Source: Rhizobium terrae
GTDB lineage: Bacteria; Pseudomonadota; Alphaproteobacteria; Rhizobiales; Rhizobiaceae
DNA length: 64,000 nt
Assembly: GCF_003425685.1 (NCBI RefSeq)
Contig: NZ_QJKM01000024.1
Span: 1 to 64,000 of the forward strand
Direction: 5' to 3'
Under the pieces are notes generated by a model, which worked only from the letters and a program-made list of their open reading frames with translations, searched no databases and was not told the origin of the DNA. Positions 1 to 64,000 of this stretch are shown here, piece after piece. Each line of letters opens with the position of its first letter. The first letter of the stretch is position 1. The position numbers and the translations under genes are program-made.

Positions 1-693
1 AGCAATCAGGATATCGTCCACGCCCCGGTTCTTCAGCTCGTTCATGACGCGCAGCCAGAACTTCGCCCCCTCGTTGGTTTCGATCCAAAGCCCGAGGATT
101 TCCTTGGTTCCGTCACCGCGCACGCCGAGCGCCACGTGGACCGCCTTATTGCGCACCGTGCCTTCGTCGCGAATCTTGACCCGAAGCGCGTCGAAGAAAA
201 CCAGCGGGTATACGGCCTCCAACGGTCGTGACTGCCAGGCTGCAATCTCCTCGAGAACGGCATCCGTCACCGCCGAGATCAGATCGGGAGAGACGTCCAC
301 ACCGTAGAGTTCCTGCACATGACCAACGATCTCGCGGGTGCTCATACCTCGCGCATACATCGAGATGATCTTGTCATTGAAGCCGGGAAACCGCCGCTGG
401 TATTTCGCCAGGAGCTGCGGATCAAAGCTCGATTGCCGGTCTCGCGGTATCGACAGCTCCAGAGACCCGTCATCCGTCAGAACCGTCTTCTTGCCATAGC
501 CATTGCGGCTGTTGCCCTGGGAACCTTCGCTGGAGAGATGGTGATCCATCTCCGCGTTCAGAGCCCGTTCCGCAAGCGCCTTCTTCAACTGATCGATCAG
601 CCCGCCGCCATCAAAGGCAGTCTTGGCGTCAGACCCGCCAAGCAATTGGTCCAATATCGCGTCCGGGATAACCGGCTCTTTCCGTCGTGCCAT
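1..693 (-). CDS. IS256-family transposase, partial (N-terminal 231 residues)
   Basis: This is a DDE transposase that moves the surrounding IS. Reading from the ATG at 693 toward the window edge gives MARRKEPVIPDAILDQL, the glycine-rich SRNGYGKK segment, and QRRFPGFNDKIISMYARGMS. It then gives the first catalytic aspartate region VFFDALRVKIRDEG, the ETNEGAKFWL stretch and DDILIA. These are hallmark blocks of the Mutator/IS256 family (about 400 residues). The second Asp and the Glu would lie beyond the window edge. No frameshift is visible in the part present. Identification rests on recognised family motifs and is firm. Whether the element is active cannot be judged. Confidence 0.93.
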   Translation of the reverse strand, partial: MARRKEPVIPDAILDQLLGGSDAKTAFDGGGLIDQLKKALAERALNAEMDHHLSSEGSQGNSRNGYGKKTVLTDDGSLELSIPRDRQSSFDPQLLAKYQRRFPGFNDKIISMYARGMSTREIVGHVQELYGVDVSPDLISAVTDAVLEEIAAWQSRPLEAVYPLVFFDALRVKIRDEGTVRNKAVHVALGVRGDGTKEILGLWIETNEGAKFWLRVMNELKNRGVDDILIA

Positions 694-748
694 GGGAATC
701 TCCTTCATACCCATTATGCACCCCGTACACGAAATTCCTGACACTCCC
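1..748. mobile_element. IS256-family insertion sequence, cut by window start
   Basis: This is the 5' part of an IS256 (Mutator-type) element whose transposase runs on the minus strand. The outer terminus, read on the plus strand, ends around position 748 with ACACTCCC. This fits the inverted-repeat style of rhizobial IS256 relatives, which begin GGGAGTGTC. The other end lies outside the window, so the second inverted repeat cannot be seen. The host sequence just outside starts CACTATCAT, which matches the -10 region of the element's dispersed promoter family. The IS therefore seems to have split such a promoter, and that sequence is the expected target duplication (8-9 bp). Confidence 0.85.
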
Positions 749-757
749 CACTATCAT
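749..757 (+). promoter_or_regulatory. Remnant -10 region of the repeated promoter, interrupted by the IS
   Basis: CACTATCAT directly outside the IS end is identical to the -10 and following bases of the intact promoter at 21610-21618. The matching -35 element would lie on the far side of the IS. It sits about 90 bp before the gene at 845. Confidence 0.4.
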
Positions 758-844
758 GACCGATTCAATTCCGACTTCTCCCCATTACTTCCTTGTTCAG
801 AATCGCCGATCTGAGGGTTTCGGTAGTGATCCGGGAGTCGCATC

Positions 845-1126
845 GTGAGAAAATTCGATCCTCCACCTCGTGGGGACGACCCGCGCTATCCCAAAGCCCG
901 CGAGGCCCTGCTCGTTCTCGCCGCAGTGGCGTCCGAGGATGCGGACTACGCCAAGGCGCGAAACGGTCGTGGGTTCTCGAAGGCCGACAGCAGTAAGGGT
1001 CACGCCCTAGCCGCCCTAGGCGTTGTCGCTGTCGTTCGGAATCCATCCACATACGCGGAGGTCATATCGATGGCCGCACGGTACAGGCGCCAGGCATCGA
1101 GGATCGCGCAAGGCGCCTTCTTGTAA
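845..1126 (+). CDS. Hypothetical phage or plasmid-type protein with NGxGFxKxD motif
   Basis: This 93-residue protein starts at a GTG. After a short Pro/Asp-rich N-terminus it carries the block NGRGFSKADSSKGHALAA at about residues 40-57. A motif of the form NGxGF(S/N)KxDxxxGHxLA recurs in small domains of phage and plasmid helicase-associated proteins. That is family recollection; no function can be assigned from it. The C-terminal third is basic. There is no strong Shine-Dalgarno site. Its original promoter was probably the one split by the IS just upstream. It is the first plus-strand gene of the phage-derived element. Confidence 0.6.
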   Translation: MRKFDPPPRGDDPRYPKAREALLVLAAVASEDADYAKARNGRGFSKADSSKGHALAALGVVAVVRNPSTYAEVISMAARYRRQASRIAQGAFL

Positions 1127-1229
1127 CCCATCTCAAATTGCGGACTCCCGATTCAGTCACGACGTCCGCCGGCGATTGAATCTTTCACTCACTCGGGGCG
1201 ACCATGGATCTCGTACCTGGGAGATCCAC

Positions 1230-1892
1230 ATGGCCGACAAGGCAGCCGACATCCAAACGCTCGCACCTCGAATCCATGAACTTGAGAACTGGGTTGCGTA
1301 TTTCAAAAACCACCTCGGCGGTTCCGGTGGCACGACCGACGAGAAGCTCTGGCAAGCTACTCTCACTGGAGCCGAAGCATCGGCGACGTGGGGAGACGAG
1401 CCATGGACGGCCACGGACCTCATATACGGACCCGACAGCCCCAATGAGATGTCGATGCACCTGACCGTGTTCGGGAACGATTCCGCAGGGGCACTGAAAT
1501 GTCAGGACGGCAAAGGCCTCTACGGCTGGCTCTTTCCACAGTCCGAAACCCGCTGGCAGTACGGACCAGAAAACGGCAACAGCACCCTCGCCACCGAGAT
1601 CTTCGGCGCACCGAATTCCGGATACGTCCACTCGCTGCGCACCGCGAACATCAATCTGATGACGGCGATTTTCAGAGACGTTGAGTACGTCGGTGACTGG
1701 ACAATCATCGACCGCATCGAAGACGTCGGAACAAACCTAGAAGAACTCGCGACCCAGGTCGAGGGAGCCGTCGGCGACGTCCAATCCAATCTCACAACCT
1801 ATCAATCCCAGATGGAGACCACGATTGCAGGCCTCCAGTCTCAAATCGATTCCCTGCGCAGCCGCGTGAACGCGTTGGAGACTGCGTCATGA
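1230..1892 (+). CDS. Hypothetical virion-like protein with C-terminal coiled coil
   Basis: This 220-residue acidic protein is chosen to start at the ATG at 1230, giving MADKAADIQTL. The frame is open further upstream, but that part overlaps the previous gene. The N-terminal half is rich in Gly, Trp and Asp with beta-like character. The last 70 residues (about 150-220) form heptads such as NLEELATQVEGAVGDVQSNL and end in DSLRSRVNALETAS, a clear trimeric-coiled-coil-like tail. This resembles fibre or baseplate accessory proteins, but no family is recognised. Its stop overlaps the next start by 4 bp (ATGA), so the two genes are translationally coupled. Confidence 0.65.
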   Translation: MADKAADIQTLAPRIHELENWVAYFKNHLGGSGGTTDEKLWQATLTGAEASATWGDEPWTATDLIYGPDSPNEMSMHLTVFGNDSAGALKCQDGKGLYGWLFPQSETRWQYGPENGNSTLATEIFGAPNSGYVHSLRTANINLMTAIFRDVEYVGDWTIIDRIEDVGTNLEELATQVEGAVGDVQSNLTTYQSQMETTIAGLQSQIDSLRSRVNALETAS

Positions 1893-2188
1893 CCGAAACT
1901 GATCTCACGCCGCGCCAAGCCGTCTGCGCATATCTCGGCGGCGAGCACGTCCCTCCGCACGTGCTGCGCGCTGCCGTTGCTCAGTACGTCGTCGGCTACG
2001 AGACGCTCGTCGATCTCGCGATGGACGTCACAGGCGACCCCAACGACATCTCTGCAGGCAACGACCTCGCCGCGGAGATCGTCATGCAGCAGACGGTGCT
2101 CGAGGAATTCTACACGCTCACTCAGGCAGCGACCGCTCTCCCGGATCTCGTCCGCAGCCGAGCCTCGTCGCACAGGACCCGGGCATGA
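1889..2188 (+). CDS. Hypothetical small protein coupled to the coiled-coil gene
   Basis: A 99-residue protein beginning MTETDLTPRQAVCAYLGG overlaps the preceding gene by ATGA. It is predicted helical, with alternating Leu/Val/Ala positions and many Asp/Glu residues through residue 90. There is no signal peptide and no membrane segment. The length and position right after a putative structural protein suggest a chaperone or accessory role, but this is only inference from context. No family is recognised. Confidence 0.6.
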   Translation: MTETDLTPRQAVCAYLGGEHVPPHVLRAAVAQYVVGYETLVDLAMDVTGDPNDISAGNDLAAEIVMQQTVLEEFYTLTQAATALPDLVRSRASSHRTRA

Positions 2189-2194
2189 ATCTTC

Positions 2195-2223
2195 TTGCGC
2201 CGACGGCGGCAGCCGCACAACAT
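2195..2223 (+). promoter_or_regulatory. Repeated promoter copy (TTGCGC-17-CAACAT)
   Basis: A member of the dispersed family: -35 TTGCGC at 2195-2200, 17-bp spacer, -10 CAACAT at 2218-2223. It precedes the gene at 2320. Here the leader is longer (about 95 nt) than in other copies and contains an imperfect hairpin around 2281-2303 followed by a T run, so attenuation is possible. Confidence 0.5.
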
Positions 2224-2319
2224 TCATCTACCGCGAATTTCTTGTTCTCGGTTCCTTCCGACTTGCCCCGTGATGCGCGAACAACCGCGCTCCGGGGTTT
2301 CTTTTTGACGAGGTGACGC

Positions 2320-3069
2320 ATGGCCAAGGATGACATCTTCGAATTCGACCTGCGCGGCTTCACGAAAGACATGACGAAGATCGAGAAGACGATATTGCCG
2401 ACGGCGCAGGCAGGGTTTCTCAACGGCATCGCCTTCGGTGCCCGCAAGTCCTTGCTCAAGCATGCCGACGCGACCATCCAGGGAAAGCCGACGGCGTGGA
2501 CCAAGCGAGGATTTGTGGTCGACAAGGCCACGCCGGGATCGCTGGAAGCAACTGTTCGGATCCAGCCGCTGCAGGCTGGGTACATGACGCTCCTGATCAA
2601 CGGCGGCACCCGGAAAGCTGGCGATGTCGGCGCGACTCCGTTCGATGTTCTCACCGACGCCCCCGACAGCGAAAAGAACGCATTCGGAAACTTGAAGCGC
2701 GGCTACCTAAAACGGATCGCAAGGCAGGCCGTGCAGAGAAGACGAAGCGCGCCAGGCTCGCGGCGAAACGCGACAAGCTGCGCGCCGCTGGCAAGTCCAC
2801 GGCTGCCGCGAGTTGGGCGTCGAACAACTCGTCTGGAAAGCCTGGCATCTTCTTCGGTCAGATCGATGGCAAGAAAGGATACTGGCAGCGCGCTGCGAAG
2901 CGTGACGGCGACTACAAGCTCACGCTACTCGCTCGGATGTCGGAGACTGCGACGTACAAGCCGACGTTCCGGTGGGACGACGATCTCAGCCAGCATCAAG
3001 GATTCGGATCCGGCTAAGCTGTACCAGGCGGAGATCACGCGCGCACTCAGGAAGCTCAACGGCGGCTGA
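2320..3069 (+). pseudogene. Phage tail/neck-type protein, two compensating frameshifts
   Basis: The start MAKDDIFEFDLRGFTKDM follows GAGGTGACGC. Residues 1-128 read well in the first frame and look like the small siphophage neck or minor tail proteins, with a hydrophobic RIQPLQAGYMTLLINGG stretch. At the AAAA run near 2709 the sensible reading moves to another frame, giving GKPGIFFGQIDGKKGYW, RMSETATYKPTFRW and related blocks. Near 2985 it returns to the first frame for the tail KDSDPAKLYQAEITRALRKL. A missing A would explain the first shift; the second is a gain of one base or a loss of two. The gene is probably dead unless these are assembly errors. Identification as a tail protein is by general character, not a confident family match. 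Confidence 0.6.
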
Positions 3070-3083
3070 TCCCGCCGGCGGCG

Positions 3084-3112
3084 TTTACGGGCTCGAAACG
3101 GTCCCACACTAT
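3084..3112 (+). promoter_or_regulatory. Repeated promoter copy (TTTACG-17-CACTAT) of the methyltransferase gene
   Basis: -35 TTTACG at 3084-3089, 17-bp spacer, -10 CACTAT at 3107-3112. The -35 start is 59 bp before the methyltransferase ATG. The GCCGGCG box found upstream of several copies is present. A 16-bp dyad begins 1 bp after the -10. Confidence 0.65.
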
Positions 3113-3113
3113 G

Positions 3114-3129
3114 AACGGAGATATCCGTG
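3114..3129 (+). promoter_or_regulatory. Operator-like 16-bp dyad, copy 1
   Basis: AACGGAGATATCCGTG is one of four copies of an imperfect palindrome close to CACGGATATATCCGTG. Its position across the expected transcription start of the methyltransferase gene suits repression by a phage-type repressor. The other copies are at 14116, 23092 and 24341. Confidence 0.5.
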
Positions 3130-3142
3130 ATTGAGGTGGGAC

Positions 3143-4708
3143 ATGAGAGCGTTCGAGATTTACAGCGGCGTTGGCGGCATGGGCATCGGGTTCGAGGCTG
3201 CAGGCATCCAAGTCAGCGGCGGCGTCGATTCCTGGGATCGTGTCGGCTACGTGCGAACCGCGAACGGCATTTACTATCAGTGGGCTGATGCGTCCGATCT
3301 AACGCGGTTCGGCGGCGACCTTGATCGTTGCGGTCTGGAGATGATTATAGGTGGCCCGCCGTGTCAGGATTTCTCGGTCGCGGGGAATAAGCAGGCAGGC
3401 AAGAACGCGGCGTTCACAAGATCGTTCGCATTGCTGGTAGCGACAGCCAGGCCGCAATGGTTCGTTTTTGAGAACGTACCGGATGCTGCAAAAAGCGAAG
3501 AGTATGCTCAGGCGAGGAAGATCTGGAAAACTTCCGGATACGGACTGACAGAGCTGTTCTTGGATGCCTCCTACTATGGCGTACCTCAAGCTCGAGAACG
3601 GCTGATCGTTGTTGGACGCCATGGAGAGGCCTGCGGTTTTCTCGATGATGCTGTGCGGCAGGCAGCCTCGAAAGAACAGCGGACGGTCAGGAGCATCCTT
3701 GATCCGCGTGATCCAGACGACGCTCGTCTGCTCGAGATTGGATACTACTACAGCCGAGGCTTCAGTGACGGAGCTGGTGTCCGGAGTATCGACAAGCCAG
3801 CACCAGGAGTAAATTCCACATTTCGTGAGCCGCCCTACGGGAAGCACAAGGTCAACGACAACCCCAAGGATCCGATCCACGCGACGGCAGCGCAGGTTTT
3901 GACGCAGCAGCAAATGGCAAGGCTCCAAGGCTTTCCGAGAAACTTCAGGTGGCAGCCGCGGCATGGCACAATAGCGATTGCCGACGTCGATCAAATGATC
4001 GCTAACGCGGTTCCTCCTGCTTTCGCCTATTACATCGCCAAGGCGATCCGGGAACGCCACGAACAGAAGTCGTTCGTGAAGGTCAACAAGGTCTTCGGGG
4101 CATACCTAAGGAAAACAACTGACCTAGAAGACCGCTCTATCGATAACGTCTGCTCCCGCGTGAATCGCGCTCGAAAACTGCTCGAAGCCAGGACGTATCC
4201 AGATGTTGACATCGAAGTCGCCATGCTCGACCGCGTGTTCGATCGCATGCAACAGGCATGGGATCGAAATGAAGAGCTGCCTGCCGACAAACGAGACCCC
4301 AAGGTGGAGAAGCCGTTCAAAGTCGAACAGAAGTCAGACATGCGAGCGGCGTTGCGGCTCTATGCAGCCATGCTGCGACCGAAGTCTACCGTCGAGAAAG
4401 CTATCGAAAAGGGTGAGAAAGAGCGCGAGAAGGCGCGGAAGAAGCGGCCTCCGCCATTGTTCCCGCGACGGCCATCTAAATGGACGCCGAAATGGACTAT
4501 CGGCGATCTCCTGCACAGCCCGGTGCCTACCATCTCACGAAATCGCATCCTCACGCCGCGACTACCGCACAAGACCAACGAGGAGGCCTATCTCGCGGAC
4601 AAGGCCGCTCAGGACTTCGACCCGTACCCGGAGGACGACGGCCGCCTGTCGCCGCCCGCACTCAACACAGACGAGATGTGGAGGCCGGACGGCTACGACG
4701 ACGACTGA
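3143..4708 (+). CDS. Orphan C5-cytosine DNA methyltransferase with long C-terminal extension
   Basis: This enzyme transfers a methyl group from S-adenosylmethionine to carbon 5 of cytosine in DNA. From the ATG at 3143 (SD AGGTGG) the 521-residue protein shows motif I YSGVGGMGIGFE (about 7-18) and motif IV GGPPCQDFS with catalytic Cys74. It also shows ENV (110-112), motif VIII PQARERLIVVG (148-158), motif IX RLQGFPRNF and motif X IANAVPP near 283. The target-recognition region before motif IX is short. After about residue 300 a 220-residue, mostly helical and basic extension follows, unlike standard Dcm enzymes. No restriction endonuclease is adjacent, so an orphan phage-type role is likely, for example protection of the element or modulation of restriction. 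It is driven by the promoter and operator just upstream. Confidence 0.93.
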   Translation: MRAFEIYSGVGGMGIGFEAAGIQVSGGVDSWDRVGYVRTANGIYYQWADASDLTRFGGDLDRCGLEMIIGGPPCQDFSVAGNKQAGKNAAFTRSFALLVATARPQWFVFENVPDAAKSEEYAQARKIWKTSGYGLTELFLDASYYGVPQARERLIVVGRHGEACGFLDDAVRQAASKEQRTVRSILDPRDPDDARLLEIGYYYSRGFSDGAGVRSIDKPAPGVNSTFREPPYGKHKVNDNPKDPIHATAAQVLTQQQMARLQGFPRNFRWQPRHGTIAIADVDQMIANAVPPAFAYYIAKAIRERHEQKSFVKVNKVFGAYLRKTTDLEDRSIDNVCSRVNRARKLLEARTYPDVDIEVAMLDRVFDRMQQAWDRNEELPADKRDPKVEKPFKVEQKSDMRAALRLYAAMLRPKSTVEKAIEKGEKEREKARKKRPPPLFPRRPSKWTPKWTIGDLLHSPVPTISRNRILTPRLPHKTNEEAYLADKAAQDFDPYPEDDGRLSPPALNTDEMWRPDGYDDD

Positions 4709-4709
4709 C

Positions 4710-4738
4710 TTGCTTCAGGCTCCGCCGGCACAAACAAT
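4710..4738 (+). promoter_or_regulatory. Repeated promoter copy (TTGCTT-17-AACAAT)
   Basis: -35 TTGCTT at 4710-4715, 17-bp spacer containing TCCGCCGGCACA, -10 AACAAT at 4733-4738. It begins one base after the methyltransferase stop and lies 57 bp before the next ATG. Confidence 0.65.
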
Positions 4739-4766
4739 TATCTCCAGACATCAGGAGGAGATTGTC

Positions 4767-5285
4767 ATGCTCGCAGCCGGAAACACCATCGAACGATTCC
4801 CCACTTGGGCAGTCCGCGCCCAGCACCAGGCCGCCCGGCGCACTGACTGGATCCGCATCGGCTACGAGCACGATCTCCGCAAGATGGTCGATCTTTGGCA
4901 GCGGTACCTTTTCCGTCAGGTCACAGCCCGGCTCGATCTCCTCGCGCTGCCGGATGACAACGAAGTGATGTGGCAGCTCTATCGCCGCCTTGTCGGCAAT
5001 GCCCTTCGGCAGCCTCTCGTCCTCGTCAGGGACGGCGTCGTCTCCACCGACAAGCGGCACCTATCCGCACTGCGCGAAGGATTCGATCTACTCGCCGAGT
5101 TCCTGGAAGACGACCACGCTCCCGAACTGCATGTCTGGGATGCCGCCACTCGCGAATACGTCCGCAACAGCGATGCACCGCCGCCTGCAGTGGATCGGGA
5201 CGAAGCCCGGGCGATGTACCGAGTGATCGATGACATCGGGAAGCTGGCTGCGGACAGCGTCGTGAAGCTGAGAGAGGACGCGTGA
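4767..5285 (+). CDS. Hypothetical protein of the phage element
   Basis: This 172-residue protein starts MLAAGNTIERFPTWAV after a strong SD (AGGAGGAG). It is helical and contains a central basic-aromatic stretch, RKMVDLWQRYLFRQVTARLD, and an acidic C-terminus. There is no signal peptide, membrane segment or recognised motif. It has its own copy of the repeated promoter with the standard spacing and overlaps the next gene by one base, making a two-gene unit. Function unknown. Confidence 0.7.
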   Translation: MLAAGNTIERFPTWAVRAQHQAARRTDWIRIGYEHDLRKMVDLWQRYLFRQVTARLDLLALPDDNEVMWQLYRRLVGNALRQPLVLVRDGVVSTDKRHLSALREGFDLLAEFLEDDHAPELHVWDAATREYVRNSDAPPPAVDRDEARAMYRVIDDIGKLAADSVVKLREDA

Positions 5286-5626
5286 TGGCACCCCGCAAGC
5301 CGAAACCCGTCGCCGATCCCGCCGTCGTCGCCGAACCAATCATCGAGCAGCCGGTCATCAACTACATCCCGAATCCTGTGACCGTTGCTGGGCAGACACC
5401 GAAGAACAGAGACGAGATCGCCATCCGTGATGCTGTCCGCACCCGCCTTGCCGTGGTCGAGCCGGCCGTCGTGGAATTCGTTGCGGAGAAGACTGCGGAA
5501 GGATTCACGCTGTCGGAGATCGATGAGCTGTATGCCGTCGAGCTGCCGATCCTTTTCGGATATCGCTTCGACCGCGGCCGGATCCGGGCGCAGTACGATG
5601 GCCAGATCGTAGAACGTGCTCGATAG
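5285..5626 (+). CDS. Hypothetical basic/proline-rich small protein
   Basis: A 113-residue protein starts at the ATG that shares its A with the previous stop codon. The N-terminal 40 residues are Pro/Lys/Val-rich and probably disordered (MAPRKPKPVADPAVVAEP). The remainder is helical with an acidic EIDELYAVELPILFGY segment. The MAPRK start resembles that of the small-terminase-like gene at 13591, but the rest differs. No family is recognised. Confidence 0.65.
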   Translation: MAPRKPKPVADPAVVAEPIIEQPVINYIPNPVTVAGQTPKNRDEIAIRDAVRTRLAVVEPAVVEFVAEKTAEGFTLSEIDELYAVELPILFGYRFDRGRIRAQYDGQIVERAR

Positions 5627-5718
5627 CTACAAGTAGACCAATCCCGCGAATTTTCCGCATTTCCTGAATAGAAAGCAAAGGATTGCGAGGTACTTGGGTG
5701 GTTCGCGCAGGAGGAACT

Positions 5719-6099
5719 ATGCCAATTGATTTCAGTGACTACTACTTCCATCACGCTCTCAAGACCGTTGATGGAGAGCCGAAGGCCGACACGGATGCGA
5801 TCCGTAAACGCCTACCAGGCGCCCACATCTTCCATTATTCGCCCGAGAAGTGGCCGGACGGGATCCGTAAAAACTCATGCTGGACAAACCTCGAATCCGA
5901 TGTCCCCTTCTACGTAAATGAAACAACCGGAATGGGCGATGAACGCATCAAATGGCGCGCCCGGTGGGTTTTCCCTTACGCTGATGCAGAGAGGTTGCTT
6001 AAAAATATGCAATTCCCAGACCGAAGATGGACGTGCTGGGAGTATAACAACAGAATGCCTGTGCCCGCCGACCAGTTGGAGTGGGTGCGAATTGCCTGA
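5719..6099 (+). CDS. Hypothetical aromatic-rich protein
   Basis: This 126-residue protein starts MPIDFSDYYFHHALKTVD after the SD AGGAGGA. It is unusually rich in Trp, Tyr, Phe and Asn. Segments such as GAHIFHYSPEKWPDGIR and RRWTCWEYNNRMPVPADQLE look like a compact globular fold. There is no membrane segment. It stands alone between a 92-bp gap with no clear promoter-family copy and a strong terminator. Function unknown. Confidence 0.7.
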   Translation: MPIDFSDYYFHHALKTVDGEPKADTDAIRKRLPGAHIFHYSPEKWPDGIRKNSCWTNLESDVPFYVNETTGMGDERIKWRARWVFPYADAERLLKNMQFPDRRWTCWEYNNRMPVPADQLEWVRIA

Positions 6100-6104
6100 C
6101 ATCC

Positions 6105-6126
6105 AGCCGCCTCCGGGCGGCTTTTC
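6105..6126 (+). terminator. Rho-independent terminator after the 5719 gene
   Basis: Stem AGCCGCC / GGCGGCT around a short loop, followed by TTT. It closes the plus-strand unit that ends at 6099. Confidence 0.8.
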
Positions 6127-6173
6127 CATAAGATCCACATTGGTGATGTTAGAATGCCTAGGTGGAGGATTCG

Positions 6174-6905
6174 ATGATCGGCAAGAGACAGAAGCGTGCT
6201 CCGGATGGATGGGGCGACGACACACTCACTTCATATCTCGACGACTATCGCAACAACCAGTTCGCGGCGTTCGTTGGGAAGCCTGACGAGGTCGCCGACC
6301 TCATTGCAATCGACGGCATGCTGAAACGGCTGCTGGAAGGAGCGCGGGATCCGAAACCGTTCGTCCCGATGACGTTTCTGCTCCGAGCACATTCAGCGTA
6401 CCGCGCAGCGGCGGGAGCCGTGATGGCCGGGCAGCTTTACGAGGCCCAGGCTTGTCTCAGACTTTGCCTAGAGCACGCCGGCTATGGGCACTACATTGGC
6501 GGCGACACAGCGATGTGGGAGCGTTGGATGCGCCGACACGACAGCGATGAACATCGGAAGGCTGTCAGGAAGGAATTCACGGCTGCCAAGGTGGAGAAGA
6601 AGCTGCAGGCTGCCGATGCATCGGTTGCGAAGGCGTATGAGATCCTCTATGAGCGCCTGATCGATTTCGGCGCGCACCCGAACGAGAAAGGCTTCTCGAT
6701 GTCGTCGAACATTCGGAGAGAGAACGGTGACGTGCACATCGAGGCCATCTATCTCCACAGCGACGGCCTGCCTCTCGATCTCGCTTTGAAGACCACCGCG
6801 CAGGTCGGCATCGCCGCCCTCCGGATCGGACAGATCATCTACCCTCAGAGATTCAAGGATCTCGGCCTCGACCTTGAGCTGGCCACCATCATGAAGCGGT
6901 ACTAG
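6174..6905 (+). CDS. Hypothetical all-helical protein (DUF5677/HEPN-like appearance)
   Basis: A 243-residue protein starts at ATG 6174 with SD GGAGG five bases upstream. The first 50 residues are polar. The rest is helical, with paired long helices around RAHSAYRAAAGAVMAGQL and AQACLRLCLEHAGYGHY, a charged linker, and YERLIDFGAHPNEKG near residue 180. The pattern of an Arg-rich helix pair followed by a conserved His-Pro-Asn turn resembles mobile-element proteins grouped with DUF5677 or HEPN-like folds. I cannot confirm catalytic residues. It converges with the minus-strand gene ending at 6907. Confidence 0.65.
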   Translation: MIGKRQKRAPDGWGDDTLTSYLDDYRNNQFAAFVGKPDEVADLIAIDGMLKRLLEGARDPKPFVPMTFLLRAHSAYRAAAGAVMAGQLYEAQACLRLCLEHAGYGHYIGGDTAMWERWMRRHDSDEHRKAVRKEFTAAKVEKKLQAADASVAKAYEILYERLIDFGAHPNEKGFSMSSNIRRENGDVHIEAIYLHSDGLPLDLALKTTAQVGIAALRIGQIIYPQRFKDLGLDLELATIMKRY

Positions 6906-6906
6906 G

Positions 6907-7860
6907 TCATCCCAGCAGGAGTTTGCCGACGATGGCCGCCGCCGCGAAACCGACGATCCCGGTGAGCGCGCCGAGACGCCGCTCGATCTTCACGAGCATG
7001 TCCTTGGATATTTTCGCGACGAGATCCGGAGGCAGGTTATCCATGGATATGGCCTCCGACTTCTTGTTCTCTTCGACGAGCCTATCCAGGCGATCCGGCT
7101 CAGGAGGGATGATTGCCAGCTTGTAGGCAACGGACACGCTTTCTGATCGTGCCCTGGTAATGCCGTACGTCGTGTCCTCCCCGCGGAGGAGCAAACCGTA
7201 GTCATGTGCGTGGTACGGCTCTGAAAGGCTGGCATCGACTTCGTTCTGGAACAGCTCGGCGACCATGCGCAGCATGCCCTTGCGGATCGGCGCCGCGGTG
7301 ACCGACATCCGCTGCATGAGGCTCGAGAACTCTGCCTCGTCGATGTAGCCCTCCAGGATCAGGTAGGGCTTCTTCTCGTCGGACGGCCAGCTATCTTTCG
7401 TGGGATCGATGTACGCCAAGGTACCGGGATCCCCGGTCATCAGGCCTTCATCAGGGACATTGGTGGATGACATCCCAGAGTACGCAATCCCGTCCGTTGT
7501 CGTGGCTTTCGTCTCGCCGCCCACGGTACCCTTCTTCGTCGGCCTGATATGGATGCTGATTTCGCGGAAGTCGGCGATGCGGCCGCCCGGCACCGTGAAG
7601 ACGGTGATCGTGTCCTTGAAGGTGCCTTTCGCAACGAGCCGAGAGCCGACCTTGTAGTCCGCGGAGCCAGCAGGCAGCTTTTCGAAACCGCCGTGCTGCC
7701 ATTCCACCGAATGCACGATCTCGATATCGGTGAGATCGACCCAGATACCATGCGGCACACATGTGGACATGAAGGGACGACCGCTCGTCAGTTTGTCAGC
7801 GTGATGAAGCGTAAAGTTGTTGACGAGCTTACAGCCCTTCGTGTCCGAGAAGTACGACAT
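6907..7860 (-). CDS. Hypothetical cargo protein with C-terminal membrane anchor
   Basis: A 317-residue protein starts at MSYFSDTKGCKLVNNF. The frame is open further upstream, but that part overlaps the divergent promoter at 7931. The N-terminal two thirds are beta-rich and acidic. A charged helical region follows (PPDLVAKISKDMLVKIERR), then a single C-terminal hydrophobic helix, TGIVGFAAAAIVGKLLLG. This is a tail-anchored layout with a cytosolic body. It is the first of the single minus-strand cargo genes that interrupt plus-strand phage genes. No family is recognised; a defence or exclusion role is only contextual inference. Confidence 0.65.
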   Translation of the reverse strand: MSYFSDTKGCKLVNNFTLHHADKLTSGRPFMSTCVPHGIWVDLTDIEIVHSVEWQHGGFEKLPAGSADYKVGSRLVAKGTFKDTITVFTVPGGRIADFREISIHIRPTKKGTVGGETKATTTDGIAYSGMSSTNVPDEGLMTGDPGTLAYIDPTKDSWPSDEKKPYLILEGYIDEAEFSSLMQRMSVTAAPIRKGMLRMVAELFQNEVDASLSEPYHAHDYGLLLRGEDTTYGITRARSESVSVAYKLAIIPPEPDRLDRLVEENKKSEAISMDNLPPDLVAKISKDMLVKIERRLGALTGIVGFAAAAIVGKLLLG

Positions 7861-7930
7861 CCAGTCCCCCAGTAGTTGTGCGGAGACTAGCCAGCGGCAA
7901 CTTCTACAGCAAGTCGAATCCTGCCGGCGT

Positions 7931-7959
7931 TTGCGCCAGTCGTCGCCAGCGCACACCAT
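7931..7959 (+). promoter_or_regulatory. Repeated promoter copy (TTGCGC-17-CACCAT)
   Basis: GCCGGCG box, -35 TTGCGC at 7931-7936, 17-bp spacer, -10 CACCAT at 7954-7959. It lies 58 bp before the ATG at 7989. Confidence 0.7.
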
Positions 7960-7988
7960 CCTAATGGGCACCTAACAAGGAGGATGTG

Positions 7989-8919
7989 ATGCCGGTGATT
8001 TTGGAACTCGAAGACTACGAGGCTAATCTAGTAGTGGACGCTCTCGTTGAGCAGCGCATCCGTCTGATGAAGAACTGGGAAGATCGTTACAGATCGCCGA
8101 ACGAAAACGACGGTCGTTACGGGATGGACATCTGCAAGATTGGCGACCTCGCCATGATCGATGCAAACATCGATACGGTCTACGCTCTTCGAGAGCGACT
8201 GAAGGAAGGGATCATGATTCAACGGATGTGTCATGAACATGCCCTACACCCGGAAAAGAGCGTGAGTGTCGCCTGGCATCACAAGCGCGGATGGCTGCCG
8301 ACAGCCGACTTCGTGGAGAAGCCGATCGAGGATGATCAGGATCAGATGTCGCCAGGCACGTGGACGACGCTGCCTGACGGTGTTGGCATCGACGACTGGA
8401 TGTTCGACATCACGGATCCGGAGGACAAGATCGTCATCGCTTCCGCAGACACTCAGACCGACGGCACTAGGGTGGGTTTCTATACATACGAACTGACCGG
8501 ACGAAAAGCACAAGATCAAACGCGAACTGCAGGGCTACGACCTGATTACCTGGCAGGAGACCGTCGGCGGTGGCTATCATGGCGTAGATTCCTCCGAGCA
8601 CGCAGCCTCAGTGATCATCGTGCGGAAGAACAAGGATGACCGCTACGAGATCCACCCAGGTAGCGACATCAGCGCTGAGTTCCGCAAGCACATGAAGCGC
8701 TTCTTCCTATCGCGTTGCGAGTACAACAGCTTCGAAGAGGTCAGGGATCTCGTAGGCGAGCGTGCAGTCGCATTCTTCAAGCTTGGCGGCAAATCCTTGA
8801 GCAAGCGATACCTCGACATCGAGATCTCGATCAACGGCGAGACGAAGACGCTCCGGGGGACTGCCGGAGATGCCGAGAAGCTGCTGAAGAATCTGACCGC
8901 CGCTCATCGTCGCTTCTGA
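7989..8919 (+). pseudogene. Hypothetical phage-element protein with one frameshift
   Basis: The start at ATG 7989 has a strong SD (AAGGAGG). The first 172 codons read as an acidic helical protein followed by a beta-rich, Trp-containing domain ending FYTYELTG. At the AAAA run at 8505-8508 coding sense moves to the next frame, continuing HKIKRELQGYDLITWQETV and then VIIVRKNKDDRYEIHPG through to 8919. Removing one A would restore one protein of about 309 residues. The downstream part lacks a good start codon of its own, so one broken gene is more likely than two genes. No family is recognised. Confidence 0.55.
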
Positions 8920-8962
8920 CGGCCAAGTCGTCCGCCGTCGTCTCCTAACTCTCGGAGACGTC

Positions 8963-9011
8963 CGTATCCGTCTCGTAAGACCCGCCGCCCGGCTCATCAG
9001 CTCGGCGGCGG
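8963..9011. repeat. Direct repeat copy 1 (about 49 bp) with GC hairpin
   Basis: It shares CGTATCCGTCTC plus a 29-bp exact block containing CCGCCG...CGGCGG with copy 2 at 10057-10104. Both copies are in the same orientation. The pair brackets the membrane-protein gene 9014-9913. The hairpin of this copy sits directly past that gene's stop codon. Confidence 0.8.
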
Positions 9012-9013
9012 CC

Positions 9014-9913
9014 TCAGGAAGCTTCACCCCACGTCGCTGCTGGCTCACTTCTTTGATCAGTTGGAAGGTCGTTGAAAAGCTTGCTTTCCAACCTGGTTTC
9101 TTCGGACATTCTTGTAAAGATCCCGCCCCACACTAGAAGTTCTAGTGCAAAATCCTGCTGCTCAAGGCAATACAATTCAAGGAAATCAATCAACTCCTCT
9201 CGTGCGTAGTCGAGACCGAACTCTTCGTTTATGTCTTTCACCCAGTTAAGTAGCCAGTCATCAGGATATTCCGCATCCGCAATTTTCGACCGCAAAATCA
9301 CGGCGCGAACGGCAAGTGCGTAGTTCCTTTGGGATTGATATATGGCATCGGCGATTTCCTGACTGAAAACGTATTCGCACTGAGCATGTATTCTGGCGAA
9401 CTGATCTAGTATATCACGCGTACACTCGTTCTCATGGCCGATGACTTCCAACAGATTAGCCAGTTCCCCATGCAATTTTAGTCTTCGATCATACTGAGTT
9501 GCTCGATAATTCGCCTCAGCAATGCGCTTATTTGCCGTTCCCTGCTCTCGAAGCAACTCTGTCTGAACTCTTATGAATTCGGCCTGCGCCTCTGAGGCGT
9601 TGGCCTGTTCTTTCATTACCTGACGATTTTCCGCGATCTCTTCTCTCTGGAGCTTCAACTCGTCGGACTGGATCATGACTGCGGCTACAAGCCAGAAAAA
9701 TGCGAGAGGAGCAAATATTCCAGCGATGAAGTCGGCAAGGCTGTTGAGTTTCGCATTATCGATGAAAACACCAAGTCCGTCGGCGAACCCTAACTGTTCC
9801 TGAAACTGCTGCAAAACGACTGGTAATACGAACACCACCACAAGGTATAAGACCGTAATCGCAGAAAATATCGCCCTCCAATTGGCACTTCTTGTTGCAG
9901 AATATTTTGCCAT
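9014..9913 (-). CDS. Two-TM membrane protein with long coiled coil (cargo gene)
   Basis: This 299-residue protein is chosen to start at MAKYSATRSANWRAIF. Two membrane helices occupy about residues 12-35 (VLYLVVVFVLPVVL) and 60-80 (FIAGIFAPLAFFWLVAAVMI). A long charged coiled coil follows (about 82-150, rich in Glu, Gln and Lys), then a helical C-terminal domain rich in acidic residues. This 2TM-plus-coiled-coil layout is common in phage exclusion and superinfection proteins and in uncharacterised defence genes. Codon usage is AT-richer than in its neighbours. It lies between two 49-bp direct repeats, as if inserted as an independent moron cassette. Confidence 0.7.
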   Translation of the reverse strand: MAKYSATRSANWRAIFSAITVLYLVVVFVLPVVLQQFQEQLGFADGLGVFIDNAKLNSLADFIAGIFAPLAFFWLVAAVMIQSDELKLQREEIAENRQVMKEQANASEAQAEFIRVQTELLREQGTANKRIAEANYRATQYDRRLKLHGELANLLEVIGHENECTRDILDQFARIHAQCEYVFSQEIADAIYQSQRNYALAVRAVILRSKIADAEYPDDWLLNWVKDINEEFGLDYAREELIDFLELYCLEQQDFALELLVWGGIFTRMSEETRLESKLFNDLPTDQRSEPAATWGEAS

Positions 9914-10002
9914 AGCCCCACCTTTCTGACAGCACAATGTCGCCAAAACCGATGCGATGACAAGTCTCTAGGAAATCCGTCTACCTGGATTTTCAGCGGC
10001 GC

Positions 10003-10031
10003 TTGATCCTTTAGTCGACAGCACACACCGA
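10003..10031 (+). promoter_or_regulatory. Weaker repeated promoter copy (TTGATC-17-CACCGA)
   Basis: -35 TTGATC at 10003-10008, 17-bp spacer ending in the typical CACA, -10-like CACCGA followed by TCTCATGG. It faces the hairpin at 10072-10110 with no convincing gene between, so any product would be a short RNA of about 70 nt. Confidence 0.4.
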
Positions 10032-10056
10032 TCTCATGGACAATGACTGCGAGAAG

Positions 10057-10104
10057 CGTATCCGTCTCATCCGACCGCCGCCCGGCTCATCAGCTCGGCG
10101 GCGG
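10057..10104. repeat. Direct repeat copy 2, terminator-like
   Basis: Second copy of the repeat at 8963-9011. Here the CCGCCG/CGGCGG stem is followed by TTTGCGTTT, so it can act as a rho-independent terminator on the plus strand. The remaining gap to 10274 holds another GC hairpin near 10138-10162 and no convincing gene. Confidence 0.75.
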
Positions 10105-10274
10105 TTTGCGTTTGGAACGGCTGCCGGACAAAAGAAAACCCCGGATCTCTCCGAGGCTATTCTCCGGCCGCTCAGGCGACCTCGTGGGCCGGGCCCGAGA
10201 GCATGATAAGTGTAGGGATCGCGTCATGCAAATTTCGTTCATCGCTTCACAAGACCGATAAGGGCCGTTGTCGT

Positions 10275-11219
10275 TTACGGCTTGTCAGCAGTCGCGGGAC
10301 CGAAATCTTCTAAGAATTTCCGCACCTTCGCATCGCTCATCGCATCTTCCAGAGCCACCGCCATTCCATCGAAAAGAGTGCCTATCTTGCGAAGATAGTC
10401 ATCCGTGATGTCGACGTGTTTGGTGCCGTCCTTGGCAACGCCATTCCTGTGCACGCAGTCATGCCTTTTGTTGACAGAAGCAACGACTAAGGCTCGATCC
10501 TCCTTGTCTTGTGGCAGGATGGACGCGCCGAATGCTCGGTGACAGATCCCATTAACAAGAGGCAGGTTATGAAACGAGAGACCTTGGACCGTCGCCTTGA
10601 CCATCTCTCGAACGATATCCGGCTGATCGAGGATCGTCTCCAAACTTACCTGCTTGTCCTTTAGCGCATCGAGCTTCAGCATTTGCCGCTGCACAGAGGT
10701 GTCCGCTATCGCAGCCCCGACAATGGTGTCGGAGAAATAGGCCTCGACGATCGAATACAAGATGCTGAACAGCATTCGATTTCGGCTGCTATCTCCTTGC
10801 GGCTGAGCGATAGCGTCAACGTTAGATCTCCACTCTTCCATCGCGTCCATGAAGATGCCGAAGGCACCAGGCTCCGGAAGAGGCTCATCCCAGTCATCAG
10901 ACATATCCAGCGCTTTGACGGAGACATGGATGTCGGGGTGCCCATCTAATGTCGCGGTATACTCGTCGTTGGAACGTGACATGCTGACGGACCAGTAATG
11001 ATCCTCAGTATCTGGATTGAGGCAACTTACTTCGGCAGAATACTCCTCCTCGTCGCCGGGGAAATGCACCCAAGCTGCCGCAGGATGTCCACAGGTGGGG
11101 CACAGAAAACCAACTTCGAGTTCAGTGGGTTCGACAACCTCTTGGCTCTCCCATTGCTCCATCATGTACTGCTTCATACGTCCCATAGCCGAACCCCATG
11201 CCTGATTGAGTAGCGACAC
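10275..11219 (-). CDS. HEPN-domain protein, putative RNase (cargo)
   Basis: About 314 residues from a GTG at 11219; an ATG at 11186 is an alternative start. An N-terminal region contains a CPTCG knuckle (near residue 40) and a second Cys, suggesting a small zinc-binding or beta domain. The C-terminal half is helical and carries NKRHDCVHRNG near residue 255. This fits the Rx4-6H active-site motif of HEPN ribonucleases of the RiboL-PSP/MAE_28990 type, known from toxin and abortive-infection systems. No antitoxin is adjacent, so it may be a stand-alone defence effector. HEPN assignment is by motif; RNase activity is inferred. It is transcribed divergently from the promoter at 11258. Confidence 0.72.
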   Translation of the reverse strand: MSLLNQAWGSAMGRMKQYMMEQWESQEVVEPTELEVGFLCPTCGHPAAAWVHFPGDEEEYSAEVSCLNPDTEDHYWSVSMSRSNDEYTATLDGHPDIHVSVKALDMSDDWDEPLPEPGAFGIFMDAMEEWRSNVDAIAQPQGDSSRNRMLFSILYSIVEAYFSDTIVGAAIADTSVQRQMLKLDALKDKQVSLETILDQPDIVREMVKATVQGLSFHNLPLVNGICHRAFGASILPQDKEDRALVVASVNKRHDCVHRNGVAKDGTKHVDITDDYLRKIGTLFDGMAVALEDAMSDAKVRKFLEDFGPATADKP

Positions 11220-11257
11220 CTACCACACGTTTACATAAGCCCGAAAGCTGCCGGCGT

Positions 11258-11286
11258 TTGCGTCGGGCGGACGTCGAGCACACCAT
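11258..11286 (+). promoter_or_regulatory. Repeated promoter copy (TTGCGT-17-CACCAT)
   Basis: GCCGGCG box, -35 TTGCGT at 11258-11263, 17-bp spacer, -10 CACCAT at 11281-11286. It lies 58 bp before the ATG chosen at 11316, and this constant spacing supports that start. Confidence 0.7.
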
Positions 11287-11315
11287 TCTCGTATCCATAC
11301 ATGAGGAGGATGATG

Positions 11316-11762
11316 ATGAAGATCGTAACCCACACAGAGATGCTCGCGCTGCCACCTGGTACCGTGTTCTCGTTTTTCGGCGAACACGACGGCGGCCCTC
11401 AAGGCGAGATGCTTGGCAGCCTCTACGTCAAGGGTGAGACCCTCAGACACAACCACGACGGCAAACCCTTCGATTTCTGCATTCTCAACATGCTGCCGAA
11501 AATGGCGAATTCTAGTGTTGTCGACCCCAAGCTGACGCATCTAGCTATCAGCCAGCGCGAAGGGACTTTCGACGAGACGAGGCAGTTCATGGTGTGGTCT
11601 GAGGATGCCTGCAGGCGCCTGGCTCAGGCGCTGCTCGAACCCGCCAAGGCCTATTTCCGCGTTTTCGGCGACGACGATATCCCGGTCACGTCTGACAGCC
11701 TGGAACTGATCAACGACTACGGCATGATCACGGCTCTGCCGAAGATGGGAGCCGCGGCATGA
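11316..11762 (+). CDS. Hypothetical protein, first gene of a three-gene operon
   Basis: A 148-residue protein starts MKIVTHTEMLALPPGTVF. Three ATG codons are consecutive; the third gives the best spacing to the AGGAGG site. A compact beta-rich N-terminus (LPPGTVFSFFGEHDGG) is followed by helices. The pattern is typical of small phage early proteins. It overlaps the next gene by ATGA. Function unknown. Confidence 0.7.
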   Translation: MKIVTHTEMLALPPGTVFSFFGEHDGGPQGEMLGSLYVKGETLRHNHDGKPFDFCILNMLPKMANSSVVDPKLTHLAISQREGTFDETRQFMVWSEDACRRLAQALLEPAKAYFRVFGDDDIPVTSDSLELINDYGMITALPKMGAAA

Positions 11763-12031
11763 CCGACACCGAAGTCAGAACACCGCAGCCTGGCGACTGG
11801 GTCGACATCGAGATCCCCGGAGGCTGGGACGTTCTCTATGCGGCCGCCGGGCAGCCTGCTCTGACAGACGAACGGATCCTGCAGATCGCTGAGCGGCACC
11901 GCAATCACGTGCTGACGGCGCAGTCGGGGACGAAGTTCGACGTCATCGAGCACAAGGACGTGGTGGCGTTCGCCCGGGAGGTTGAGCGGTTGGTGATCAG
12001 GCAGCAGGCGATGGCGGGAGTTGGGGCATGA
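11759..12031 (+). CDS. Hypothetical small protein, operon member
   Basis: A 90-residue protein overlaps both neighbours by 4 bp (ATGA). It has a WVDIEIPGGWDVLY beta segment followed by a long helix, REVERLVIRQQAMAG, ending in Gly-Ala. No recognised family. Translational coupling indicates a joint role with the genes at 11316 and 12028. Confidence 0.65.
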   Translation: MTDTEVRTPQPGDWVDIEIPGGWDVLYAAAGQPALTDERILQIAERHRNHVLTAQSGTKFDVIEHKDVVAFAREVERLVIRQQAMAGVGA

Positions 12032-12309
12032 GCGCGATTGTCTGGCACGAGGTAGACTTCGGCGGCACCTCCTACAAAGTCCTGGACGGACATCGTGGTC
12101 GTTACCTCATTTGCCGCCTGAGACCGATCAAGGGCGGGCAATGGGAATTTGTTGCCTACCAGGAGTTCCCAGGATTCGAGCGCTACGGCAGCACCCCGTT
12201 CACGGAGGAAGTCGACAACCTTAATGAGGGGCGCAGCCTGGCCGAGTTCTATCTGCAGGACTGGCTGGACAGATATGCACTGATGCCGAAGCCGGTCCGA
12301 GCAGCGTAG
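12028..12309 (+). CDS. Hypothetical small protein, last gene of operon
   Basis: A 93-residue protein starting MSAIVWHEVDFGGTSYKVL, a beta-strand-rich fold with a basic middle (RYLICRLRPIKGGQWEFV) and a helical C-terminus. It resembles small phage proteins that fold as a single sheet. No family is recognised. A strong bidirectional terminator follows. Confidence 0.65.
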   Translation: MSAIVWHEVDFGGTSYKVLDGHRGRYLICRLRPIKGGQWEFVAYQEFPGFERYGSTPFTEEVDNLNEGRSLAEFYLQDWLDRYALMPKPVRAA

Positions 12310-12340
12310 CCTCCGCTGACACATCCACACCGACACCCAG

Positions 12341-12363
12341 AGCCGCCTTCACGGGCGGCTTTT
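12341..12363. terminator. Bidirectional terminator between convergent genes
   Basis: Stem AGCCGCC / GGCGGCT with the loop around TTCAC, then TTT on the plus strand. It separates the plus-strand operon ending at 12309 from the minus-strand gene ending at 12385. Confidence 0.75.
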
Positions 12364-12384
12364 GCATGCGTGAAGCGCTGCCGG

Positions 12385-13320
12385 TCAAGAGTAGGTCCAG
12401 CCAGAGATGCCGAAATGGTCGTTGACCACTTCCTGAAGAGCAGAAAGGAAGGTTTCCTCATTTTTTAGCATTCGTGTGAGCTGGCGTGCCGCATCCTCCT
12501 GGTCCGCTCCGTGTAAAGCCAATGCACCTTTTACGATTGCTTTGCTCGACTTCCTGTTTGTGACATCGCCACTAAATCGAGCGTCCTTGTGAACTGTAAA
12601 AGCGAACCAGATCCCGCTGATGCCATTCGAGAACTCGTAGGAAAGAGGCCGATCGATCCCTGGCGGCACGCGGCTCTTGAAAACATGATCAATGCAGTGG
12701 ATGTCATGGCTTATGATGAAGGATAGCATTCGGCCGCCTGTAGTATAATGAGGCGTCTCGAGTTCACGGCACTGCCGTCCATGCATTCGACAGCGGTCTC
12801 GCCTGTGGGCTGTTCCTTGAAAGTTCACACATTCCGAGAGATCCAGGTCCCGGTCGATCAGGAATTCAGAGGTGTCTTCATGGTCCCAATACCATGAGCC
12901 ATTCCTTTCGCGCAGAGGCCCTTTGTCCACAGAGGGATCGTAAGGCTTAAGGAAAGTCAAATTGCTGACGTCCTTGTCAGTCGCCAGAATTCTGTATGCC
13001 GGAGGATTGTAGGTCGTTATCGCCTCAACCCAGTAGAAGCGGCGACCAGCGATCAGCGGCAGCCATGGGAATGTGAACTCTACCGTGCCGTATATGGATC
13101 CCGGTCCCCATCGGTTCGCAGAAAGCCAGGCCACATGAGTGCGGGTCACATTCAGGCGGCTCTCGTCATAGACTATCCCGGCCGATATCTTTCCCAGTTC
13201 GAGAATTCGTCGAGCTTCTGGCGGATGAACTACATGATAGATCTCTTCGAGAGTAGACACGCCGCTTTCTCGCTCTCCCGGCTTCGGAATTCTGATCCTG
13301 TAAGCATCCCACTCGTTCAC
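12385..13320 (-). CDS. Putative ADP-ribosyltransferase-like cargo protein
   Basis: A 311-residue protein starts at a GTG with AGGAGG eight bases upstream. Residues about 27-115 contain YHVVHPPEARRILELGKIS, YDESRLNVTRTHVAWLSANR and GSIYGTVEFTFPWLPLIAG, then YWVEAITTYNPPAYRIL. An N-terminal His, a following helix, a strand with Trp/Ser, and a late Glu in a VEA strand are arranged as in ADP-ribosyltransferase folds of the DarT/PARP class. This is pattern inference and not a confirmed family match. The middle has several Cys/His residues (DRCRMHGRQCRELE) that might bind metal. It stands alone on the minus strand among phage genes, as toxins and defence genes often do. Confidence 0.6.
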   Translation of the reverse strand: MNEWDAYRIRIPKPGERESGVSTLEEIYHVVHPPEARRILELGKISAGIVYDESRLNVTRTHVAWLSANRWGPGSIYGTVEFTFPWLPLIAGRRFYWVEAITTYNPPAYRILATDKDVSNLTFLKPYDPSVDKGPLRERNGSWYWDHEDTSEFLIDRDLDLSECVNFQGTAHRRDRCRMHGRQCRELETPHYTTGGRMLSFIISHDIHCIDHVFKSRVPPGIDRPLSYEFSNGISGIWFAFTVHKDARFSGDVTNRKSSKAIVKGALALHGADQEDAARQLTRMLKNEETFLSALQEVVNDHFGISGWTYS

Positions 13321-13391
13321 GGGTCATACCTCCTGCTTGAAGGGTCGGCTACCATTCTCCGATCCTGAAAGGAAGCTGTCGCATGATTTTT

Positions 13392-13405
13392 CGCCGGCGT
13401 TTACG
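13392..13405 (+). promoter_or_regulatory. Orphan fragment of the repeated promoter
   Basis: CGCCGGCGTTTACG matches the upstream box and -35 of the copies at 3084 and 7931, but no CACYAT follows at 17 bp and no gene starts 58 bp downstream. It looks like a leftover from a deletion. The rest of 13321-13590 shows no gene. Confidence 0.35.
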
Positions 13406-13535
13406 TTGGGCAGCAGAGGCAGCCGGAGGCTCCTGAGGGCGCCACCCCAGTGCGGGTAATTCGCGACCCCAGTCGACCGCTCCGACAAATTTTGAAAAAG
13501 TTGCGTCAACATCAACACCCCTCCGACCTCGAATT

Positions 13536-13546
13536 GAATCTTGCAG
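13536..13546 (+). repeat. GAATCTTGCAG motif, copy 1
   Basis: One of four copies of a short element whose fullest form is TCTCGAATCTTGCAG (also at 14883, 18538 and 25934). This copy lies 45 bp before the ATG of the small-terminase-like gene. It may supply a -35 (CTTGCA), but no family -10 follows. Confidence 0.45.
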
Positions 13547-13590
13547 GGGCCTAACGCCTCCTAGTCCCAGCGAACACAGGGACTTCTTTC

Positions 13591-14081
13591 ATGGCGCCGC
13601 GCAAAGCTAGATCCGATCCAGTGCTGAAATCGTCAGAGACCGGGTCGCACCCTCCAGCACCGATCGCCGAAGATTCAGCACCCGGCAGAAATGCACGAAC
13701 CTCGACGTCTGCAAGGCATATGTCGTTGAAGCAGCTCGCCACGTTCCTCAATCGAGACCGGAACACGGTGATGAAATACCTCGATCAAGGAATGCCTGCA
13801 GTCGAGAAAGCCGACCGAGACCGTGGCGCTGCGTGGGTATCCGTAACGGCTTCACATCCCGCAAGCGAGTGGCTGCCTCTTTTGGGGAAGATATCGAGGA
13901 GATCGACGCCGAGAACGCTCGAGACCAGGAGCGCGCCAAGATTCTGGGTCTGCAGTACGGCGCGTATCCAGCCCTCGAAGGGATGGATTTCGGGACGGTA
14001 CTCGCAGGCAGCCAGCTTGAAGCTGCTCAGCAGGATGCGGCAAGCCAGACGCAGAATGGTGTCATTGCTCAGCAAAACTGA
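13591..14081 (+). pseudogene. Small-terminase-like DNA-packaging protein with frameshift
   Basis: The first 81 codons read MAPRKARSDPVL, a disordered linker, then MSLKQLATFLNRDRNTVMKY and DQGMPAVEKADRDRGAAW. This is a winged-helix or HTH DNA-recognition segment like Nu1-type small terminase subunits. At the GGG run near 13834 the sensible frame changes to RNGFTSRKRVAASFGEDIEE and an acidic, Gln/Ala-rich C-terminus ending at 14081. One added G would rejoin them into about 163 residues. Small terminases choose the DNA to be packaged, but no large terminase is adjacent. The family assignment is moderate; the frameshift is clear. Confidence 0.6.
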
Positions 14082-14115
14082 ACACCGAACAAGGGCCGAT
14101 GCCGGTCAAAAAACC

Positions 14116-14131
14116 CACGGATAAATCTGTG
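14116..14131 (+). promoter_or_regulatory. Operator-like 16-bp dyad, copy 2
   Basis: CACGGATAAATCTGTG followed by AGTG, in the same orientation as the copies at 3114, 23092 and 24341. It lies in the 198-bp gap between the terminase-like gene and the gene at 14280. Confidence 0.45.
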
Positions 14132-14279
14132 AGTGCGTGTCTGCAACACAAATCAAGTCCCTGACAGAAAACGGGTATTCCAGCCGTGTTTCCGACGGCT
14201 TGCCGCGCAAACTGTGTTGACGGATTTGATGGGGTCCGGTTTCCTGGTGTCGTACTCAACGACAGAAAGGGCTAGTACA

Positions 14280-14459
14280 GTGTACCTCTCCGACTTCGTC
14301 ACCTTCGAAGGTGATCGCTTCTACGTCTCGGCGGATCTACGCTCCGGCAAGATCAAGCTCGAACGCGTCTCCCACGAGGCGTTCGAGCGCTTCATTCTGA
14401 ATGTCTCGATGGGTGAGGATCGCACGATTGCCGCCGGGACGAAGGAGGTGTCGGCATGA
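14280..14459 (+). CDS. Hypothetical 59-residue protein
   Basis: It starts at a GTG with AAAGG upstream: MYLSDFVTFEGDRFYVSADL and a helical C-terminal half. A longer in-frame upstream extension reads as non-coding. It overlaps the next gene by ATGA. This is probably a small regulatory or structural phage protein; function unknown. Confidence 0.55.
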   Translation: MYLSDFVTFEGDRFYVSADLRSGKIKLERVSHEAFERFILNVSMGEDRTIAAGTKEVSA

Positions 14460-14827
14460 TTAGCAATCTGATGTTCGCGCCGACGTACACACCGACACAC
14501 GCAGAAATCGTTGCCGCCAGCGCTGCGTTCTTCGACTACCTGATCGAGCATTATCGCGACCGCATGTCCGAGCCGATGCCGTACGATCAGCGGCCACAGC
14601 TTGCATTGGCGGCTTGCCGAGATAGCGAAGGGCACTGGTCCGTGTGTCTCCCCCTCGATCTCGGTGATGACGAAGTCATCGAGTGGATCGACATCCATGC
14701 CGAAGGCGTGGAGACGCGCGGTGATCTTATCGAGTATCTGGACTCCGACGAGTGGAAGGGATTCCTTCGGTGGATTGCCGGAGTCGACGAGAACGGAGAC
14801 ATCGTCGAGGAAGAAGAGTCCGAATAG
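14456..14827 (+). CDS. Hypothetical acidic protein
   Basis: A 123-residue protein is coupled to the preceding gene. It is strongly acidic in its C-terminal half, with DDEVIEWIDIHAEG, LIEYLDSDEWKGFLRWI and a final EEEESE. Such acidity is common in phage DNA-mimic or inhibitor proteins, but this is only a compositional remark. A strong terminator follows directly. Confidence 0.65.
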   Translation: MISNLMFAPTYTPTHAEIVAASAAFFDYLIEHYRDRMSEPMPYDQRPQLALAACRDSEGHWSVCLPLDLGDDEVIEWIDIHAEGVETRGDLIEYLDSDEWKGFLRWIAGVDENGDIVEEEESE

Positions 14828-14842
14828 GCTCTGATCCCTGAA

Positions 14843-14870
14843 GCCCCCTCAACCGGGGGCTTTCATTTTT
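14843..14870 (+). terminator. Rho-independent terminator
   Basis: GCCCCC / GGGGGC stem with loop TCAACC, followed by TTTCATTTTT. It ends the 14280-14827 unit. Confidence 0.9.
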
Positions 14871-14882
14871 CTTCGCAGTCCG

Positions 14883-14897
14883 TCTCGAATCTTGCAG
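14883..14897 (+). repeat. TCTCGAATCTTGCAG motif, copy 2
   Basis: Full-length copy 48 bp before the prohead protease ATG. Flanking bases make CCGTCT...AGACGG, a perfect inverted repeat around the motif. A second small hairpin (CTCAGA/TCTGAG) lies between it and the ATG. Confidence 0.5.
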
Positions 14898-14944
14898 ACG
14901 GCCTGGGCACGCTCCTCTCAGACAACGATCTGAGACGAGAGCGA

Positions 14945-16057
14945 ATGCCCGCAAAACCCACGACATCGCAGCCTGCCGACCAGCGCGCCCCGCGCCCTGG
15001 CTCGATGCGCGCGTTTGCCGGAGCGCCGACTTCGGTCGACGAAGCCACGCGGTCTTTCGACATCGTGATCACGACGGAACATCCCGTTCGACGGCTGCTC
15101 CCGGATCCTCGACAGGCGCATCCGATCCCGGACAATGTCGACTGCTCATATGTTGAGTTCGACGAAGTTCTGATCGCATCCGGAGTTGACCTGTCGCGCG
15201 CGCCTCGCATGCCGCTGGTTGATTGCCATGACACGTACTCGGGCATCGGCAAGATCCTTGGAAAGATCGACGACGTGCGTGTCGAGGGTGATGCCGTCGT
15301 AGGCCGGGCATCTCTCGCTCGCAAGCATGCTAACCTGCTGCCCGACATCATCGACGGTTATTTCGGCCAGATCTCGGCTGGCTACGACTACGACCTCCGC
15401 CGCGATGCCGAGGTCGTCGAGCGCGAAGGCGATGTGCCTCTGCTGCTCGTTAAGCGCTGGCTCCTGACAGAGGGCAGTCTCCTGCCCGTCGGCGCCGACC
15501 CGAATTCCTTCATCCGCTCCTTCCATGGGTCACCGGCACAGCCGTCTGTCCGGAGCGCGGAAACCCCGAAACCTCAGGAGAAGAAAATGGACATAGAAGC
15601 CCTCGTTAAGGCTGCAGAAGAAGCGGTCGCATCCGCAGAGGAAGCCATCGGCGCAGCCGAGGACGCAATCCCGGAAGACCTCGTCGAGCGCATCCGGACA
15701 CTCCGCGGTGCCAAGGCCGAAGAAGACACCGGCGCCGCGACGGATGAGAAGACCGACGGCGAACGTGCTGAAGGCGACGACGATGAGCCGACGGAGGCGG
15801 AGAAGAAGGAGGTCGAAGCTGTCCGCAGCATTGCGAAGACCTACGGCCTCGTGAAGATGGTCGACGACCTTTCCGGTCTCCGCGCGAAGCCAGCTCAGAT
15901 CCGCTCCGCCGTCCGTGAGGCCGTCATGAAGCGTGGCATGGCATCGACACCGGAAGCCCCGGCCGCTGTCCAGCCTGCGAAGCGCAGCGCGACCCCAACC
16001 GAGCAGCTCCCATCAGCGCGCTCGATTTACGCAAATCTCAACGGCCGGAAGGCCTGA
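14945..16057 (+). CDS. HK97-type prohead protease fused to scaffold-like domain
   Basis: This is a capsid maturation protease of the Caudovirales (HK97 prohead protease superfamily). The 370-residue protein has a core at about 36-190 with candidate catalytic His95 in PLVDCHDTYSG and Ser144 in FGQISAGYDYD. These are the usual His-Ser spacing and contexts. After about residue 215 comes a highly charged Ala/Glu-rich region (EALVKAAEEAVASAEE; DDDEPTEAEKKEVEAV) of the kind that serves as internal scaffold, as in lambda C/Nu3. Normally a portal lies upstream and the major capsid gene downstream. Here the upstream neighbours are unknown small genes, and only a decoration-like gene follows. Confidence 0.85.
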   Translation: MPAKPTTSQPADQRAPRPGSMRAFAGAPTSVDEATRSFDIVITTEHPVRRLLPDPRQAHPIPDNVDCSYVEFDEVLIASGVDLSRAPRMPLVDCHDTYSGIGKILGKIDDVRVEGDAVVGRASLARKHANLLPDIIDGYFGQISAGYDYDLRRDAEVVEREGDVPLLLVKRWLLTEGSLLPVGADPNSFIRSFHGSPAQPSVRSAETPKPQEKKMDIEALVKAAEEAVASAEEAIGAAEDAIPEDLVERIRTLRGAKAEEDTGAATDEKTDGERAEGDDDEPTEAEKKEVEAVRSIAKTYGLVKMVDDLSGLRAKPAQIRSAVREAVMKRGMASTPEAPAAVQPAKRSATPTEQLPSARSIYANLNGRKA

Positions 16058-16073
16058 CACAGGAGTCACACCC

Positions 16074-16343
16074 ATGGCCTATTTCCGCCAGAAGCAGAAG
16101 AACGGCATTTTCGTACTGTCCTACGCCTCCGACATCGAGCGCTCGATTGATGTCGCCACCGTGAAGGCCGATGCCGACGTTTACGAGTCCGGCACAGTTC
16201 TCATCGACATCATCGCGGTCGGCGCTGATCAGGGGAAATTCATTCGCGCATCCGCGGAGAAGTCGATCGCTACTGCAGGCACCGATGTCAGGAGCATCGT
16301 GATCCTGTTACGCTCAGCAATGTCGGTGCCTTGTCCGAGCTGA
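16074..16343 (+). CDS. Head-decoration-like capsid protein, probably 3'-truncated
   Basis: An 89-residue protein starts MAYFRQKQKNGIFVLSYASD, 16 bp after the protease with SD AGGAG. Residues 30-75 (DADVYESGTVLIDIIAVG, KFIRASAEKSIATAGTD, RSIVIL) follow the pattern of lambda gpD-type decoration proteins, which coat capsids and follow the protease gene. The last residues, LLRSAMSVPCPS, look unrelated. At about 16295-16315 the DNA switches to sequence that reads better on the other strand, so this is probably a fusion to foreign DNA. Typical family members are 110-130 residues. Confidence 0.55.
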   Translation: MAYFRQKQKNGIFVLSYASDIERSIDVATVKADADVYESGTVLIDIIAVGADQGKFIRASAEKSIATAGTDVRSIVILLRSAMSVPCPS

Positions 16344-16810
16344 ATTCCCTTGATGTTGTCGTTCGCCCACTGCACTCCGCGACCCGTGATGAGGCAGTCG
16401 GAGCCGAGCATCTTGAGGAGACCTCCGCCGGACAGACCGGAACCCGCGCGAGCGTCATCAAGGATGAGATCCGAGATCGAAATCGCCTGGGCGCGCTGCG
16501 TCAGGCACCATTCGGGGCTGTCGCCCCAACAATGAAGCTGAGCAAACTGCGACCCGGAAGCGCGCTTGCCGATTTCAAACGTGCTTGATCCAGGCAACGG
16601 ATCCATGAAGTGACGCGACATGGACACGAGCATGCGACCGATCTGGCTGTCATGGGGGCCGTCGAAAATGGGCCACTGACGGCTGAACTGGACAAAGAAT
16701 TCGTCGATGAAGCACTCGCCAGCGGAATCCGTGTTGTCGTTGTCCCACGAGGCTGCGACGGATCCCCAGCGGCTGACGTGCCTGCCGCCATCGCTGCCGA
16801 AGCAGATCAA
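16229..16810 (-). pseudogene. Minus-strand open frame, possible inverted gene fragment
   Basis: A 194-codon frame opens at a TTG at 16810 and overlaps the 3' half of the decoration-like gene. From 16810 to about 16310 the codon choice and composition are protein-like (VQFSRQWPIFDGPHDSQIGR, LLKMLGSDCLITGRGVQWAN). Beyond that it is simply antisense to the capsid gene. I read it as a piece of a gene placed in inverse orientation by rearrangement. The plus-strand frames here show antisense-type composition. I do not recognise the family, so 16344-16837 is best treated as a rearranged stretch. Confidence 0.3.
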
Positions 16811-16837
16811 CCTGAGACCAGATTTGGGAGAGCCGTG

Positions 16838-17047
16838 ATGTCGCAGAAATTGATTTCGAGCTTCAACGGCTTCGTGAAGCAGCGGATCCGCTCGGAAGTT
16901 GACGGGCGGCCGAGGACGGTGACCCTCGATGTCATGGCGCGCTGGGATGTCGACAACGAGAGTGGGCTGGTCATCGGGTCGGAGCAGCCGATTGATGCGG
17001 GTAGCTGCCTGATCTCGACGAATATTCCGTTCACGGCACCCGCATGA
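16838..17047 (+). CDS. Hypothetical 69-residue protein
   Basis: It starts MSQKLISSFNGFVKQRIRSE with GGGAGAG upstream. A small beta-rich protein (RPRTVTLDVMARWDVDNESG) ending at 17047, immediately next to the convergent SIR2 stop. It could be the 3' remnant of a larger gene, because the frame is open well upstream across the rearranged stretch. Function unknown. Confidence 0.45.
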   Translation: MSQKLISSFNGFVKQRIRSEVDGRPRTVTLDVMARWDVDNESGLVIGSEQPIDAGSCLISTNIPFTAPA

Positions 17048-18463
17048 TCAGACCGCTTTCTTGACCTCCGGAACTCCAAGATCAACCTTGTATTCTTCGT
17101 TTTTCTGAACTTTCGCAAACAGGTCGACCAGGTCCTGGGAGTACTTGTGGAAAACGGTTTTGTTGACCTTCTCCGCCCGGTGATACCTGTTGTCTGACTT
17201 CTTTATGTTGATGCCTGTTTCATTGGCAACCCGCGTGATCAGATGATCTGCGGAATGCCAGCCCTTGTGACCGAGGGCCTTGCCGACCTGAGTGAGGCTA
17301 TAGCAGTGGTGCGCCCCGGCGGAGCTGTAGTCGTGGATGTTGGCGATGCCGAATAGTTTGGCGAACGTTTCCGAGTTTTCCACTGCGTCGTTGAGCATCT
17401 TGAAGTCAGCCTCCACGGTCATCTTGGGGATGTCGTGGCGTACGAGTTCGTAAGATCTTGCGATCAGGGATCTGAGCACCCTGGTGTTCACATGCGTTAG
17501 GGCAGGATTGGCTGCGAAGGCGTCGAAAACCCACGAGAAATCGTTGGCAACGATCATCTTGACCCGGACGCTACGATCTTCTTCAGTAGGAATCACCTTC
17601 TCTCGCGGTGGCCAGCTATCCTCAGCAAGGGAGCCGTCCCACTGCAGGATGAAGACGTTCGGAATGATGCCACCCTTTTCAGGCAAAGCCTCGTCGATGT
17701 CGGACAGGATTGCGCGGATGTTCGGATCACCCGCATTGTAGCCGACGAAAACCAGCGGATGCTCATTGAAGAACGTCAGCAGCTTGGCGCTGAGGAACTT
17801 CTTGCGCTTCATGAACTCGTCGTAGTCGTCCGATGTGAAGACGATGCTGTCGTGATCGGTCACGCATCCGTGGATCTTATATATCTCGCCGACGCAGACC
17901 TGCTGCCCCTTGAGGATCTGTTGGCCGATGATCGGCTCGTGGTCTGGGAAGATCAGCTCGATCATCTGGTCATAGTTCGTCGTGATGATCGCGTGAGGCT
18001 TGATCTTCGAAAGCGCCTCGATCTCAGCGATGTATTCAGCCTTCAGCCCGGCGGTATTCTGCGGCATGAGACTGGTGAGATATTCGGCAATCTTGAACTT
18101 GATGTAGGACTGAGCGTGAACGTCATCGTTGAACAGCTCTTTCGGAAACTCGTTGTTACCCGCTCCCCAGGCCCACTCGTGGTAAAGCCGCGCGAATTCC
18201 TGGCCGATCTTGATCGGAGACACCAAGGACTGCTTGTAGAACCCGAGACCCTTGTCAATCACTGAGCACTTGTCTGCGAGGTGTCCTAGCAGCTCCTCCC
18301 AGTTCGGGGCGTCCATATAGCGCTTCGCGAGACCGGATCCGATGAAGAGGATTGGTTGACACCCGAACTCGTCGACTGTGTTCGCGATGTCTTCCGAGAT
18401 CTCCTCAATGTACCGCTCATACCGAGGCTGCTTCGCTTCGACTGCCACAACTTCCTCGACCAT
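17048..18463 (-). CDS. SIR2-domain protein, putative anti-phage NADase (cargo)
   Basis: A 471-residue protein starts at MVEEVVAVEAKQPRY, the ATG nearest a GGGGGTGAC site. The SIR2-like Rossmann domain is clear: FIGSGLAKRYMDAPNWEEL (40-58), ITTNYDQMIEL (160-170), YKIHGC (195-200) and VFVGYNAGDPNIR (238-250). These are the NAD-binding and catalytic motifs of the bacterial SIR2_2 group used in several defence systems (DSR, Thoeris and SIR2-HerA families). The C-terminal 120 residues include YSLTQVGKALGHKGWHSADH and look like a helix-turn-helix or sensor domain. No HerA, TIR or Argonaute partner is adjacent, suggesting a stand-alone effector. NAD depletion on infection is inferred from family knowledge. 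Confidence 0.85.
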   Translation of the reverse strand: MVEEVVAVEAKQPRYERYIEEISEDIANTVDEFGCQPILFIGSGLAKRYMDAPNWEELLGHLADKCSVIDKGLGFYKQSLVSPIKIGQEFARLYHEWAWGAGNNEFPKELFNDDVHAQSYIKFKIAEYLTSLMPQNTAGLKAEYIAEIEALSKIKPHAIITTNYDQMIELIFPDHEPIIGQQILKGQQVCVGEIYKIHGCVTDHDSIVFTSDDYDEFMKRKKFLSAKLLTFFNEHPLVFVGYNAGDPNIRAILSDIDEALPEKGGIIPNVFILQWDGSLAEDSWPPREKVIPTEEDRSVRVKMIVANDFSWVFDAFAANPALTHVNTRVLRSLIARSYELVRHDIPKMTVEADFKMLNDAVENSETFAKLFGIANIHDYSSAGAHHCYSLTQVGKALGHKGWHSADHLITRVANETGINIKKSDNRYHRAEKVNKTVFHKYSQDLVDLFAKVQKNEEYKVDLGVPEVKKAV

Positions 18464-18537
18464 GTCACCCCCACGACTCAGCGCCCTAAAATTGTGTCCA
18501 GATGACACCTCACACGTCATTTTCGCAAGCACTTCGC

Positions 18538-18551
18538 CTCGAATCTTGCAG
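18538..18551 (+). repeat. CTCGAATCTTGCAG motif, copy 3
   Basis: Third copy of the short motif, 54 bp before the ATG at 18605, in the gap between the divergent SIR2 gene and the XhlA-like gene. Confidence 0.45.
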
Positions 18552-18604
18552 CGTTGTCAGTTCTGCTGAAGGAATTGACACCCAGTGCGCGAGACCAGCC
18601 CCTT

Positions 18605-18880
18605 ATGACCGACACCCTTCTGCCGAGCAGCGAAATCCTTGAGCTGATCAAAGGCCAAGCCAGGCTTGAGACCAAGCTCGATCAATTTTTTTCGGCCCAG
18701 CTAGCCATGAAGACTGAGATCGACGGTCTCAAGTCCGATATCGGCTCAGTAAAGACCGACATTGCCGAGATCAAAGCACAGCGCCGCGCAACGCTGGCCT
18801 ACATCTCTGCACTTTCAGCGGCTGCCGGCGTATTTTGGATTTTCGTCGGCGACTACGTCAAAAAAATCTTCGGCGCATAA
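18605..18880 (+). CDS. XhlA-like lysis-associated protein
   Basis: A 91-residue protein with an N-terminal coiled coil (QARLETKLDQFFSAQLAMKT, then repeated DGLKSDIGSVKTDIAEIK) and one C-terminal membrane helix (YISALSAAAGVFWIFVGDYV). This is the layout of hemolysin XhlA / holin-associated proteins of phage lysis modules. It opens the block that continues with the holin-like and spanin genes after the HTH gene. Family assignment is by architecture, so moderate. Confidence 0.6.
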   Translation: MTDTLLPSSEILELIKGQARLETKLDQFFSAQLAMKTEIDGLKSDIGSVKTDIAEIKAQRRATLAYISALSAAAGVFWIFVGDYVKKIFGA

Positions 18881-18947
18881 TCGTAGGCGGTGTCTGATGC
18901 CGTCAACAAACTGTCGAATAGGTGTTGAAAAACAGTGTGTTGACAGC

Positions 18948-18976
18948 TTGCGTCCGAATCCGCCAACGCAAACCAT
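18948..18976 (+). promoter_or_regulatory. Repeated promoter copy (TTGCGT-17-AACCAT)
   Basis: -35 TTGCGT at 18948-18953, 17-bp spacer, -10 AACCAT at 18971-18976, 60 bp before the ATG at 19008. Confidence 0.7.
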
Positions 18977-19007
18977 CCTTTCAGACCGCCCGGCAAAGAG
19001 GTGGCAT

Positions 19008-20165
19008 ATGAAGGATAGTCCCATGAACGCACACATCGCATCGACCTCTCCAGGTCAGTCTTCTGCAGACACGATAGCAGCAATCCAATCTCTCCTCTCG
19101 GAAGGCAAACGCCGCCAAGAAATCGCCGAAATCCTCGGCATCCCACCTCGCACACTCACCCGGATCCGCGCTCAGATGAAGTCCGGAACCACTCCGACCC
19201 CCGCCGTCGAGCCATCCGCTCCGGCACCCAAGTCTCCCAAACCCACGAAGATCAAGATCGCAACGCCGCAGCCGACCTCCGACGACATTCGCGAGCGGAT
19301 CGCTACCGACGAGTTGACCGTGCCTTTCAGCAACTGGCTGGGCGACGGCTGGTATCGCGAAGCCGGGCAGCCGCAGGACATCTATGAGACGGACGAGAAC
19401 GGCGAACAGCAGCTTGTTGGGGTCAAAGTTGATCCAGGCGTTCTCTGGCCGGACGAATGGAATGGACCGAAGACGGTGGAAGACATCTGGATCAGTCCGA
19501 ACGTGCCAGCTCCAAAACGCAGCCTCAAACGCGGTTTCATCACGACCTCGGCGCAGTCTCTCACTCCAGCGCACGGCCCATTCGTCATCAACCTCCATGC
19601 GCTCGCCGCCGCACGCGGTCTCGAATTTTCGGACATCGGTGGCTTCACCTACGGAAAGAGCGTCTTCGCCAAGAGGCGGAAGAAGGACCTCCTTGAGGTC
19701 GCTCCATGGTCGGCAATGATCGTTGATAAGGTTTGCCGGGACAGGCGCCACCTGCATTCGACGGTACAGGCCTGCTTCGAGATGAACATGCGTCCGACCA
19801 AGCAGAACCCGCTCGTCGGCCTGACAGACTACGTCAGGGGAAAGACCTCGATCTTCGCTCACCCGAAGAGAGCTGTCGAAAGCGTGCCGCGTCCCAGGTC
19901 CTATGACCCGGTGATGATGTGGACGACGGGTTGCTGCACCGTACCGAACTACGTCACGCAGGAGGCTGGGCTGAAGTCTCTGCAGGAACATCAGATCGGT
20001 GCCCTGATCATTGAGATCGACATGGACGACAACGTCTTCATCCGAACGATCGACGCGGATCGGGAAACCGGAAACTTGCATGACCTCGAGCCGCTGGGTT
20101 TCCGCATGCTCTCCGCCATCTCCGAAGCCATCGGCCTGCGGGTCAATCTGCAGGTAGCCGCATGA
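19008..20165 (+). CDS. Phage protein with N-terminal HTH, apparently lacking its C-terminal domain
   Basis: A 385-residue protein starts MKDSPMNAHIASTSPGQSS. An HTH segment lies at about 35-55 (RRQEIAEILGIPPRTLTRIR), then a Pro/Ser/Lys linker and a large conserved-looking domain from about 170 (TPAHGPFVINLHALAAARGL, MNMRPTKQNPLVGLTDYV, TTGCCTVPNYVTQEAGL, GALIIEIDMDDNVFIRTID). I recall similar domains in longer phage proteins that continue into a calcineurin-like phosphoesterase. Here the protein ends soon after, with a different tail, so a C-terminal deletion is suspected. That recollection needs a search. It overlaps the holin-like gene by ATGA. Confidence 0.6.
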   Translation: MKDSPMNAHIASTSPGQSSADTIAAIQSLLSEGKRRQEIAEILGIPPRTLTRIRAQMKSGTTPTPAVEPSAPAPKSPKPTKIKIATPQPTSDDIRERIATDELTVPFSNWLGDGWYREAGQPQDIYETDENGEQQLVGVKVDPGVLWPDEWNGPKTVEDIWISPNVPAPKRSLKRGFITTSAQSLTPAHGPFVINLHALAAARGLEFSDIGGFTYGKSVFAKRRKKDLLEVAPWSAMIVDKVCRDRRHLHSTVQACFEMNMRPTKQNPLVGLTDYVRGKTSIFAHPKRAVESVPRPRSYDPVMMWTTGCCTVPNYVTQEAGLKSLQEHQIGALIIEIDMDDNVFIRTIDADRETGNLHDLEPLGFRMLSAISEAIGLRVNLQVAA

Positions 20166-20398
20166 CCAAGCCATCAACACAGAAATCCCGCTCGTACTCC
20201 AAGAAGCTGACCGCCTGGTCGCTCGTCGGAATCTTTGCCCTGGCATTCTACGGGATCGGCGCGGATGTCATCACCGTCGTCGGCAGCGCGGCCATAGCAC
20301 ACATCGCCCTCTACATCGGCGTCGGCCATCTCGATCTGAGGAGCTGGGTTGCTTCTGGATTGCTCGATCTCCGGAACAAGAAAGGAGCAGCCGAATGA
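20162..20398 (+). CDS. Holin-like membrane protein
   Basis: A 78-residue protein: a basic N-terminus (KSRSYSKKLTAW), then two hydrophobic helices at about 17-36 and 38-57, then a polar basic tail. Its size, two-TM topology and position directly before the spanin genes fit a class II holin. It overlaps both neighbours by 4 bp. The assignment is contextual. Confidence 0.6.
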   Translation: MTKPSTQKSRSYSKKLTAWSLVGIFALAFYGIGADVITVVGSAAIAHIALYIGVGHLDLRSWVASGLLDLRNKKGAAE

Positions 20399-20760
20399 TC
20401 GGATATCTCAAGATTGCCGGGATCGTCGCCGTGCTCGCCGCCGTCGGCTTCGGATACTGGCACCACACATCCGTCGTCGCCGACCTGAAGGCTGCTGAGG
20501 CCGCCAACACTATCCTAACGAGCCAGCGCGATGCGGCCATCTCGACGGCTAACGGAAATGCCCAGGCCGCCGCCAAGGCTGACCAGGACAGGCTGCGCGT
20601 CGTCGCCGAATTGGAAGCCGCGCATGCCGAGATCGAGGCTGCGGCTGCGCGGGATCTGGAAACCGTTAGGGAGATCCTGTTGGCTCCGGATGAAGAAGAT
20701 GGCCCGGTGTCGCCATTGCTTGAAAAGCTCCGCGCGAAGCGGTTCGGAGGTCGGACATGA
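20395..20760 (+). CDS. i-spanin (Rz-like inner-membrane spanin)
   Basis: A 121-residue protein with one N-terminal membrane anchor (YLKIAGIVAVLAAVGFGYW) followed by a long periplasmic alpha-helix rich in Ala, Glu, Asp and Arg (about 25-95). This is the classic Rz architecture. With the overlapping lipoprotein gene it would form the spanin complex that fuses inner and outer membranes in the last step of lysis. No endolysin gene is visible nearby. Confidence 0.8.
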   Translation: MIGYLKIAGIVAVLAAVGFGYWHHTSVVADLKAAEAANTILTSQRDAAISTANGNAQAAAKADQDRLRVVAELEAAHAEIEAAAARDLETVREILLAPDEEDGPVSPLLEKLRAKRFGGRT

Positions 20761-21032
20761 TTTTCATGTGGCCAATCGGCTTGTGGATACCCCTTGCTAT
20801 CGCGATTATTTTGACTGGGTGCCAGTCCGTTCCGAAAGAGATCGTGATCGAGAAGGTGGTCGAGCGGAAGATCGAGGTACCGAATAGCCTGCTGTCGTGC
20901 TCCGCAGAGCCTGTGGCGGGATCGACGTGGATCCGGGAGCGAGATGTCGCTCAATACCTCGTCAAGCTGGCGGCTGCCGGTGAGGACTGCCGCACGAAGC
21001 TGGCGGCTGTCAGGCGGCTGGTTCAATCCTGA
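20757..21032 (+). CDS. o-spanin (Rz1-like lipoprotein)
   Basis: A 91-residue protein with a signal sequence ending in the lipobox ILTGC (Cys about residue 22), then a short periplasmic part with charged KEIVIEKVVERKIEVP and two further Cys residues. It partners the Rz-like protein encoded with a 4-bp overlap. The gene ends 23 bp inside the convergent minus-strand gene 21010-21573. Confidence 0.78.
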   Translation: MIFMWPIGLWIPLAIAIILTGCQSVPKEIVIEKVVERKIEVPNSLLSCSAEPVAGSTWIRERDVAQYLVKLAAAGEDCRTKLAAVRRLVQS

Positions 21033-21573
21033 CGGCGTTCGGGAGAAGATCTAGTACGGAAGCGAGGTTCTCCTTAAGCACCAAGAACGGCATCCGCTTG
21101 GTCTGGTAATAGTGCGCAAGGTGGTAACGGTGATTGCCACCGACGATCGCAATCTCGTCGCCGACGCGGGCAATCAACGGAGGCGTTACAGGCAACCCGT
21201 TCAACCACCGGAATGCAGTGCCAAGGCTACGGCCTCTGTACTGCTCATCCCACGAGTCCTTGTCGCGGCTAGATTGATACGTCAGCTTTTCATGAACATC
21301 CGCGACGGCAACTTCGATCAGCGCATAGTCATTTCCGGGATGGAGAGCAGGATGTTCTCCATCGTGTGCCAGATAGAAATGTGCCCGATCCAGATCCCAT
21401 TCAGCCTTCAGATCGGACGGCGGCCTTTCAAGGGTTTCGGTCCACTTACAGCACTGCTTCTCTACATCGGCAAGCGTTACCTCGAATTCCTCATCGCGTT
21501 TCCCTTCCACAACGAACATCGCAGTCAACGGACTAAGTCCTCGCTGGATTAGTCTGTTCATTTCGTTCGACAT
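21010..21573 (-). CDS. ParB/sulfiredoxin-fold protein (GNHRYHLA motif)
   Basis: A 187-residue protein starts MSNEMNRLIQRGLSPLT with SD TAGGAG. The C-terminal 70 residues contain RSLGTAFRWLNGLPVTPPLI, GDEIAIVGGNHRYHLAHYYQ and MPFLVL. This is the strand-turn-GNHR pattern of ParB N-terminal/Srx-like nucleotide-binding domains. The N-terminal 110 residues are unrelated and acidic. ParB-fold proteins on phages include nucleases, CTPases and kinases; the exact activity cannot be read. It is convergent with, and overlaps, the o-spanin gene. Confidence 0.6.
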   Translation of the reverse strand: MSNEMNRLIQRGLSPLTAMFVVEGKRDEEFEVTLADVEKQCCKWTETLERPPSDLKAEWDLDRAHFYLAHDGEHPALHPGNDYALIEVAVADVHEKLTYQSSRDKDSWDEQYRGRSLGTAFRWLNGLPVTPPLIARVGDEIAIVGGNHRYHLAHYYQTKRMPFLVLKENLASVLDLLPNAVRIEPAA

Positions 21574-21586
21574 AAATGCTCCTATC

Positions 21587-21615
21587 TTGCATTCGGCTCC
21601 GCCGACACACACTAT
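21587..21615 (+). promoter_or_regulatory. Repeated promoter copy (TTGCAT-17-CACTAT) with no gene downstream
   Basis: -35 TTGCAT at 21587-21592, 17-bp spacer, -10 CACTAT at 21610-21615. It reads away from the adjacent minus-strand gene toward a strong terminator about 120 bp on. Confidence 0.7.
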
Positions 21616-21621
21616 CATCTG

Positions 21622-21766
21622 GTGTCGCGGACGAGGCAGCTTCTCTGAAGTCCCGCGATTAGCGCACCCGGTACCGGGTCTATATGGGATATGATAAGAC
21701 GCACAGCTTCAAGTACCATCTGAGGATGGACAAAGGCCCCGAGAGGGATTTCTCGGGGCCTTTTAT
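21622..21766 (+). ncRNA. Predicted small RNA between family promoter and terminator
   Basis: About 145 nt lie between the predicted start of the promoter at 21587 and the 13-bp-stem terminator at 21732-21763. The interval has only tiny open frames (for example 10 codons at 21689). A perfect 14-bp palindrome, ACCCGGTACCGGGT, sits at 21666-21679. A non-coding transcript is the simplest reading, but a micro-protein is not excluded. Confidence 0.35.
21732..21764. terminator. Strong bidirectional terminator
   Basis: A 13-bp stem AAAGGCCCCGAGA / TCTCGGGGCCTTT with a six-base loop and a T run on either strand. It ends the plus-strand small transcript and the minus-strand operon 22955-21770. Confidence 0.9.
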
Positions 21767-21769
21767 GTC

Positions 21770-22198
21770 TCAGAACAGCTCCCGCTGCCCCGCATTCTCG
21801 CGCGCCTCGATCTCGTCGATTGACCCCTCGCGATACCAACCCGTCCCGGACTGCCGTTCGAGGGCGTACTCAGTAACGAGACAATCCTGCTCGCAATCCC
21901 AGCCATGCTTCAACCATCGAACGCCGTTGAGGCTATCTAGCGCAGCCGCTTCTCTCTCCGCGTCCTCTGCAGCTTCGATGCCCCTAACTCTCTCCATCTC
22001 GGCATCATCGAGCCTCTGGATCGCGTAAACGATCGCTTGTCGGTCTTCTTCATGCAGCGGACGAGTTGAGCCTACAGACCACGCCCTCACAGCGGCCGAC
22101 CATTGCAGGTAGCTGTCGTCGAGCCAGGAAGTCCCGCACGTTTCGAAGAGCTTCTTAGCGAGCGCCTCGACAGTCGTGTCTCTCATCACGCGCGCCAT
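21770..22198 (-). CDS. Hypothetical protein downstream of the HTH gene
   Basis: A 142-residue protein starts MARVMRDTTVEALAKKLFET, separated by one base from the upstream HTH gene. It is helical and acidic with several Trp residues (NGVRWLKHGWDCEQDCLVTE). Co-transcription with a putative regulator suggests an accessory role in lysogeny control or replication. This is inference only; no family is recognised. Confidence 0.65.
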   Translation of the reverse strand: MARVMRDTTVEALAKKLFETCGTSWLDDSYLQWSAAVRAWSVGSTRPLHEEDRQAIVYAIQRLDDAEMERVRGIEAAEDAEREAAALDSLNGVRWLKHGWDCEQDCLVTEYALERQSGTGWYREGSIDEIEARENAGQRELF

Positions 22199-22199
22199 C

Positions 22200-22955
22200 T
22201 CAGAAATCCTCCAGATCTGCCATCGCCCGGACTACAGCGGATTCCCAAGGCTGAATCTCGTCGCCGAGTTCGATATCCGTGACAGCCGCTTCGAGACGCT
22301 CGACCATTGATGTCGTGACCTGCGTCTGCCACGCCTTGTATTCGGTGCTGAGCGTCCAGAGCGTATATCTGCAGCAGTCAGCGAGCTCACAGAGGACAGT
22401 ATCCGCATCGGAACGTCCGATGTGCTCAAACTGATCGCGAAGCTGCCAGGCACCGACACGCCAGCGGCTCCGGAGAGCGGCGGCGGCATCGAGAGGTGGG
22501 ACTTCGGTCACGCGCGGATTAACCGACCAAGTCACCCTGACGCTGCCGCCGAGCTTGTCAGCGACTTCGCGCATACGGAGCGGGTGCGAATGCCTGTCGC
22601 GTACCAGCCCGGTGTCGTCGTGCGCGGTGTACACGGGCGTCAGATAAGCTTCCACGCCACCGACTTTGATGCGGTACGGCCACGCTGCAGCGCGCCAGTA
22701 TGCGTCCACTGCCAGATCCCGGATCCGGTCGAGCGTCTCGGCAGGAATCGTCCGATGTGACACAGTAGCGCCACCGCGCGAATAGGCTTTCAGGGTTATT
22801 GGCGACAGTCCCAGTTCGGCAGCGGCCTGGTCACGCGTGGTGCCGTGGGAGGCGAGCAAGGCTTCGGCATCGCGGAATGCGACGACGACTTCGCCGACTG
22901 GCATACGGTAGTAAGCGCCACGCGACTGCGGCTCGATTTCGATTTGTAGTTCCAT
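22200..22955 (-). CDS. Putative HTH regulator, candidate repressor of the element
   Basis: A 251-residue protein starts MELQIEIEPQSRGAYYRMPV. An HTH-like segment lies at about 38-60 (HGTTRDQAAAELGLSPITLK, then YSRGG). A long alpha/beta C-terminal region includes ERLEAAVTDIELGDEIQPWE. It is transcribed from a copy of the repeated promoter on the minus strand (22992-23020), whose spacer contains a TGTGTCC/GGACACA palindrome. It is divergent from the gene at 23188, with the 16-bp dyad between. The arrangement resembles a phage genetic switch. DNA binding is inferred from the HTH; the repressor role is inferred from layout. Confidence 0.55.
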   Translation of the reverse strand: MELQIEIEPQSRGAYYRMPVGEVVVAFRDAEALLASHGTTRDQAAAELGLSPITLKAYSRGGATVSHRTIPAETLDRIRDLAVDAYWRAAAWPYRIKVGGVEAYLTPVYTAHDDTGLVRDRHSHPLRMREVADKLGGSVRVTWSVNPRVTEVPPLDAAAALRSRWRVGAWQLRDQFEHIGRSDADTVLCELADCCRYTLWTLSTEYKAWQTQVTTSMVERLEAAVTDIELGDEIQPWESAVVRAMADLEDF

Positions 22956-22991
22956 TCTAGTACTCCTCGACAAACATTCGCCGTTGAGGAA

Positions 22992-23020
22992 ATGGTGTGT
23001 CCAACTCAGGACACATGCAA
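22992..23020 (-). promoter_or_regulatory. Repeated promoter copy on the minus strand with palindromic spacer
   Basis: Read on the minus strand: -35 TTGCAT (23020-23015), 17-bp spacer, -10 CACCAT (22997-22992). TGTGTCC and GGACACA arms separated by six bases fill the spacer, a probable operator. A further dyad, ATTGTCAACAAT, lies at 23041. Confidence 0.6.
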
Positions 23021-23091
23021 GGGGGCGCACAAGAAAACCTATTGTCAACAATTGCTTAGCTTAACGACATCAGGAAATCACACACCATGTC

Positions 23092-23107
23092 CACAGATTT
23101 GTCCGTG
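23092..23107 (+). promoter_or_regulatory. Operator-like 16-bp dyad, copy 3, in the switch region
   Basis: CACAGATTTGTCCGTG follows CACACACCATGT (a -10-like CACCAT at 23082), the same -10/dyad arrangement as at 3107-3129. It lies between the divergent genes at 22955 and 23188. A second, degenerate promoter copy (TTTCGC-17-CGACGA) lies at 23124-23152. Confidence 0.5.
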
Positions 23108-23187
23108 AGTTTTCCGCCGGCGCTTTCGCCATTTGTCGGTTTCGGCCGACGACGAGATCCTGGTGTCAACACAACAGGAGATGTCGA

Positions 23188-23766
23188 ATGCAAACGAAAC
23201 CGAAATCGCTACTGGATCTACTGAATCCATTCGTGTGGCTTGCCGCAATTTTCGGCCCGCTGCTGAGATTCCTTGGGCTCGCGTCGCCACCGCAGACGGG
23301 AGGATTTGAGAACATCAGCACGGGCGACGTCGAAGATGAGGCAAGATCCGCTCGCGAAACCGAAGAAGCGATAGATGCCATCATGGAGCAAATGTCGCCT
23401 GCGGATGTCGTCAAAGCCTACGCCCGGGCCGACGAGGACACACGATCGACGATGGATCTATCTGTGCTCGACCTCGAGGGCCAGGACTGGCTCCTCAACC
23501 TTTCCGACGAGGATCTCGATTTGCTTGGGATGTCTACGGAGGCAGCGTGTGCAAGGAGCCTTCAGGCTCGGAGCGTCCAGCCTGCATATCGCAAACCTCG
23601 ACCCGAAGCAGAAGCGCCCGCAGTCCTGTCGACCGCGAGCGCTGATGAAGAAGACTATGAAGAGTGGAAGCGGCAGCTAGTCGCGAAGCACTTCCGCGAG
23701 CTGTTCCATGCTCCGGGCGTTCCCAACCTTGAACCGAAGCATACCCCTGGACCCACGGTTCACTGA
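23188..23766 (+). CDS. Hypothetical protein with N-terminal hydrophobic segment
   Basis: A 192-residue protein starts MQTKPKSLLDLLNPFVWLAA. Residues about 12-32 form one membrane-type helix. The remainder is acidic and helical, with DVEDEARSARETEEAIDAIM and LNLSDEDLDLLGM, then a Pro-rich tail. It stands opposite the HTH gene in the switch region, where phage early lytic genes usually lie. The last 90 bp overlap a convergent gene. Function unknown. Confidence 0.6.
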   Translation: MQTKPKSLLDLLNPFVWLAAIFGPLLRFLGLASPPQTGGFENISTGDVEDEARSARETEEAIDAIMEQMSPADVVKAYARADEDTRSTMDLSVLDLEGQDWLLNLSDEDLDLLGMSTEAACARSLQARSVQPAYRKPRPEAEAPAVLSTASADEEDYEEWKRQLVAKHFRELFHAPGVPNLEPKHTPGPTVH

Positions 23767-23925
23767 GATCACGTCGGACTTCACGTTGAAGCCGCCCGCA
23801 ACCACCGCCGGGCGGTTTTCGATTTCGAACTTCCTGAGGGCGTCCCACAGCTCAGGGATCTCGTTCAGGACATGCCCCCAGCGCACCGCCATCGCTTCAT
23901 CGGAGAGATCTGTCTTCGGATTCAT
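23677..23925 (-). CDS. Hypothetical small protein, last gene of the minus operon
   Basis: An 82-residue protein starts MNPKTDLSDEAMAVRWGHVL, coupled to the upstream gene by ATGA. It is helical at the N-terminus with a beta C-terminal half (NVKSDVISVNRGSRGMLRFK). It overlaps the plus-strand gene 23188-23766 by 90 bp and also encodes across that gene's terminator hairpin. Both frames look protein-like, so I keep both. Function unknown. Confidence 0.55.
   Translation of the reverse strand: MNPKTDLSDEAMAVRWGHVLNEIPELWDALRKFEIENRPAVVAGGFNVKSDVISVNRGSRGMLRFKVGNARSMEQLAEVLRD
23792..23819 (+). terminator. Terminator of the 23188 gene, inside the opposing coding region
   Basis: Stem CCGCCCG / CGGGCGG followed by TTTT on the plus strand, 26 bp after the stop at 23766. 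It lies wholly within the minus-strand gene 23677-23925. Confidence 0.75.
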
Positions 23926-24239
23926 CAGGCAGCTCCACGATTGCGATCGATATGTGCCTGGCGCTGGCTGAGAGCTACCCGAAGACGGCGGACTTCGGCT
24001 TCCAGAGATGCGACATGACGGACGGCTCGCATAGCAACGCGGCCGAGATCATCAGCACGACCTCGGGCTTCGATCAGCTCGGTGGCATACTGATATGCAG
24101 CGCGGCGCTCCTTGCGCTCATCGGCTGCGCGCTTGCCTGCAGCGTGAGCGGCCGACATGGTCGACGCGAGGCCGCCGAGGAGGAGGGTGAGTTCGCCTGC
24201 AGCGCGGGCAGCGGGATCGCGGGAGGTAAAGATCGTCAT
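23925..24239 (-). CDS. Hypothetical helical basic protein
   Basis: A 104-residue protein; the ATG at 24239 is preferred because AGAAGGAG lies eight bases before it, though a GTG three codons upstream is possible. It is Ala/Arg-rich and mostly one long helix (RKERRAAYQYATELIEARGR, then VASLEAEVRRLRVALSQRQ), so it is probably a coiled-coil DNA- or protein-binding factor. It belongs to the minus operon that begins at 25134. No family is recognised. Confidence 0.6.
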   Translation of the reverse strand: MTIFTSRDPAARAAGELTLLLGGLASTMSAAHAAGKRAADERKERRAAYQYATELIEARGRADDLGRVAMRAVRHVASLEAEVRRLRVALSQRQAHIDRNRGAA

Positions 24240-24340
24240 TCGCGGCACTCCTTCTGAACTCGGGACATCATCGGTACACGGACCCGATTCGTTTGGGAGC
24301 CCCAGATCTCCAGGAACAGTTAAGAGAGTGCGATCGTACT

Positions 24341-24356
24341 CGCGGAGATATCCGTG
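24341..24356 (+). promoter_or_regulatory. Operator-like 16-bp dyad, copy 4
   Basis: CGCGGAGATATCCGTG followed by AGTT. It lies in the 120-bp gap of the minus operon, upstream of the 23925-24239 gene. Confidence 0.45.
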
Positions 24357-24359
24357 AGT

Positions 24360-24581
24360 TCAGCGCGGCAGCTTCTTCGCTACCATCTTGTTGCCGACCT
24401 TGTTCGTGCAGCCTTGGCATCTCAGCTTGGCGGGGATCGCTTTGAGGATGGCCTTCCGTCCGAGCACTCGGATCACATCCCTGCGTTCGACAGGGCCACT
24501 CCTGCGGCATGAAGGACAGGTGCCGACGAGGAAGTACCATTCAGGAAGTCGATCAAGAGTTTCTTCGGCGGCCGACCCCAA
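24360..24581 (-). CDS. Small zinc-ribbon protein
   Basis: A 73-residue protein with two Cys pairs, CPSCRR (about 22-27) and CQGC (about 55-58), separated by a basic stretch (RRDVIRVLGRKAILKAIPAK). This is a four-Cys zinc ribbon of the kind found in small rhizobial phage and mobile-element proteins, likely nucleic-acid binding. The start is uncertain: a TTG at 24581 is used, inside the upstream gene's 3' end, with which it overlaps in another frame. Confidence 0.55.
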   Translation of the reverse strand: MGSAAEETLDRLPEWYFLVGTCPSCRRSGPVERRDVIRVLGRKAILKAIPAKLRCQGCTNKVGNKMVAKKLPR

Positions 24582-24904
24582 CTGAGGAGCGGCCGCCTGG
24601 ACTCCGGGACAGGTGGATCCGGGGCAAGCGCGATCGTCATACGGTGCCGCTGATTCAGATGGACGAGGACTTTCCCTGGACGCTCGCGAACGGCTGCCTT
24701 GAGAGCGGCGACGGACACCGCGAAGACGGTCGAGCGGGATATCGTCTCCAAGAGCTGGCCGCCAGCCTCAGGCGCGTCCGACCAGACTTCGACACGGTAT
24801 GGAGCCTCAGGCGGCTCGGATCCACCGCGGCGGCTGCCTTCGCCGACGGTATAGCCGACATCGGCGCCATCGCGAACGATGTCGATGCCGCGGCGGTGTT
24901 TCAC
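24473..24904 (-). CDS. Hypothetical protein of the minus operon
   Basis: A 143-residue protein starts at a GTG that overlaps the upstream stop (GTGA). The middle, PYRVEVWSDAPEAGGQLLET and FAVSVAALKAAVRERPGKVL, is a clear alpha/beta fold. After about residue 110 the frame runs across the start of the zinc-ribbon gene and reads less convincingly, so the true C-terminus may be shorter or frameshifted. Function unknown. Confidence 0.5.
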   Translation of the reverse strand: MKHRRGIDIVRDGADVGYTVGEGSRRGGSEPPEAPYRVEVWSDAPEAGGQLLETISRSTVFAVSVAALKAAVRERPGKVLVHLNQRHRMTIALAPDPPVPESRRPLLSWGRPPKKLLIDFLNGTSSSAPVLHAAGVALSNAGM

Positions 24905-25134
24905 GAGACCCGCTCGTATTGCGGCTTCCAGCCTCGACCGATTCCCTTGGACATCAGGCTGGATGCGATCCAGAGCTGGTCCCTGAGGAAATCGGCGTCG
25001 GCGAGCAGAGAGCGGATCGCAACGAGTGGATCCCCGCCTGCTGCCTTGAGTACAGATACGGCCAGATCGACCGACTCGGGTGACTGGGTGTCAGTCTTAA
25101 CGATGGGGATGTCGAGTGCGAGTTGCTGAGCCAT
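24901..25134 (-). CDS. Hypothetical small protein, first gene of the minus operon
   Basis: A 77-residue protein with its start set at MAQQLALDIPIVKTDTQ, because GGAGG lies five bases before this ATG; an ATG four codons earlier has none. It is helical at the C-terminus. It is preceded on the minus strand by a sigma70-like promoter (TTGACT near 25200, AT-rich -10 AAAATA) with a repeated GAACAAA element, suggesting early, regulated expression of the five-gene operon. Confidence 0.6.
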   Translation of the reverse strand: MAQQLALDIPIVKTDTQSPESVDLAVSVLKAAGGDPLVAIRSLLADADFLRDQLWIASSLMSKGIGRGWKPQYERVS

Positions 25135-25227
25135 CAGAGCCTCCATAGGAATGTTATCCGCGTCAACGAATTTGTTCCTATTTTGTTCTCGTAGCGATCA
25201 GAGTCAAGCGGAGTCTTTTACGCGACG

Positions 25228-25860
25228 TCAGGAACAGGGAGTCGTTGCAAGGCTCTTCGGTTCACTCTCTAGTTTCTTGACCGATGGTCCCGCTAACTTG
25301 GTCAGATCGAGCAGATGGTAAACGGCGTCGTCGTCGAGCTCTATCCCCGAGTACCAGTCGCGGTTCCCCTCAGCCTTAAACAAGACGCCGCTGACTTCCG
25401 GCCAAACGAGGTGCAGCTTGTTCAAGCACTCTGCGTTGTTGTGCTTCAGAGCGTTTGCGAGGCGATGTACCCGGGCGAATTCGGGAGGTATCGCATAGCC
25501 GAGGCTTTCTGATGCCGCCGTCAGCTTCTTATGGTTTCCATTAGGGAGGTTGGCATATACCCGGAGCCGACGTTCCCAGTAATGATAGATCGTGATAGCG
25601 AATGCCTTCCGGAGTTCTGCATAAGCCTCCTGCAGGACCTCCATCTTATAGCTATAGATGTCCCCTGGATCGAAGAGCGTTGATCCGTCCTCCGCGCACT
25701 GAGGCTCCTCCGCATAGTCGCCAGACTGGCTGTCCCAAGCCTCCGACTCTTCCCGTATTTGATCTTGGATACCCTTGGCGGCTGCGGCAAAACTATCTCG
25801 AAGACAATCGATGCCTGACTGGTACATGAAGCCGCGCACGTTGAAATTCAGTTTTGCCAT
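25228..25860 (-). CDS. HEPN-like helical protein near the element border
   Basis: A 210-residue all-helical protein starts MAKLNFNVRGFMYQSG. An acidic N-terminal half is followed by FAITIYHYWERRLRVYANLP and, near residue 130, FARVHRLANALKHNNAECL. The segment RLANALKH satisfies Rx6H, and the NALKH block recurs in HEPN-related families linked to abortive infection. The assignment is by motif and fold impression, not proven. It lies alone, 280 bp from the tRNA-Phe border, a frequent spot for cargo genes in integrated elements. Confidence 0.55.
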   Translation of the reverse strand: MAKLNFNVRGFMYQSGIDCLRDSFAAAAKGIQDQIREESEAWDSQSGDYAEEPQCAEDGSTLFDPGDIYSYKMEVLQEAYAELRKAFAITIYHYWERRLRVYANLPNGNHKKLTAASESLGYAIPPEFARVHRLANALKHNNAECLNKLHLVWPEVSGVLFKAEGNRDWYSGIELDDDAVYHLLDLTKLAGPSVKKLESEPKSLATTPCS

Positions 25861-25933
25861 TCTTCTCGCCGCTCCCGGGTCGGATGATGTCCCCGATCTG
25901 AGTGAGAGGACGATCGCAAGTCAACGAGGGACG

Positions 25934-25948
25934 TCTCGAATCTTGCAG
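25934..25948 (+). repeat. TCTCGAATCTTGCAG motif, copy 4
   Basis: Identical to copy 2 over 15 bp, but with no gene downstream; it lies 20 bp before the iterons at the element's edge. Confidence 0.45.
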
Positions 25949-25968
25949 ATGACCGTGCTCAGATGGCG

Positions 25969-26062
25969 ACGGTATGGAAAACGGTATGGCCTGAGGTCTC
26001 AAGTTTGTGGACAAACACTGGCACCGCCTCATGAAACCGAAAACGGTATGGAAACGGTATAG
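25969..26062. repeat. Four ACGGTATGG iterons at the element's right end
   Basis: Copies at 25969, 25981, 26043 and 26054 (the last ACGGTATAG) form two pairs with 12- and 11-bp periods. GTTTGTGGACAAAC, an inverted repeat, lies between the pairs. Helically phased direct repeats 80-170 bp from a tRNA 3' end are typical arm-type integrase or excisionase sites of an attachment region. A replication or partition role cannot be excluded. Confidence 0.5.
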
Positions 26063-26139
26063 GTCGTCAGACACACCTGAAGTTACAGCGCCTTCGCTAC
26101 CGTACCGCGCCGTAAGTAATTGAACTTGCTAGGAAAATA

Positions 26140-26215
26140 TGGTGCCCGGAGGCGGATTTGAACCACCGACACGCGGATTTTCAATCCGCTGCTCTACCAA
26201 CTGAGCTATCCGGGC
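26140..26215 (-). tRNA. tRNA-Phe (GAA anticodon), likely attachment site
   Basis: The complement reads GCCCGGATAGCTCAG, an anticodon loop with GAA, GGTTCAAATCC and CCA at the 3' end: 73 nt plus an encoded CCA. The 7-bp acceptor stem (GCCCGGA/TCCGGGC) is intact. Its 3' end faces the phage-derived element, the standard arrangement when an integrase uses the tRNA 3' half as its core site and restores it on insertion. To the right begins conserved chromosome. Confidence 0.97.
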
Positions 26216-26396
26216 ATCGAGGCTCCAAAAGCCTTCCGGCGAAAGCCGGCGGGGGTATCTCCCCCGGAAGCGAGCGGGGTTATAACATCTTGTTCGGCCA
26301 TGTCCAGCACCCTCGCCCACTTTTTTGACAGGTTTGCGAAAGTCGCAAATTCCCCAACAAAAACAGCAGGCGCGGGCGCCGACATGCGCAGCGACG

Positions 26397-26612
26397 TTAT
26401 TCGCGCTCGTCGCCCCCGCCCGCCTTCGTTTCGTCTTCGGCGACGGGAATGGCGTAGGAGCCGTTCAGCCAGCGGGAAAGATCGAGCGTGCGGCAGCGGT
26501 CGGAGCAGAAGGGATAATGTTCGCGCGCGGACGGCTTGCCGCATTCGGGGCAAGGCCTCGTTTTTCTGAGCGGCTCGACCTTGCCGCCGGTCTTGATGGG
26601 TTCGGATGCCAT
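26397..26612 (-). CDS. yacG: DNA gyrase inhibitor YacG
   Basis: A 71-residue zinc-binding protein that binds GyrB and blocks DNA binding by gyrase. It contains the four-Cys pattern CPECGKP...YPFCSDRCR followed by the family's LDLSRWLNGSYAIP. The C-terminus is acidic. The start MASEPIKTGGKVEP is the usual alphaproteobacterial position. It is the first chromosomal gene beyond the tRNA-Phe and belongs to the conserved maf-yacG neighbourhood. Confidence 0.95.
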   Translation of the reverse strand: MASEPIKTGGKVEPLRKTRPCPECGKPSAREHYPFCSDRCRTLDLSRWLNGSYAIPVAEDETKAGGGDERE

Positions 26613-26789
26613 GTGCCAAGCACTCCTTTCTCTGGAAGGGCGTGGATATTTGCGGTCGCCAGCGATGTCCAACGGGCCGGCTGTCCCGGGTTGGCCCAGG
26701 ATCGGCCCTGGATCGGCTTTGCGCCCTGCCCTGAGCCGTTTGGATCTTCGGGTATCAGGCCCGGCCGGGATTCGGCCTCGATCCTGATT

Positions 26790-27410
26790 TCAGCCTTCCG
26801 GCCAGGCGGCCGCGACATCGAAGCCTTCGCCGGAAAGAAGCGTCGTCACCTCGTAGAGCGGCAGGCCGACGACATTGCTGTAGGAGCCGACCAGCTTCTG
26901 GACGAAGGATCCGGCAATGCCCTGGATCGCATAGGCGCCGGCCTTGCCGCGCCATTCGCCGGACGCGATGTAGTTCTCGATCTCGCGGATGGAAAGCCGC
27001 TTGAAGCGCACTTTCGTCTCGACCACCTTCTGGCGGAACTGCCCGCCCGGCGTGACGAGACAGATGCCGGTATAGACCCAGTGGCCGCGGCCGGAGAGCA
27101 GGTTCAGCGCTGCGGAAGCCTCTTGCGTATATTCGGTCTTCTCCAGGATGCGCCGGCCGACGGCGACCACCGTATCGGCCGAGAGGATATAGCTGTGGCG
27201 CCAGGCCGGATCGCCCTTCACCGCGGCAAACGCGGCCTCGGCCTTCTCGGTGGAAAGCCTGCGGGCGAGCGAGCGCGGATGTTCGGATTTCTTCGGCGCC
27301 TCGTCGATATCCATCGGCATCAGCCGCATCGGCCGGATGCCGGCCTGGTTGAGGAGATCGAGGCGGCGCGGAGAACCGGAGGCCAGTATCAGCTTTTGTT
27401 CCAGCGCCAT
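26790..27410 (-). CDS. Maf-like nucleotide pyrophosphatase
   Basis: A 206-residue Maf/HAM1-fold protein that hydrolyses non-canonical nucleoside triphosphates. The N-terminal [17 protein letters not shown] (nucleotide-binding SxSPRR) is followed by [15 protein letters not shown] with the catalytic Asp, and [20 protein letters not shown] at the C-terminus, all family signatures. It sits between infA and yacG as in other rhizobia. Confidence 0.93.
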
Positions 27411-27434
27411 GAGAGCCCGCCGCGAAGGATGAGA

Positions 27435-27653
27435 TTACTTGAAGCGGTAGGTGATGCGGCCCTTGGTCAGGTCGTAGGGCGTCATTTCGACGAGCACCTT
27501 ATCGCCGGCGAGAACGCGGATGCGGTTCTTGCGCATGCGGCCGGCGGTGTGGGCGATGATCTCATGCTCGTTTTCGAGCTTTACGCGGAAGGTCGCGTTG
27601 GGCAGGAGTTCGGTGACGATGCCCGGGAATTCAAGGACTTCTTCTTTTGCCAT
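27435..27653 (-). CDS. infA: Translation initiation factor IF-1
   Basis: A 72-residue OB-fold protein that binds the 30S A site during initiation. It begins [20 protein letters not shown] and ends [16 protein letters not shown]; the [19 protein letters not shown] core is diagnostic. The length is exactly that of the family. Confidence 0.98.
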
Positions 27654-27782
27654 CTAAGGGTTTTCTTCCTGTTTTGGATGCGGGACCGGCGAAACGATAT
27701 CCGCCGCCCGGAAATTTGGGCGGAAACTACACAATCATGTCCGCTTTGTGAACCTCGCTTGGGAACGATTCTCAAAGTCCGT

Positions 27783-28277
27783 TCAGGCCGTCTCCGCCGG
27801 GTGCCGGCGCAGGCCCGAAAAGCGCTCGTCGATCAGCCGCCAGAGATGATCGCGCACCTCGCGATAGGCATTCAGCATCTGGTCGCGCGTGCCGGTCACG
27901 GCGGTGGGATCCATGGTCGGCCAGTATACCACGTCGATCGCGTTGGAACGGGTCAGTTCGAGCGCGGCGTGATGGGCTTCCGGCGTCAGCGTCACGATCA
28001 GATCGAAAAAATCGTCTTCCAGTTCTTCCAGTGCGCGCGGCTGGTGCCGGCCGATCGTCAAGCCGACCTCCTCCAGCACCACATCCACGAAAGGATCGCG
28101 CTCGCCGGAGCGCACCCCGGCCGACTGGACATAGATATCGTGCGGCAGGAGGTTTTTTGCAATGGCCTCGGCCATCGGCGAACGGATGACGTTGAAACCG
28201 CACATGAAGAGGACGGCACCTGGCCGCCTGGCGCCCGCACTCCCGGCATGTCCTTCGGGCGGAACGGCGCTCTCCAT
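27783..28277 (-). CDS. Low-molecular-weight protein phosphatase family protein
   Basis: A 164-residue protein. The P-loop appears as FMCGFNVIRSPMAEAIAKN, a variant of CxGNxCRSP in which the second position group is NVIRS. The general-acid region MDPTAVTGT lies near residue 125. This divergent ArsC/LMW-PTPase form is typically found next to UPF0262 in rhizobia. The ATG at 28277, two bases after the upstream stop, is preferred to an upstream TTG. Substrate unknown. Confidence 0.85.
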   Translation of the reverse strand: MESAVPPEGHAGSAGARRPGAVLFMCGFNVIRSPMAEAIAKNLLPHDIYVQSAGVRSGERDPFVDVVLEEVGLTIGRHQPRALEELEDDFFDLIVTLTPEAHHAALELTRSNAIDVVYWPTMDPTAVTGTRDQMLNAYREVRDHLWRLIDERFSGLRRHPAETA

Positions 28278-28279
28278 GG

Positions 28280-28753
28280 TCAGCCGCGCCAATAAAGCAC
28301 GCAGACCAGGGTGAAAAGCCGCCGCGCCGTATCGAAATCGATATGGATCTTGCCGTTCAGCCGGTCCATCAGGGTCTGCGAGCCCTCGTTGTGAATGCCC
28401 CGCCGGCCCATGTCGATCGCCTCGATGCGGCTCGGGGTGGAGGAGCGGATCGCCTCGTAATAGCTCTCGCAGATCATGAAGTAGTCCTTGATGATCCGCC
28501 GGAAGGGGGTGAGCGAGAGGATGTGGGTGACGACGTCGGCGCCCGCCTCGGTGGTGACGGCGAGGATGAGCTTCGAATCGACCAGCGAAAGCTTCAGCCT
28601 GTAGGGGCCGCCCGCATGGCCGGCGGGTTCGAAGCGGTTTTCCTCGATCAGGTCGAAGATGGCGACCGCCCGCTCATGCTCCACGTCGGGCGTCGAGCGC
28701 CCGATCGAATCGTCCAGAACGACGTCAGAGAGCCGGTAGTCACCTCCCGCCAT
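28280..28753 (-). CDS. UPF0262 family protein
   Basis: A 157-residue protein starts [19 protein letters not shown]. The stretch [20 protein letters not shown] and the ending [21 protein letters not shown] are characteristic of the alphaproteobacterial UPF0262 family, whose function is unknown. It lies 3 bp from hisD and 2 bp from the phosphatase, clearly one operon. Confidence 0.92.
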
Positions 28754-28756
28754 CCG

Positions 28757-30055
28757 TCAGCCCCCGTCGTTAAGTCGAATGGCGACGGAACGGGCATGCG
28801 CATCGAGGCCTTCGGAGCGCGCCAGCGTGATCGCCGCAGGGGCGAGCTGGCGGAGCTGATCGGGGCCGAGGCGCAGGATCGAGGTGCGCTTGACGAAATC
28901 CAGCACCGAAAGGCCGGAGGAGAACCGCGCCGAACGCGCGGTCGGCAGCACATGGTTGGAGCCGCCGACATAATCGCCGATGACCTCCGGCGTATGGCGG
29001 CCGATGAAGATGGCGCCGGCATTGCGGATGCCCGGCAGCAGCGCATCGGGATCGGCAACCGCAAGCTCAAGATGTTCGGCGGCAATGCGGTTGGCGAGCG
29101 GCAGCGAGGCCCGAAGGTCCGGCACGAGAACGACCGCGCCGAAATCCCGCCAGCTGGCGGCGGCGGTGCCGGAACGGGAAAGCGTCTTCAGCTGGCGCTC
29201 GACGGCGGCTTCGACGGCCTTGCCGAGCGACGCATCGTCGGTGATCAGGATCGACTGGGCGCCGGCATCGTGCTCGGCCTGGGCCAGGAGATCGGCCGCC
29301 AGCCAGTCCGGATCGTTTTCCCCGTCGGCGATCACCAGCACTTCGGACGGACCGGCGATCATGTCGATGCCGACCGTTCCGAAAACCTGGCGCTTGGCGG
29401 CAGCGACATAGGCATTGCCCGGGCCGACGATCTTGGCGACCGGCGCGATTGTTTCGGTGCCATAGGCGAGCGCCGCCACGGCCTGCGCGCCGCCGACGCG
29501 ATAGATTTCCGTGACGCCGGCGATACGGGCCGCGGCCAGCACGGCCGGATTGATGCTGCCGCCGCCGGCCGGCACGACCATGACGACGCGCGGCACGCCG
29601 GCGACCCTTGCCGGCACGGCGTTCATCAGCACGGAGCTCGGATAGCTTGCGGTGCCGCCCGGAACGTAGAGGCCGACTGCCTCGATCGCCGTCCAGCGGG
29701 AGCCCAGCCCAACGCCGATCGCATCCTCGTAGATATCGTCCTTCGGCATCTGGCGGACATGGTGGCGCTCGATACGCTCGGCGGCGAATTTCAGGGCATC
29801 GAGGACCGCCGCATCCGTTTCGGCGACGGCGGCGTCGATATCCGTCTCGCTAACCCGGATACCGGCCTTCGAAAGATCCACCCCGTCGAACCGGGCCGAA
29901 TAATCGATCAGAGCCGCATCGCCACGGGCACGCACGTCGTCGATGATGGCACGCACCACCGCGTTCACATCTTCGGAGACTTCCCGTTTGGTCGAGAGGA
30001 AAGCGGAAAATCTTTCCTCGAAATCCTGCGATGCCTGCTCAAGCCAGATTGCCAA
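28757..30055 (-). CDS. hisD: Histidinol dehydrogenase
   Basis: A 432-residue zinc enzyme that oxidises L-histidinol to L-histidine in two NAD-dependent steps, the end of histidine synthesis. Visible signatures are VGLYVPGGTASYPSSVLMN, VGGAQAVAALAYGTE, GPGNAYVAAAKRQVFG and IAGPSEVLVIAD, plus the catalytic/zinc region QAEHDAGAQSILIT. The length is normal. It is first in the operon with UPF0262, the phosphatase and probably infA. Confidence 0.98.
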   Translation of the reverse strand: MAIWLEQASQDFEERFSAFLSTKREVSEDVNAVVRAIIDDVRARGDAALIDYSARFDGVDLSKAGIRVSETDIDAAVAETDAAVLDALKFAAERIERHHVRQMPKDDIYEDAIGVGLGSRWTAIEAVGLYVPGGTASYPSSVLMNAVPARVAGVPRVVMVVPAGGGSINPAVLAAARIAGVTEIYRVGGAQAVAALAYGTETIAPVAKIVGPGNAYVAAAKRQVFGTVGIDMIAGPSEVLVIADGENDPDWLAADLLAQAEHDAGAQSILITDDASLGKAVEAAVERQLKTLSRSGTAAASWRDFGAVVLVPDLRASLPLANRIAAEHLELAVADPDALLPGIRNAGAIFIGRHTPEVIGDYVGGSNHVLPTARSARFSSGLSVLDFVKRTSILRLGPDQLRQLAPAAITLARSEGLDAHARSVAIRLNDGG

Positions 30056-30125
30056 GCGGATATTCCTTCCAACTCACACGAAGATGCGATCCCGTTCGGG
30101 ATCCGGAGGCCGTATGCCGGGGATC

Positions 30126-30557
30126 CTATGGATGACGGGGCTTCGACGCGGTTTCCCACGCGCCGCCGACATCTGCAAGAGCCACTTCGATACATTCGAC
30201 ATCGAGCGCGATCGTCGCATTGCCGGCAAGCACCAGTTCCACGGTGCCTTCCGGGCCTTCGCCCTTCTGGGTGAAGGTGACCGCCAGAAGCGAAAGCACC
30301 TCGTCCCTGTTGTTGCGATCGATGCCGGTGGAACGCACCGCCTCGACGCGCTTGAACACCAGGGCGGAGCGGCGGCGCTCGAAACCCTTGCGTTTGCGGA
30401 CCGCGGTTTCCCAGACGAACCGATTGCCGGCAAGCGCGAAATTCCGTTCGGCGGGCGACCAGTGGACGTCGCCCACCTTGAAGACCGCGTCCTGCATATG
30501 GGCGGAGATCACGCCCAGGTCATCCGTATCCAGGGCAAGCAGCTTCAGCTCGGTCAT
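30126..30557 (-). CDS. DUF2948 family protein
   Basis: A 143-residue protein starts MTELKLLALDTDDLGVISAH and has the typical DAVFKVGDVHWSPAERNFAL and VELVLAGNATIALDVECIE blocks of DUF2948, a beta-rich alphaproteobacterial family of unknown function usually next to hisD. It lies 70 bp upstream of hisD on the same strand. Confidence 0.93.
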   Translation of the reverse strand: MTELKLLALDTDDLGVISAHMQDAVFKVGDVHWSPAERNFALAGNRFVWETAVRKRKGFERRRSALVFKRVEAVRSTGIDRNNRDEVLSLLAVTFTQKGEGPEGTVELVLAGNATIALDVECIEVALADVGGAWETASKPRHP

Positions 30558-31133
30558 CGGTTCCCTTATCCATCCAGAATGCGTGTCCACGCAAATGTTC
30601 CTGAGACTGGAAATAGGATGCCGGAGGGGCAGAAGCAACAGAGTCTGGATAACCGGCATCGCCAAACCGAAAGAACGCCCTTTGCCCGCGCCGGACGTCG
30701 GTCCGGTGCGGTTGAGGCTGGGAGGGGCAGGCGGGTATTCAAGGTATGCAGATCAAGGTCTTGCCTGCCCCGATCGTTCCGGATGGTTTCAAGGAGGATT
30801 TCCGAGCCCTCCGCCGCCATCCATTGCGACCATCACCGGAACCGGCTTCTCAGAACCCGAGGAGGCGACCGGTTCGCGAACCCGGCTCCCATCCGATGAC
30901 GAGACGATTATGACAGAGGCCGCCAAACCGGGGACGATGTGGGGATGGAAAAAATGCCAAGTGGTTGAAAACGTTCGTCCGGACAAGCCGGACGGCCACA
31001 ATTCATCCCCGCCCTGGCTCCTCCGGGGCGGCCAAGCGTGGCGCGATCTTTCAGATTCGCCTGCCACGCTTCAGGTTCTTGTCTTTACGCATGTCGGTGG
31101 CGCAAAACGGCTCAATACTTTGCGCGACATGCT
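30558..31133. other. 576-bp gap without a convincing gene
   Basis: Open frames on both strands here lack start signals, family resemblance and normal codon use. No repeat or strong terminator was recognised. It separates DUF2948 from an SDR gene that is not part of the usual hisD-murA block, so it may be a remnant of an insertion. Confidence 0.5.
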
Positions 31134-31976
31134 TCAGCTCGGAAAATCCGCCGAAAGGCTGATTTCCTTCCAGAGTTCGATCTGCGCCAGCCGTTCCTTC
31201 AGCTTCGCGGTGACGCTGTTGTAGCAGGTCGCGCCGAGGATGAGGTGTCGCGGCGCCTCCTCGGCCTCCGTTGCGGCGATCATCGCCTCCCCGGCGCGCA
31301 CCGGATCGCCCGGCTGCTTGCCGCTGTAGGCGGCCGTGGCGGCCATGCGCGCGGCGGCCGTGTCGGCATAATCGGCGATCCTGCTCGGCGTCTGCTTCAG
31401 CGAGCGGCCGGCCCAGTCGGTGCGGAACCCGCCGGGCTCGACGCAGGTGACCTTGAGCCCGAGCGGCGCGACCTCGATGCTCAACGCATCGGAAAAACCT
31501 TCGACCGCATGTTTGCTGGCGGCATAATAACCTGAACTTGGCAGCCCCATGAAGCCGGCCATCGAGGTGATGTTGATGACGTGGCCCCTGCGGCGGGCGC
31601 GCATGCCCGGCAGCACGGCGCGGGTCATGGCGAAGAGGCCGAAGACGTTGGCGTCGAACATCGCGCGGATCTCATCTTCCACGCCCTCCTCGATCGAGGC
31701 CTGATAGCCGTAACCGGCATTGTTGACCAGGACGTCGATACGACCGAACCGTTCTTCCGCGGCCTTCACCGCGGCGGTGATCTGGCCCATGTCGGTGACG
31801 TCGAGATCGAGCGCCAGCGCATTGTCCCTGCCTCCGGCGAGATCGGCGACGCGATCCTTGCCGCGGGCGGTCACGACCGTCGGCCAACCCCGCTCGAGGG
31901 TCAGTTTGGCGAGTTCGCGGCCAAAACCGGTCGAACAGCCGGTGATGAACCAGACAGGGGAAGAAACATCGGCCAT
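31134..31976 (-). CDS. Short-chain dehydrogenase/reductase (classical SDR)
   Basis: A 280-residue NAD(P)-dependent oxidoreductase. The cofactor motif TGCSTGFG lies near residue 13, NNAGYGYQ near 87, the catalytic Ser in NITSMAGFMG and YYAASK near 155. The C-terminal part, with PGGFRTDW, is typical of the SDR subgroup annotated as oxidoreductase/NAD(P)-dependent dehydrogenase of unknown substrate. It is transcribed alone between murA and DUF2948. Confidence 0.88.
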   Translation of the reverse strand: MADVSSPVWFITGCSTGFGRELAKLTLERGWPTVVTARGKDRVADLAGGRDNALALDLDVTDMGQITAAVKAAEERFGRIDVLVNNAGYGYQASIEEGVEDEIRAMFDANVFGLFAMTRAVLPGMRARRRGHVINITSMAGFMGLPSSGYYAASKHAVEGFSDALSIEVAPLGLKVTCVEPGGFRTDWAGRSLKQTPSRIADYADTAAARMAATAAYSGKQPGDPVRAGEAMIAATEAEEAPRHLILGATCYNSVTAKLKERLAQIELWKEISLSADFPS

Positions 31977-32051
31977 GGGAAATCTCCGTAAAAAGCCGGA
32001 TCAGGAAATGAGGCGGAAGGGAAATGATATGCCCAAGCAACATAGTCACGC

Positions 32052-32084
32052 AAAAAAGGACGGCAAGGGTGGGCCCTGCCGTCC
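32052..32084 (-). terminator. Terminator of murA
   Basis: On the minus strand GGACGGCAGGG / CCTTGCCGTCC forms a long stem, then TTTTTTG. It lies 27 bp past the murA stop. Confidence 0.85.
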
Positions 32085-32110
32085 CTGGCAAATCTCGACG
32101 CTTGAAAAAA

Positions 32111-33403
32111 TCAGTCGCTGACGCGCTCGACCATCGCGCCGCAGCGGGTGAGCTTTTCCTCCAGCCGCTCGAAACCCCGGTCGAGGTGGTAGACGCGGCT
32201 CACCATCGTCTCGCCTTCGGCCGCAAGGCCGGCGATGACCAGCGAAACGGAAGCCCGAAGGTCCGTCGCCATCACCGGCGCGCCCTTGAGCCGCGGCACG
32301 CCCTCCACCCTCGCCTTCTGGCCGGACAGCGAGATCCTGGCGCCGAGGCGGGCGAGTTCCTGCACATGCATGAACCGGTTTTCGAAGATCGTCTCGGTGA
32401 TGTTGGAAACGCCGGAAGAACGCGTCATCAGCGCCATGAACTGCGCCTGCAGGTCGGTCGGGAAGCCCGGGAAGGGCTCCGTGGTGATGTCGACCGGCTG
32501 GATGCCGTTGCCGTTGCGCACGACGCGCAGGCCGGTTGCCGTCTCGGTGATGTGGGCGCCGGCCATGCGCAACGTATCGAGCGCATTGTCGAGAAGAGCC
32601 GCTTCGGTGCCTTCCAGCGTGACGTCGCCGCCGGCCATGGCGACCGCCATGGCATAGGTGCCGGTCTCGATGCGGTCCGGCAGGACGCGGTGACGGGCGC
32701 CGGACAGCGAGGCAACGCCTTCGACGGTGATCGTCCTGGTGCCGGCGCCGGAAATCTTCGCGCCCATGGCGGTAAGGCATTTGGCAAGATCGACGATTTC
32801 CGGCTCGCGGGCGGCATTTTCGATGACCGTCGTGCCGTTCGCCAGCGTCGCGGCCATCATCATCACGTGTGTCGCGCCGACCGAAACCTTCGGGAAGACG
32901 TAACGGGCGCCGACAAGGCCGCCCTTGGGAGCCGTGGCGTTCACGTATCCGCCATCGACTTCCATCGTGGCGCCGAGCGCCTGCAGGCCTTCGAGGAAAA
33001 GATCGACCGGACGCGTGCCGATGGCGCAGCCGCCCGGCAGAGAGACGCGGGCCTGGCCTTCGCGGGCGAGCAGCGGGCCGATGACCCAGAAGCTGGCACG
33101 CATCTTCGAGACCAGCTCGTAAGGCGCGGTCGTATCGACGATGGTGCGGCAGGTGAAGTTGATGGTGCGGGAATAACCCTCTTCCTGGCGCTCGCGCCGG
33201 CCGTTGACGGCGACATCGACACCGTGATTGCCGAGGATGCGCAGGAGCTGTTCCACATCCGCGAGGTGGGGCACGTTTTCGAGCGTCAGCGTGTCGCTCG
33301 TCAAAAGGGACGCGATCATCAGGGGAAGGGCGGCGTTCTTCGCTCCGGAAATCGGAATGCTGCCCCTCAGCTCATTGCCGCCGGAAATTCTGATGCGATC
33401 CAT
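32111..33403 (-). CDS. murA: UDP-N-acetylglucosamine 1-carboxyvinyltransferase MurA
   Basis: The first committed enzyme of peptidoglycan synthesis; it transfers enolpyruvate from PEP to UDP-GlcNAc in the cytoplasm. The 430-residue protein has [20 protein letters not shown] at the N-terminus (catalytic Lys in the SGAKN motif), the active-site loop [15 protein letters not shown] with the fosfomycin-target Cys, and [12 protein letters not shown]. The length is typical for the family. A 100-bp gap separates it from the upstream small gene. Confidence 0.98.
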
Positions 33404-33503
33404 AAGTTCTCACTTTTCTCGTGCAAGCGCGAATGTCAGTCGTTGGACGAAATCCGCCGCCGCTTCCTTGGGTTATCCATATGGGCTGTCCACAAAAAAC
33501 AGA

Positions 33504-33734
33504 TCAGGATGATTCGTCCGTTTTTGCGGCAGGCAGCCCTTGCGTCTCGTCCGCGCTGCCGGCCCGGCGGGCGCGCGCCTGCGTCTTGCGCCGCATGAGG
33601 TTCTCGCGAAGCTTGGCCGCAGCCTTGGCCTTGCGCTCCGCCTCGCGGGCCTCCGCGGCCTTGCGGGCGCGGTCGCCGCGGGCTTCTGCGACCTCTTTTC
33701 GATGCGAATCGGGCAGTTCGTCGTTACTCGCCAT
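33504..33734 (-). CDS. Hypothetical charged small protein upstream of murA
   Basis: A 76-residue protein starts MASNDELPDSHRKEVAEARG. It is almost entirely Ala/Arg/Lys/Glu-rich helix (AAEAREAERKAKAAAKLREN, then MRRKTQARARR). Very similar small basic proteins lie immediately before murA in many rhizobia; function unknown. Confidence 0.75.
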   Translation of the reverse strand: MASNDELPDSHRKEVAEARGDRARKAAEAREAERKAKAAAKLRENLMRRKTQARARRAGSADETQGLPAAKTDESS

Positions 33735-33887
33735 GGTTTTCCATAACCAAAAAGCCTCGCAAACGAAAGCGGAAGCGACGTTTTCTGCATTTGCGCGGCA
33801 AGAACTTGGAATTTGCTGCTTGCGCTATGGGTGAACCTATGGCAATAGGCCGCTGCCGACGACGCGGGTTCTTCGCGCCGGCCGAAA

Positions 33888-33962
33888 GCTGCTATAGCTC
33901 AGGGGTAGAGCACTCCCTTGGTAAGGGAGAGGCCGAGAGTTCAAATCTCTCTAGCAGCACCA
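33888..33962 (+). tRNA. tRNA-Thr (GGT anticodon)
   Basis: A 72-nt cloverleaf plus an encoded CCA. The acceptor stem GCTGCTA pairs with TAGCAGC; the D-loop region is AGCTCAGGGGTAGAGC; the anticodon stem CTCCC/GGGAG encloses TTGGTAA with anticodon GGT; the T-arm is AGAGTTCAAATCTCT. No element is inserted at its 3' end in this window. Confidence 0.97.
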
Positions 33963-34115
33963 TTTTTCCTCCCGACATCACGGTCCTTCCGCTTAAAATG
34001 TCCTGCGGCTGAGGCATGTTTTCCGAGTGTCGGATAATTTGATCCGCCAATGCAACGGGTTGGCACCTTTGTGCGTTGCCGGGCATCGGTTCGCTTTGCG
34101 AGCCTTCGGACAACG

Positions 34116-35531
34116 ATGACTGGTGCCCTTTTGCAGCTGCGTGGAATCTTCGATCGCTGGAACAATCAATCGCTTGCCAGGCAATTCCTGCTCGCCGGGG
34201 GGATGGTGTCCTTCGCCGCAATGATGCTGGTCGGCGCTTACGTCGCCAGCCTGATCGAAGCCGCCGTCACACGCAATTCCGCCGCCTCGACGGCGCTTTA
34301 TGTCGACAGCATCATCGCGCCGCTGCTTCCCGACATGAAGACCACCAAGACGCTCGACGACATCACCACACGTGCGCTCGACGAGACGTTCGGCCAGGGC
34401 GCGCTCGGCGGCAAGGTCGTTTCCTTCCGGCTCTGGCGCCTGGACGGCACGGTCCTCTACGCCACCGACAAAACCATGGTGGGCAAGCGGTTCGAACCGG
34501 GCGACGACCTGAAGAACGCCTTTTCGGGACAGATGGTGGCGCAGTTCGGACTGACCAACGATCCGGAAAGCCAATTCGAGCGGGCTTCCGGCGTACCGCT
34601 TCTGGAGATCTACAACCCCATCCTGCAGCCCTGGTCCGGCGAAGTCGTCGCGGTCTCGGAGTTCTACGAGGTCGCGGAGGGTTTTCAGCAAAGCCTCTAT
34701 CAAGCACAGCTTCGAAGCTGGCTCGCGGTCGCCGGCGTGACGCTCGCCTTTTTCCTGCTTCTCTCGGCGATCGTCTTCCGCGGCAGCCGGACGATCGACA
34801 ACCAGCGGCAGGCCCTGACGCAACGCATCGCCGAACTTTCCGAACTGCTCGCCCAGAACAAGGCGCTGCACGCGCGGGCGCAACGCGCCTCGCAGCGCGC
34901 AACCGCGCTCAACGAGAGCTATCTGCGCCGGCTCGGCGCCGACCTGCATGACGGACCGGCGCAACTCGTCGCCTATGCGGCGCTCCGCGTGGACAGCGAC
35001 GTACTGACCGATCCCGGCACGCCACCGGGAAAACGCGAGGAGGAGGTGACGACGATCAAGGCCCGGCTGGACGAGGCGATGGACGAAATCCGCAGCATCT
35101 GCAGCGGCCTGGTGCTGCCGCAGATCGAAACCGCCGAACTGCCGGACCTGCTCAGGCGCGCCGTCAATGCGCACCGGCAGCGCACCGGCCTCGACGTCGC
35201 GCTGTCGATGGCCGACCGTTCGCGTCCGCTTTCGCCGTCGGCCAAGATCTGCATCTACCGCTTCGTCCAGGAGGCCCTCAACAACGGATTCCGGCATGGC
35301 GGCGGCGCAGACCAGAGCGTCCGCCAGATCTTCGACGGAGGCCATGTCGTTATCGAAGTGGCCGACCGCGGCCCGGGCTTCGATCCGGCATCGATGCGCC
35401 CGGAGGGGATCGGCCTCGCCGGCCTTCGGGAACGGATCGAAAGCCTCGGCGGGACATTCAACATCTCGACATCAAAGCACGGCACCACCGTGCGGATGTC
35501 TCTGAACGTGCAGGAAATGGAGCAGGCTTAA
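34116..35531 (+). CDS. Sensor histidine kinase (NarX/DegS-type HisKA_3)
   Basis: A 471-residue inner-membrane kinase. One TM helix lies near residues 22-45 (QFLLAGGMVSFAAMMLVGAY). A periplasmic sensor of about 150 residues follows, then a second TM near 207-230 (WLAVAGVTLAFFLLLSAIVF), a coiled linker, and the HisKA_3 box LGADLHDGPAQLVAYAALR with the phosphorylated His near residue 280. A HATPase domain has EALNNGFRHG and GIGLAGLRERIESLGG. The stop overlaps the response-regulator ATG, so the two are co-translated. An upstream in-frame ATG at 34050 is less likely. Signal unknown. Confidence 0.9.
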   Translation: MTGALLQLRGIFDRWNNQSLARQFLLAGGMVSFAAMMLVGAYVASLIEAAVTRNSAASTALYVDSIIAPLLPDMKTTKTLDDITTRALDETFGQGALGGKVVSFRLWRLDGTVLYATDKTMVGKRFEPGDDLKNAFSGQMVAQFGLTNDPESQFERASGVPLLEIYNPILQPWSGEVVAVSEFYEVAEGFQQSLYQAQLRSWLAVAGVTLAFFLLLSAIVFRGSRTIDNQRQALTQRIAELSELLAQNKALHARAQRASQRATALNESYLRRLGADLHDGPAQLVAYAALRVDSDVLTDPGTPPGKREEEVTTIKARLDEAMDEIRSICSGLVLPQIETAELPDLLRRAVNAHRQRTGLDVALSMADRSRPLSPSAKICIYRFVQEALNNGFRHGGGADQSVRQIFDGGHVVIEVADRGPGFDPASMRPEGIGLAGLRERIESLGGTFNISTSKHGTTVRMSLNVQEMEQA

Positions 35532-36196
35532 TGACTGGGATCAAGATAGCGGTCGTCGACGATCATCCGCTCTTCAGGGAGGGCGTCATGCGCTCGTTCA
35601 GCGAGATCGCCGAATTCGACATGGTCGGCGAAGGCGGGTCGCGGGACGACGCGCTGCGCATCGTGCGGGATCTCTGCCCGGACGTCATGCTGATGGACAT
35701 CTCGATGCCGGGAAACGGCCTTGAGGCGATCCGCGAAGCGCTGGAGGAGTGCCCCGACCTCAAGATCGTCATGCTGACGGTGTCGGAAGCGAGCGACGAC
35801 ATTGCCACGGCCTTGAAGCTGGGCGCCAAGGGTTATGTCCTGAAAGGTATCGGTTCGCGGGGACTTGCGGACGTGGTGAGGACCGTGGCCGCGGGAGAAA
35901 GCTATGTCTCGCCCGCCCTTTCGGCGCGGCTGATTGCCGGCCTTTCCGGTGCCGACACGCCGGAACGACCCGACCCCCTGTCGGAATTGACGGACCGCGA
36001 GCAGGAAGTGCTCAACCTCGTCGCCTCGGGCCTTTCCAACAAACGCGTGGCGCGGGAACTCGACCTCCACGAGAAGACCGTCAAGCATCACATGACGCGT
36101 ATCCTCTCCAAGCTGAAGGTGACGAACCGGACGGAAGCGGCGCTGGCGCTCCGCGATGCTGCAGACCGATCAGCGACCGAACGACTGCAGCCTTGA
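35531..36196 (+). CDS. NarL/FixJ-family response regulator
   Basis: A 221-residue regulator. The receiver domain (1-125) has acidic VVDDHPLFREG, the phospho-acceptor Asp in VMLMDISMPG and the conserved Lys in GYVLKGI. The C-terminal LuxR-type HTH is LTDREQEVLNLVASGLSNKR...EKTVKHHMTRILSKL. It is the partner of the kinase at 34116. Its 3' end overlaps the convergent glycine-rich protein gene by 27 bp. Confidence 0.95.
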   Translation: MTGIKIAVVDDHPLFREGVMRSFSEIAEFDMVGEGGSRDDALRIVRDLCPDVMLMDISMPGNGLEAIREALEECPDLKIVMLTVSEASDDIATALKLGAKGYVLKGIGSRGLADVVRTVAAGESYVSPALSARLIAGLSGADTPERPDPLSELTDREQEVLNLVASGLSNKRVARELDLHEKTVKHHMTRILSKLKVTNRTEAALALRDAADRSATERLQP

Positions 36197-36925
36197 GGCA
36201 TCCGACGGGGTTGCCTGCCGGTTGACGATGGTGCGGGAGCGGGAATCGCGCATTTCATAACGGCCCTGCGATATTCTTTCGATCGTGCCGTTGTGATGGC
36301 GCACGGTGATCGAGTTTCCACGCGAATTGACCTCGGCGCCGGGCGGAGGGGGCGCGGGCGGAAAGCTCGATAGCGAGGGAGTGGTCGGCCCCACGCGGGG
36401 AGCGACGCCGGGGCCGGGAGCGACGTCAGGGCCGGGAGCGACGTCAGGGCCGGGAGACGTGCCGGAGCCGGCTGCCGGATCGGTCACGGCTCCGCCGACC
36501 GAGGTCGTTCCGGCTCCATTGCCCGGATCGCCCGGGGCGCCGCCTGCACCAGCGTTGCCAGTATCTGCGCCGCCGGCGGCATTGCCATTGCCTGTTTCAG
36601 ATCCGTCGGCGGTGCCGCTGCCGTTATTGGCGCCGCCGGAGCCGCTCCCTCCCGCACTGCCGTTCGCGGAGCCCTCTCCGGCGTTGCCGCTTTCGGCACC
36701 ATTGCCGGAACCGCCGGAACCGTTGCCCGCGCCGTTATCGCTGGCACCCGAATTGCCGCCGCCATTTCCGTTCCCGCTGCCGTTGCTTTCCTGCGCAGCA
36801 GCAGCAAGCGACGCAAATCGAGGCGCATGATGGCTGTCAACGACCATCTTGAACGGCATGACCGCGAAAGTGGCCGCAAGCAACGCACCGTTCAAAAAGG
36901 ACAGTTTACATGTGGGCATCTCCAA
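36170..36925 (-). CDS. Gly/Asn/Ser-rich exported low-complexity protein
   Basis: A 251-residue protein. A hydrophobic N-terminus at about 8-27 (LSFLNGALLAATFAVMPFKM) acts as signal or anchor. Residues 45-140 are a degenerate Gly/Asn/Ser/Ala repeat, followed by tandem PGPDVA, PGPDVA, PGPGVA units and a Pro-rich linker. A basic globular end (NSRGNSITVRHHNGTIERIS) follows. The overlap with the response-regulator 3' end is unusual but both stops are clear. It is probably a cell-envelope or surface protein; function unknown. Confidence 0.7.
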   Translation of the reverse strand: MEMPTCKLSFLNGALLAATFAVMPFKMVVDSHHAPRFASLAAAAQESNGSGNGNGGGNSGASDNGAGNGSGGSGNGAESGNAGEGSANGSAGGSGSGGANNGSGTADGSETGNGNAAGGADTGNAGAGGAPGDPGNGAGTTSVGGAVTDPAAGSGTSPGPDVAPGPDVAPGPGVAPRVGPTTPSLSSFPPAPPPPGAEVNSRGNSITVRHHNGTIERISQGRYEMRDSRSRTIVNRQATPSDASRLQSFGR

Positions 36926-37135
36926 CTCCTGGCATCCTCATTTCCTGGGCCGGCCGAGCCGCGCATCGGGGAGGAAACCCTCGTTCGACCGGTTGGTTCC
37001 CTGCGGAGCGCCGGGCCTTGTCCCTTAACTTCGAAAGGCCCCGCCGACCGCGCGCGGCGATCGGCGGGCAAGGTTCTGCGCGGAAAGGGACCGATGTGAT
37101 CGCGCAGGATCCGGTTCTCAGCTTTCGCGGCGGCT

Positions 37136-37228
37136 TCAGGCCGCGATGACCCCGATGGTGGTAACGAAGACGAAAAGTCCGGCGACCGGGATCAAAAGCC
37201 AGCGGGCCTGAAAAACGCTGTTGTCCAT
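37136..37228 (-). CDS. 30-residue single-TM protein
   Basis: A very short gene with a perfect SD (AGGAGG) eight bases before the ATG, encoding MDNSVFQARWLLIPVAGLFV and a short hydrophobic end, then a stop. The product is almost entirely one membrane helix (residues 9-28). Codon use is normal. Micro-proteins of this type often modulate membrane complexes. It is too short for family recognition, but start, SD and stop are convincing. Confidence 0.6.
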   Translation of the reverse strand: MDNSVFQARWLLIPVAGLFVFVTTIGVIAA

Positions 37229-37484
37229 GGCGGAACCTCCTGGATAAGACCAGGATCAACCCCATCCTAACGCCGGAGTTCCTCGGTTTCACGCCCCCCG
37301 GGACCTTTGCGCCTGCCTCATCGGACCAAAGGCCCAAGCGCATCGGGCCGGAAGTCCGGCCTCGGCCCGACTGAAGCCCGACACCCGGAACGACCATCCG
37401 GAGGTGACGTTGGGAGGACGTATTGCAGCTCAGCAGAGCCTCGCAAGCGAAACGAAAAAACGAAAAGATGAGGAAACCCAAGCA

Positions 37485-38279
37485 ATGAAACTCTCTACGA
37501 AACAGACGCTCGCGATTGCGCTTCTTGCAGGATCGACACTCTCGGTCATACCGGCCCTTGCCCAGACCTCGGGTTCGGGCGGCAGTCAGGGCGGCGCAGG
37601 CGCCACCACGCCGATCATTCCCGGCCAGGGCGCCGCAGGCTCCGGCGCCTCTTCGGGCGGCGCGGCTTCCGGAAGCGGCTCCATGCAGAACCAGGCCCAA
37701 CCGTCGCAGGGTGCCGCCACTCAGCAGCCGCAGGGCCAGGGCTCGGCCCAAGGCAGCGGTTCGATGAATGCCGAAGGCAAGAGCGCCGATCCGCGCCTGA
37801 AGAAGCAGGGCGACAGCGCGCAGCAGCAGCCGGCGGAAAAATCCGGCCAGACGGACGGCTCCAACACTGCAAACAGCAGCGGTGCGGCGGATAAGGACCC
37901 CCGCAACCCGGCAACGACCACCGACAGCGCCCGCCAGAACAATAGCACGACGAACGGCGGCGCGCCTCAGAACGACACGAACCAGGCCGCCACCGATCGG
38001 CCTTCGAACGAGACCACCGGCAGCATCAACATCTCCACCGAACAGCGGACCGAGGTGCGCAACATCCTCGTCCAGAACAAGGTCGAGCCGGTTGATGTGG
38101 ACGTCGATGTGAGCGTCGGCGTTGCCGTTCCCACCACGGTGGAGCTGCACCCGCTGCCGCCGCGCATCGTCGAAATCGTGCCGGCCTATCGCGGCTACGA
38201 ATACTTCGTGCTGGCCGACGGCCGCATCATCATCGTCGAACCGTCGACCCATGAAGTCGTCTACATCCTGACCAGCTGA
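37485..38279 (+). CDS. DUF1236 exported protein with disordered N-terminal region
   Basis: A 264-residue protein: a signal peptide at 1-26 (LALLAGSTL..., cleaved near PALAQ), then about 150 residues of Gly/Ser/Gln/Asn-rich low complexity, then a C-terminal DUF1236-type domain (ISTEQRTEVRNILVQNKVEP, VPTTVELHPLPPRIVEIVP, YEYFVLADGRIIIVEPSTHE). DUF1236 is a rhizobial periplasmic domain of unknown function that usually ends in a valine-rich strand. A second DUF1236-like gene lies 300 bp downstream. Confidence 0.85.
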   Translation: MKLSTKQTLAIALLAGSTLSVIPALAQTSGSGGSQGGAGATTPIIPGQGAAGSGASSGGAASGSGSMQNQAQPSQGAATQQPQGQGSAQGSGSMNAEGKSADPRLKKQGDSAQQQPAEKSGQTDGSNTANSSGAADKDPRNPATTTDSARQNNSTTNGGAPQNDTNQAATDRPSNETTGSINISTEQRTEVRNILVQNKVEPVDVDVDVSVGVAVPTTVELHPLPPRIVEIVPAYRGYEYFVLADGRIIIVEPSTHEVVYILTS

Positions 38280-38302
38280 CGGCCGAACAACAGGAGAACA
38301 CC

Positions 38303-38491
38303 ATGAGCGACCGGGAACCGACAGTGATCCACACGGGTGGCAGCGGCGGCTGGGCCGTCGCGGTCATTCTGCTGATCACGATCATCGCAGGCGGGTTCCT
38401 CCTCTTCGAAGGAGGCTATCTCGGTGGCCGCGACGTCAACATCGACGTCAGCCTGCCGAAGGTCGAGGCCCCCCCGCCGACGACGAAATGA
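38303..38491 (+). CDS. Small single-TM protein
   Basis: A 62-residue protein with SD AGGAG. A polar N-terminus is followed by one TM helix (WAVAVILLITIIAGGFLLF), the motif GGYLGGRDVNIDVSLPKVE and a Pro-rich end. Such proteins recur beside DUF1236 genes in rhizobia. Probably inner membrane with the C-terminus periplasmic; function unknown. Confidence 0.75.
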   Translation: MSDREPTVIHTGGSGGWAVAVILLITIIAGGFLLFEGGYLGGRDVNIDVSLPKVEAPPPTTK

Positions 38492-38577
38492 CAGCCTCGA
38501 TCGGACATTCGAACTCAACCCAAAGCGGGCGACGCGCAGGCTGCGATCGCTCCGAACATAACCCAAGGAGAACTCTC

Positions 38578-38976
38578 ATGAAGACCAAGATCATCGTTCT
38601 TTCCGCTGCAGTCCTCGGCATTCTTGCCCCTGCCGCCTCCGCCCAGCAGAGCACCGTCAACGGTGCGGCCGGCGGCGCCGTGACCGGCGCGATCGTCGGC
38701 GGCCCGGTCGGCGCCGCAGTGGGCGGCGTGGTGGGCGCCGTCGCCGGCACGGCCATCGATCCCCCGCCGCAGCGCGTGGTGAGCTATGTCGAAACCGCTC
38801 CGGCTCCGGCCTCGCCAGTCGTTGTCAAGGAAAAGATCGTGGTCGGCAAGCCGATCCCGCAGTCGGTCGTGCTGACCCCGGTTCCGGACAGCCCGAAATA
38901 CGCCTATGCGGTCGTCAACGAACAGCGCGTCATCGTCGACCCGCAGACCCGCACGGTCGTTCAAGTCGTCCAGTAA
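38578..38976 (+). CDS. DUF1236 protein with glycine-zipper segment
   Basis: A 132-residue exported protein. The signal peptide is cleaved near AASAQ (23). Residues 28-60 contain a glycine-zipper (AAGGAVTGAIVGGPVGAAVG), then a Pro-rich linker and a DUF1236 tail (IVVGKPIPQSVVLTPVPDSP; YAVVNEQRVIVDPQTRTVVQ). Likely envelope-associated; stress-related expression is common for such genes but not visible here. Confidence 0.88.
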   Translation: MKTKIIVLSAAVLGILAPAASAQQSTVNGAAGGAVTGAIVGGPVGAAVGGVVGAVAGTAIDPPPQRVVSYVETAPAPASPVVVKEKIVVGKPIPQSVVLTPVPDSPKYAYAVVNEQRVIVDPQTRTVVQVVQ

Positions 38977-39066
38977 CCGAAGATAAAGTGCTGATTGATG
39001 AAGGAGGGCCGGCAACGGCTCTCCCTTTTTGTCGATGCGCGCCTGCCGCAGACCCGGTGAGCTCCC

Positions 39067-39891
39067 TCACCGGGTCGTATCGTCGTCGCCGATGCCTGCC
39101 GCTTCCGAAAGACGGACGAATTCCACGCCCCGGCGCTTCAGGGCCAGCAGCGCACGAGCAACGCCCTCGCCGGCCGCATGGGTCGGCTGGTTGATGTGGG
39201 CGATCACCACGTCGCCGTCCCTGGCCGAGGCGATCCGCCTTTCCGTGGCCTCCGCACCGAGCAGCGAGCCGCCGTCGCCATTCACCGAATAACCGGCGAT
39301 CCGGTATCCCATGGCGCGGATCTGGTGGATGGCGGACGCATCGTATTTGGCGGTCGAGCCGCGGAACCAGCGTGGCTGGGAAAAACCGGCCGCCAGCATC
39401 GCCTCGGCGCCGCCCGCCACTTCCTGGCGCACCGCTTCGGGTGAGCCGGCAGCGGCAATCCCATAGATCAGCGTCGGCGTATCGACCGCCGGCACATGGT
39501 TCTGGCCGTGGTTCTCGATATCGAAGAGATCGAGGTTCTGCAGGAAGACCGCAACGGCCTGCGGGTTCGTCCTCAGCCAGCGGGCGGTGACGAAAATCGT
39601 CGCCGGAATGCGCTCCTGAACCAGAACCTGAAGGATGCGCTCGTCGGCCTGCCCCATGCAGGCATCGAAAGTAAGTGCCACACGCGGGCGGGCGGCGATG
39701 CCGGAGCGCGCCACGTTCAGATGCGGCTCCACAAGCTTCGGGCCGGCGCCGGCACGTTTGGGCGCGGCAGGCGATTGCGGCGCCATCGCCTGGACGGGCG
39801 CTGCGGGTTTTGGCGGAAAGGCCGTGACGGTTTCGGCCGAGGCCGCAAAGGGCAGAAGCGCGAGGACGGCAGAAAGAACAATAGGACGCAT
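39067..39891 (-). CDS. Polysaccharide deacetylase family protein
   Basis: A 274-residue exported NodB-homology-domain protein. The signal peptide (AVLALLPFAASAE) is followed by a Pro/Ala linker. The deacetylase fold carries the motif LTFDACMG (first catalytic Asp-Ala-Cys variant), FDIENHGQNH with the His-x-x-x-His metal site, and a late DGDVVIAHINQPTHAAGEG. The substitution of the usual TFDDG by TFDACMG defines a rhizobial subgroup. The substrate could be peptidoglycan or an exopolysaccharide. Confidence 0.88.
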   Translation of the reverse strand: MRPIVLSAVLALLPFAASAETVTAFPPKPAAPVQAMAPQSPAAPKRAGAGPKLVEPHLNVARSGIAARPRVALTFDACMGQADERILQVLVQERIPATIFVTARWLRTNPQAVAVFLQNLDLFDIENHGQNHVPAVDTPTLIYGIAAAGSPEAVRQEVAGGAEAMLAAGFSQPRWFRGSTAKYDASAIHQIRAMGYRIAGYSVNGDGGSLLGAEATERRIASARDGDVVIAHINQPTHAAGEGVARALLALKRRGVEFVRLSEAAGIGDDDTTR

Positions 39892-40189
39892 GGAATACCG
39901 GTCGGAATCTGCCCGTGCTCTATCGCCAAATGCTTAAAAATACCATGCGGCCGAATGCTGCTCTTAACAAAAAGGTCGGGTGTTGCTGGTTTTGGTCTCT
40001 CCACAGACCCTACGTCGTTGTCCTCGGATCCAGCCCGAGGCCAAGCATGATGAAAGAGATCTTCTCCGCCGATTTAGTGATCCCGCGCCTAGAGTATCCG
40101 GCGAAAACGGAGTCGCCTCCAATGCTCTATCTCTTTGTTTTTACGCAATTCCGGACGCAAAAACCGTTCCCACTTTTGCTGGAATTGCG

Positions 40190-41224
40190 CTAGAACCGCA
40201 TGGCGGCAAGGCGGTTCTGCAGCGCCCTCGGCTCCTCCGCCTTGCGGCCGGCAAGACCCCGTTCCCAGGCAATCGCGGTTTCGACGATGAGGTCGAGATC
40301 GTCGTGGCGCGGCTTCCAGTCGAGCAGCCGGCGGGCCAGAGTGGAATTGGCGATGACGCTCGCCGCATCCCCCGGCCGGCGCGGGCCGTAGTTGATTTCG
40401 AACTTGCGGCCGCTCACCCGCATCACCGCGTCCAGCACTTCGAGCACGGAATAACCCTTGCCGTAACCGCAATTGGCGATCAGCGGCTCGCCGCCGCGGC
40501 GCAGATAACTCAGCGCCTTCAAGTGCGCGTTCACCAGGTCGGTGACGTGAATATAGTCGCGAATGCCGGTGCCGTCCGGCGTGGCGTAATCCGTGCCGTA
40601 GACATCGACGCGGCGCCGCTTGGCAAGGGCCGCCTCGCAGGCGATCTTGATCAGATGCGTGGCGCCTTCCGTCGAAAGGCCGGTGCGGCCCGCCGGATCG
40701 GCACCGGCGACATTGAAGTAACGCAATGCCACAAAGCGGAAGTCATGGGCGGCCGCGGCATCGCGCAGCATCATCTCCGACATTAGCTTCGACTGGCCAT
40801 AGGGGTTCTTCGGATGCGGCGTGACGTTTTCGAGCACCGGCGTATCGTCCTTCTGGTCGCCATAGACGGCGGCCGTCGAGGAGAAGACGAAATGGCGGAT
40901 GCCGGCATCGATCGCGGCGGCGGCCAGGAGACGGGTCTTGCTGGTGTTGTTCTCGTAATAATCCAGCGGATGGGCGACCGACTGCGGCACGACGATCGAG
41001 CCCGCGAAGTGCAGGATGGCGTCGATATCGTTTTCGGCAAAAATCTGTTTCAGGATGGAAATATCGCCGACATCGCCCAGGTAAAACCGCGCCGCGCCGG
41101 GCACGGCCCAGCGGAAACCGGTGGAAAGCCGATCGAGAACCACCACGTCCTCGCCCGCGTCCAGCAAAGCCCAGACCATGTGGCTGCCGATGTAACCTGC
41201 ACCGCCCGTAACCAGAACCGCCAT
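40190..41224 (-). CDS. galE: UDP-glucose 4-epimerase
   Basis: A 344-residue extended SDR that interconverts UDP-glucose and UDP-galactose, supplying galactose for exopolysaccharide and LPS. It has the cofactor motif VTGGAGYIGSHM, catalytic Ser in FSSTAAVYGD, YxxxK as NPYGQSK, and GDGTGIRDYIHVTDLVNAH. Rhizobial genomes often carry several galE paralogues, so the symbol marks family identity. It has a 298-bp AT-richer downstream gap with no gene seen. Confidence 0.93.
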   Translation of the reverse strand: MAVLVTGGAGYIGSHMVWALLDAGEDVVVLDRLSTGFRWAVPGAARFYLGDVGDISILKQIFAENDIDAILHFAGSIVVPQSVAHPLDYYENNTSKTRLLAAAAIDAGIRHFVFSSTAAVYGDQKDDTPVLENVTPHPKNPYGQSKLMSEMMLRDAAAAHDFRFVALRYFNVAGADPAGRTGLSTEGATHLIKIACEAALAKRRRVDVYGTDYATPDGTGIRDYIHVTDLVNAHLKALSYLRRGGEPLIANCGYGKGYSVLEVLDAVMRVSGRKFEINYGPRRPGDAASVIANSTLARRLLDWKPRHDDLDLIVETAIAWERGLAGRKAEEPRALQNRLAAMRF

Positions 41225-41285
41225 GTTATTCTTCCCTGCTCTTTATGTTTTGCAGGAGAAAAACACAGGGCTGCTTCAGCAATGC

Positions 41286-41311
41286 TTACCCGGCGGGGTT
41301 TCCGCCGGGTT
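41286..41311. terminator. Palindromic terminator-like hairpin
   Basis: ACCCGGCGG / CCGCCGGGT around GGTTT, followed by TT on the plus strand. It lies between galE and the upstream aminotransferase gene. Confidence 0.6.
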
Positions 41312-41381
41312 TATCCTTCGATACGGCAAACCTGGTCTTGAAGGATTCGCTCGAATTTTACCGATTGCGTCCCCGAACGGG

Positions 41382-42551
41382 TCAGAGTCGCTTGATATAG
41401 TCGGAGAGACGGCCGGCCGCCTCCTCCACCTGGCCGGGATCGCGCAGGAAACAGGCACGCAGGAAGAGTTCGCCGCCCTTGCCGAAAGCAGATCCCGGCG
41501 CCAGCGCCACGCCGATCTTGTCGACGATATCGAGCGCTGCCCGGCGGCTGTCGGTGATGCCGTCCACCTTGACGAAGGCGTAAATGGCGCCTTCCGGCTT
41601 CAGGGTTTCGACCCGGTTGGTGGCGATCAGCGCATCGCAGAGGATATCGCGCGCCTGGGTCGCACGCCCGATATTGGCGCGCACGAAATCGTCGCCATCG
41701 TTCAGCGCCACGACGGCACCGCGCTGCAGGAATTGGGCGACGCCGGAGTTTGAATACTGCACGAGATTTTCGATGACCTGGCCCATTTCCGGCGGAGCGA
41801 CCAGCCAGCCGACGCGCCAGCCGGTCATCGACCAGTTCTTCGAGAAGGAATTGGCGAAGATGATACGGTCGCCCTCTTCCATGATGTCGAGGAAGGAGGG
41901 CGCCCGGGCCGCGCCGCCGTAATAATAACGGGCATAGATCTCGTCGGCGATGATCCAGATGCCGTGCTTGCGGGCGAGCGCCAGGATCGCCTTGAGGTCG
42001 TCCAGCGAGGCGACCCAGCCGGTCGGGTTGGCGGGCGTATTGATGAACAGGCCCTTCGTCTTCGGCGTGATCTTCGCTTCCAGCTTGGCGAGGTCGAGCG
42101 ACCAGCGGCCGCCGACAAAATCGAGCGGCAAGCCAACCGACCGGGCGCCGGAAATCTCGATCGCCGAGATGATGTTGGGCCAGGTGGGCGAAAGATAGAC
42201 CATCTCGTCGCCCGGCGAGGTGACGGCCTGGACGGCGAGCATGATCGCATGCATGCCGGACCCGGTCACATAAAAATGCTCGGCCGGCAGCGAGACCGAG
42301 AAATGCCGCGCATAATAATCCGACAGCGCCTGGCGCAGTTCCGGAATGCCGCGCTGCCAGGTGTAGAAGGTCTCGCCGGCCATCAGCGCCTCGGTCGTGG
42401 CGCGGTTGATGAAATCCGGGCTCGGCAGATCACCTTCGCCGGCCCAGAGCGGAATCAATCCTTCACGGCCGCGGGCATAGGTGATGACCTCGACGATGCC
42501 GCTTTCGGGCGCCGCGACGGCACGGGGGCTGAGACTGGTGATGATCGACAT
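41382..42551 (-). CDS. Class I/II pyridoxal-phosphate aminotransferase
   Basis: A 389-residue PLP enzyme starting MSIITSLSPRAVAAPESGIV. The PLP Schiff-base Lys lies in FANSFSKNWSMTGWRVGW. NTPANPTGWV and ADEIYARYYY supply the conserved Asn, Asp and Tyr; a late RACFLRDPGQVEEAAGRL region follows. Such rhizobial enzymes are annotated as aspartate or aromatic aminotransferases; the exact amino donor cannot be read. The frame extends 19 codons upstream without an SD. Confidence 0.9.
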   Translation of the reverse strand: MSIITSLSPRAVAAPESGIVEVITYARGREGLIPLWAGEGDLPSPDFINRATTEALMAGETFYTWQRGIPELRQALSDYYARHFSVSLPAEHFYVTGSGMHAIMLAVQAVTSPGDEMVYLSPTWPNIISAIEISGARSVGLPLDFVGGRWSLDLAKLEAKITPKTKGLFINTPANPTGWVASLDDLKAILALARKHGIWIIADEIYARYYYGGAARAPSFLDIMEEGDRIIFANSFSKNWSMTGWRVGWLVAPPEMGQVIENLVQYSNSGVAQFLQRGAVVALNDGDDFVRANIGRATQARDILCDALIATNRVETLKPEGAIYAFVKVDGITDSRRAALDIVDKIGVALAPGSAFGKGGELFLRACFLRDPGQVEEAAGRLSDYIKRL

Positions 42552-42685
42552 CGGGATTCCCTTGGTCTGTTTTACCCCTCTTACCGCAAGGAGAGCCGGG
42601 AATCCCATGATTATGCGTGAGCCCGCAATCGATTCCGCTGATGAATCGAACAGGCGTGATCAAAAGATCACTCCGCCCGGTAGGG

Positions 42686-43117
42686 TTATTTGGTTTTCAG
42701 GATATCCCTGATCTCGCTCAGAAGCTGGATATCGGCCGGCGGCGGAGCGGGGGCCGCTTCGGCCGGCTTCTTTTCTTCCATCATCCGCAGCCTGTTCACG
42801 CCCTTGACCATCAGGAAGATGATCCAGGCGAGGATCAGGAAGTTGATGAAGACGGTGATGAAGCTGCCATAGGCGAAGATCGCGCCCTGCTTGCGCGCCT
42901 CTTCGAGCGTCGATGCCGTGACGTTGCCGGAAAGGGCGAAGAAGTAGTTCGAGAAGTCGAAGCCGCCGCCGGTGATGGCACCGACGATCGGCATGACGAT
43001 GTCGTTGACCAGCGAGTTGACGATGCCGGTGAAGGCGCCGCCGATGATGATGCCGACGGCGAGGTCGATGACATTGCCCTTGGCGATGAAGGAGCGGAAT
43101 TCGCTGACAACTGACAT
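42686..43117 (-). CDS. mscL: Large-conductance mechanosensitive channel MscL
   Basis: A 143-residue inner-membrane channel that opens on hypo-osmotic shock. It starts [20 protein letters not shown], with TM1 [20 protein letters not shown], the periplasmic loop and TM2 [20 protein letters not shown]. The cytoplasmic helix ends [12 protein letters not shown]. All family hallmarks are present and the length is normal. Confidence 0.97.
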
Positions 43118-43304
43118 GGTCTTACCCCCGGGTTCATGAGCGTCGCAACCCAACATAGCGCATCGGCCGAAGCTGAAAAGACGCAAACTTCAAAAGGCCT
43201 AAACGCGATCGTCTATTGGACTTTTTGACGAGAAGCGACCGATTTTCAAGCCCATGCTTTTCCCCTAATGTTCACGCTGCCGCAATTTTTTGCGGGGAGG
43301 AGAC

Positions 43305-46300
43305 ATGCTTCCAGGCTGGATCATTTTCGTTTCGGCTTTCGCCTATGTGCTGCTGCTTTTCGCGGTGGCGAGCTATGGCGACCGGCGAAGCCGTCTCTTC
43401 GGCGTGCCCAAGGGCGGCAGGCCGGTCGTCTATGCGCTGAGCCTGGCGATCTATTGCACCTCCTGGACCTATTTCGGCGGTGTCGGGCTCGCGTCGCAAA
43501 GAGGGATCGAGTTCACCGGCATCTATATCGGTCCGATCCTCGCCTTTACCCTCGGCATGCCGATCGTCAGGCGCATCGTGGAGCTTGCCAAGGCCGAAAA
43601 GCTGACATCGGTCGCCGATTTCATCGCCGCCCGCTACGGCAAGAATTCCACCGTGGCGATGATCGTGGCGGTCATCGCGCTGGTGGGCGCCATTCCCTAT
43701 ATCGCACTGCAGCTCAAGGCGGTCTCCAGTTCGGTGGCCGCCATGGTCAATCCGTCGGATTACGGCATCGGCAGCGGCAATCTCTATTTCATCGATCTCG
43801 CGCTGATCGTCACGCTGCTGATGGCCTGTTTCGCGGTGATATTCGGCACGCGCCACACGGATGCGACGGAGCATCAGGACGGGCTGATCCTGGCCGTGGC
43901 GATGGAATCGGTCGTCAAGCTGTTCGCTTTCGCGACCGTCGGCTTCTCGGTCCTCTTCATCCTCTTCGACGGCCCGGCCGACCTGTTCTCCAAGGCCTCC
44001 GAAAACCTGCTGGTCAGCTCGGCCCTCGCCTACGAGACGCCGCTCAGCCGCTGGCTGATCCTGATCGGGCTCTCGGCCTTCGCGATCATCATGCTGCCGC
44101 GGCAGTTCCACGTGACCGTGGTCGAAAACCGCACGACGCGCGAGCGCAAACTCGCCGGCGCGCTTCTGCCGCTCTATCTGATCGCCATCAATCTCTTCGT
44201 GCTGCCCGCCGCCATGGCAGGCCTCATCACGTTCGGCGGCATCGGCGACGCAGATCTCTACGTGCTGACGCTGCCGCTTCACGGCGAGCTCAAGGTCGTC
44301 TCCCTGATCGCCTTCATCGGCGGCTTTTCGGCGGCGACCGCCATGGTGATCGTCGAATCCGTGGCGCTGTCGATCATGATCTCCAACGACATCGCCATCC
44401 CGATCTTCCTCAGGCAGCGTCTGATGGCCGCCCGCTCCGGCCAGCGCGCCGATTTCACCCGCACATTGCTCAATATCCGCCGCCTGGCGATCTTCGCGGT
44501 GCTGATCCTCGGTTACGGTTATTACCGGATGGCCGACAGCCAGTCCGGCCTCGCCTCGATCGGGCTGCTCGCCTTCGCGGCGATCGCGCAGATGGCGCCG
44601 GCACTGTTCGGCGGACTGATCTGGCACCGGGCCAATGCGCGCGGCGCGATCCTCGGCCTTTCCTTCGGCTTCCTCGCCTGGGCCTATCTGCTCTTCGTGC
44701 CGAGCCTCGGCGGGCCGGACAATTCGCATGTGGCGGCGGCGGTCCTCAACTTCCTGTTCCCCGGCACCGGCATCTTCACCGGCCCGGAAACCGACCCGCT
44801 GGTCAACGCGACGATCTTCAGCCTGACGCTCAATACGCTCGCCTTCGTGCTCGGTTCGCTATCGCGAAACCCAAGGCCCGTCGAGCGCATCCAGGCCGGT
44901 ATCTTCGTCAAACGGCACCTTCGCTCGCAATTTGCGACCCGAGGCTGGAAGACCCGCGTCAGCGTCGGCGACCTGAAGGCGGCCATCGCCCGCTATCTCG
45001 GCGAGGAACGCATGCGGCGCTCCTTCTCCAACTATGAAAGGACCGCAGGACGGACCTTCCGCGACGAACAGCCCGCCGACATGGCGATGATCCATTTTTC
45101 CGAACAGCTGCTCGGCAGCGCGATCGGTTCGTCCTCGGCCCGCCTCGTGCTGTCGCTCATCCTGCAGAAGGCGGAGGACACCAATGCGGACACCGCCTGG
45201 CTGCTCGACCAGGCAAGCGAGGCGCTGCAATATAACCAGGACATGCTGCAGACGGCGCTTTCGCAGATGGACCAGGGCATCGCGGTGTTCGACAATTCCG
45301 AGCGGCTGACGATCTGGAACAGGCGTTTCCGCAGCCTTCTCGACCTGCCGGAACAGGTGGGACAGGTGGGTTTTCCGCTTGCCGATATCGTCGCCCTGCT
45401 CTGCGAGCGCGGCGACATCGCCGAGAGCGAGCAGGCGAACGTCATCCAGCATTTCCATACGCTCGATGCCCCCTTCTCGCTGGTGCTCTCCGGTGGCGAG
45501 CGGATCATCGAAGTGCGCTCCAACGCCATGCCCGACAAGGGGATCGTCGCGACCTTCACCGACATTACCGAGCGCGTCGCCGCCGACCAGGCGCTGAAGC
45601 AGGCCAACGAGACGCTGGAGCAGCGGGTCAGCGAGCGCACGGCGGAACTCACGCGCGTCAACCGCGAACTCGGCGAGGCGCGGGCCTCCGCCGACGAGGC
45701 CAATATCGGCAAGACCCGCTTCTTCGCCGCCGCCGGCCACGACATCCTGCAGCCGCTGAACGCCGCGCGCCTCTATTCCTCCGCGCTGGTCGAGCGGCTC
45801 GGTGGCTCCGACGCCAACGGCCCGCTGGTGCGCAACATCGATTCGGCGCTGGAATCGGTGGAAGCCATTCTCGGCGCCGTGCTCGACATCTCGCGGCTTG
45901 ACACCGGCGCGATGAAGCCGCGCATCACGTCGGTGGCGCTCGACGACCTGATGAAGCGCATCGAGACCGACTATGCCCCGATGGCGCGCGAGAAGAACCT
46001 GAAATTCGTCGTCATGCCGACCTCGCTCCGGGTGCGGTCGGACGCGAACCTCCTGCGCCGCCTGATCCAGAACCTCGTCTCCAACGCGATCAAATACACG
46101 ATCGACGGCAAGGTGCTGGTGGGCGTGCGCCGGCGCGGCGAACATGTGGTCATAGAAGTGCTCGATTCCGGCATCGGCATCCCGCCCTCGAAGTTCCGCA
46201 CCGTCTTCAGGGAATTCGCACGGCTGGACGAAGGAGCCCGGACGGCGACGGGGCTCGGGCTCGGGCTTTCGATCGTCGACCGCATCTCGCGGGTCCTCAG

Positions 46301-46820
46301 CCATCCGGTGGAACTCGCCTCGACACCCGGCCGCGGCACGATCTTCCGCGTCGAAGTGCCGATGGACGTGTCGATGGCGCAGGCGCCCCGCGCTGTCGGC
46401 GAACCGCAGCGCCGCAAACGCTCGCAGCCGCTCAACGGGCTCAGGGTGCTCTGCATCGACAACGAGCCGCGAATTCTCGAAGGCATGGCGCTGCTCATCA
46501 CCGGCTGGGGCTGCACCGTTGGCCAGGCGGATTCGATCGCGGCGCTGGACGACATCGTCGCCGGCCGCGAACCGCCGCCGGAAATCATCATCGCCGATTA
46601 TCACCTTGACGACGGCAACGGCATCGAGGCGATCCTGAAGCTCAGAGCGAAGTACCAGGCGGATATTCCCGCCCTGATCATCACGGCCGACCGCACGCCC
46701 GAGGTCCGGGCCGAGGCGGAACGGTACGACATCGGCGTGCAGCACAAACCGGTGAAGCCCGCGGCGATGCGCGCCTACCTCACACAGGTTGCAGGATTGA
46801 AACGCGTCGCGGCCGAATAG
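43305..46820 (+). CDS. Hybrid histidine kinase with N-terminal Na+/solute symporter domain
   Basis: A 1171-residue multi-TM sensor. The first 530 residues are a sodium:solute-symporter-like domain with about 13 helices (starting LPGWIIFVSAFAYVLLLFAV; YCTSWTYFGGVGLASQRG). A PAS-like region near 650-760, a coiled coil, and HisKA FAAAGHDILQPLNAARLYSS (phospho-His) follow. HATPase has NLVSNAIKYT and GLGLGLSIVDRIS. A C-terminal receiver has LCIDNEPRILEGM and IIADYHLDDGNG with the acceptor Asp. This is the CbrA/NahK architecture that links nutrient uptake to signalling. SD GGGGAGGAG. No receiver partner is adjacent. Confidence 0.92.
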   Translation: MLPGWIIFVSAFAYVLLLFAVASYGDRRSRLFGVPKGGRPVVYALSLAIYCTSWTYFGGVGLASQRGIEFTGIYIGPILAFTLGMPIVRRIVELAKAEKLTSVADFIAARYGKNSTVAMIVAVIALVGAIPYIALQLKAVSSSVAAMVNPSDYGIGSGNLYFIDLALIVTLLMACFAVIFGTRHTDATEHQDGLILAVAMESVVKLFAFATVGFSVLFILFDGPADLFSKASENLLVSSALAYETPLSRWLILIGLSAFAIIMLPRQFHVTVVENRTTRERKLAGALLPLYLIAINLFVLPAAMAGLITFGGIGDADLYVLTLPLHGELKVVSLIAFIGGFSAATAMVIVESVALSIMISNDIAIPIFLRQRLMAARSGQRADFTRTLLNIRRLAIFAVLILGYGYYRMADSQSGLASIGLLAFAAIAQMAPALFGGLIWHRANARGAILGLSFGFLAWAYLLFVPSLGGPDNSHVAAAVLNFLFPGTGIFTGPETDPLVNATIFSLTLNTLAFVLGSLSRNPRPVERIQAGIFVKRHLRSQFATRGWKTRVSVGDLKAAIARYLGEERMRRSFSNYERTAGRTFRDEQPADMAMIHFSEQLLGSAIGSSSARLVLSLILQKAEDTNADTAWLLDQASEALQYNQDMLQTALSQMDQGIAVFDNSERLTIWNRRFRSLLDLPEQVGQVGFPLADIVALLCERGDIAESEQANVIQHFHTLDAPFSLVLSGGERIIEVRSNAMPDKGIVATFTDITERVAADQALKQANETLEQRVSERTAELTRVNRELGEARASADEANIGKTRFFAAAGHDILQPLNAARLYSSALVERLGGSDANGPLVRNIDSALESVEAILGAVLDISRLDTGAMKPRITSVALDDLMKRIETDYAPMAREKNLKFVVMPTSLRVRSDANLLRRLIQNLVSNAIKYTIDGKVLVGVRRRGEHVVIEVLDSGIGIPPSKFRTVFREFARLDEGARTATGLGLGLSIVDRISRVLSHPVELASTPGRGTIFRVEVPMDVSMAQAPRAVGEPQRRKRSQPLNGLRVLCIDNEPRILEGMALLITGWGCTVGQADSIAALDDIVAGREPPPEIIIADYHLDDGNGIEAILKLRAKYQADIPALIITADRTPEVRAEAERYDIGVQHKPVKPAAMRAYLTQVAGLKRVAAE

Positions 46821-47049
46821 GTAGCATGCTTATCACATTCCGTTTATCCCCCCGTTCATCTGAGAGTCATCACGGACAGTTTACGCTTCGTGTTGCCTAA
46901 ACTGCCTAAGAAGGTTGTGTTCACCCCTATCTCTGGCGGAACCGTCCGGCTTCCAGCAACGTTTAGGCGCGTGACTTCCTGGCCCGAAGAGGCCTTACGG
47001 ACCGAGCGGCGAGAGCTATCGGGACCGGCAGAGATGGAGACCGCGACCG

Positions 47050-48291
47050 ATGAAACGCTTTGATATCATTGACGGAATGCGAGGATACTTTCTCGTGTTC
47101 ATGGTGCTGAACCACCTCATCTTTGCCGGCGGTTATTTCCTGGTGAAGATCAATCACAACCAGCTCGCCTTCGTCGAGGACGCCCAGGGCTTCGTCTTCC
47201 TGTCGGGCCTGCTGATCGGCATGGTCTATGCCAAGAAGATGCTGAAGAACGGCTATGCGGCCGGCCGCACGGCGATCTACACGCGTGCCTTCGAACTATA
47301 TCGCTATGCGATGGGCATCGTGCTGGTTGTATTGGCCGCGCAGATGCTGCTGCCCGGCGCCTATACGATCTGGTTCAACTGGCTCGGCTATACGAACTTC
47401 GACGATCCGCTGCGTCTCGCGTCGATCGCGACCTTCCTATACCAGCCGACTTTCATGGATATCCTGCCGCAATACATCGTCTACATGCTCTTTGCGCCGA
47501 TGCTGGTGAAGCTCGTGCTGGAGGACAAGTGGCACTATGTCATCGCCGGCTCGGTGATGCTGTGGATGGCAGCCCAGCTCGGCCTTCAGCAGCTCGTCAC
47601 CGCCCCGATCAACGAGATGATCATGGGCGCCGACGACCAGGGCATCCGTGTGTCGTTCAACCTGCTCGGCTGGCAGATCGTGTTTTATTCGGCCCTGGTA
47701 TTGGGTGCGCTGACGGCTTCGGGCAAGATCGACTGGACGAAGATCCTGTCGCCGGAAAATACCTTCATCCCGAAGGCTGCCCTGTTGCTCGTCATGTTCT
47801 TCCTGCCGCTGCGCCTGATCACCGCGCATGAGCTGATGCCGCCGCATATGATCGGCAAGTTCGCCTCGATGGAAATCCGCGCCGATTTCGGCCCGGTCTA
47901 TCTGTTGAACTTCGCCGCCGTCGCCGTGCTCGTCACCTGGCTGATCGTCGCCGGACCGAAACATCCGGCCGCCTGGGTGCGCAAGATCGCCGCCGGCATC
48001 ACCTGGGTGTTCTCGATCAAATACCTGCAGCTCCTCGGCCGCCACTCGCTCTACGTCTATGTATGGCACGTCGCGATCGTCTATTTCGTCTATTATTTCG
48101 ACGGACGCACGCCGGAGCTCAGCGAACTGACCAAGACCGCGATAGCCCTCGTCGCGATAGCCCTCCTGTCGATCCCCGCCCTGTGGCGCGAACGCGACAA
48201 GCTGTTCGGCACCTCGTCGCAGCAGCATGCTCCGGTCAAGGTGCAGCAGCCGGCCAAGCCTGGCGCACCGCAGCAGATGGTCATCCGGTAA
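47050..48291 (+). CDS. opgC: OpgC-family glucan/surface-glycan acyltransferase
   Basis: A 413-residue membrane protein with about ten TM helices. It starts KRFDIIDGMRGYFLVFMVLN (conserved D-x-x-R-G) with HLIFAGG, QGFVFLSGLLIGMVYAKK and GRHSLYVYVWHVAIVYFVYY. These are OpgC signatures. The family adds succinyl groups to periplasmic cyclic or osmoregulated glucans. The C-terminus is a Pro/Gln-rich tail. The symbol is given for family; the exact acyl group is inferred. Confidence 0.85.
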   Translation: MKRFDIIDGMRGYFLVFMVLNHLIFAGGYFLVKINHNQLAFVEDAQGFVFLSGLLIGMVYAKKMLKNGYAAGRTAIYTRAFELYRYAMGIVLVVLAAQMLLPGAYTIWFNWLGYTNFDDPLRLASIATFLYQPTFMDILPQYIVYMLFAPMLVKLVLEDKWHYVIAGSVMLWMAAQLGLQQLVTAPINEMIMGADDQGIRVSFNLLGWQIVFYSALVLGALTASGKIDWTKILSPENTFIPKAALLLVMFFLPLRLITAHELMPPHMIGKFASMEIRADFGPVYLLNFAAVAVLVTWLIVAGPKHPAAWVRKIAAGITWVFSIKYLQLLGRHSLYVYVWHVAIVYFVYYFDGRTPELSELTKTAIALVAIALLSIPALWRERDKLFGTSSQQHAPVKVQQPAKPGAPQQMVIR

Positions 48292-48317
48292 GGCGGCTTG
48301 AGGCCCAAGGTAAGAAT

Positions 48318-48355
48318 AAAGGCAGCGGTGCAGACCGTTGCCTTTATTGTTTTTT
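48318..48355 (+). terminator. Terminator of the OpgC gene
   Basis: AAAGGCAGCGGT / ACCGTTGCCTTT stem, then ATTGTTTTTT, 27 bp past the stop. Confidence 0.92.
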
Positions 48356-48519
48356 AGGAGCGGCGCAACGCCCTCTACGTCATCCTCGGGCCTGTCTCGA
48401 GGATCTGCACGACCTAATGTGTTGAAATGGCTTAGATCCGCGGCACAATGCCGAAGATGACGGCGGGCTGGCTCGCTGCCTATACCCAACCTAAAGGTCG
48501 CAGAGCAGGCGCCCCTCCT

Positions 48520-50055
48520 TTACGTCACCGCCCCGACCTGCCACGGCACGAATTCGTTGTCGCCGTAGTCGTAGATCTCGCTCAGCGTCTTCTTGCCCGA
48601 AGCCACCGCGATCACATCCTCGAAAATCCTTGTCCCCGACTCTTCGATCGTCTCCTCGCCGGTGACGATGCCGCCGCAGTTCAGGTCCATGTCCTCCTTC
48701 ATGTGTTCATACATTTCGGAGTTGGTGGCGATCTTGATGCACGGCGCCGGCTTGAAGCCCGAGACCGAACCGCGGCCGGTGGTGAAACAGATGACGTTGC
48801 AGCCGCCCGCCACCTGGCCGGTGACGGCCACCGGATCGTAGCCGGGCGTATCCATGAAGACGAAACCCGGCTCGGTCACCGTCTCGGCGAATTCGTAGAC
48901 CGCCTTCAGCGGCATCGAACCGCCCTTGGCGACGGCACCGAGCGATTTTTCGAGAATCGTGGTCAGGCCGCCCAGCTTGTTGCCGTGCGAGGGGTTGTTG
49001 TTCAGCTCGTCGCCATTGCGGGCAGTGTAATCTCGCCACCAGTCGATCCGCTGCAGCAGTTTTTGCGCCACGTCCGGGGTTACGGCGCGGCGGGTGAGCA
49101 GATGTTCGGCCCCGTAGATCTCCGGCGTTTCGGAGAGCACGGTGGTCCCGCCGTTGCGGACGATCAGGTCGGAGGCGTAACCCAGCGCCGGGTTGGCGGA
49201 AATGCCCGAATAACCGTCCGAGCCGCCGCATTCGAGCGCGAGCTTCAGCTTCGACAGCGGCTGCGGCGTGCGGATCGCGGCATTCACGCCTGGCAGCATG
49301 TCCTTGATGATGGCGATCGCCGCATCGATGGTCTTCTTCGTGCCGCCATGCTGCTGGATGTTCATGGTGCGCAGCCGGTCGCCCTCTTCCATGCGGTAAT
49401 GTTCGAGGATGGGCGCAATCTGGTTCGTCTCGCAGCCGAGGCCGATCATCAGGATGCCACCGAAATTCGGATGTTTGGCATAACCCTGGATGGTGCGGAT
49501 CAGGAGCCGATAGCCTTCCGACTTGGAGTTCAGTGCGCAGCCGCCGCCATGGGTGAGCGCCACGACGCCATCGACGTTCGGAAAGCCGTCGAGCCCACCC
49601 ATGCGATTGAAATAATCGGCGATATAGCGCGACACTGTGGCGGAACAGTTCACCGAGGAAATGACGCCGATATAATTGCGCGTGCCGGCGCCGCCATGAC
49701 CGCGGTCGTACCCCATGAAGGTGCGTCGCTCGGCAAGCGGCAACATGCCCCTTTCCTCGATATCGATGCTGAACTGGTGCTCGTGCTCGGAGGGCAACAT
49801 GGCGAGGTTGTGCAGATGCACATGGCTGCCCGCGGCAATATCCTGAGTCGCAAGACCGATCACCTGGCCGTATTTCTTGACCTCATACCCGGCGGGGATC
49901 GCCTTGATCGCTACCTTGTGGCCGCGGCCAATCAGCTCGCGGGCGACGAGATCGCCATACCCGGTCGGGCTGCCGGCCTGCATCGAACGACGCGCCACGC
50001 CGACGTCGTCGGCCGGATTGAGAATGATGACGGGCGATGTAGCTGCAATGTCCAT
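48520..50055 (-). CDS. UxaA-family dehydratase (altronate dehydratase type)
   Basis: A 511-residue full-length UxaA/GarD-fold enzyme with an N-terminal SAF domain (GHKVAIKAIPAGYEVKKYGQ). The catalytic region has MGYDRGHGGAGTRNYIGVIS, ALTHGGGCALNSKSEG and GLGCETNQIAP, and later LECGGSDGYSGISANPALGY. The family dehydrates altronate or galactarate with iron. The ATG at 50055 is placed 8 bp after GGGAGG. It is co-oriented with the GntR gene and divergent from the sugar importer. With the LgoD-like and UxaB-like enzymes nearby, it could complete an L-galactonate branch that ends in 2-keto-3-deoxygluconate. Confidence 0.88.
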   Translation of the reverse strand: MDIAATSPVIILNPADDVGVARRSMQAGSPTGYGDLVARELIGRGHKVAIKAIPAGYEVKKYGQVIGLATQDIAAGSHVHLHNLAMLPSEHEHQFSIDIEERGMLPLAERRTFMGYDRGHGGAGTRNYIGVISSVNCSATVSRYIADYFNRMGGLDGFPNVDGVVALTHGGGCALNSKSEGYRLLIRTIQGYAKHPNFGGILMIGLGCETNQIAPILEHYRMEEGDRLRTMNIQQHGGTKKTIDAAIAIIKDMLPGVNAAIRTPQPLSKLKLALECGGSDGYSGISANPALGYASDLIVRNGGTTVLSETPEIYGAEHLLTRRAVTPDVAQKLLQRIDWWRDYTARNGDELNNNPSHGNKLGGLTTILEKSLGAVAKGGSMPLKAVYEFAETVTEPGFVFMDTPGYDPVAVTGQVAGGCNVICFTTGRGSVSGFKPAPCIKIATNSEMYEHMKEDMDLNCGGIVTGEETIEESGTRIFEDVIAVASGKKTLSEIYDYGDNEFVPWQVGAVT

Positions 50056-50083
50056 GTTCAAGTCCTCCCGAGACGATCCGGCC

Positions 50084-50788
50084 TTACAAGCGCGTCTCGT
50101 GATTCATCCAGCGCTGTTTGGATTCCTCCAGATGCGCATGCATCATCGCCTGCGCCAGAAGCGGGTTGCGGGCTTCGAGCGCCGCATAGATCGCCTCGTG
50201 TTCGGCAAGAGCGGAACTCCAGGTCTCCGGCGTTTCGAAACGCACGCGGATCTGCGCCGAAAGCGGGCTGTGCCGTTCGTCGAAAAGGTCGCCGACGATA
50301 TGCGCCAGCACCGAATTGCCGGATTGGTTGGCGATCGTCAGATGGAAGAGCCGATCGAGATCGAGGGGCTTGCGGCCCTCGGCGATCTCCACCCGCATCT
50401 GGTCGAGCACCTGCCCCAGCGCCTTCAGCATGTCGGCGGTGACTTTCGCCGCGGCCTGAAGGATCACCGCGCCTTCGACGGTGGCGCGCGCCTGCATCAA
50501 TTCCAGCGGGCTCTCGCCCATCGAACCGGTCTGCCACTGGCGGCGGTCGGGCTCGGCGGTCACATAGATGCCCGAACCCATGCGGATCTCGACGCTGCCT
50601 TCGATTTCGAGCGCGATCAGCGCCTCGCGGAGCGACGGGCGCGACACGCCGAGCTGCTGAGCAAGCTCTCGCTCTGCCGGCAGCCGTGCCCCCGGCACGA
50701 GCTGGCCGCTCTGGATCAGCCCGCGGATCTGGTCGGCCACCTGCTGATAGAGCCGCCTCGGCTCCGCCGCCTTGATCGTATTGTTCAT
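50084..50788 (-). CDS. FadR-type GntR transcriptional regulator
   Basis: A 234-residue regulator. The N-terminal winged helix LYQQVADQIRGLIQSGQLVP...LPAERELAQQLGVSRPSLRE is followed by an FCD effector domain with metal-site-like DLDRLFHLTIANQSGN and HLEESKQRW. It is in the same operon as the UxaA-type gene (28-bp gap). It lies divergent to the sugar importer and probably controls both sides through the dyads at 50821 and 50951. The effector is probably a cluster intermediate. Confidence 0.93.
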   Translation of the reverse strand: MNNTIKAAEPRRLYQQVADQIRGLIQSGQLVPGARLPAERELAQQLGVSRPSLREALIALEIEGSVEIRMGSGIYVTAEPDRRQWQTGSMGESPLELMQARATVEGAVILQAAAKVTADMLKALGQVLDQMRVEIAEGRKPLDLDRLFHLTIANQSGNSVLAHIVGDLFDERHSPLSAQIRVRFETPETWSSALAEHEAIYAALEARNPLLAQAMMHAHLEESKQRWMNHETRL

Positions 50789-50820
50789 GGATTTTTTCGA
50801 AGTCCCAAGAATGTGGCCTT

Positions 50821-50833
50821 ACCATAACATGGT
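50821..50833. promoter_or_regulatory. Candidate GntR operator, copy 1
   Basis: ACCATAACATGGT, a 13-bp dyad 33 bp upstream of the gntR start. A second similar dyad lies at 50951 in the same divergent gap. Confidence 0.45.
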
Positions 50834-50950
50834 CATATTGGAGAGCAAGATGTAAATCACCGGGTTGAAATACAACATTTTTTGCAGATTTCCTCGCCAT
50901 CGCAGCAGGCATTGCGCTCTACGCGCTCTCCTTCGATAAAAATTGGCTTG

Positions 50951-50963
50951 ACCAGTTTATGGT
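50951..50963. promoter_or_regulatory. Candidate GntR operator, copy 2
   Basis: ACCAGTTTATGGT, the same ACCA-N5-TGGT arrangement as copy 1, 87 bp before the ABC ATPase start. Two spaced copies allow looping or independent control of each side. Confidence 0.4.
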
Positions 50964-51049
50964 GTCGGTTTACGGATTGGTCAGGCCAGCGGGAGGAGCC
51001 GTCGGCAGATTGGGGCTGGAGTGCCCAAGGGGGAAGGACGGGAGGAAGA

Positions 51050-52651
51050 ATGGAAAATCGGTCGGCCGATGCCCGTCAGACTGCGCATGGCGCCGCCATG
51101 GCGAGCGGCCACGGCGTGCCGGCTTCCGGTGATGTCCCTCTCCTTCGGCTCGACAATATCAGCAAGGAATTTCCGGGCGTCCGGGCGCTTTCCAACGTGC
51201 ATTTCGACCTGCGCCGCGGTGAAGTGCACGCAGTCTGCGGTGAAAACGGCGCGGGCAAGTCGACCCTGATGAAGATCATCAGCGGCGTCTATCAGCCGAG
51301 CGCCGGAACCATCGTCTACAAGGGTGCCGAGCGGCAGTTTTCCTCGACGCGGGAATCCGAAGCGGCCGGTATCGCCATCATCCATCAGGAACTCAACCTC
51401 ATCCCACACCTCTCGGTAGCGGAAAACATCTATCTCGCCCGCGAACCCCGAAAAGGTTTTCTCGTCGACCGCAGGAAGCTGCGCGCCGATGCCAAACGCT
51501 GCCTCGACCGTCTGGGAGTCGACATCGACCCCGACCGGCCGGTGCGGGGCCTTTCGGTTGCCCGATGCCAGATGGTGGAGATCGCCAAGGCGCTGTCGCT
51601 CGACGCGGAAGTGCTGATCATGGACGAGCCGACCTCCTCGCTGACAGAGCAGGAGACACGGCTCCTCTTCAAGGTGATCCGCGACCTGAAGGCTTCGGGC
51701 GTCGGCATCGTCTATATCTCGCACCGGCTGGACGAGATGGCCGAGATCGTCGACCGTGTCACCGTGCTGCGCGACGGGCGCTACATCTCGACCGACGATT
51801 TTTCCGCGACCAGCATCGATGCGATCGTCTCGAAAATGGTCGGCCGGTCGCTGGAGGAGAAGTTTCCCGATCGTACCTCGGTGCCGGGCGACGAAATCAT
51901 CCTATCCGCCGAGAGGCTTACCCGCGCCGGCGTCTTCCGGGATGTCTCCTTCACGCTCCGCCGCGGCGAAATCCTCGGCTTTGCCGGGCTGATGGGCGCC
52001 GGGCGCACGGAAGTCGCCCGTGCCATCTTCGGCGCCGATCCGCTGGATGCCGGCATGGTCACCCTGCACGGTCAGGCGCTGTCGATCACCTCCCCGCGCG
52101 ACGCAATCGCCGCTGGCATCGCCTATCTCTCCGAAGACCGGAAGGCGCAGGGGCTGGCGATCAAGATGCCGGTCGACGCCAACATGACGCTGGCGAACAC
52201 GGAAGCAGTGTCGAACCGGTTCGGGCTGATCGACTTTGCCAAACATGCCAAGGTCGCCAAGGAGTATGTGGATCTCCTCAACGTCCGCACGCCGTCGCTG
52301 AAACAGCCGGTGCGGCTCCTCTCCGGCGGCAACCAGCAGAAGATCATCATCGGCAAATGGCTGTTCCGGCAGTCGAAGGTTCTGTTCTTCGACGAGCCGA
52401 CGCGCGGCATCGATGTCGGCGCCAAACTCGCCATCTACCGGATCATGGACGAACTTGCCGCAAACGGCATCGGCGTCGTGCTGATCAGCTCCGAATTGCC
52501 GGAAATCCTCGGCATGACGGACCGCGTCGCGGTTTTCCATCAGGGCCGCATCACCGGCGTGCTCGAGACCAAAAAGACGACCCAGGAAGAGATCATGCGA
52601 TACGCCTCCGGCTACGGGCCAGCGGGCGCAATGAGGAATGCCCATGGCTGA
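51050..52651 (+). CDS. Ribose-type sugar ABC transporter ATP-binding protein (fused domains)
   Basis: A 533-residue duplicated ATPase (RbsA/AraG/XylG class). The first half has VCGENGAGKSTLMKIISGVY (Walker A), LSVARCQMVEIAKALS in the signature position and LIMDEPTSSLT (Walker B). The second half has GLMGAGRTEVARAIFGAD, LLSGGNQQKIIIGKWLFRQS and FFDEPTRGIDVG. It powers import of the cluster's sugar together with the permease and binding protein. Its 3' end overlaps the permease by 8 bp. Confidence 0.96.
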   Translation: MENRSADARQTAHGAAMASGHGVPASGDVPLLRLDNISKEFPGVRALSNVHFDLRRGEVHAVCGENGAGKSTLMKIISGVYQPSAGTIVYKGAERQFSSTRESEAAGIAIIHQELNLIPHLSVAENIYLAREPRKGFLVDRRKLRADAKRCLDRLGVDIDPDRPVRGLSVARCQMVEIAKALSLDAEVLIMDEPTSSLTEQETRLLFKVIRDLKASGVGIVYISHRLDEMAEIVDRVTVLRDGRYISTDDFSATSIDAIVSKMVGRSLEEKFPDRTSVPGDEIILSAERLTRAGVFRDVSFTLRRGEILGFAGLMGAGRTEVARAIFGADPLDAGMVTLHGQALSITSPRDAIAAGIAYLSEDRKAQGLAIKMPVDANMTLANTEAVSNRFGLIDFAKHAKVAKEYVDLLNVRTPSLKQPVRLLSGGNQQKIIIGKWLFRQSKVLFFDEPTRGIDVGAKLAIYRIMDELAANGIGVVLISSELPEILGMTDRVAVFHQGRITGVLETKKTTQEEIMRYASGYGPAGAMRNAHG

Positions 52652-53672
52652 GATCACCGAAGTCTCCAAGCAGAAGAGCGGCGCGCTCAGCGACCGAAAG
52701 AAGGACATCATCCAGAAATTCGCGGCGCTCGGCAGCCTGTTCATGCTGATCGCCGTATTTTCCGCCACCAGCAGCGCCTTCTTCACCATCGACAACGGCA
52801 TGACGGTAGCGCTGCAGGTCACCTCGATCGCCTTTCTCGGCATCGGCGCCACCTGCGTCATCATCACCGGCGGCATCGATCTTTCGGTCGGCTCCGTGCT
52901 GGCGCTCGCTGGCGTGGTCGCGGCACTTGCGGTCAAGGATTACGGCATGCCGGTCTGGCTCGGCATGATCATCGGCATCCTGACCGGCTCGATCTGCGGC
53001 TTCATCAACGGCTTGCTCGTGACGAAGATGAAATTGCCGCCGTTCATCGCCACGCTCGGCATGATGATGATCGCCCGCGGCGTGGCGCTGCAGATCACCG
53101 GCGCGCGGGCCGTCTCGGGTCTCGGCGAATCCTTCGGCGAACTCGGCAACGGCTCCCTGCTCAGGATCGTCAATATCGGCGACGACGGTTTTCCGACGGT
53201 CGTCTTTCCGGGCATCCCCTATCCGGTCATCCTGATGATATTAATCGCGCTTGCCGTTTCCTTCATGCTGAATCGTTCCGTGCTCGGCAGGCATATCTAT
53301 GCGGTGGGCTCGAATGCGGATGCGGCGCGGCTTTCCGGCGTCAATGTCAGCCGCATCGTCAGTTTCACCTATGTGCTCTCCGGCACGCTCGCCGGCCTCA
53401 CCGGCTGCGTGCTGATGTCGCGCCTCGTCACCGCCCAGCCGAACGAGGGCGTGATGTACGAACTCGACGCGATCGCCAGCGCCGTCATCGGCGGCACGTC
53501 GCTGATCGGCGGGGTGGGCACGATTTCCGGTACGGCGATCGGCGCCTTCGTGATCGGCATCCTGCGCAACGGATTGAACATGAACGGCGTCTCCGCCTTC
53601 ACCCAGCAGATCATCATCGGCCTCGTCATCCTGGTCACCGTCTGGATCGACCAGCTGCGCAACCGCCGCTGA
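52644..53672 (+). CDS. Ribose-type sugar ABC transporter permease
   Basis: A 342-residue inner-membrane permease with about ten TM helices. It has the family blocks IITGGIDLSVGSVLALAGVV, GLLVTKMKLPPFIATLGMMM, RLSGVNVSRIVSFTYVLSG and GTSLIGGVGTISGTAIGAFV (RbsC/BPD_transp_2). It forms the importer channel with the ATPase and the periplasmic binding protein encoded next. Confidence 0.96.
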   Translation: MAEITEVSKQKSGALSDRKKDIIQKFAALGSLFMLIAVFSATSSAFFTIDNGMTVALQVTSIAFLGIGATCVIITGGIDLSVGSVLALAGVVAALAVKDYGMPVWLGMIIGILTGSICGFINGLLVTKMKLPPFIATLGMMMIARGVALQITGARAVSGLGESFGELGNGSLLRIVNIGDDGFPTVVFPGIPYPVILMILIALAVSFMLNRSVLGRHIYAVGSNADAARLSGVNVSRIVSFTYVLSGTLAGLTGCVLMSRLVTAQPNEGVMYELDAIASAVIGGTSLIGGVGTISGTAIGAFVIGILRNGLNMNGVSAFTQQIIIGLVILVTVWIDQLRNRR

Positions 53673-53771
53673 AGGAAGGGCACGCGGACCTTATCCGCGA
53701 AAACTCTTGGGGCGCGCGCAGAGGAGCGCGCCTCGCAAAACCGGCCGGTGAGGCCATCAGAGGAGGAAGAC

Positions 53772-54713
53772 ATGAAAAAGCTTGCTGCCGCACTGCTGAC
53801 GACTGCGATGACACTCATCGCCGCTTCGGCAAATGCCGGCGAAATCGCCGTCATCGTGAAGACCGTCAACTCGACCTTCTGGCAAAACGTCCAGAAGGGC
53901 GCCGATGCCGCCATCAAGTCGGACGGCAAGGGCAATACGATGACCTTCCAGGGTCCGGCCGCCGAATCCGCCATCGCCGACCAGGTCAACATGGTCGAAA
54001 ACGCCGTCAACCGTAAGGTCTCGGCGATCGTTCTTGCCCCGTCCGATCCGGACGCGCTGGTTCCGGCCGTCAAGAAGGCCTGGGAAGCCCGCATTCCGGT
54101 CGTCATCATCGACTCGATGCTCGCCAAGAGCGCCGAGCAGTATTACCAGTCCTTCCTCGCCACCGATAACAAGAAGGCCGGCGAACTGGCCGCCAAGGCG
54201 CTGATCGACAAGGTCGGCAAAGAAGGCAAGATCGCCGTCATGTCCTACGTAGCAGGCGCCGGTTCGGAAATCGGCCGCGTCGGCGGCTTCACCGACTATA
54301 TCAAGGCGAATTCCAAGCTCACGATCGTCGGCCCGTTCTACTCGCAGTCCCAGATGGCGACGGCGCTGAACCAGACGACCGACGTTCTGGCCGCCAATTC
54401 CGATCTCAAGGGCATCTTCGGCGCCAACGAGCCGACCGCAATCGGCATGGGCCGCGCGCTGAAGCAGTCGGGCAAGGCAGGCAAGGTCGTAGCGATCGGC
54501 TTCGATGGCAATCAGGACCTTCAGGAATTCGTCAAGGACGGCACGCTCGGCGCGATCGCCGTGCAGGGCTCGTTCCAGATGGGCGAACTCGGCGTGAAGA
54601 CCGTGCTGAAGATCATGAATAAGGAAAAGGTCGAAAAATTCGTCGATACCGGTGTCGTCGTCGTGACGAAGGACAATATCGACAAGCCGGAAGCCAAGAA
54701 CGTACTCTACTAA
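53772..54713 (+). CDS. Periplasmic sugar-binding protein
   Basis: A 313-residue Peripla_BP_4 (RbsB-like) protein. The signal peptide is cleaved near SANAG (22). GEIAVIVKTVNSTFWQNVQK opens the first lobe; IVLAPSDPDALVPAVKKAWE and IDSMLAKSAEQYYQSFLATD follow; GFDGNQDLQEFVKDGTLGAI lies in the second lobe. It delivers the sugar to the importer. The gene follows the permease by 99 bp and has the strong SD AGGAGG. Likely ligand: L-fucose or a related sugar, from context. Confidence 0.95.
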   Translation: MKKLAAALLTTAMTLIAASANAGEIAVIVKTVNSTFWQNVQKGADAAIKSDGKGNTMTFQGPAAESAIADQVNMVENAVNRKVSAIVLAPSDPDALVPAVKKAWEARIPVVIIDSMLAKSAEQYYQSFLATDNKKAGELAAKALIDKVGKEGKIAVMSYVAGAGSEIGRVGGFTDYIKANSKLTIVGPFYSQSQMATALNQTTDVLAANSDLKGIFGANEPTAIGMGRALKQSGKAGKVVAIGFDGNQDLQEFVKDGTLGAIAVQGSFQMGELGVKTVLKIMNKEKVEKFVDTGVVVVTKDNIDKPEAKNVLY

Positions 54714-54781
54714 GAATACCCCGGCGGGCGCGCATCGCGAATGGTGTGCGCCCGCATCAACTATATTCCAGGGAATTTCCA

Positions 54782-55795
54782 ATGAACGTCGCCGACCGCC
54801 GCAAGCTTCCCCGCGCAGATGTCGAACTGACCCTCGTGGGTCTCGGCTGCGCGCAGATGGGCAATCTGTACCGCCGCACCTCCTACGCGGAATCGGCCGG
54901 CGCGTTTAATGCGGCGTGGGATGCGGGCATCCGTTATTACGACACCGCGCCCTTCTACGGTTACACCCGCTCGGAACGCCGGCTCGGAACGATGCTGACC
55001 GACAAGCCACGCGCCGACTACGTGCTCTCGACCAAGGTCGGCCGCGTGATGGTGCCGGACGAGACGGTGGGCTTAGAAGAAGACAGCTATCTCGACCCGC
55101 TGCCCTTCCGGCCGAAATACGATTATTCCTATGACGGCATCATGCGGTCCTTCGAGGCAAGCCAGCAGCGGCTCGGCATCCTGAAGCCCGATATCCTCTA
55201 CATCCACGATATCGGCAGCATGACCCATAAGGACAAGCACCAGCACTACTGGCAGCAGCTGACGGATGGCGGCGGCTTCAAGGCACTCGGCGAACTCCGT
55301 TCGCAGAGACTTACAAAGGCTATCGGCCTCGGCGTCAACGAGTGGGAAATCGTCGCCGATGCGATGAAGGTTTTCGATATCGACTGCGCCATGCTGGCCG
55401 GCCGCTATACGTTGCTCGAACAGAAGAGCCTCGCCTTCATGGATGATTGCGCGGCCAAGGGTGTCGGCATCGTCATCGCCGGTCCGTTCAATTCCGGCCT
55501 GCTCGCCGGCAATCGTAAGTTCAATTATCAGGATGCGCCGGCCGAAATCCTGGCGCAGCTCGACACCTTGAACGAAGCCTGCGCGGCGGAAGGCGTCTCC
55601 ATCCAGGCTGCGGCGCTGCAATTCCCGCTCGCCCATCCGGCTGTCGTCACCGTCGTTTCCGGCGCCCGCACCGCCGAGCAGATCACCTCCAACGTCAAAT
55701 GGTTCTCCGAAGAGATTCCGGCCTCCTTCTGGCAGACGCTCAAATTAAAGGGTCTTATCGCCGACGGAGCCCCGATCCCCGGCGCAGGAGCCTGA
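54782..55795 (+). CDS. Aldo/keto reductase, L-fucose (D-threo-aldose) 1-dehydrogenase type
   Basis: A 337-residue AKR. The active-site tetrad is apparent: Asp in GIRYYDTAPFYGYTRSERRL (with the Tyr), Lys in YVLSTKVGRVM and His in DILYIHDIGS. It resembles pyridoxal 4-dehydrogenase and D-threo-aldose 1-dehydrogenases that oxidise L-fucose, L-galactose and D-arabinose to lactones. As the first enzyme after the importer, it would produce the aldonolactone hydrolysed by the next gene product (3 bp away). Confidence 0.88.
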   Translation: MNVADRRKLPRADVELTLVGLGCAQMGNLYRRTSYAESAGAFNAAWDAGIRYYDTAPFYGYTRSERRLGTMLTDKPRADYVLSTKVGRVMVPDETVGLEEDSYLDPLPFRPKYDYSYDGIMRSFEASQQRLGILKPDILYIHDIGSMTHKDKHQHYWQQLTDGGGFKALGELRSQRLTKAIGLGVNEWEIVADAMKVFDIDCAMLAGRYTLLEQKSLAFMDDCAAKGVGIVIAGPFNSGLLAGNRKFNYQDAPAEILAQLDTLNEACAAEGVSIQAAALQFPLAHPAVVTVVSGARTAEQITSNVKWFSEEIPASFWQTLKLKGLIADGAPIPGAGA

Positions 55796-55798
55796 TCG

Positions 55799-56617
55799 AT
55801 GCGGATCGACGCGCACCAGCATTTCTGGCGGATCGCCGACCGGGTGGGCCAATGGCCGCCGGCGGAGCTCGCGGCCATCCACCGGGATTTCATGCCGGAT
55901 GACATGCAGCCGCTTCTCAAGGAAGCCGGTGTCGACGGCACGGTGCTGGTGCAGACGATGGAAACGCAAGCGGATACCGCCTTCATGCTGGATCTAGCAG
56001 ACAGAATTCCGTTCATTCTCGGCGTCGTCGGCTGGACGGATATGAAGGCCACGGATGCGTCTGCCAATATCGCCCGGCTGGCTCAGCATCCGAAGCTCAA
56101 GGGCTTTCGGCCGATGCTGCAGGATCTTGCCGACGACCGGTGGATTGACGATCCTGCACTCGATGCAGCCGTCGCGGCGATGATCAAGCAAGGGCTCGTT
56201 TTCGACGCACTGGTTCTGCCGCGCCATCTCGATGCGCTGTGGAGTTTCGCCCGCCGTCATCCGGAACTGCCCATCGTCGTCGACCACGGCGCCAAACCGC
56301 CGATCGCGGAAGGCCGGTTCATCGGCTGGTATGCTCATATGAAGGCGTTGGCCGAACTGCCGAACCTTCATTGCAAGCTTTCAGGCCTGCTGACCGAGGC
56401 AGGAGACCAGAAACCGCAGGCGGTGCGCCCTTATGCCGAAACCATATTCGATCTGTTCGGCCCCGAACGGGTGATCTGGGGCAGCGACTGGCCGGTTCTC
56501 AGGCTCGCCGGTGAATACCACGCCTGGCTGGAACAGTGCCTCGACATCGTGCCGGCCGACGATCATGCCGACGTCTTCGGCGGCAATGCCCAGCGTTTCT
56601 ACAAGCTCGGAGCGTAA
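55799..56617 (+). CDS. Amidohydrolase, L-fuconolactonase type
   Basis: A 272-residue TIM-barrel amidohydrolase_2. It starts MRIDAHQHFWRIADRVGQWP with the metal His-x-His. Then FVLGVVGW-like ILGVVGWTDM, ELPIVVDHGAKPPI (metal His), NLHCKLSGLLTEAG and RVIWGSDWPVLRLAG (catalytic Asp) follow. The family opens L-fucono- or L-rhamnono-1,4-lactone to the acid. It is in the same operon as the AKR gene. Confidence 0.9.
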   Translation: MRIDAHQHFWRIADRVGQWPPAELAAIHRDFMPDDMQPLLKEAGVDGTVLVQTMETQADTAFMLDLADRIPFILGVVGWTDMKATDASANIARLAQHPKLKGFRPMLQDLADDRWIDDPALDAAVAAMIKQGLVFDALVLPRHLDALWSFARRHPELPIVVDHGAKPPIAEGRFIGWYAHMKALAELPNLHCKLSGLLTEAGDQKPQAVRPYAETIFDLFGPERVIWGSDWPVLRLAGEYHAWLEQCLDIVPADDHADVFGGNAQRFYKLGA

Positions 56618-56621
56618 ATTC

Positions 56622-57629
56622 ATGCTGACAATCATCTGCGACGCCCCCGGCAGGCTTTCTGCTATCGACCGGCCGAAGCCGCTCCGCAACGAAGGCGAGG
56701 TGCTGGTGAAGCTGCGCCGCATCGGCGTCTGCGGCACCGACCTGCATATCTTCACCGGCAACCAGCCCTATCTCTCCTATCCCCGCGTGATGGGCCATGA
56801 ACTGGCGGCGACGGTCGAGGAGGCCCCGGCCGGGAGCCGGCTGGAAGCCGGCGATACCGTCTCGATCATGCCCTACATCTCCTGCGGCCACTGCAGTGCC
56901 TGCGCTAAGGGCAAGACGAATTGCTGCCGCAATATCGGCGTGCTCGGCGTGCATCGCGACGGCGGCATGACGGAATATCTGAGCCTGCCGGAAGAATTCG
57001 TGCTGAAGGCGGAGGGCCTTTCCGTCGATCAGGCGGCGATGGTGGAATTCCTGGCGATCGGCGCCCATGCGGTGGCCCGCGCCCGCGTGGAGCCCGGCCA
57101 GAAGGTGCTGGTGACCGGTGCGGGTCCGATCGGCCTTGCGGTGGCGATCTTCGCCATGCTCGACGGCGGCGAGGTGACGCTGCTCGACGGCCGCGCCGAC
57201 CGTCTGGATTTCGGCCGCGACCATCTCGGCATCACGTCCGCCGTGCACGTCGGCACCAGCGACCAGGATCAACTCTCGGCCATCACCAATGGCGATTTCT
57301 TCGATGTGGTGTTCGACGCGACCGGCAACCCGAAGGCGATCGAGCGCGGTTTCGGCTTCGTGGCGCATGGCGGCAGCTATGTGCTCGTGTCGATCGTTTC
57401 CAGCGACATCACCTTTTCCGACCCGGAATTCCACAAGCGCGAGACCACCCTGCTCGGCAGCCGCAACGCCACACGCACGGATTTCGAACGGGTGATGCAG
57501 GCGATGCGCGACGGCAAGATCCCCGCGGCGCTGATCACCCATAGAATAGCGCTCACCGACGTGCCGGAGCGCTTTGCCGGGTTGACCGATCCGGAGGCCG
57601 GCGTGGTCAAGGCCCTGATCGAGGTTTGA
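56622..57629 (+). CDS. Zinc-dependent alcohol dehydrogenase, L-galactonate 5-dehydrogenase (LgoD)-like
   Basis: A 335-residue MDR enzyme. Catalytic-zinc ligands lie in IGVCGTDLHIFTGNQPYLSY and GHEL. The structural-zinc loop is CGHCSACAKGKTNCC. The NAD motif is VTGAGPIGLAVAIF. The GNQPYLSYPRVMGHE and SDPEFHKRETTLLGSRNAT blocks closely match what I recall of E. coli LgoD (YjjN), which oxidises L-galactonate to D-tagaturonate. That assignment is inference. A plain sugar dehydrogenase role is possible. It starts 4 bp after the lactonase gene. Confidence 0.82.
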   Translation: MLTIICDAPGRLSAIDRPKPLRNEGEVLVKLRRIGVCGTDLHIFTGNQPYLSYPRVMGHELAATVEEAPAGSRLEAGDTVSIMPYISCGHCSACAKGKTNCCRNIGVLGVHRDGGMTEYLSLPEEFVLKAEGLSVDQAAMVEFLAIGAHAVARARVEPGQKVLVTGAGPIGLAVAIFAMLDGGEVTLLDGRADRLDFGRDHLGITSAVHVGTSDQDQLSAITNGDFFDVVFDATGNPKAIERGFGFVAHGGSYVLVSIVSSDITFSDPEFHKRETTLLGSRNATRTDFERVMQAMRDGKIPAALITHRIALTDVPERFAGLTDPEAGVVKALIEV

Positions 57630-57639
57630 GGAGAAGAAC

Positions 57640-57969
57640 ATGAAGCGCATGGGGATGATGATCGGCGTAGCACCTGGCATGGTGGCGGAATACAAGCGGC
57701 TGCATGCCGCCGTCTGGCCGGAAGTGCTCGACCTCATCACCCGCTGCAACATCAGGAACTATACGATCTTCCTCCGCGAACCGGAGAACCTCCTGTTCGG
57801 CACCTGGGAATATCACGGCACCGATTTCGAGGCCGACATGGCGAAAATGGCCGCTGATCCGAAAAACCAGGAATGGTGGGCCTTCACCATCCCTTGCCAG
57901 AAGCCGCTGGAAAGCCGCAAGGAAGGAGAGTGGTGGGCGATGATGGAAGAAGTCTTCCACCTGGATTGA
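57640..57969 (+). CDS. L-rhamnose/L-fucose mutarotase family protein
   Basis: A 109-residue RhaM-type protein (DUF718 fold). It has MGMMIGVAPGMVAEYKRLHA with the conserved VWPEVLDLI, IFLREPENLLFGTWEYHG and the ending EWWAMMEEVFHLD. The family interconverts sugar anomers to speed flux into the dehydrogenase. Context indicates L-fucose (or L-galactose) as substrate. Confidence 0.9.
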   Translation: MKRMGMMIGVAPGMVAEYKRLHAAVWPEVLDLITRCNIRNYTIFLREPENLLFGTWEYHGTDFEADMAKMAADPKNQEWWAFTIPCQKPLESRKEGEWWAMMEEVFHLD

Positions 57970-58033
57970 GGAATTCCTCAATCGGACTGAGGCCGGCTCG
58001 ACGGGCGGCACCGCATCAATTCGAGGACAAGAC

Positions 58034-58780
58034 ATGACGATCAGACTGGATGGAAAAACCGCACTCGTGACCGCCGCCGGCCAGGGCATCGGCCGCGCCG
58101 CGGCCCTCGCCTTCGCCGAGGCTGGTGCCAAGGTTTATGCAACCGATATCAACGAGACGCTGCTCGCCGCCCTGCCGAAGCTCGACAACCTGACGGCCGG
58201 AAAACTCGACGTTCTGGACGAGGCCGCCGTCAACGCTTTCGTCGAGAAGATCGGCACCGTGGACATCCTGTTCAACTGCGCCGGCTTCGTGCATGCCGGC
58301 TCCATCCTCGAAATGCAGGACAGCGATTTCGACTTTGCGCTGGATCTCAACGTCCGCTCGATGATCCGCACCATCCGCGCCGTGCTGCCGGGCATGCTGG
58401 CGAAAAAGGACGGCGCGATCGTCAACATGTCGTCGGTCGCCTCCAGCATCAAGGGCGTGCCGAACCGCTTCGCCTATGGCGTCACCAAGGCGGCCGTGCT
58501 CGGCCTCACCAAATCCGTTGCCGCCGACTACGTGACGCAGGGAATCCGCTGCAACGCGATCTGCCCCGGCACCGTCGAAAGCCCGTCGCTGCAGGACCGC
58601 ATGAGGGCCCAAGGGGAGGCTATGGGCGATTATGAGACCGCCCGCACCGCCTTCATCGCCCGCCAGCCGATGGGCCGGTTCGGCACGCCGGAGGAGATCG
58701 CCGAACTCGCCGTCTATCTCGCCGGCGCGACCTATACGTCAGGCCAGGCTTACGCCATCGACGGCGGCTGGACCATCTGA
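58034..58780 (+). CDS. SDR, 2-keto-3-deoxy-L-fuconate dehydrogenase type
   Basis: A 248-residue SDR. The cofactor motif is VTAAGQGIGRAAALAFAEAG, with FNCAGFVHAG, Ser in VNMSSVASSIKGVP, the YGVTK active site, and the PGTVESPSLQDRM tail typical of the 2-keto-3-deoxy-L-fuconate dehydrogenase/BDH2 group. It oxidises the product of L-fuconate dehydratase to 2,4-diketo-3-deoxy-L-fuconate. Confidence 0.9.
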   Translation: MTIRLDGKTALVTAAGQGIGRAAALAFAEAGAKVYATDINETLLAALPKLDNLTAGKLDVLDEAAVNAFVEKIGTVDILFNCAGFVHAGSILEMQDSDFDFALDLNVRSMIRTIRAVLPGMLAKKDGAIVNMSSVASSIKGVPNRFAYGVTKAAVLGLTKSVAADYVTQGIRCNAICPGTVESPSLQDRMRAQGEAMGDYETARTAFIARQPMGRFGTPEEIAELAVYLAGATYTSGQAYAIDGGWTI

Positions 58781-58824
58781 TCCCTTCTTGGCCGCCCTGC
58801 GGCTGATCCCACCAAGAGAACACC

Positions 58825-60102
58825 ATGACCCGCATTACCGATCTCCGCGTCTTCGACCTGCGTTTCCCGACCTCGCAAAGCCTCGACGGTTCCGATGCGA
58901 TGAACCCGGACCCGGACTATTCGGCGGCCTATGTCGTGCTCGACACGGACACGGACGGGCTTGCAGGCCATGGCCTCACCTTCACCATCGGCCGCGGCAA
59001 CGACATCTGCTGCATGGCGATCATGGCCATGCGGCATCTGGTCGTCGGCCAGGAGCTGGAAGCCTTTGCCGAAGCCCCCGGCAAGTTCTGGCGGCATCTG
59101 ACCGGCGACAGCCAGCTGCGCTGGATCGGCCCGGACAAGGGCGCCATGCACCTCGCCACCGGCGCCGTCGTCAATGCCTTCTGGGATCTCTATGCCAAGC
59201 GGGAAGGCAAGCCGGTCTGGCAGCTCGTCTCCGAACTGCCGGCGGAGAAGATCGCCGATATCGTCGACTATCGTTACCTGACCGACGTGCTCTCCCGCGA
59301 GGATGCGCTGGCGATCCTGAAGAAAGCCGAGACCGGCAAAGCGGAGCGCATCGAGGTTTTGAAGCGCGAAGGTTACGCCTGCTACACGACCTCCGCCGGC
59401 TGGCTGGGTTACCCGGAGGAAAAGCTCCGTCGCCTTTGCAAGGAGGCGGTCGATGCCGGCTTCAACCATGTCAAGATGAAGGTCGGCCGCGATCTGGAAG
59501 ACGATATCCGCCGCCTCACCATCGCCCGCGAGGTGATCGGCCCGGATCGTTACCTGATGATCGACGCCAACCAGGTGTGGGAAGTCGGCCAAGCAATCGA
59601 CTGGGTGAAGAAGCTTGCCTTCGCAAAACCCTTCTTCATCGAAGAGCCGACCAGCCCGGACGACGTCGCCGGCCATCGGAAGATCCGCGAAGCCATCGGC
59701 CCGGTGAAGGTCGCGACCGGCGAAATGTGCCAGAACCGCATCATGTTCAAGCAGTTCATCGCCGAAGGCGCGATCGATATCGTGCAGATCGACTCATGCC
59801 GCATGGGCGGACTGAACGAGGTGCTCGCCGTGCTGCTGGTCGCCGCGAAATACAATCTCCCCGTCTGGCCGCATGCCGGCGGCGTGGGCTTGTGCGAATA
59901 TGTGCAGCATCTGTCGATGATCGACTATCTGGCCGTTTCCGGCACCAAGGAAGGCCGGGTGATCGAATATGTCGACCACCTGCACGAACATTTCGTCGAT
60001 CCGTGCGTGATCCGCAATGCGGCCTATATGCCGCCGAGCAGGCCGGGGTTCTCGATCGAGATGAAGCCGCAGTCGATTGAAGAGTATACGTTCAAAGGCT
60101 GA
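58825..60102 (+). CDS. L-fuconate dehydratase (enolase superfamily)
   Basis: A 425-residue Mg-dependent dehydratase. Full-length likeness to human ENOSF1/bacterial FucD is evident: FPTSQSLDGSDAMNPDPDYS, QLRWIGPDKGAMHLATGAVV, base Lys in FNHVKMKVGRD, MIDANQVWEV, FIEEPTSPDDVAGH (metal ligands), HAGGVGLCEYVQHLSMIDY (catalytic His) and YVDHLHEHF. It dehydrates L-fuconate to 2-keto-3-deoxy-L-fuconate. It is the last gene of the operon. Confidence 0.96.
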   Translation: MTRITDLRVFDLRFPTSQSLDGSDAMNPDPDYSAAYVVLDTDTDGLAGHGLTFTIGRGNDICCMAIMAMRHLVVGQELEAFAEAPGKFWRHLTGDSQLRWIGPDKGAMHLATGAVVNAFWDLYAKREGKPVWQLVSELPAEKIADIVDYRYLTDVLSREDALAILKKAETGKAERIEVLKREGYACYTTSAGWLGYPEEKLRRLCKEAVDAGFNHVKMKVGRDLEDDIRRLTIAREVIGPDRYLMIDANQVWEVGQAIDWVKKLAFAKPFFIEEPTSPDDVAGHRKIREAIGPVKVATGEMCQNRIMFKQFIAEGAIDIVQIDSCRMGGLNEVLAVLLVAAKYNLPVWPHAGGVGLCEYVQHLSMIDYLAVSGTKEGRVIEYVDHLHEHFVDPCVIRNAAYMPPSRPGFSIEMKPQSIEEYTFKG

Positions 60103-60109
60103 GGCTGAA

Positions 60110-60260
60110 GATTGCCCCTCATCCGCCTGCCGGCACCTTCTCCCCGCCTGCGGGGAGAAGGATAGATGCCGCATCGCTTCCGCTCATCTCCTACGTCTGC
60201 TTGGGTGCACGTCCCCTCTCCCCGTCAGAACGGGGAGAGGGTTAGGGTGAGGGGCATATC
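60110..60260. repeat. Rhizobial-type palindromic intergenic repeat (RIME-like)
   Basis: GCCCCTCATCCGCC at one end and GGGTGAGGGGC at the other bracket two GC hairpins (TTCTCCCCG/CGGGGAGAA and CCTCTCCCCG/CGGGGAGAGG). The layout matches the mosaic intergenic repeats common in Rhizobiaceae. It separates the fucose operon from the convergent reductase gene. Confidence 0.75.
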
Positions 60261-60284
60261 AATCCGCTAACGTCGATCCCAACA

Positions 60285-61727
60285 TCAGCCAGCAACTATT
60301 TTCCCAATCTTCACGTTCACCCGCGCACGCCATGCGCTATTCTCCATGAGAGTCTGCGGGAAAAGTCCGGGGATCGAAAAAAACGGCGCCGACGGGTCAT
60401 CCGCGGTCATCTTCGCAGCCGCGGCTTTCAGCTCCGCCGCGCGTGGATCGTTGATCTCGGCGGTCTTCTGTACATAGGCAATCCAGAGCGCAATTACGTA
60501 AGCGGCAGATGACGCTTCACCACCCTTTGCCAACGTCTCCACCGCGCCCGCAAAGATGCGCTGCGGCAGTTTCTGGGTGCCGTCCATGGCGATCTGCTGG
60601 GTCTTGTGGGCGATCGTCGGGTTTTCAAAGCGTTCGATGAGCTGGTCCATGTAGTGCGTGAGATCGATGCCCGGCACCGGATCGAGCGTCTTGACCGCCT
60701 CCTGCATATGCCGGCGGGCAAGCGCCACATATTCCGGCACGCCCATGACGTCGCGGACGAATTCCAGTCCCTTCAACTGGCCGAGATAGGCGATCAGCGA
60801 GTGGGACCCGTTGAGCAGCCGCAGCTTCATCTTCTCGTAGGGTTCGACATCATCGACAAAAAGCGCACCTGCCGATTCCCAAGCAGGACGGCCGGAGATA
60901 AAATGATCCTCGATCACCCATTGCATGAAGGGTTCGGTCTCCAGCGCCTGCCGGTCCTCGGCGCCGATCAGTTTTTCAGCGCGGGCGCGCGTCTCTTCCG
61001 TCGCGGCGGGCACGATGCGGTCGACCATGCTGGAGGGGAAAGCGCCCTGCCCGGAAATCCAGTTGGCGAGCGCCGGATCGCGTGCACCGGCCATCTCGAT
61101 CGTGAGACGCCGAACGATGCGGCCATTGGTCGGCAGGTTGTCGCAGCAGAGAACGGTGAACGGCGCAAGACCCGCTGAGTGTCGGCGGGACAGGCCTTCG
61201 ACGATATAACCGATGACGCCGACCGGTGTCGTCGGGCTCAAGAGATCGGCCGCGACGGAGGGATGGTTGCGGTCGAGGCCGCCGGAAACCGGATCGAGCC
61301 CATAGGCTTTTTCCGTCACCGTGATCGTGACGATCTTCGTCGCCGGATCGGCCAGCAGCGCCAGAATCTCGTCGCGATCCTCAGTGCCGGACAGACTCCT
61401 GACGATCGATCCGACCACCCGGGCGCTGTCGCCGGCGCCGCTGCGGGTAATAACGGAATAAAGCTCGTCCTGCGCCCTCAGATCATGGACGATATCGACC
61501 GAACGTAAGCTGACGCCGACAACACCCCAGTCGCCGAATGAATGCCCAAGCGCCTCGTCCGTATAAACCGCCTGATGGGCCCGATGAAACGCACCGAGGC
61601 CGATATGCACGATGCCGGGCTTCAGCGCCGCGCGGTCATAGGCGGGCTTCACGACAGCGGCGGACAGGTGGGTAGAAGCGGAAAGACGCGCCATTTCATC
61701 AACGATGCCCGACACTTCACCGGACAT
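60285..61727 (-). CDS. Mannitol dehydrogenase family, UxaB/UxuB-type hexuronate reductase
   Basis: An NAD-dependent polyol/uronate reductase of about 480 residues. N-terminal GIVHIGLGAFHRAHQAVYTD (nucleotide binding), CDNLPTNGRIVRRLTIEMA, FPSSMVDRIVPAATEE and KMKLRLLNGSHSLIAYLGQL with the catalytic Lys/Asn/His are all family hallmarks. Fructuronate or tagaturonate reduction to mannonate or altronate is likely. The open frame extends far upstream, but that part is antisense to the next gene. The start is set at 61727; 61694 or 61812 are alternatives. It could feed altronate to the UxaA enzyme at 48520. Confidence 0.88.
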   Translation of the reverse strand: MSGEVSGIVDEMARLSASTHLSAAVVKPAYDRAALKPGIVHIGLGAFHRAHQAVYTDEALGHSFGDWGVVGVSLRSVDIVHDLRAQDELYSVITRSGAGDSARVVGSIVRSLSGTEDRDEILALLADPATKIVTITVTEKAYGLDPVSGGLDRNHPSVAADLLSPTTPVGVIGYIVEGLSRRHSAGLAPFTVLCCDNLPTNGRIVRRLTIEMAGARDPALANWISGQGAFPSSMVDRIVPAATEETRARAEKLIGAEDRQALETEPFMQWVIEDHFISGRPAWESAGALFVDDVEPYEKMKLRLLNGSHSLIAYLGQLKGLEFVRDVMGVPEYVALARRHMQEAVKTLDPVPGIDLTHYMDQLIERFENPTIAHKTQQIAMDGTQKLPQRIFAGAVETLAKGGEASSAAYVIALWIAYVQKTAEINDPRAAELKAAAAKMTADDPSAPFFSIPGLFPQTLMENSAWRARVNVKIGKIVAG

Positions 61728-61892
61728 CCTCCCATTTTTCAGACGGGAGATTGATAGCCTCCCGAGTGCAATGGGGTCAACGGTATACTGAGGACGTTTC
61801 GCTCTCGTCATCGTGCTTTCGATAATGCTTGAGAATGCCCGTGGCGGCCTTATTTTCTGCGCTGGATCAGCTTCATGCAGGGGAGAAAGACC

Positions 61893-63176
61893 ATGACGGC
61901 GCCGCATCCTTCCAAGACCCATATCGGCAATCACAAGCTTCATCCCGAAACGCAGATGCTGAATTACGGCTACGATCCGGAGCTTTCCGAAGGGGCCGTG
62001 AAGCCGCCGGTGTTCCTCACCTCCACCTTCGTCTTCAAGTCGGCCGAAGAGGGGCGCGACTTCTTCGACTTCGTCTCCGGCAGACGCGAACCGCCGGCAG
62101 GGACCGGGGCGGGCCTGGTCTATTCCCGCTTCAACCATCCGAACAGCGAAATCGTCGAGGACCGGATGGCGGTGTTCGAGCAGACGGAGACCTGCGCGCT
62201 CTTCTCCTCCGGCATGTCGGCGATCGCCACGACGCTGATGGCGTTCGTCAGGCCGGGCGACAGCGTGCTGCACTCGCAGCCGCTTTACGGCGGGACGGAG
62301 ACACTGCTGGCCAAGACCTTCCTCAATTTGGGGGTGGCGGCGGTGGGGTTTGCCGACGGGGTGAACGAGGCGTCCGTCGTGGCGGCGGCGGAAGAGGCGA
62401 TGCGCAAGGGGCGGGTTTCGGTGATCCTCATCGAGACGCCGGCCAATCCGACCAACAGTCTGGTGGATGTGGCGCTGATGCGGAAGGTGGCGGAGGAAAT
62501 CGGCAGGCGGCAGGGACACGTGCCGGTGATCGCCTGCGACAACACGCTGCTCGGGCCGGTATTCCAGCGGCCGATCGAGCACGGGGCGGATATTTCGCTC
62601 TATTCGCTGACCAAATATGTCGGCGGGCATTCGGACCTGATCGCCGGGGCGGCCCTGGGGTCGAAGGCGGTGATGAAGCAGGTGAAGGCATTGCGCGGGG
62701 CGATCGGCACGCAGCTCGATCCGCATTCCTGCTGGATGCTCGGCCGATCGCTGGAAACGCTTTCGATCCGCATGGAGAAAGCGAATGCCAATGCGCATGC
62801 CGTGGCGGAGTTTTTGCGCGGACATCCGAGCGTCGAGAAGCTGCATTACCTGCCGTTCCTCGATCCGCAATCGCCGACCGGCCAGGTTTTCGCGCGTCAG
62901 TGCGGCGGCGGGGGATCGACCTTCTCCTTCGATATCCGCGGCGGGCAGCCGGCCTCGTTCCGGTTTCTCAACGCGCTCTCCATCTTCAAGCTGGCGGTGA
63001 GCCTGGGCGGCACGGAATCGCTTGCCAGCCACCCGGCGACCATGACGCATTCCGGCGTTCCGGCCGAGGTGCGCCAGCGGATCGGCGTGCTGGAAAGCAC
63101 CATCCGTCTGTCGATCGGCATCGAGCATCCGGACGACCTGATCGCCGACCTGACGATGGCGCTGGACACGGCTTGA
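61893..63176 (+). CDS. Cystathionine gamma-synthase family PLP enzyme
   Basis: A 427-residue trans-sulfuration-type enzyme. It has [48 protein letters not shown] and the PLP Lys in [21 protein letters not shown]-terminal [20 protein letters not shown] and [16 protein letters not shown] are diagnostic. Reaction direction (gamma-synthase, gamma-lyase or sulfhydrylase) cannot be told from motifs. The start at 61893 follows GGGGAG. It is divergent from the reductase. Confidence 0.92.
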
Positions 63177-63354
63177 TCGGGACGGGGCGGGCTTGACCGG
63201 GACAGGGTGTGATCGGGGCCGGTGTATGATGGGAACGGCGGACTTCCAAAATCCGCAGAAGCTGATAGCTAATCATCCGGGGCAACGGGAATCCGGCTAA
63301 ATCTCCTCCGCTGCGGCGATGGCCGGGCGGAAGGCGCCGGCGAAGGGGGTTGGC

Positions 63355-64000
63355 ATGCGGCTCAAGACGATCCATCCGGCGGTGCTGCCGGTCGTGCTGG
63401 CGATGATGCTCGCCGGATGTTCGGCGGTGGCGGAAAAGGCGGAGAATGCCGCCAACCGCTCTTATACCAGCTATGCGATGGGCAAGCCCTATACTGAGAT
63501 CGCCAGCCTCGGCCAGTCGCCGCTGGAACAGCTTTCCGGCTCGGGCGCGACATACGGGCCGATGATCGGCGAGACGCGGCTCACCAACGGCATGGTGATC
63601 TACCGGCACATGGCGCCGGGCGCCCGCACCGAGCGCGGCACGAATTTCGCGGGCCTCGTCGGCAGTTCGGCGGTTTCGGAAAACAACCGGCTTTCCTATT
63701 TCCTGGTCGGGCCGGACGGCATCGTCAGGGACTGGGCGACCGGCTCGGTGCAGGGCAATGCCAGCGATTGCGTGCATTATATCGGCGGCATCATCAACCG
63801 CTGCTCGGACATGCGGCAATTGCAGGCGTCGCTTACGCTCTACGACAGCCAGGTGAGGACCCAGGGCGGCCAGCCGGTTTCGAGCTGGGGCCAGCCCGCA
63901 GCGCCTGGCGGAGCGTCGACGCCGGCACCGGCCGCAGCTGCGCCCGCAGCGCCGCAAGTCAATACGCCTCCCCGCCGTCCGACGCCCGCCCCGCGTATTT
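63355..64000 (+). CDS. Lipoprotein with Pro/Ala-rich tail, cut by window end
   Basis: At least 215 residues. A lipoprotein signal ends at the lipobox MLAGC (Cys near 22). A central domain of about 60-165 (GETRLTNGMVIYRHMAPGAR, SYFLVGPDGIVRDWATG, CVHYIGGIINRC) follows, then a Pro/Ala-rich tail still open at the window edge. Residues 35-60 repeat YxxY-type polar motifs. I do not recognise the family; it is an outer- or inner-membrane lipoprotein of unknown role. The 178-bp gap before it contains GGGACGG/GGGACAGGG-like degenerate tandem units. Confidence 0.75.
   Translation, partial: MRLKTIHPAVLPVVLAMMLAGCSAVAEKAENAANRSYTSYAMGKPYTEIASLGQSPLEQLSGSGATYGPMIGETRLTNGMVIYRHMAPGARTERGTNFAGLVGSSAVSENNRLSYFLVGPDGIVRDWATGSVQGNASDCVHYIGGIINRCSDMRQLQASLTLYDSQVRTQGGQPVSSWGQPAAPGGASTPAPAAAAPAAPQVNTPPRRPTPAPRI

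Follow-up and report, generated by a model that had tools for sequence, protein, structure and literature searches.

Introduction

The core of the phage lambda attP lies between P and P' arms that carry repeated arm-type sites. In the excerpts of the papers cited here, arm-binding domains that recognise arm sites are described as common among the integrases of mobile elements (PMC8138268), and tRNA-Phe appears as an established target of rhizobial prophages and ICEs (PMC5537653, PMC8627217). The rhizobial prophage Phi2LM21 of Sinorhizobium sp. LM21 encodes a tyrosine integrase and occupies tRNA-Phe (GAA) (PMC5537653), and ICEMlSymR7A integrates in the 3' end of tRNA-Phe (PMC8627217). According to the excerpted text, the arm-type sites of ICEMlSymR7A follow the consensus TGKTGGTATC, and the 40-bp stretch bound by its RdfS overlaps an arm site upstream of intS (PMC11963761). 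Among the literature matches listed (titles and starts of abstracts), there was no description of the integrase family treated here or of covariation of arm sites. Here we describe the tRNA-Phe locus of Rhizobium terrae in a window of 64,000 nucleotides, the whole stretch of DNA that was analysed.

Results

The window contains an intact tRNA-Phe (GAA) gene on the reverse strand (26140–26215), with its 3' end at position 26140. Four CGGTATRG repeats occupy 25969–26062, 78–171 bp from this end, which agrees with the initial annotation, where they were placed within 200 bp of it. They form two pairs on either side of a GTTTGT/ACAAAC dyad, which is present as annotated (GTTTGT-GG-ACAAAC, 26003–26016) and is a candidate site for an accessory protein. 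The repeats, predicted from sequence to be arm-type sites, all lie on the forward strand. P1 (25969–25977), P2 (25981–25989, 12 bp after P1) and P3 (26043–26051) are exact copies of ACGGTATGG, and P4 (26054–26062, 11 bp after P3) is ACGGTATAG, with one mismatch to ACGGTATGG. The annotated periods of 12 bp in the first pair and 11 bp in the second are thus correct; the claim of four exact copies in the array is not. A fourth exact ACGGTATGG lies at 24794, and the window total of four compares with 0.16 expected; none of 100 shuffled windows contained four. The ACGGTATRG copies at 24794 and 24846, about 1.1–1.2 kb from P1, lie in the interior of the element and may be due to chance. The P arm is adjoined by a gene on the reverse strand for a 210-aa protein (25228–25860), which had no match in PHROGs, Pfam, NCBIfam or PADLOC.

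The other boundary was sought in the window's own assembly of 78 contigs. A 98% copy of window positions 26132–26187 was found at 539829–539883 of contig C12, and within it 49 bp (C12:539835–539883) are identical to the attR core at 26139–26187 (forward strand), which comprises the 3' part of tRNA-Phe including the anticodon loop. This direct repeat common to attL and attR places the right boundary of the element at tRNA-Phe, as annotated. Genes for KdpD and a KdpE-type response regulator lie to the left of attL. To the right of the attL core there are two TTGTNNACAA dyads and a partial third, then four CGGTATRG repeats (L009:4060, 4071, 4089 and 4110, in the coordinates of this C12 locus), then an open frame for a 517-aa tyrosine integrase (C12:540113–541663). 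The prediction that a partial copy of the tRNA-Phe 3' end and an integrase gene would mark the other boundary was therefore borne out, and the same arm motif is present four times at each end, as is characteristic of the lambda Int class. The repeat at L009:4110 overlaps the int start codon, an arrangement that would suit autoregulation of the integrase.

C12 ends 8.5 kb past attL, and the window starts at position 1 of contig C17. Its first 749 positions are an insertion sequence on the reverse strand (1–749), with a Transposase_mut fragment and a terminal repeat, which we take to be of the IS256 type and which separates the parts of the element between the contigs. The terminal repeat (31–32 bp, 97%) also occurs at C12:547952–547983 in opposite orientation, and the element sequence beside both IS ends has a 7–8-bp repeat, (C)ACTATCA. 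The contig break can thus be put down to a single IS insertion with a 7–8-bp target duplication. A related element in Gellertiella, 48.9 kb between two tRNA-Phe copies, is collinear with the end of C12 followed by C17, and the two sides flanking the IS converge near position 7,970 of that element (extrapolated from tblastx). Judged from these sequences, the left portion (C12:539835 to about 547951, with attL and int) and the right portion (window 750–26187) are one element, and the collinearity and the IS junction together give it a length of about 33.5 kb plus the IS.

To the right of tRNA-Phe lie the genes for YacG and Maf, and this flank aligns at the DNA level to all 23 same-genus relatives searched, in accordance with the annotated core gene synteny. 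In relatives without the element, the tRNA-Phe on the yacG side is joined to other neighbours, as had been predicted, and these differ from one relative to another. The repeats are absent from such strains: no CGGTATRR was seen within 400 bp of the tRNA-Phe 3' end in the 22 relatives with a readable flank, the 23rd (L047) having no intact tRNA-Phe in the locus and standing outside the count. The flanks of L040 and L052 resemble, by eye, the end of another integrase gene, and that of L034 has 11-bp pairs of its own; for these reasons the tRNA-Phe gene looks like an integration hotspot. No element-free kdpE/tRNA-Phe junction was seen in 18 same-genus relatives. A strong kdpD/E match (E 4e-221 or better) was present in 12 of these 18 genomes and never beside tRNA-Phe, being on another contig or about 146 kb (G299), 525 kb (G306) or 810 kb (G312) away; the left flank is therefore not conserved. 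In several relatives kdpDE, which adjoins attL here, is followed elsewhere in the genome by what resembles, by eye, a PtsN-type gene.

Residues R290, K322, H420, R423, H445 and Y478 of the integrase, presumably the catalytic ones, are invariant in 17 aligned sequences of this tyrosine recombinase. Its Phage_integrase match lies below the Pfam cut-off, and it has no match to PF13356 (Arm-DNA-bind_3), a domain matched by three of the five family members examined and above its cut-off in two. A Hoeflea olei homologue (75% identical) was modelled with a mean pLDDT of 82.6 and a pTM of only 0.54. The model begins with an N-terminal unit of beta-sheet and helix, continues through a helical middle and ends in the catalytic part, and its best PDB matches are lambda Int complexes (E 9.6e-5, TM 0.41/0.59). 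Searches with the integrase gave no match in a phage collection, five distant matches among plasmids, and relatives on two IMG/VR virus contigs.

Around the match start of each integrase homologue collected, 290 bp were searched for pairs of 9-mers with 8 or 9 equal positions. Redundancy removal at 95% identity or more dropped five loci and reduced 44 to 39; further copies of contigs already in the set (L011, L012, L014, L015, L018, L020, L023, L026, L028 and L111) were not entered. A period-11 pair was found around the int start in 32 of the 39 non-redundant integrases, our own included; the rate was 2.9% in 975 control windows and 2.0% in shuffles. Perfect pairs occurred in 23 of the 39 and in none of the 975 controls, and other periods from 8 to 16 gave a pair in zero to three of the 39. 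Outside this count stood L120 and L123, excluded as matches without the N-terminus, and two homologues that had initially been omitted (L114 and L119); the latter two also have the pair, which brings the result to 34 of 41 non-redundant integrases, again with our own, and leaves seven without a period-11 pair by the same test. Homologues differ in the repeat motif, in which a GGT core is frequent.

For 20 other elements the attR was sought, and it was found in 17 (for G166 the core is a 17-bp match only); with our own added, both arms could be read in 18. The attR of G062, G432 and G705 was not found in the 60 kb searched, and for G204 and G227 the search covered 40 kb only. A period-11 pair in the P arm (at least 8 of 9 matches), 86–146 bp from the core, was present in 17 of the 18. 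The P arm matched its own element's P' pair with a mean of 16.4 of 20, versus 12.2 for the P' pairs of other elements, and no permutation among 20,000 was as high; the 18 elements are not independent, and their common ancestry lifts the cross scores, which opposes the own-match result. In 13 of the 18, no other P' motif scored higher than the element's own. Three of the five misses (G700, G069 and G000) have nearly identical motifs; in G148 the script picked another P' pair than the visible one, and in G345 the P repeats look inverted (both by eye). The same two pairs and dyad recur at the attR of three complete elements: that of Gellertiella (G153, tRNA-Phe), a 51.8-kb element of Hoeflea olei (tRNA-Phe) and the 10.6-kb element G069 (tRNA-Met). 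The G069 element, within the first 10.8 kb of locus L062, consists of int, both att arms, three transposase-like genes, a C5 DNA methylase and a weak HNH match.

The dyad is concentrated in the arms. Twelve copies of TTGTNNACAA fall in the arms (8,660 bp in total) and three in the interiors of 17 elements (462,668 bp in total); in the window's genome there are three in the arms, two of them on the attL side, and one in the 32.6-kb interior. Strict TTGTNNACAA was found in the arms of nine of 18 elements, and five do not have even a loose copy, so that the dyad lies outside the universal machinery. An excisionase was sought among ten small proteins of the element, with no informative match.

Genes for both terminase subunits (small and large), portal, tape measure, tail fibres and endolysin are present in the Gellertiella element. 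The element of the window's genome has no terminase large subunit, tape measure or tail fibres and has lost most of the portal, so that the complete packaging and tail modules of a functional phage are not there. A tblastn comparison with 11 Gellertiella phage proteins recovered no more than a terminase-small fragment, 62 aa of the portal and the last 19 aa of a tail-region protein (at 16773). The first two, identified by similarity to the Gellertiella proteins, are fused on the forward strand at 13519–14021 (terminase small subunit, 13519–13836; portal C-terminus, 13836–14021). Also on the forward strand are a head-protease-like protein (15005–16057, phrog_4523), a DNA-transfer-protein-like gene (19023–20165, phrog_1745) and an Rz-like spanin (20395–20760; a weak match, E 4.6e-5); the PHROGs scan covered 30 of the 47 called genes of the element. 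The structural and lysis genes of a prophage are thus represented, and on this gene content the element is a remnant prophage; its int frame is open, both att sites are present, and it may still be able to excise. It further carries a C5 DNA methylase, a Rep3-like initiator protein on the reverse strand (L009:9598–11139) and, also on the reverse strand, a SIR2-like protein (17048–18463) that matches the PADLOC candidate defence family PDC-S25 (E 2.8e-80).

Discussion

Taken together, the sequence comparisons make it very probable that the region is the attR of an integrated phage-type element and that the CGGTATRG repeats are arm-type sites of its integrase. The tyrosine integrase would have exchanged strands in the 49-bp core inside tRNA-Phe. 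The four repeats of the window would be P-arm sites for its putative N-terminal arm-binding domain, and the four that precede or overlap the int start, just inside attL, would form the P' arm; by bridging both arms to the core, the integrase may build the integration complex.

Other readings of the region fit less well. An attachment region of an ICE or another non-phage island is quite improbable. The same integrase family occurs on elements as small as 10.6–14.4 kb, among which G069 is the one surveyed for gene content, and ICEMlSymR7A uses tRNA-Phe with similar arms, in the excerpt available (PMC11963761). However, the integrase relatives on virus contigs, and the genes or remnants for portal, terminase, head protease, tape measure, tail and endolysin in our element and its collinear relative, argue for a phage; with 30 of the 47 called genes of our element scanned, it may yet hold conjugation genes. 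Phased iterons are typical of Rep3 origins, and the element's initiator has a Rep3_N match (E 6.2e-5), so the repeats might serve it as a replication origin. Iterons of such an origin would be expected next to rep and independent of att and int, whereas these lie beside the att core at either end and next to int, away from the rep gene; their motifs vary among elements yet agree between the two ends of each, and G069, although eroded by transposons, keeps them with no detectable Rep3-like relative. We consider this origin very improbable and have rejected it, since the repeats follow att/int rather than rep. That the repeats arose by chance, or are remnants with no part in recombination, is scarcely conceivable, as their small size is all that speaks for it, against the shuffled windows and the conserved arrangement in other elements.

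With the repeats taken as integrase arm sites, the annotation of the region as integrase and excisionase sites holds for its first half; the second depends on the dyad. The dyad, between the P pairs and again in the P' arm, is a site separate from the repeats and is probably bound by an accessory protein, either an excisionase or a regulator of int. This choice of protein is a fair guess and no more, made by analogy with RdfS, whose binding stretch overlaps an arm site upstream of intS. A broader proposal, to which we give about equal weight for and against, is that this integrase family has a fixed 11-bp arm-pair geometry in both arms, usually with a GGT core, that the surrounding bases change together at both ends, and that TTGTNNACAA marks a dedicated accessory or directionality factor in part of the family.

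A phage attachment site is well supported here and is in itself ordinary; the comparative case is unusually clean. Both boundaries of a mobile element split by the assembly are now fixed, and the comparison of the ends shows that phased repeats beside a tRNA gene can be linked to one specific integrase. A set of elements in which the arm motif varies and the spacing stays constant would lend itself to testing how arm-binding domains select their DNA, and covarying arm motifs, if the proposal is true, would be a natural data set for the arm-site recognition code.

Compared with the described systems, the closest structural likeness is to lambda Int, the best match of the Hoeflea olei homologue, at 14% identity in the structural alignment. 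The lambda arm motif differs from that of our element. The integrase of Phi2LM21 has 360 aa in the excerpted report, compared with 517 aa here (PMC5537653). As far as the excerpts describe it, the attP/IntS/RdfS system of ICEMlSymR7A in Mesorhizobium japonicum has the same target in the tRNA-Phe 3' end and int just inside attL, and its arm consensus TGKTGGTATC is close to CGGTATRG; this close parallel is one of arms and site. RdfS is described there as having no consensus motif, whereas the dyad of the window is common to the closest relatives. ICEMlSymR7A is, in the same excerpts, a conjugative symbiosis island with five arm sites, whereas the element described here is a remnant prophage with eight repeats.
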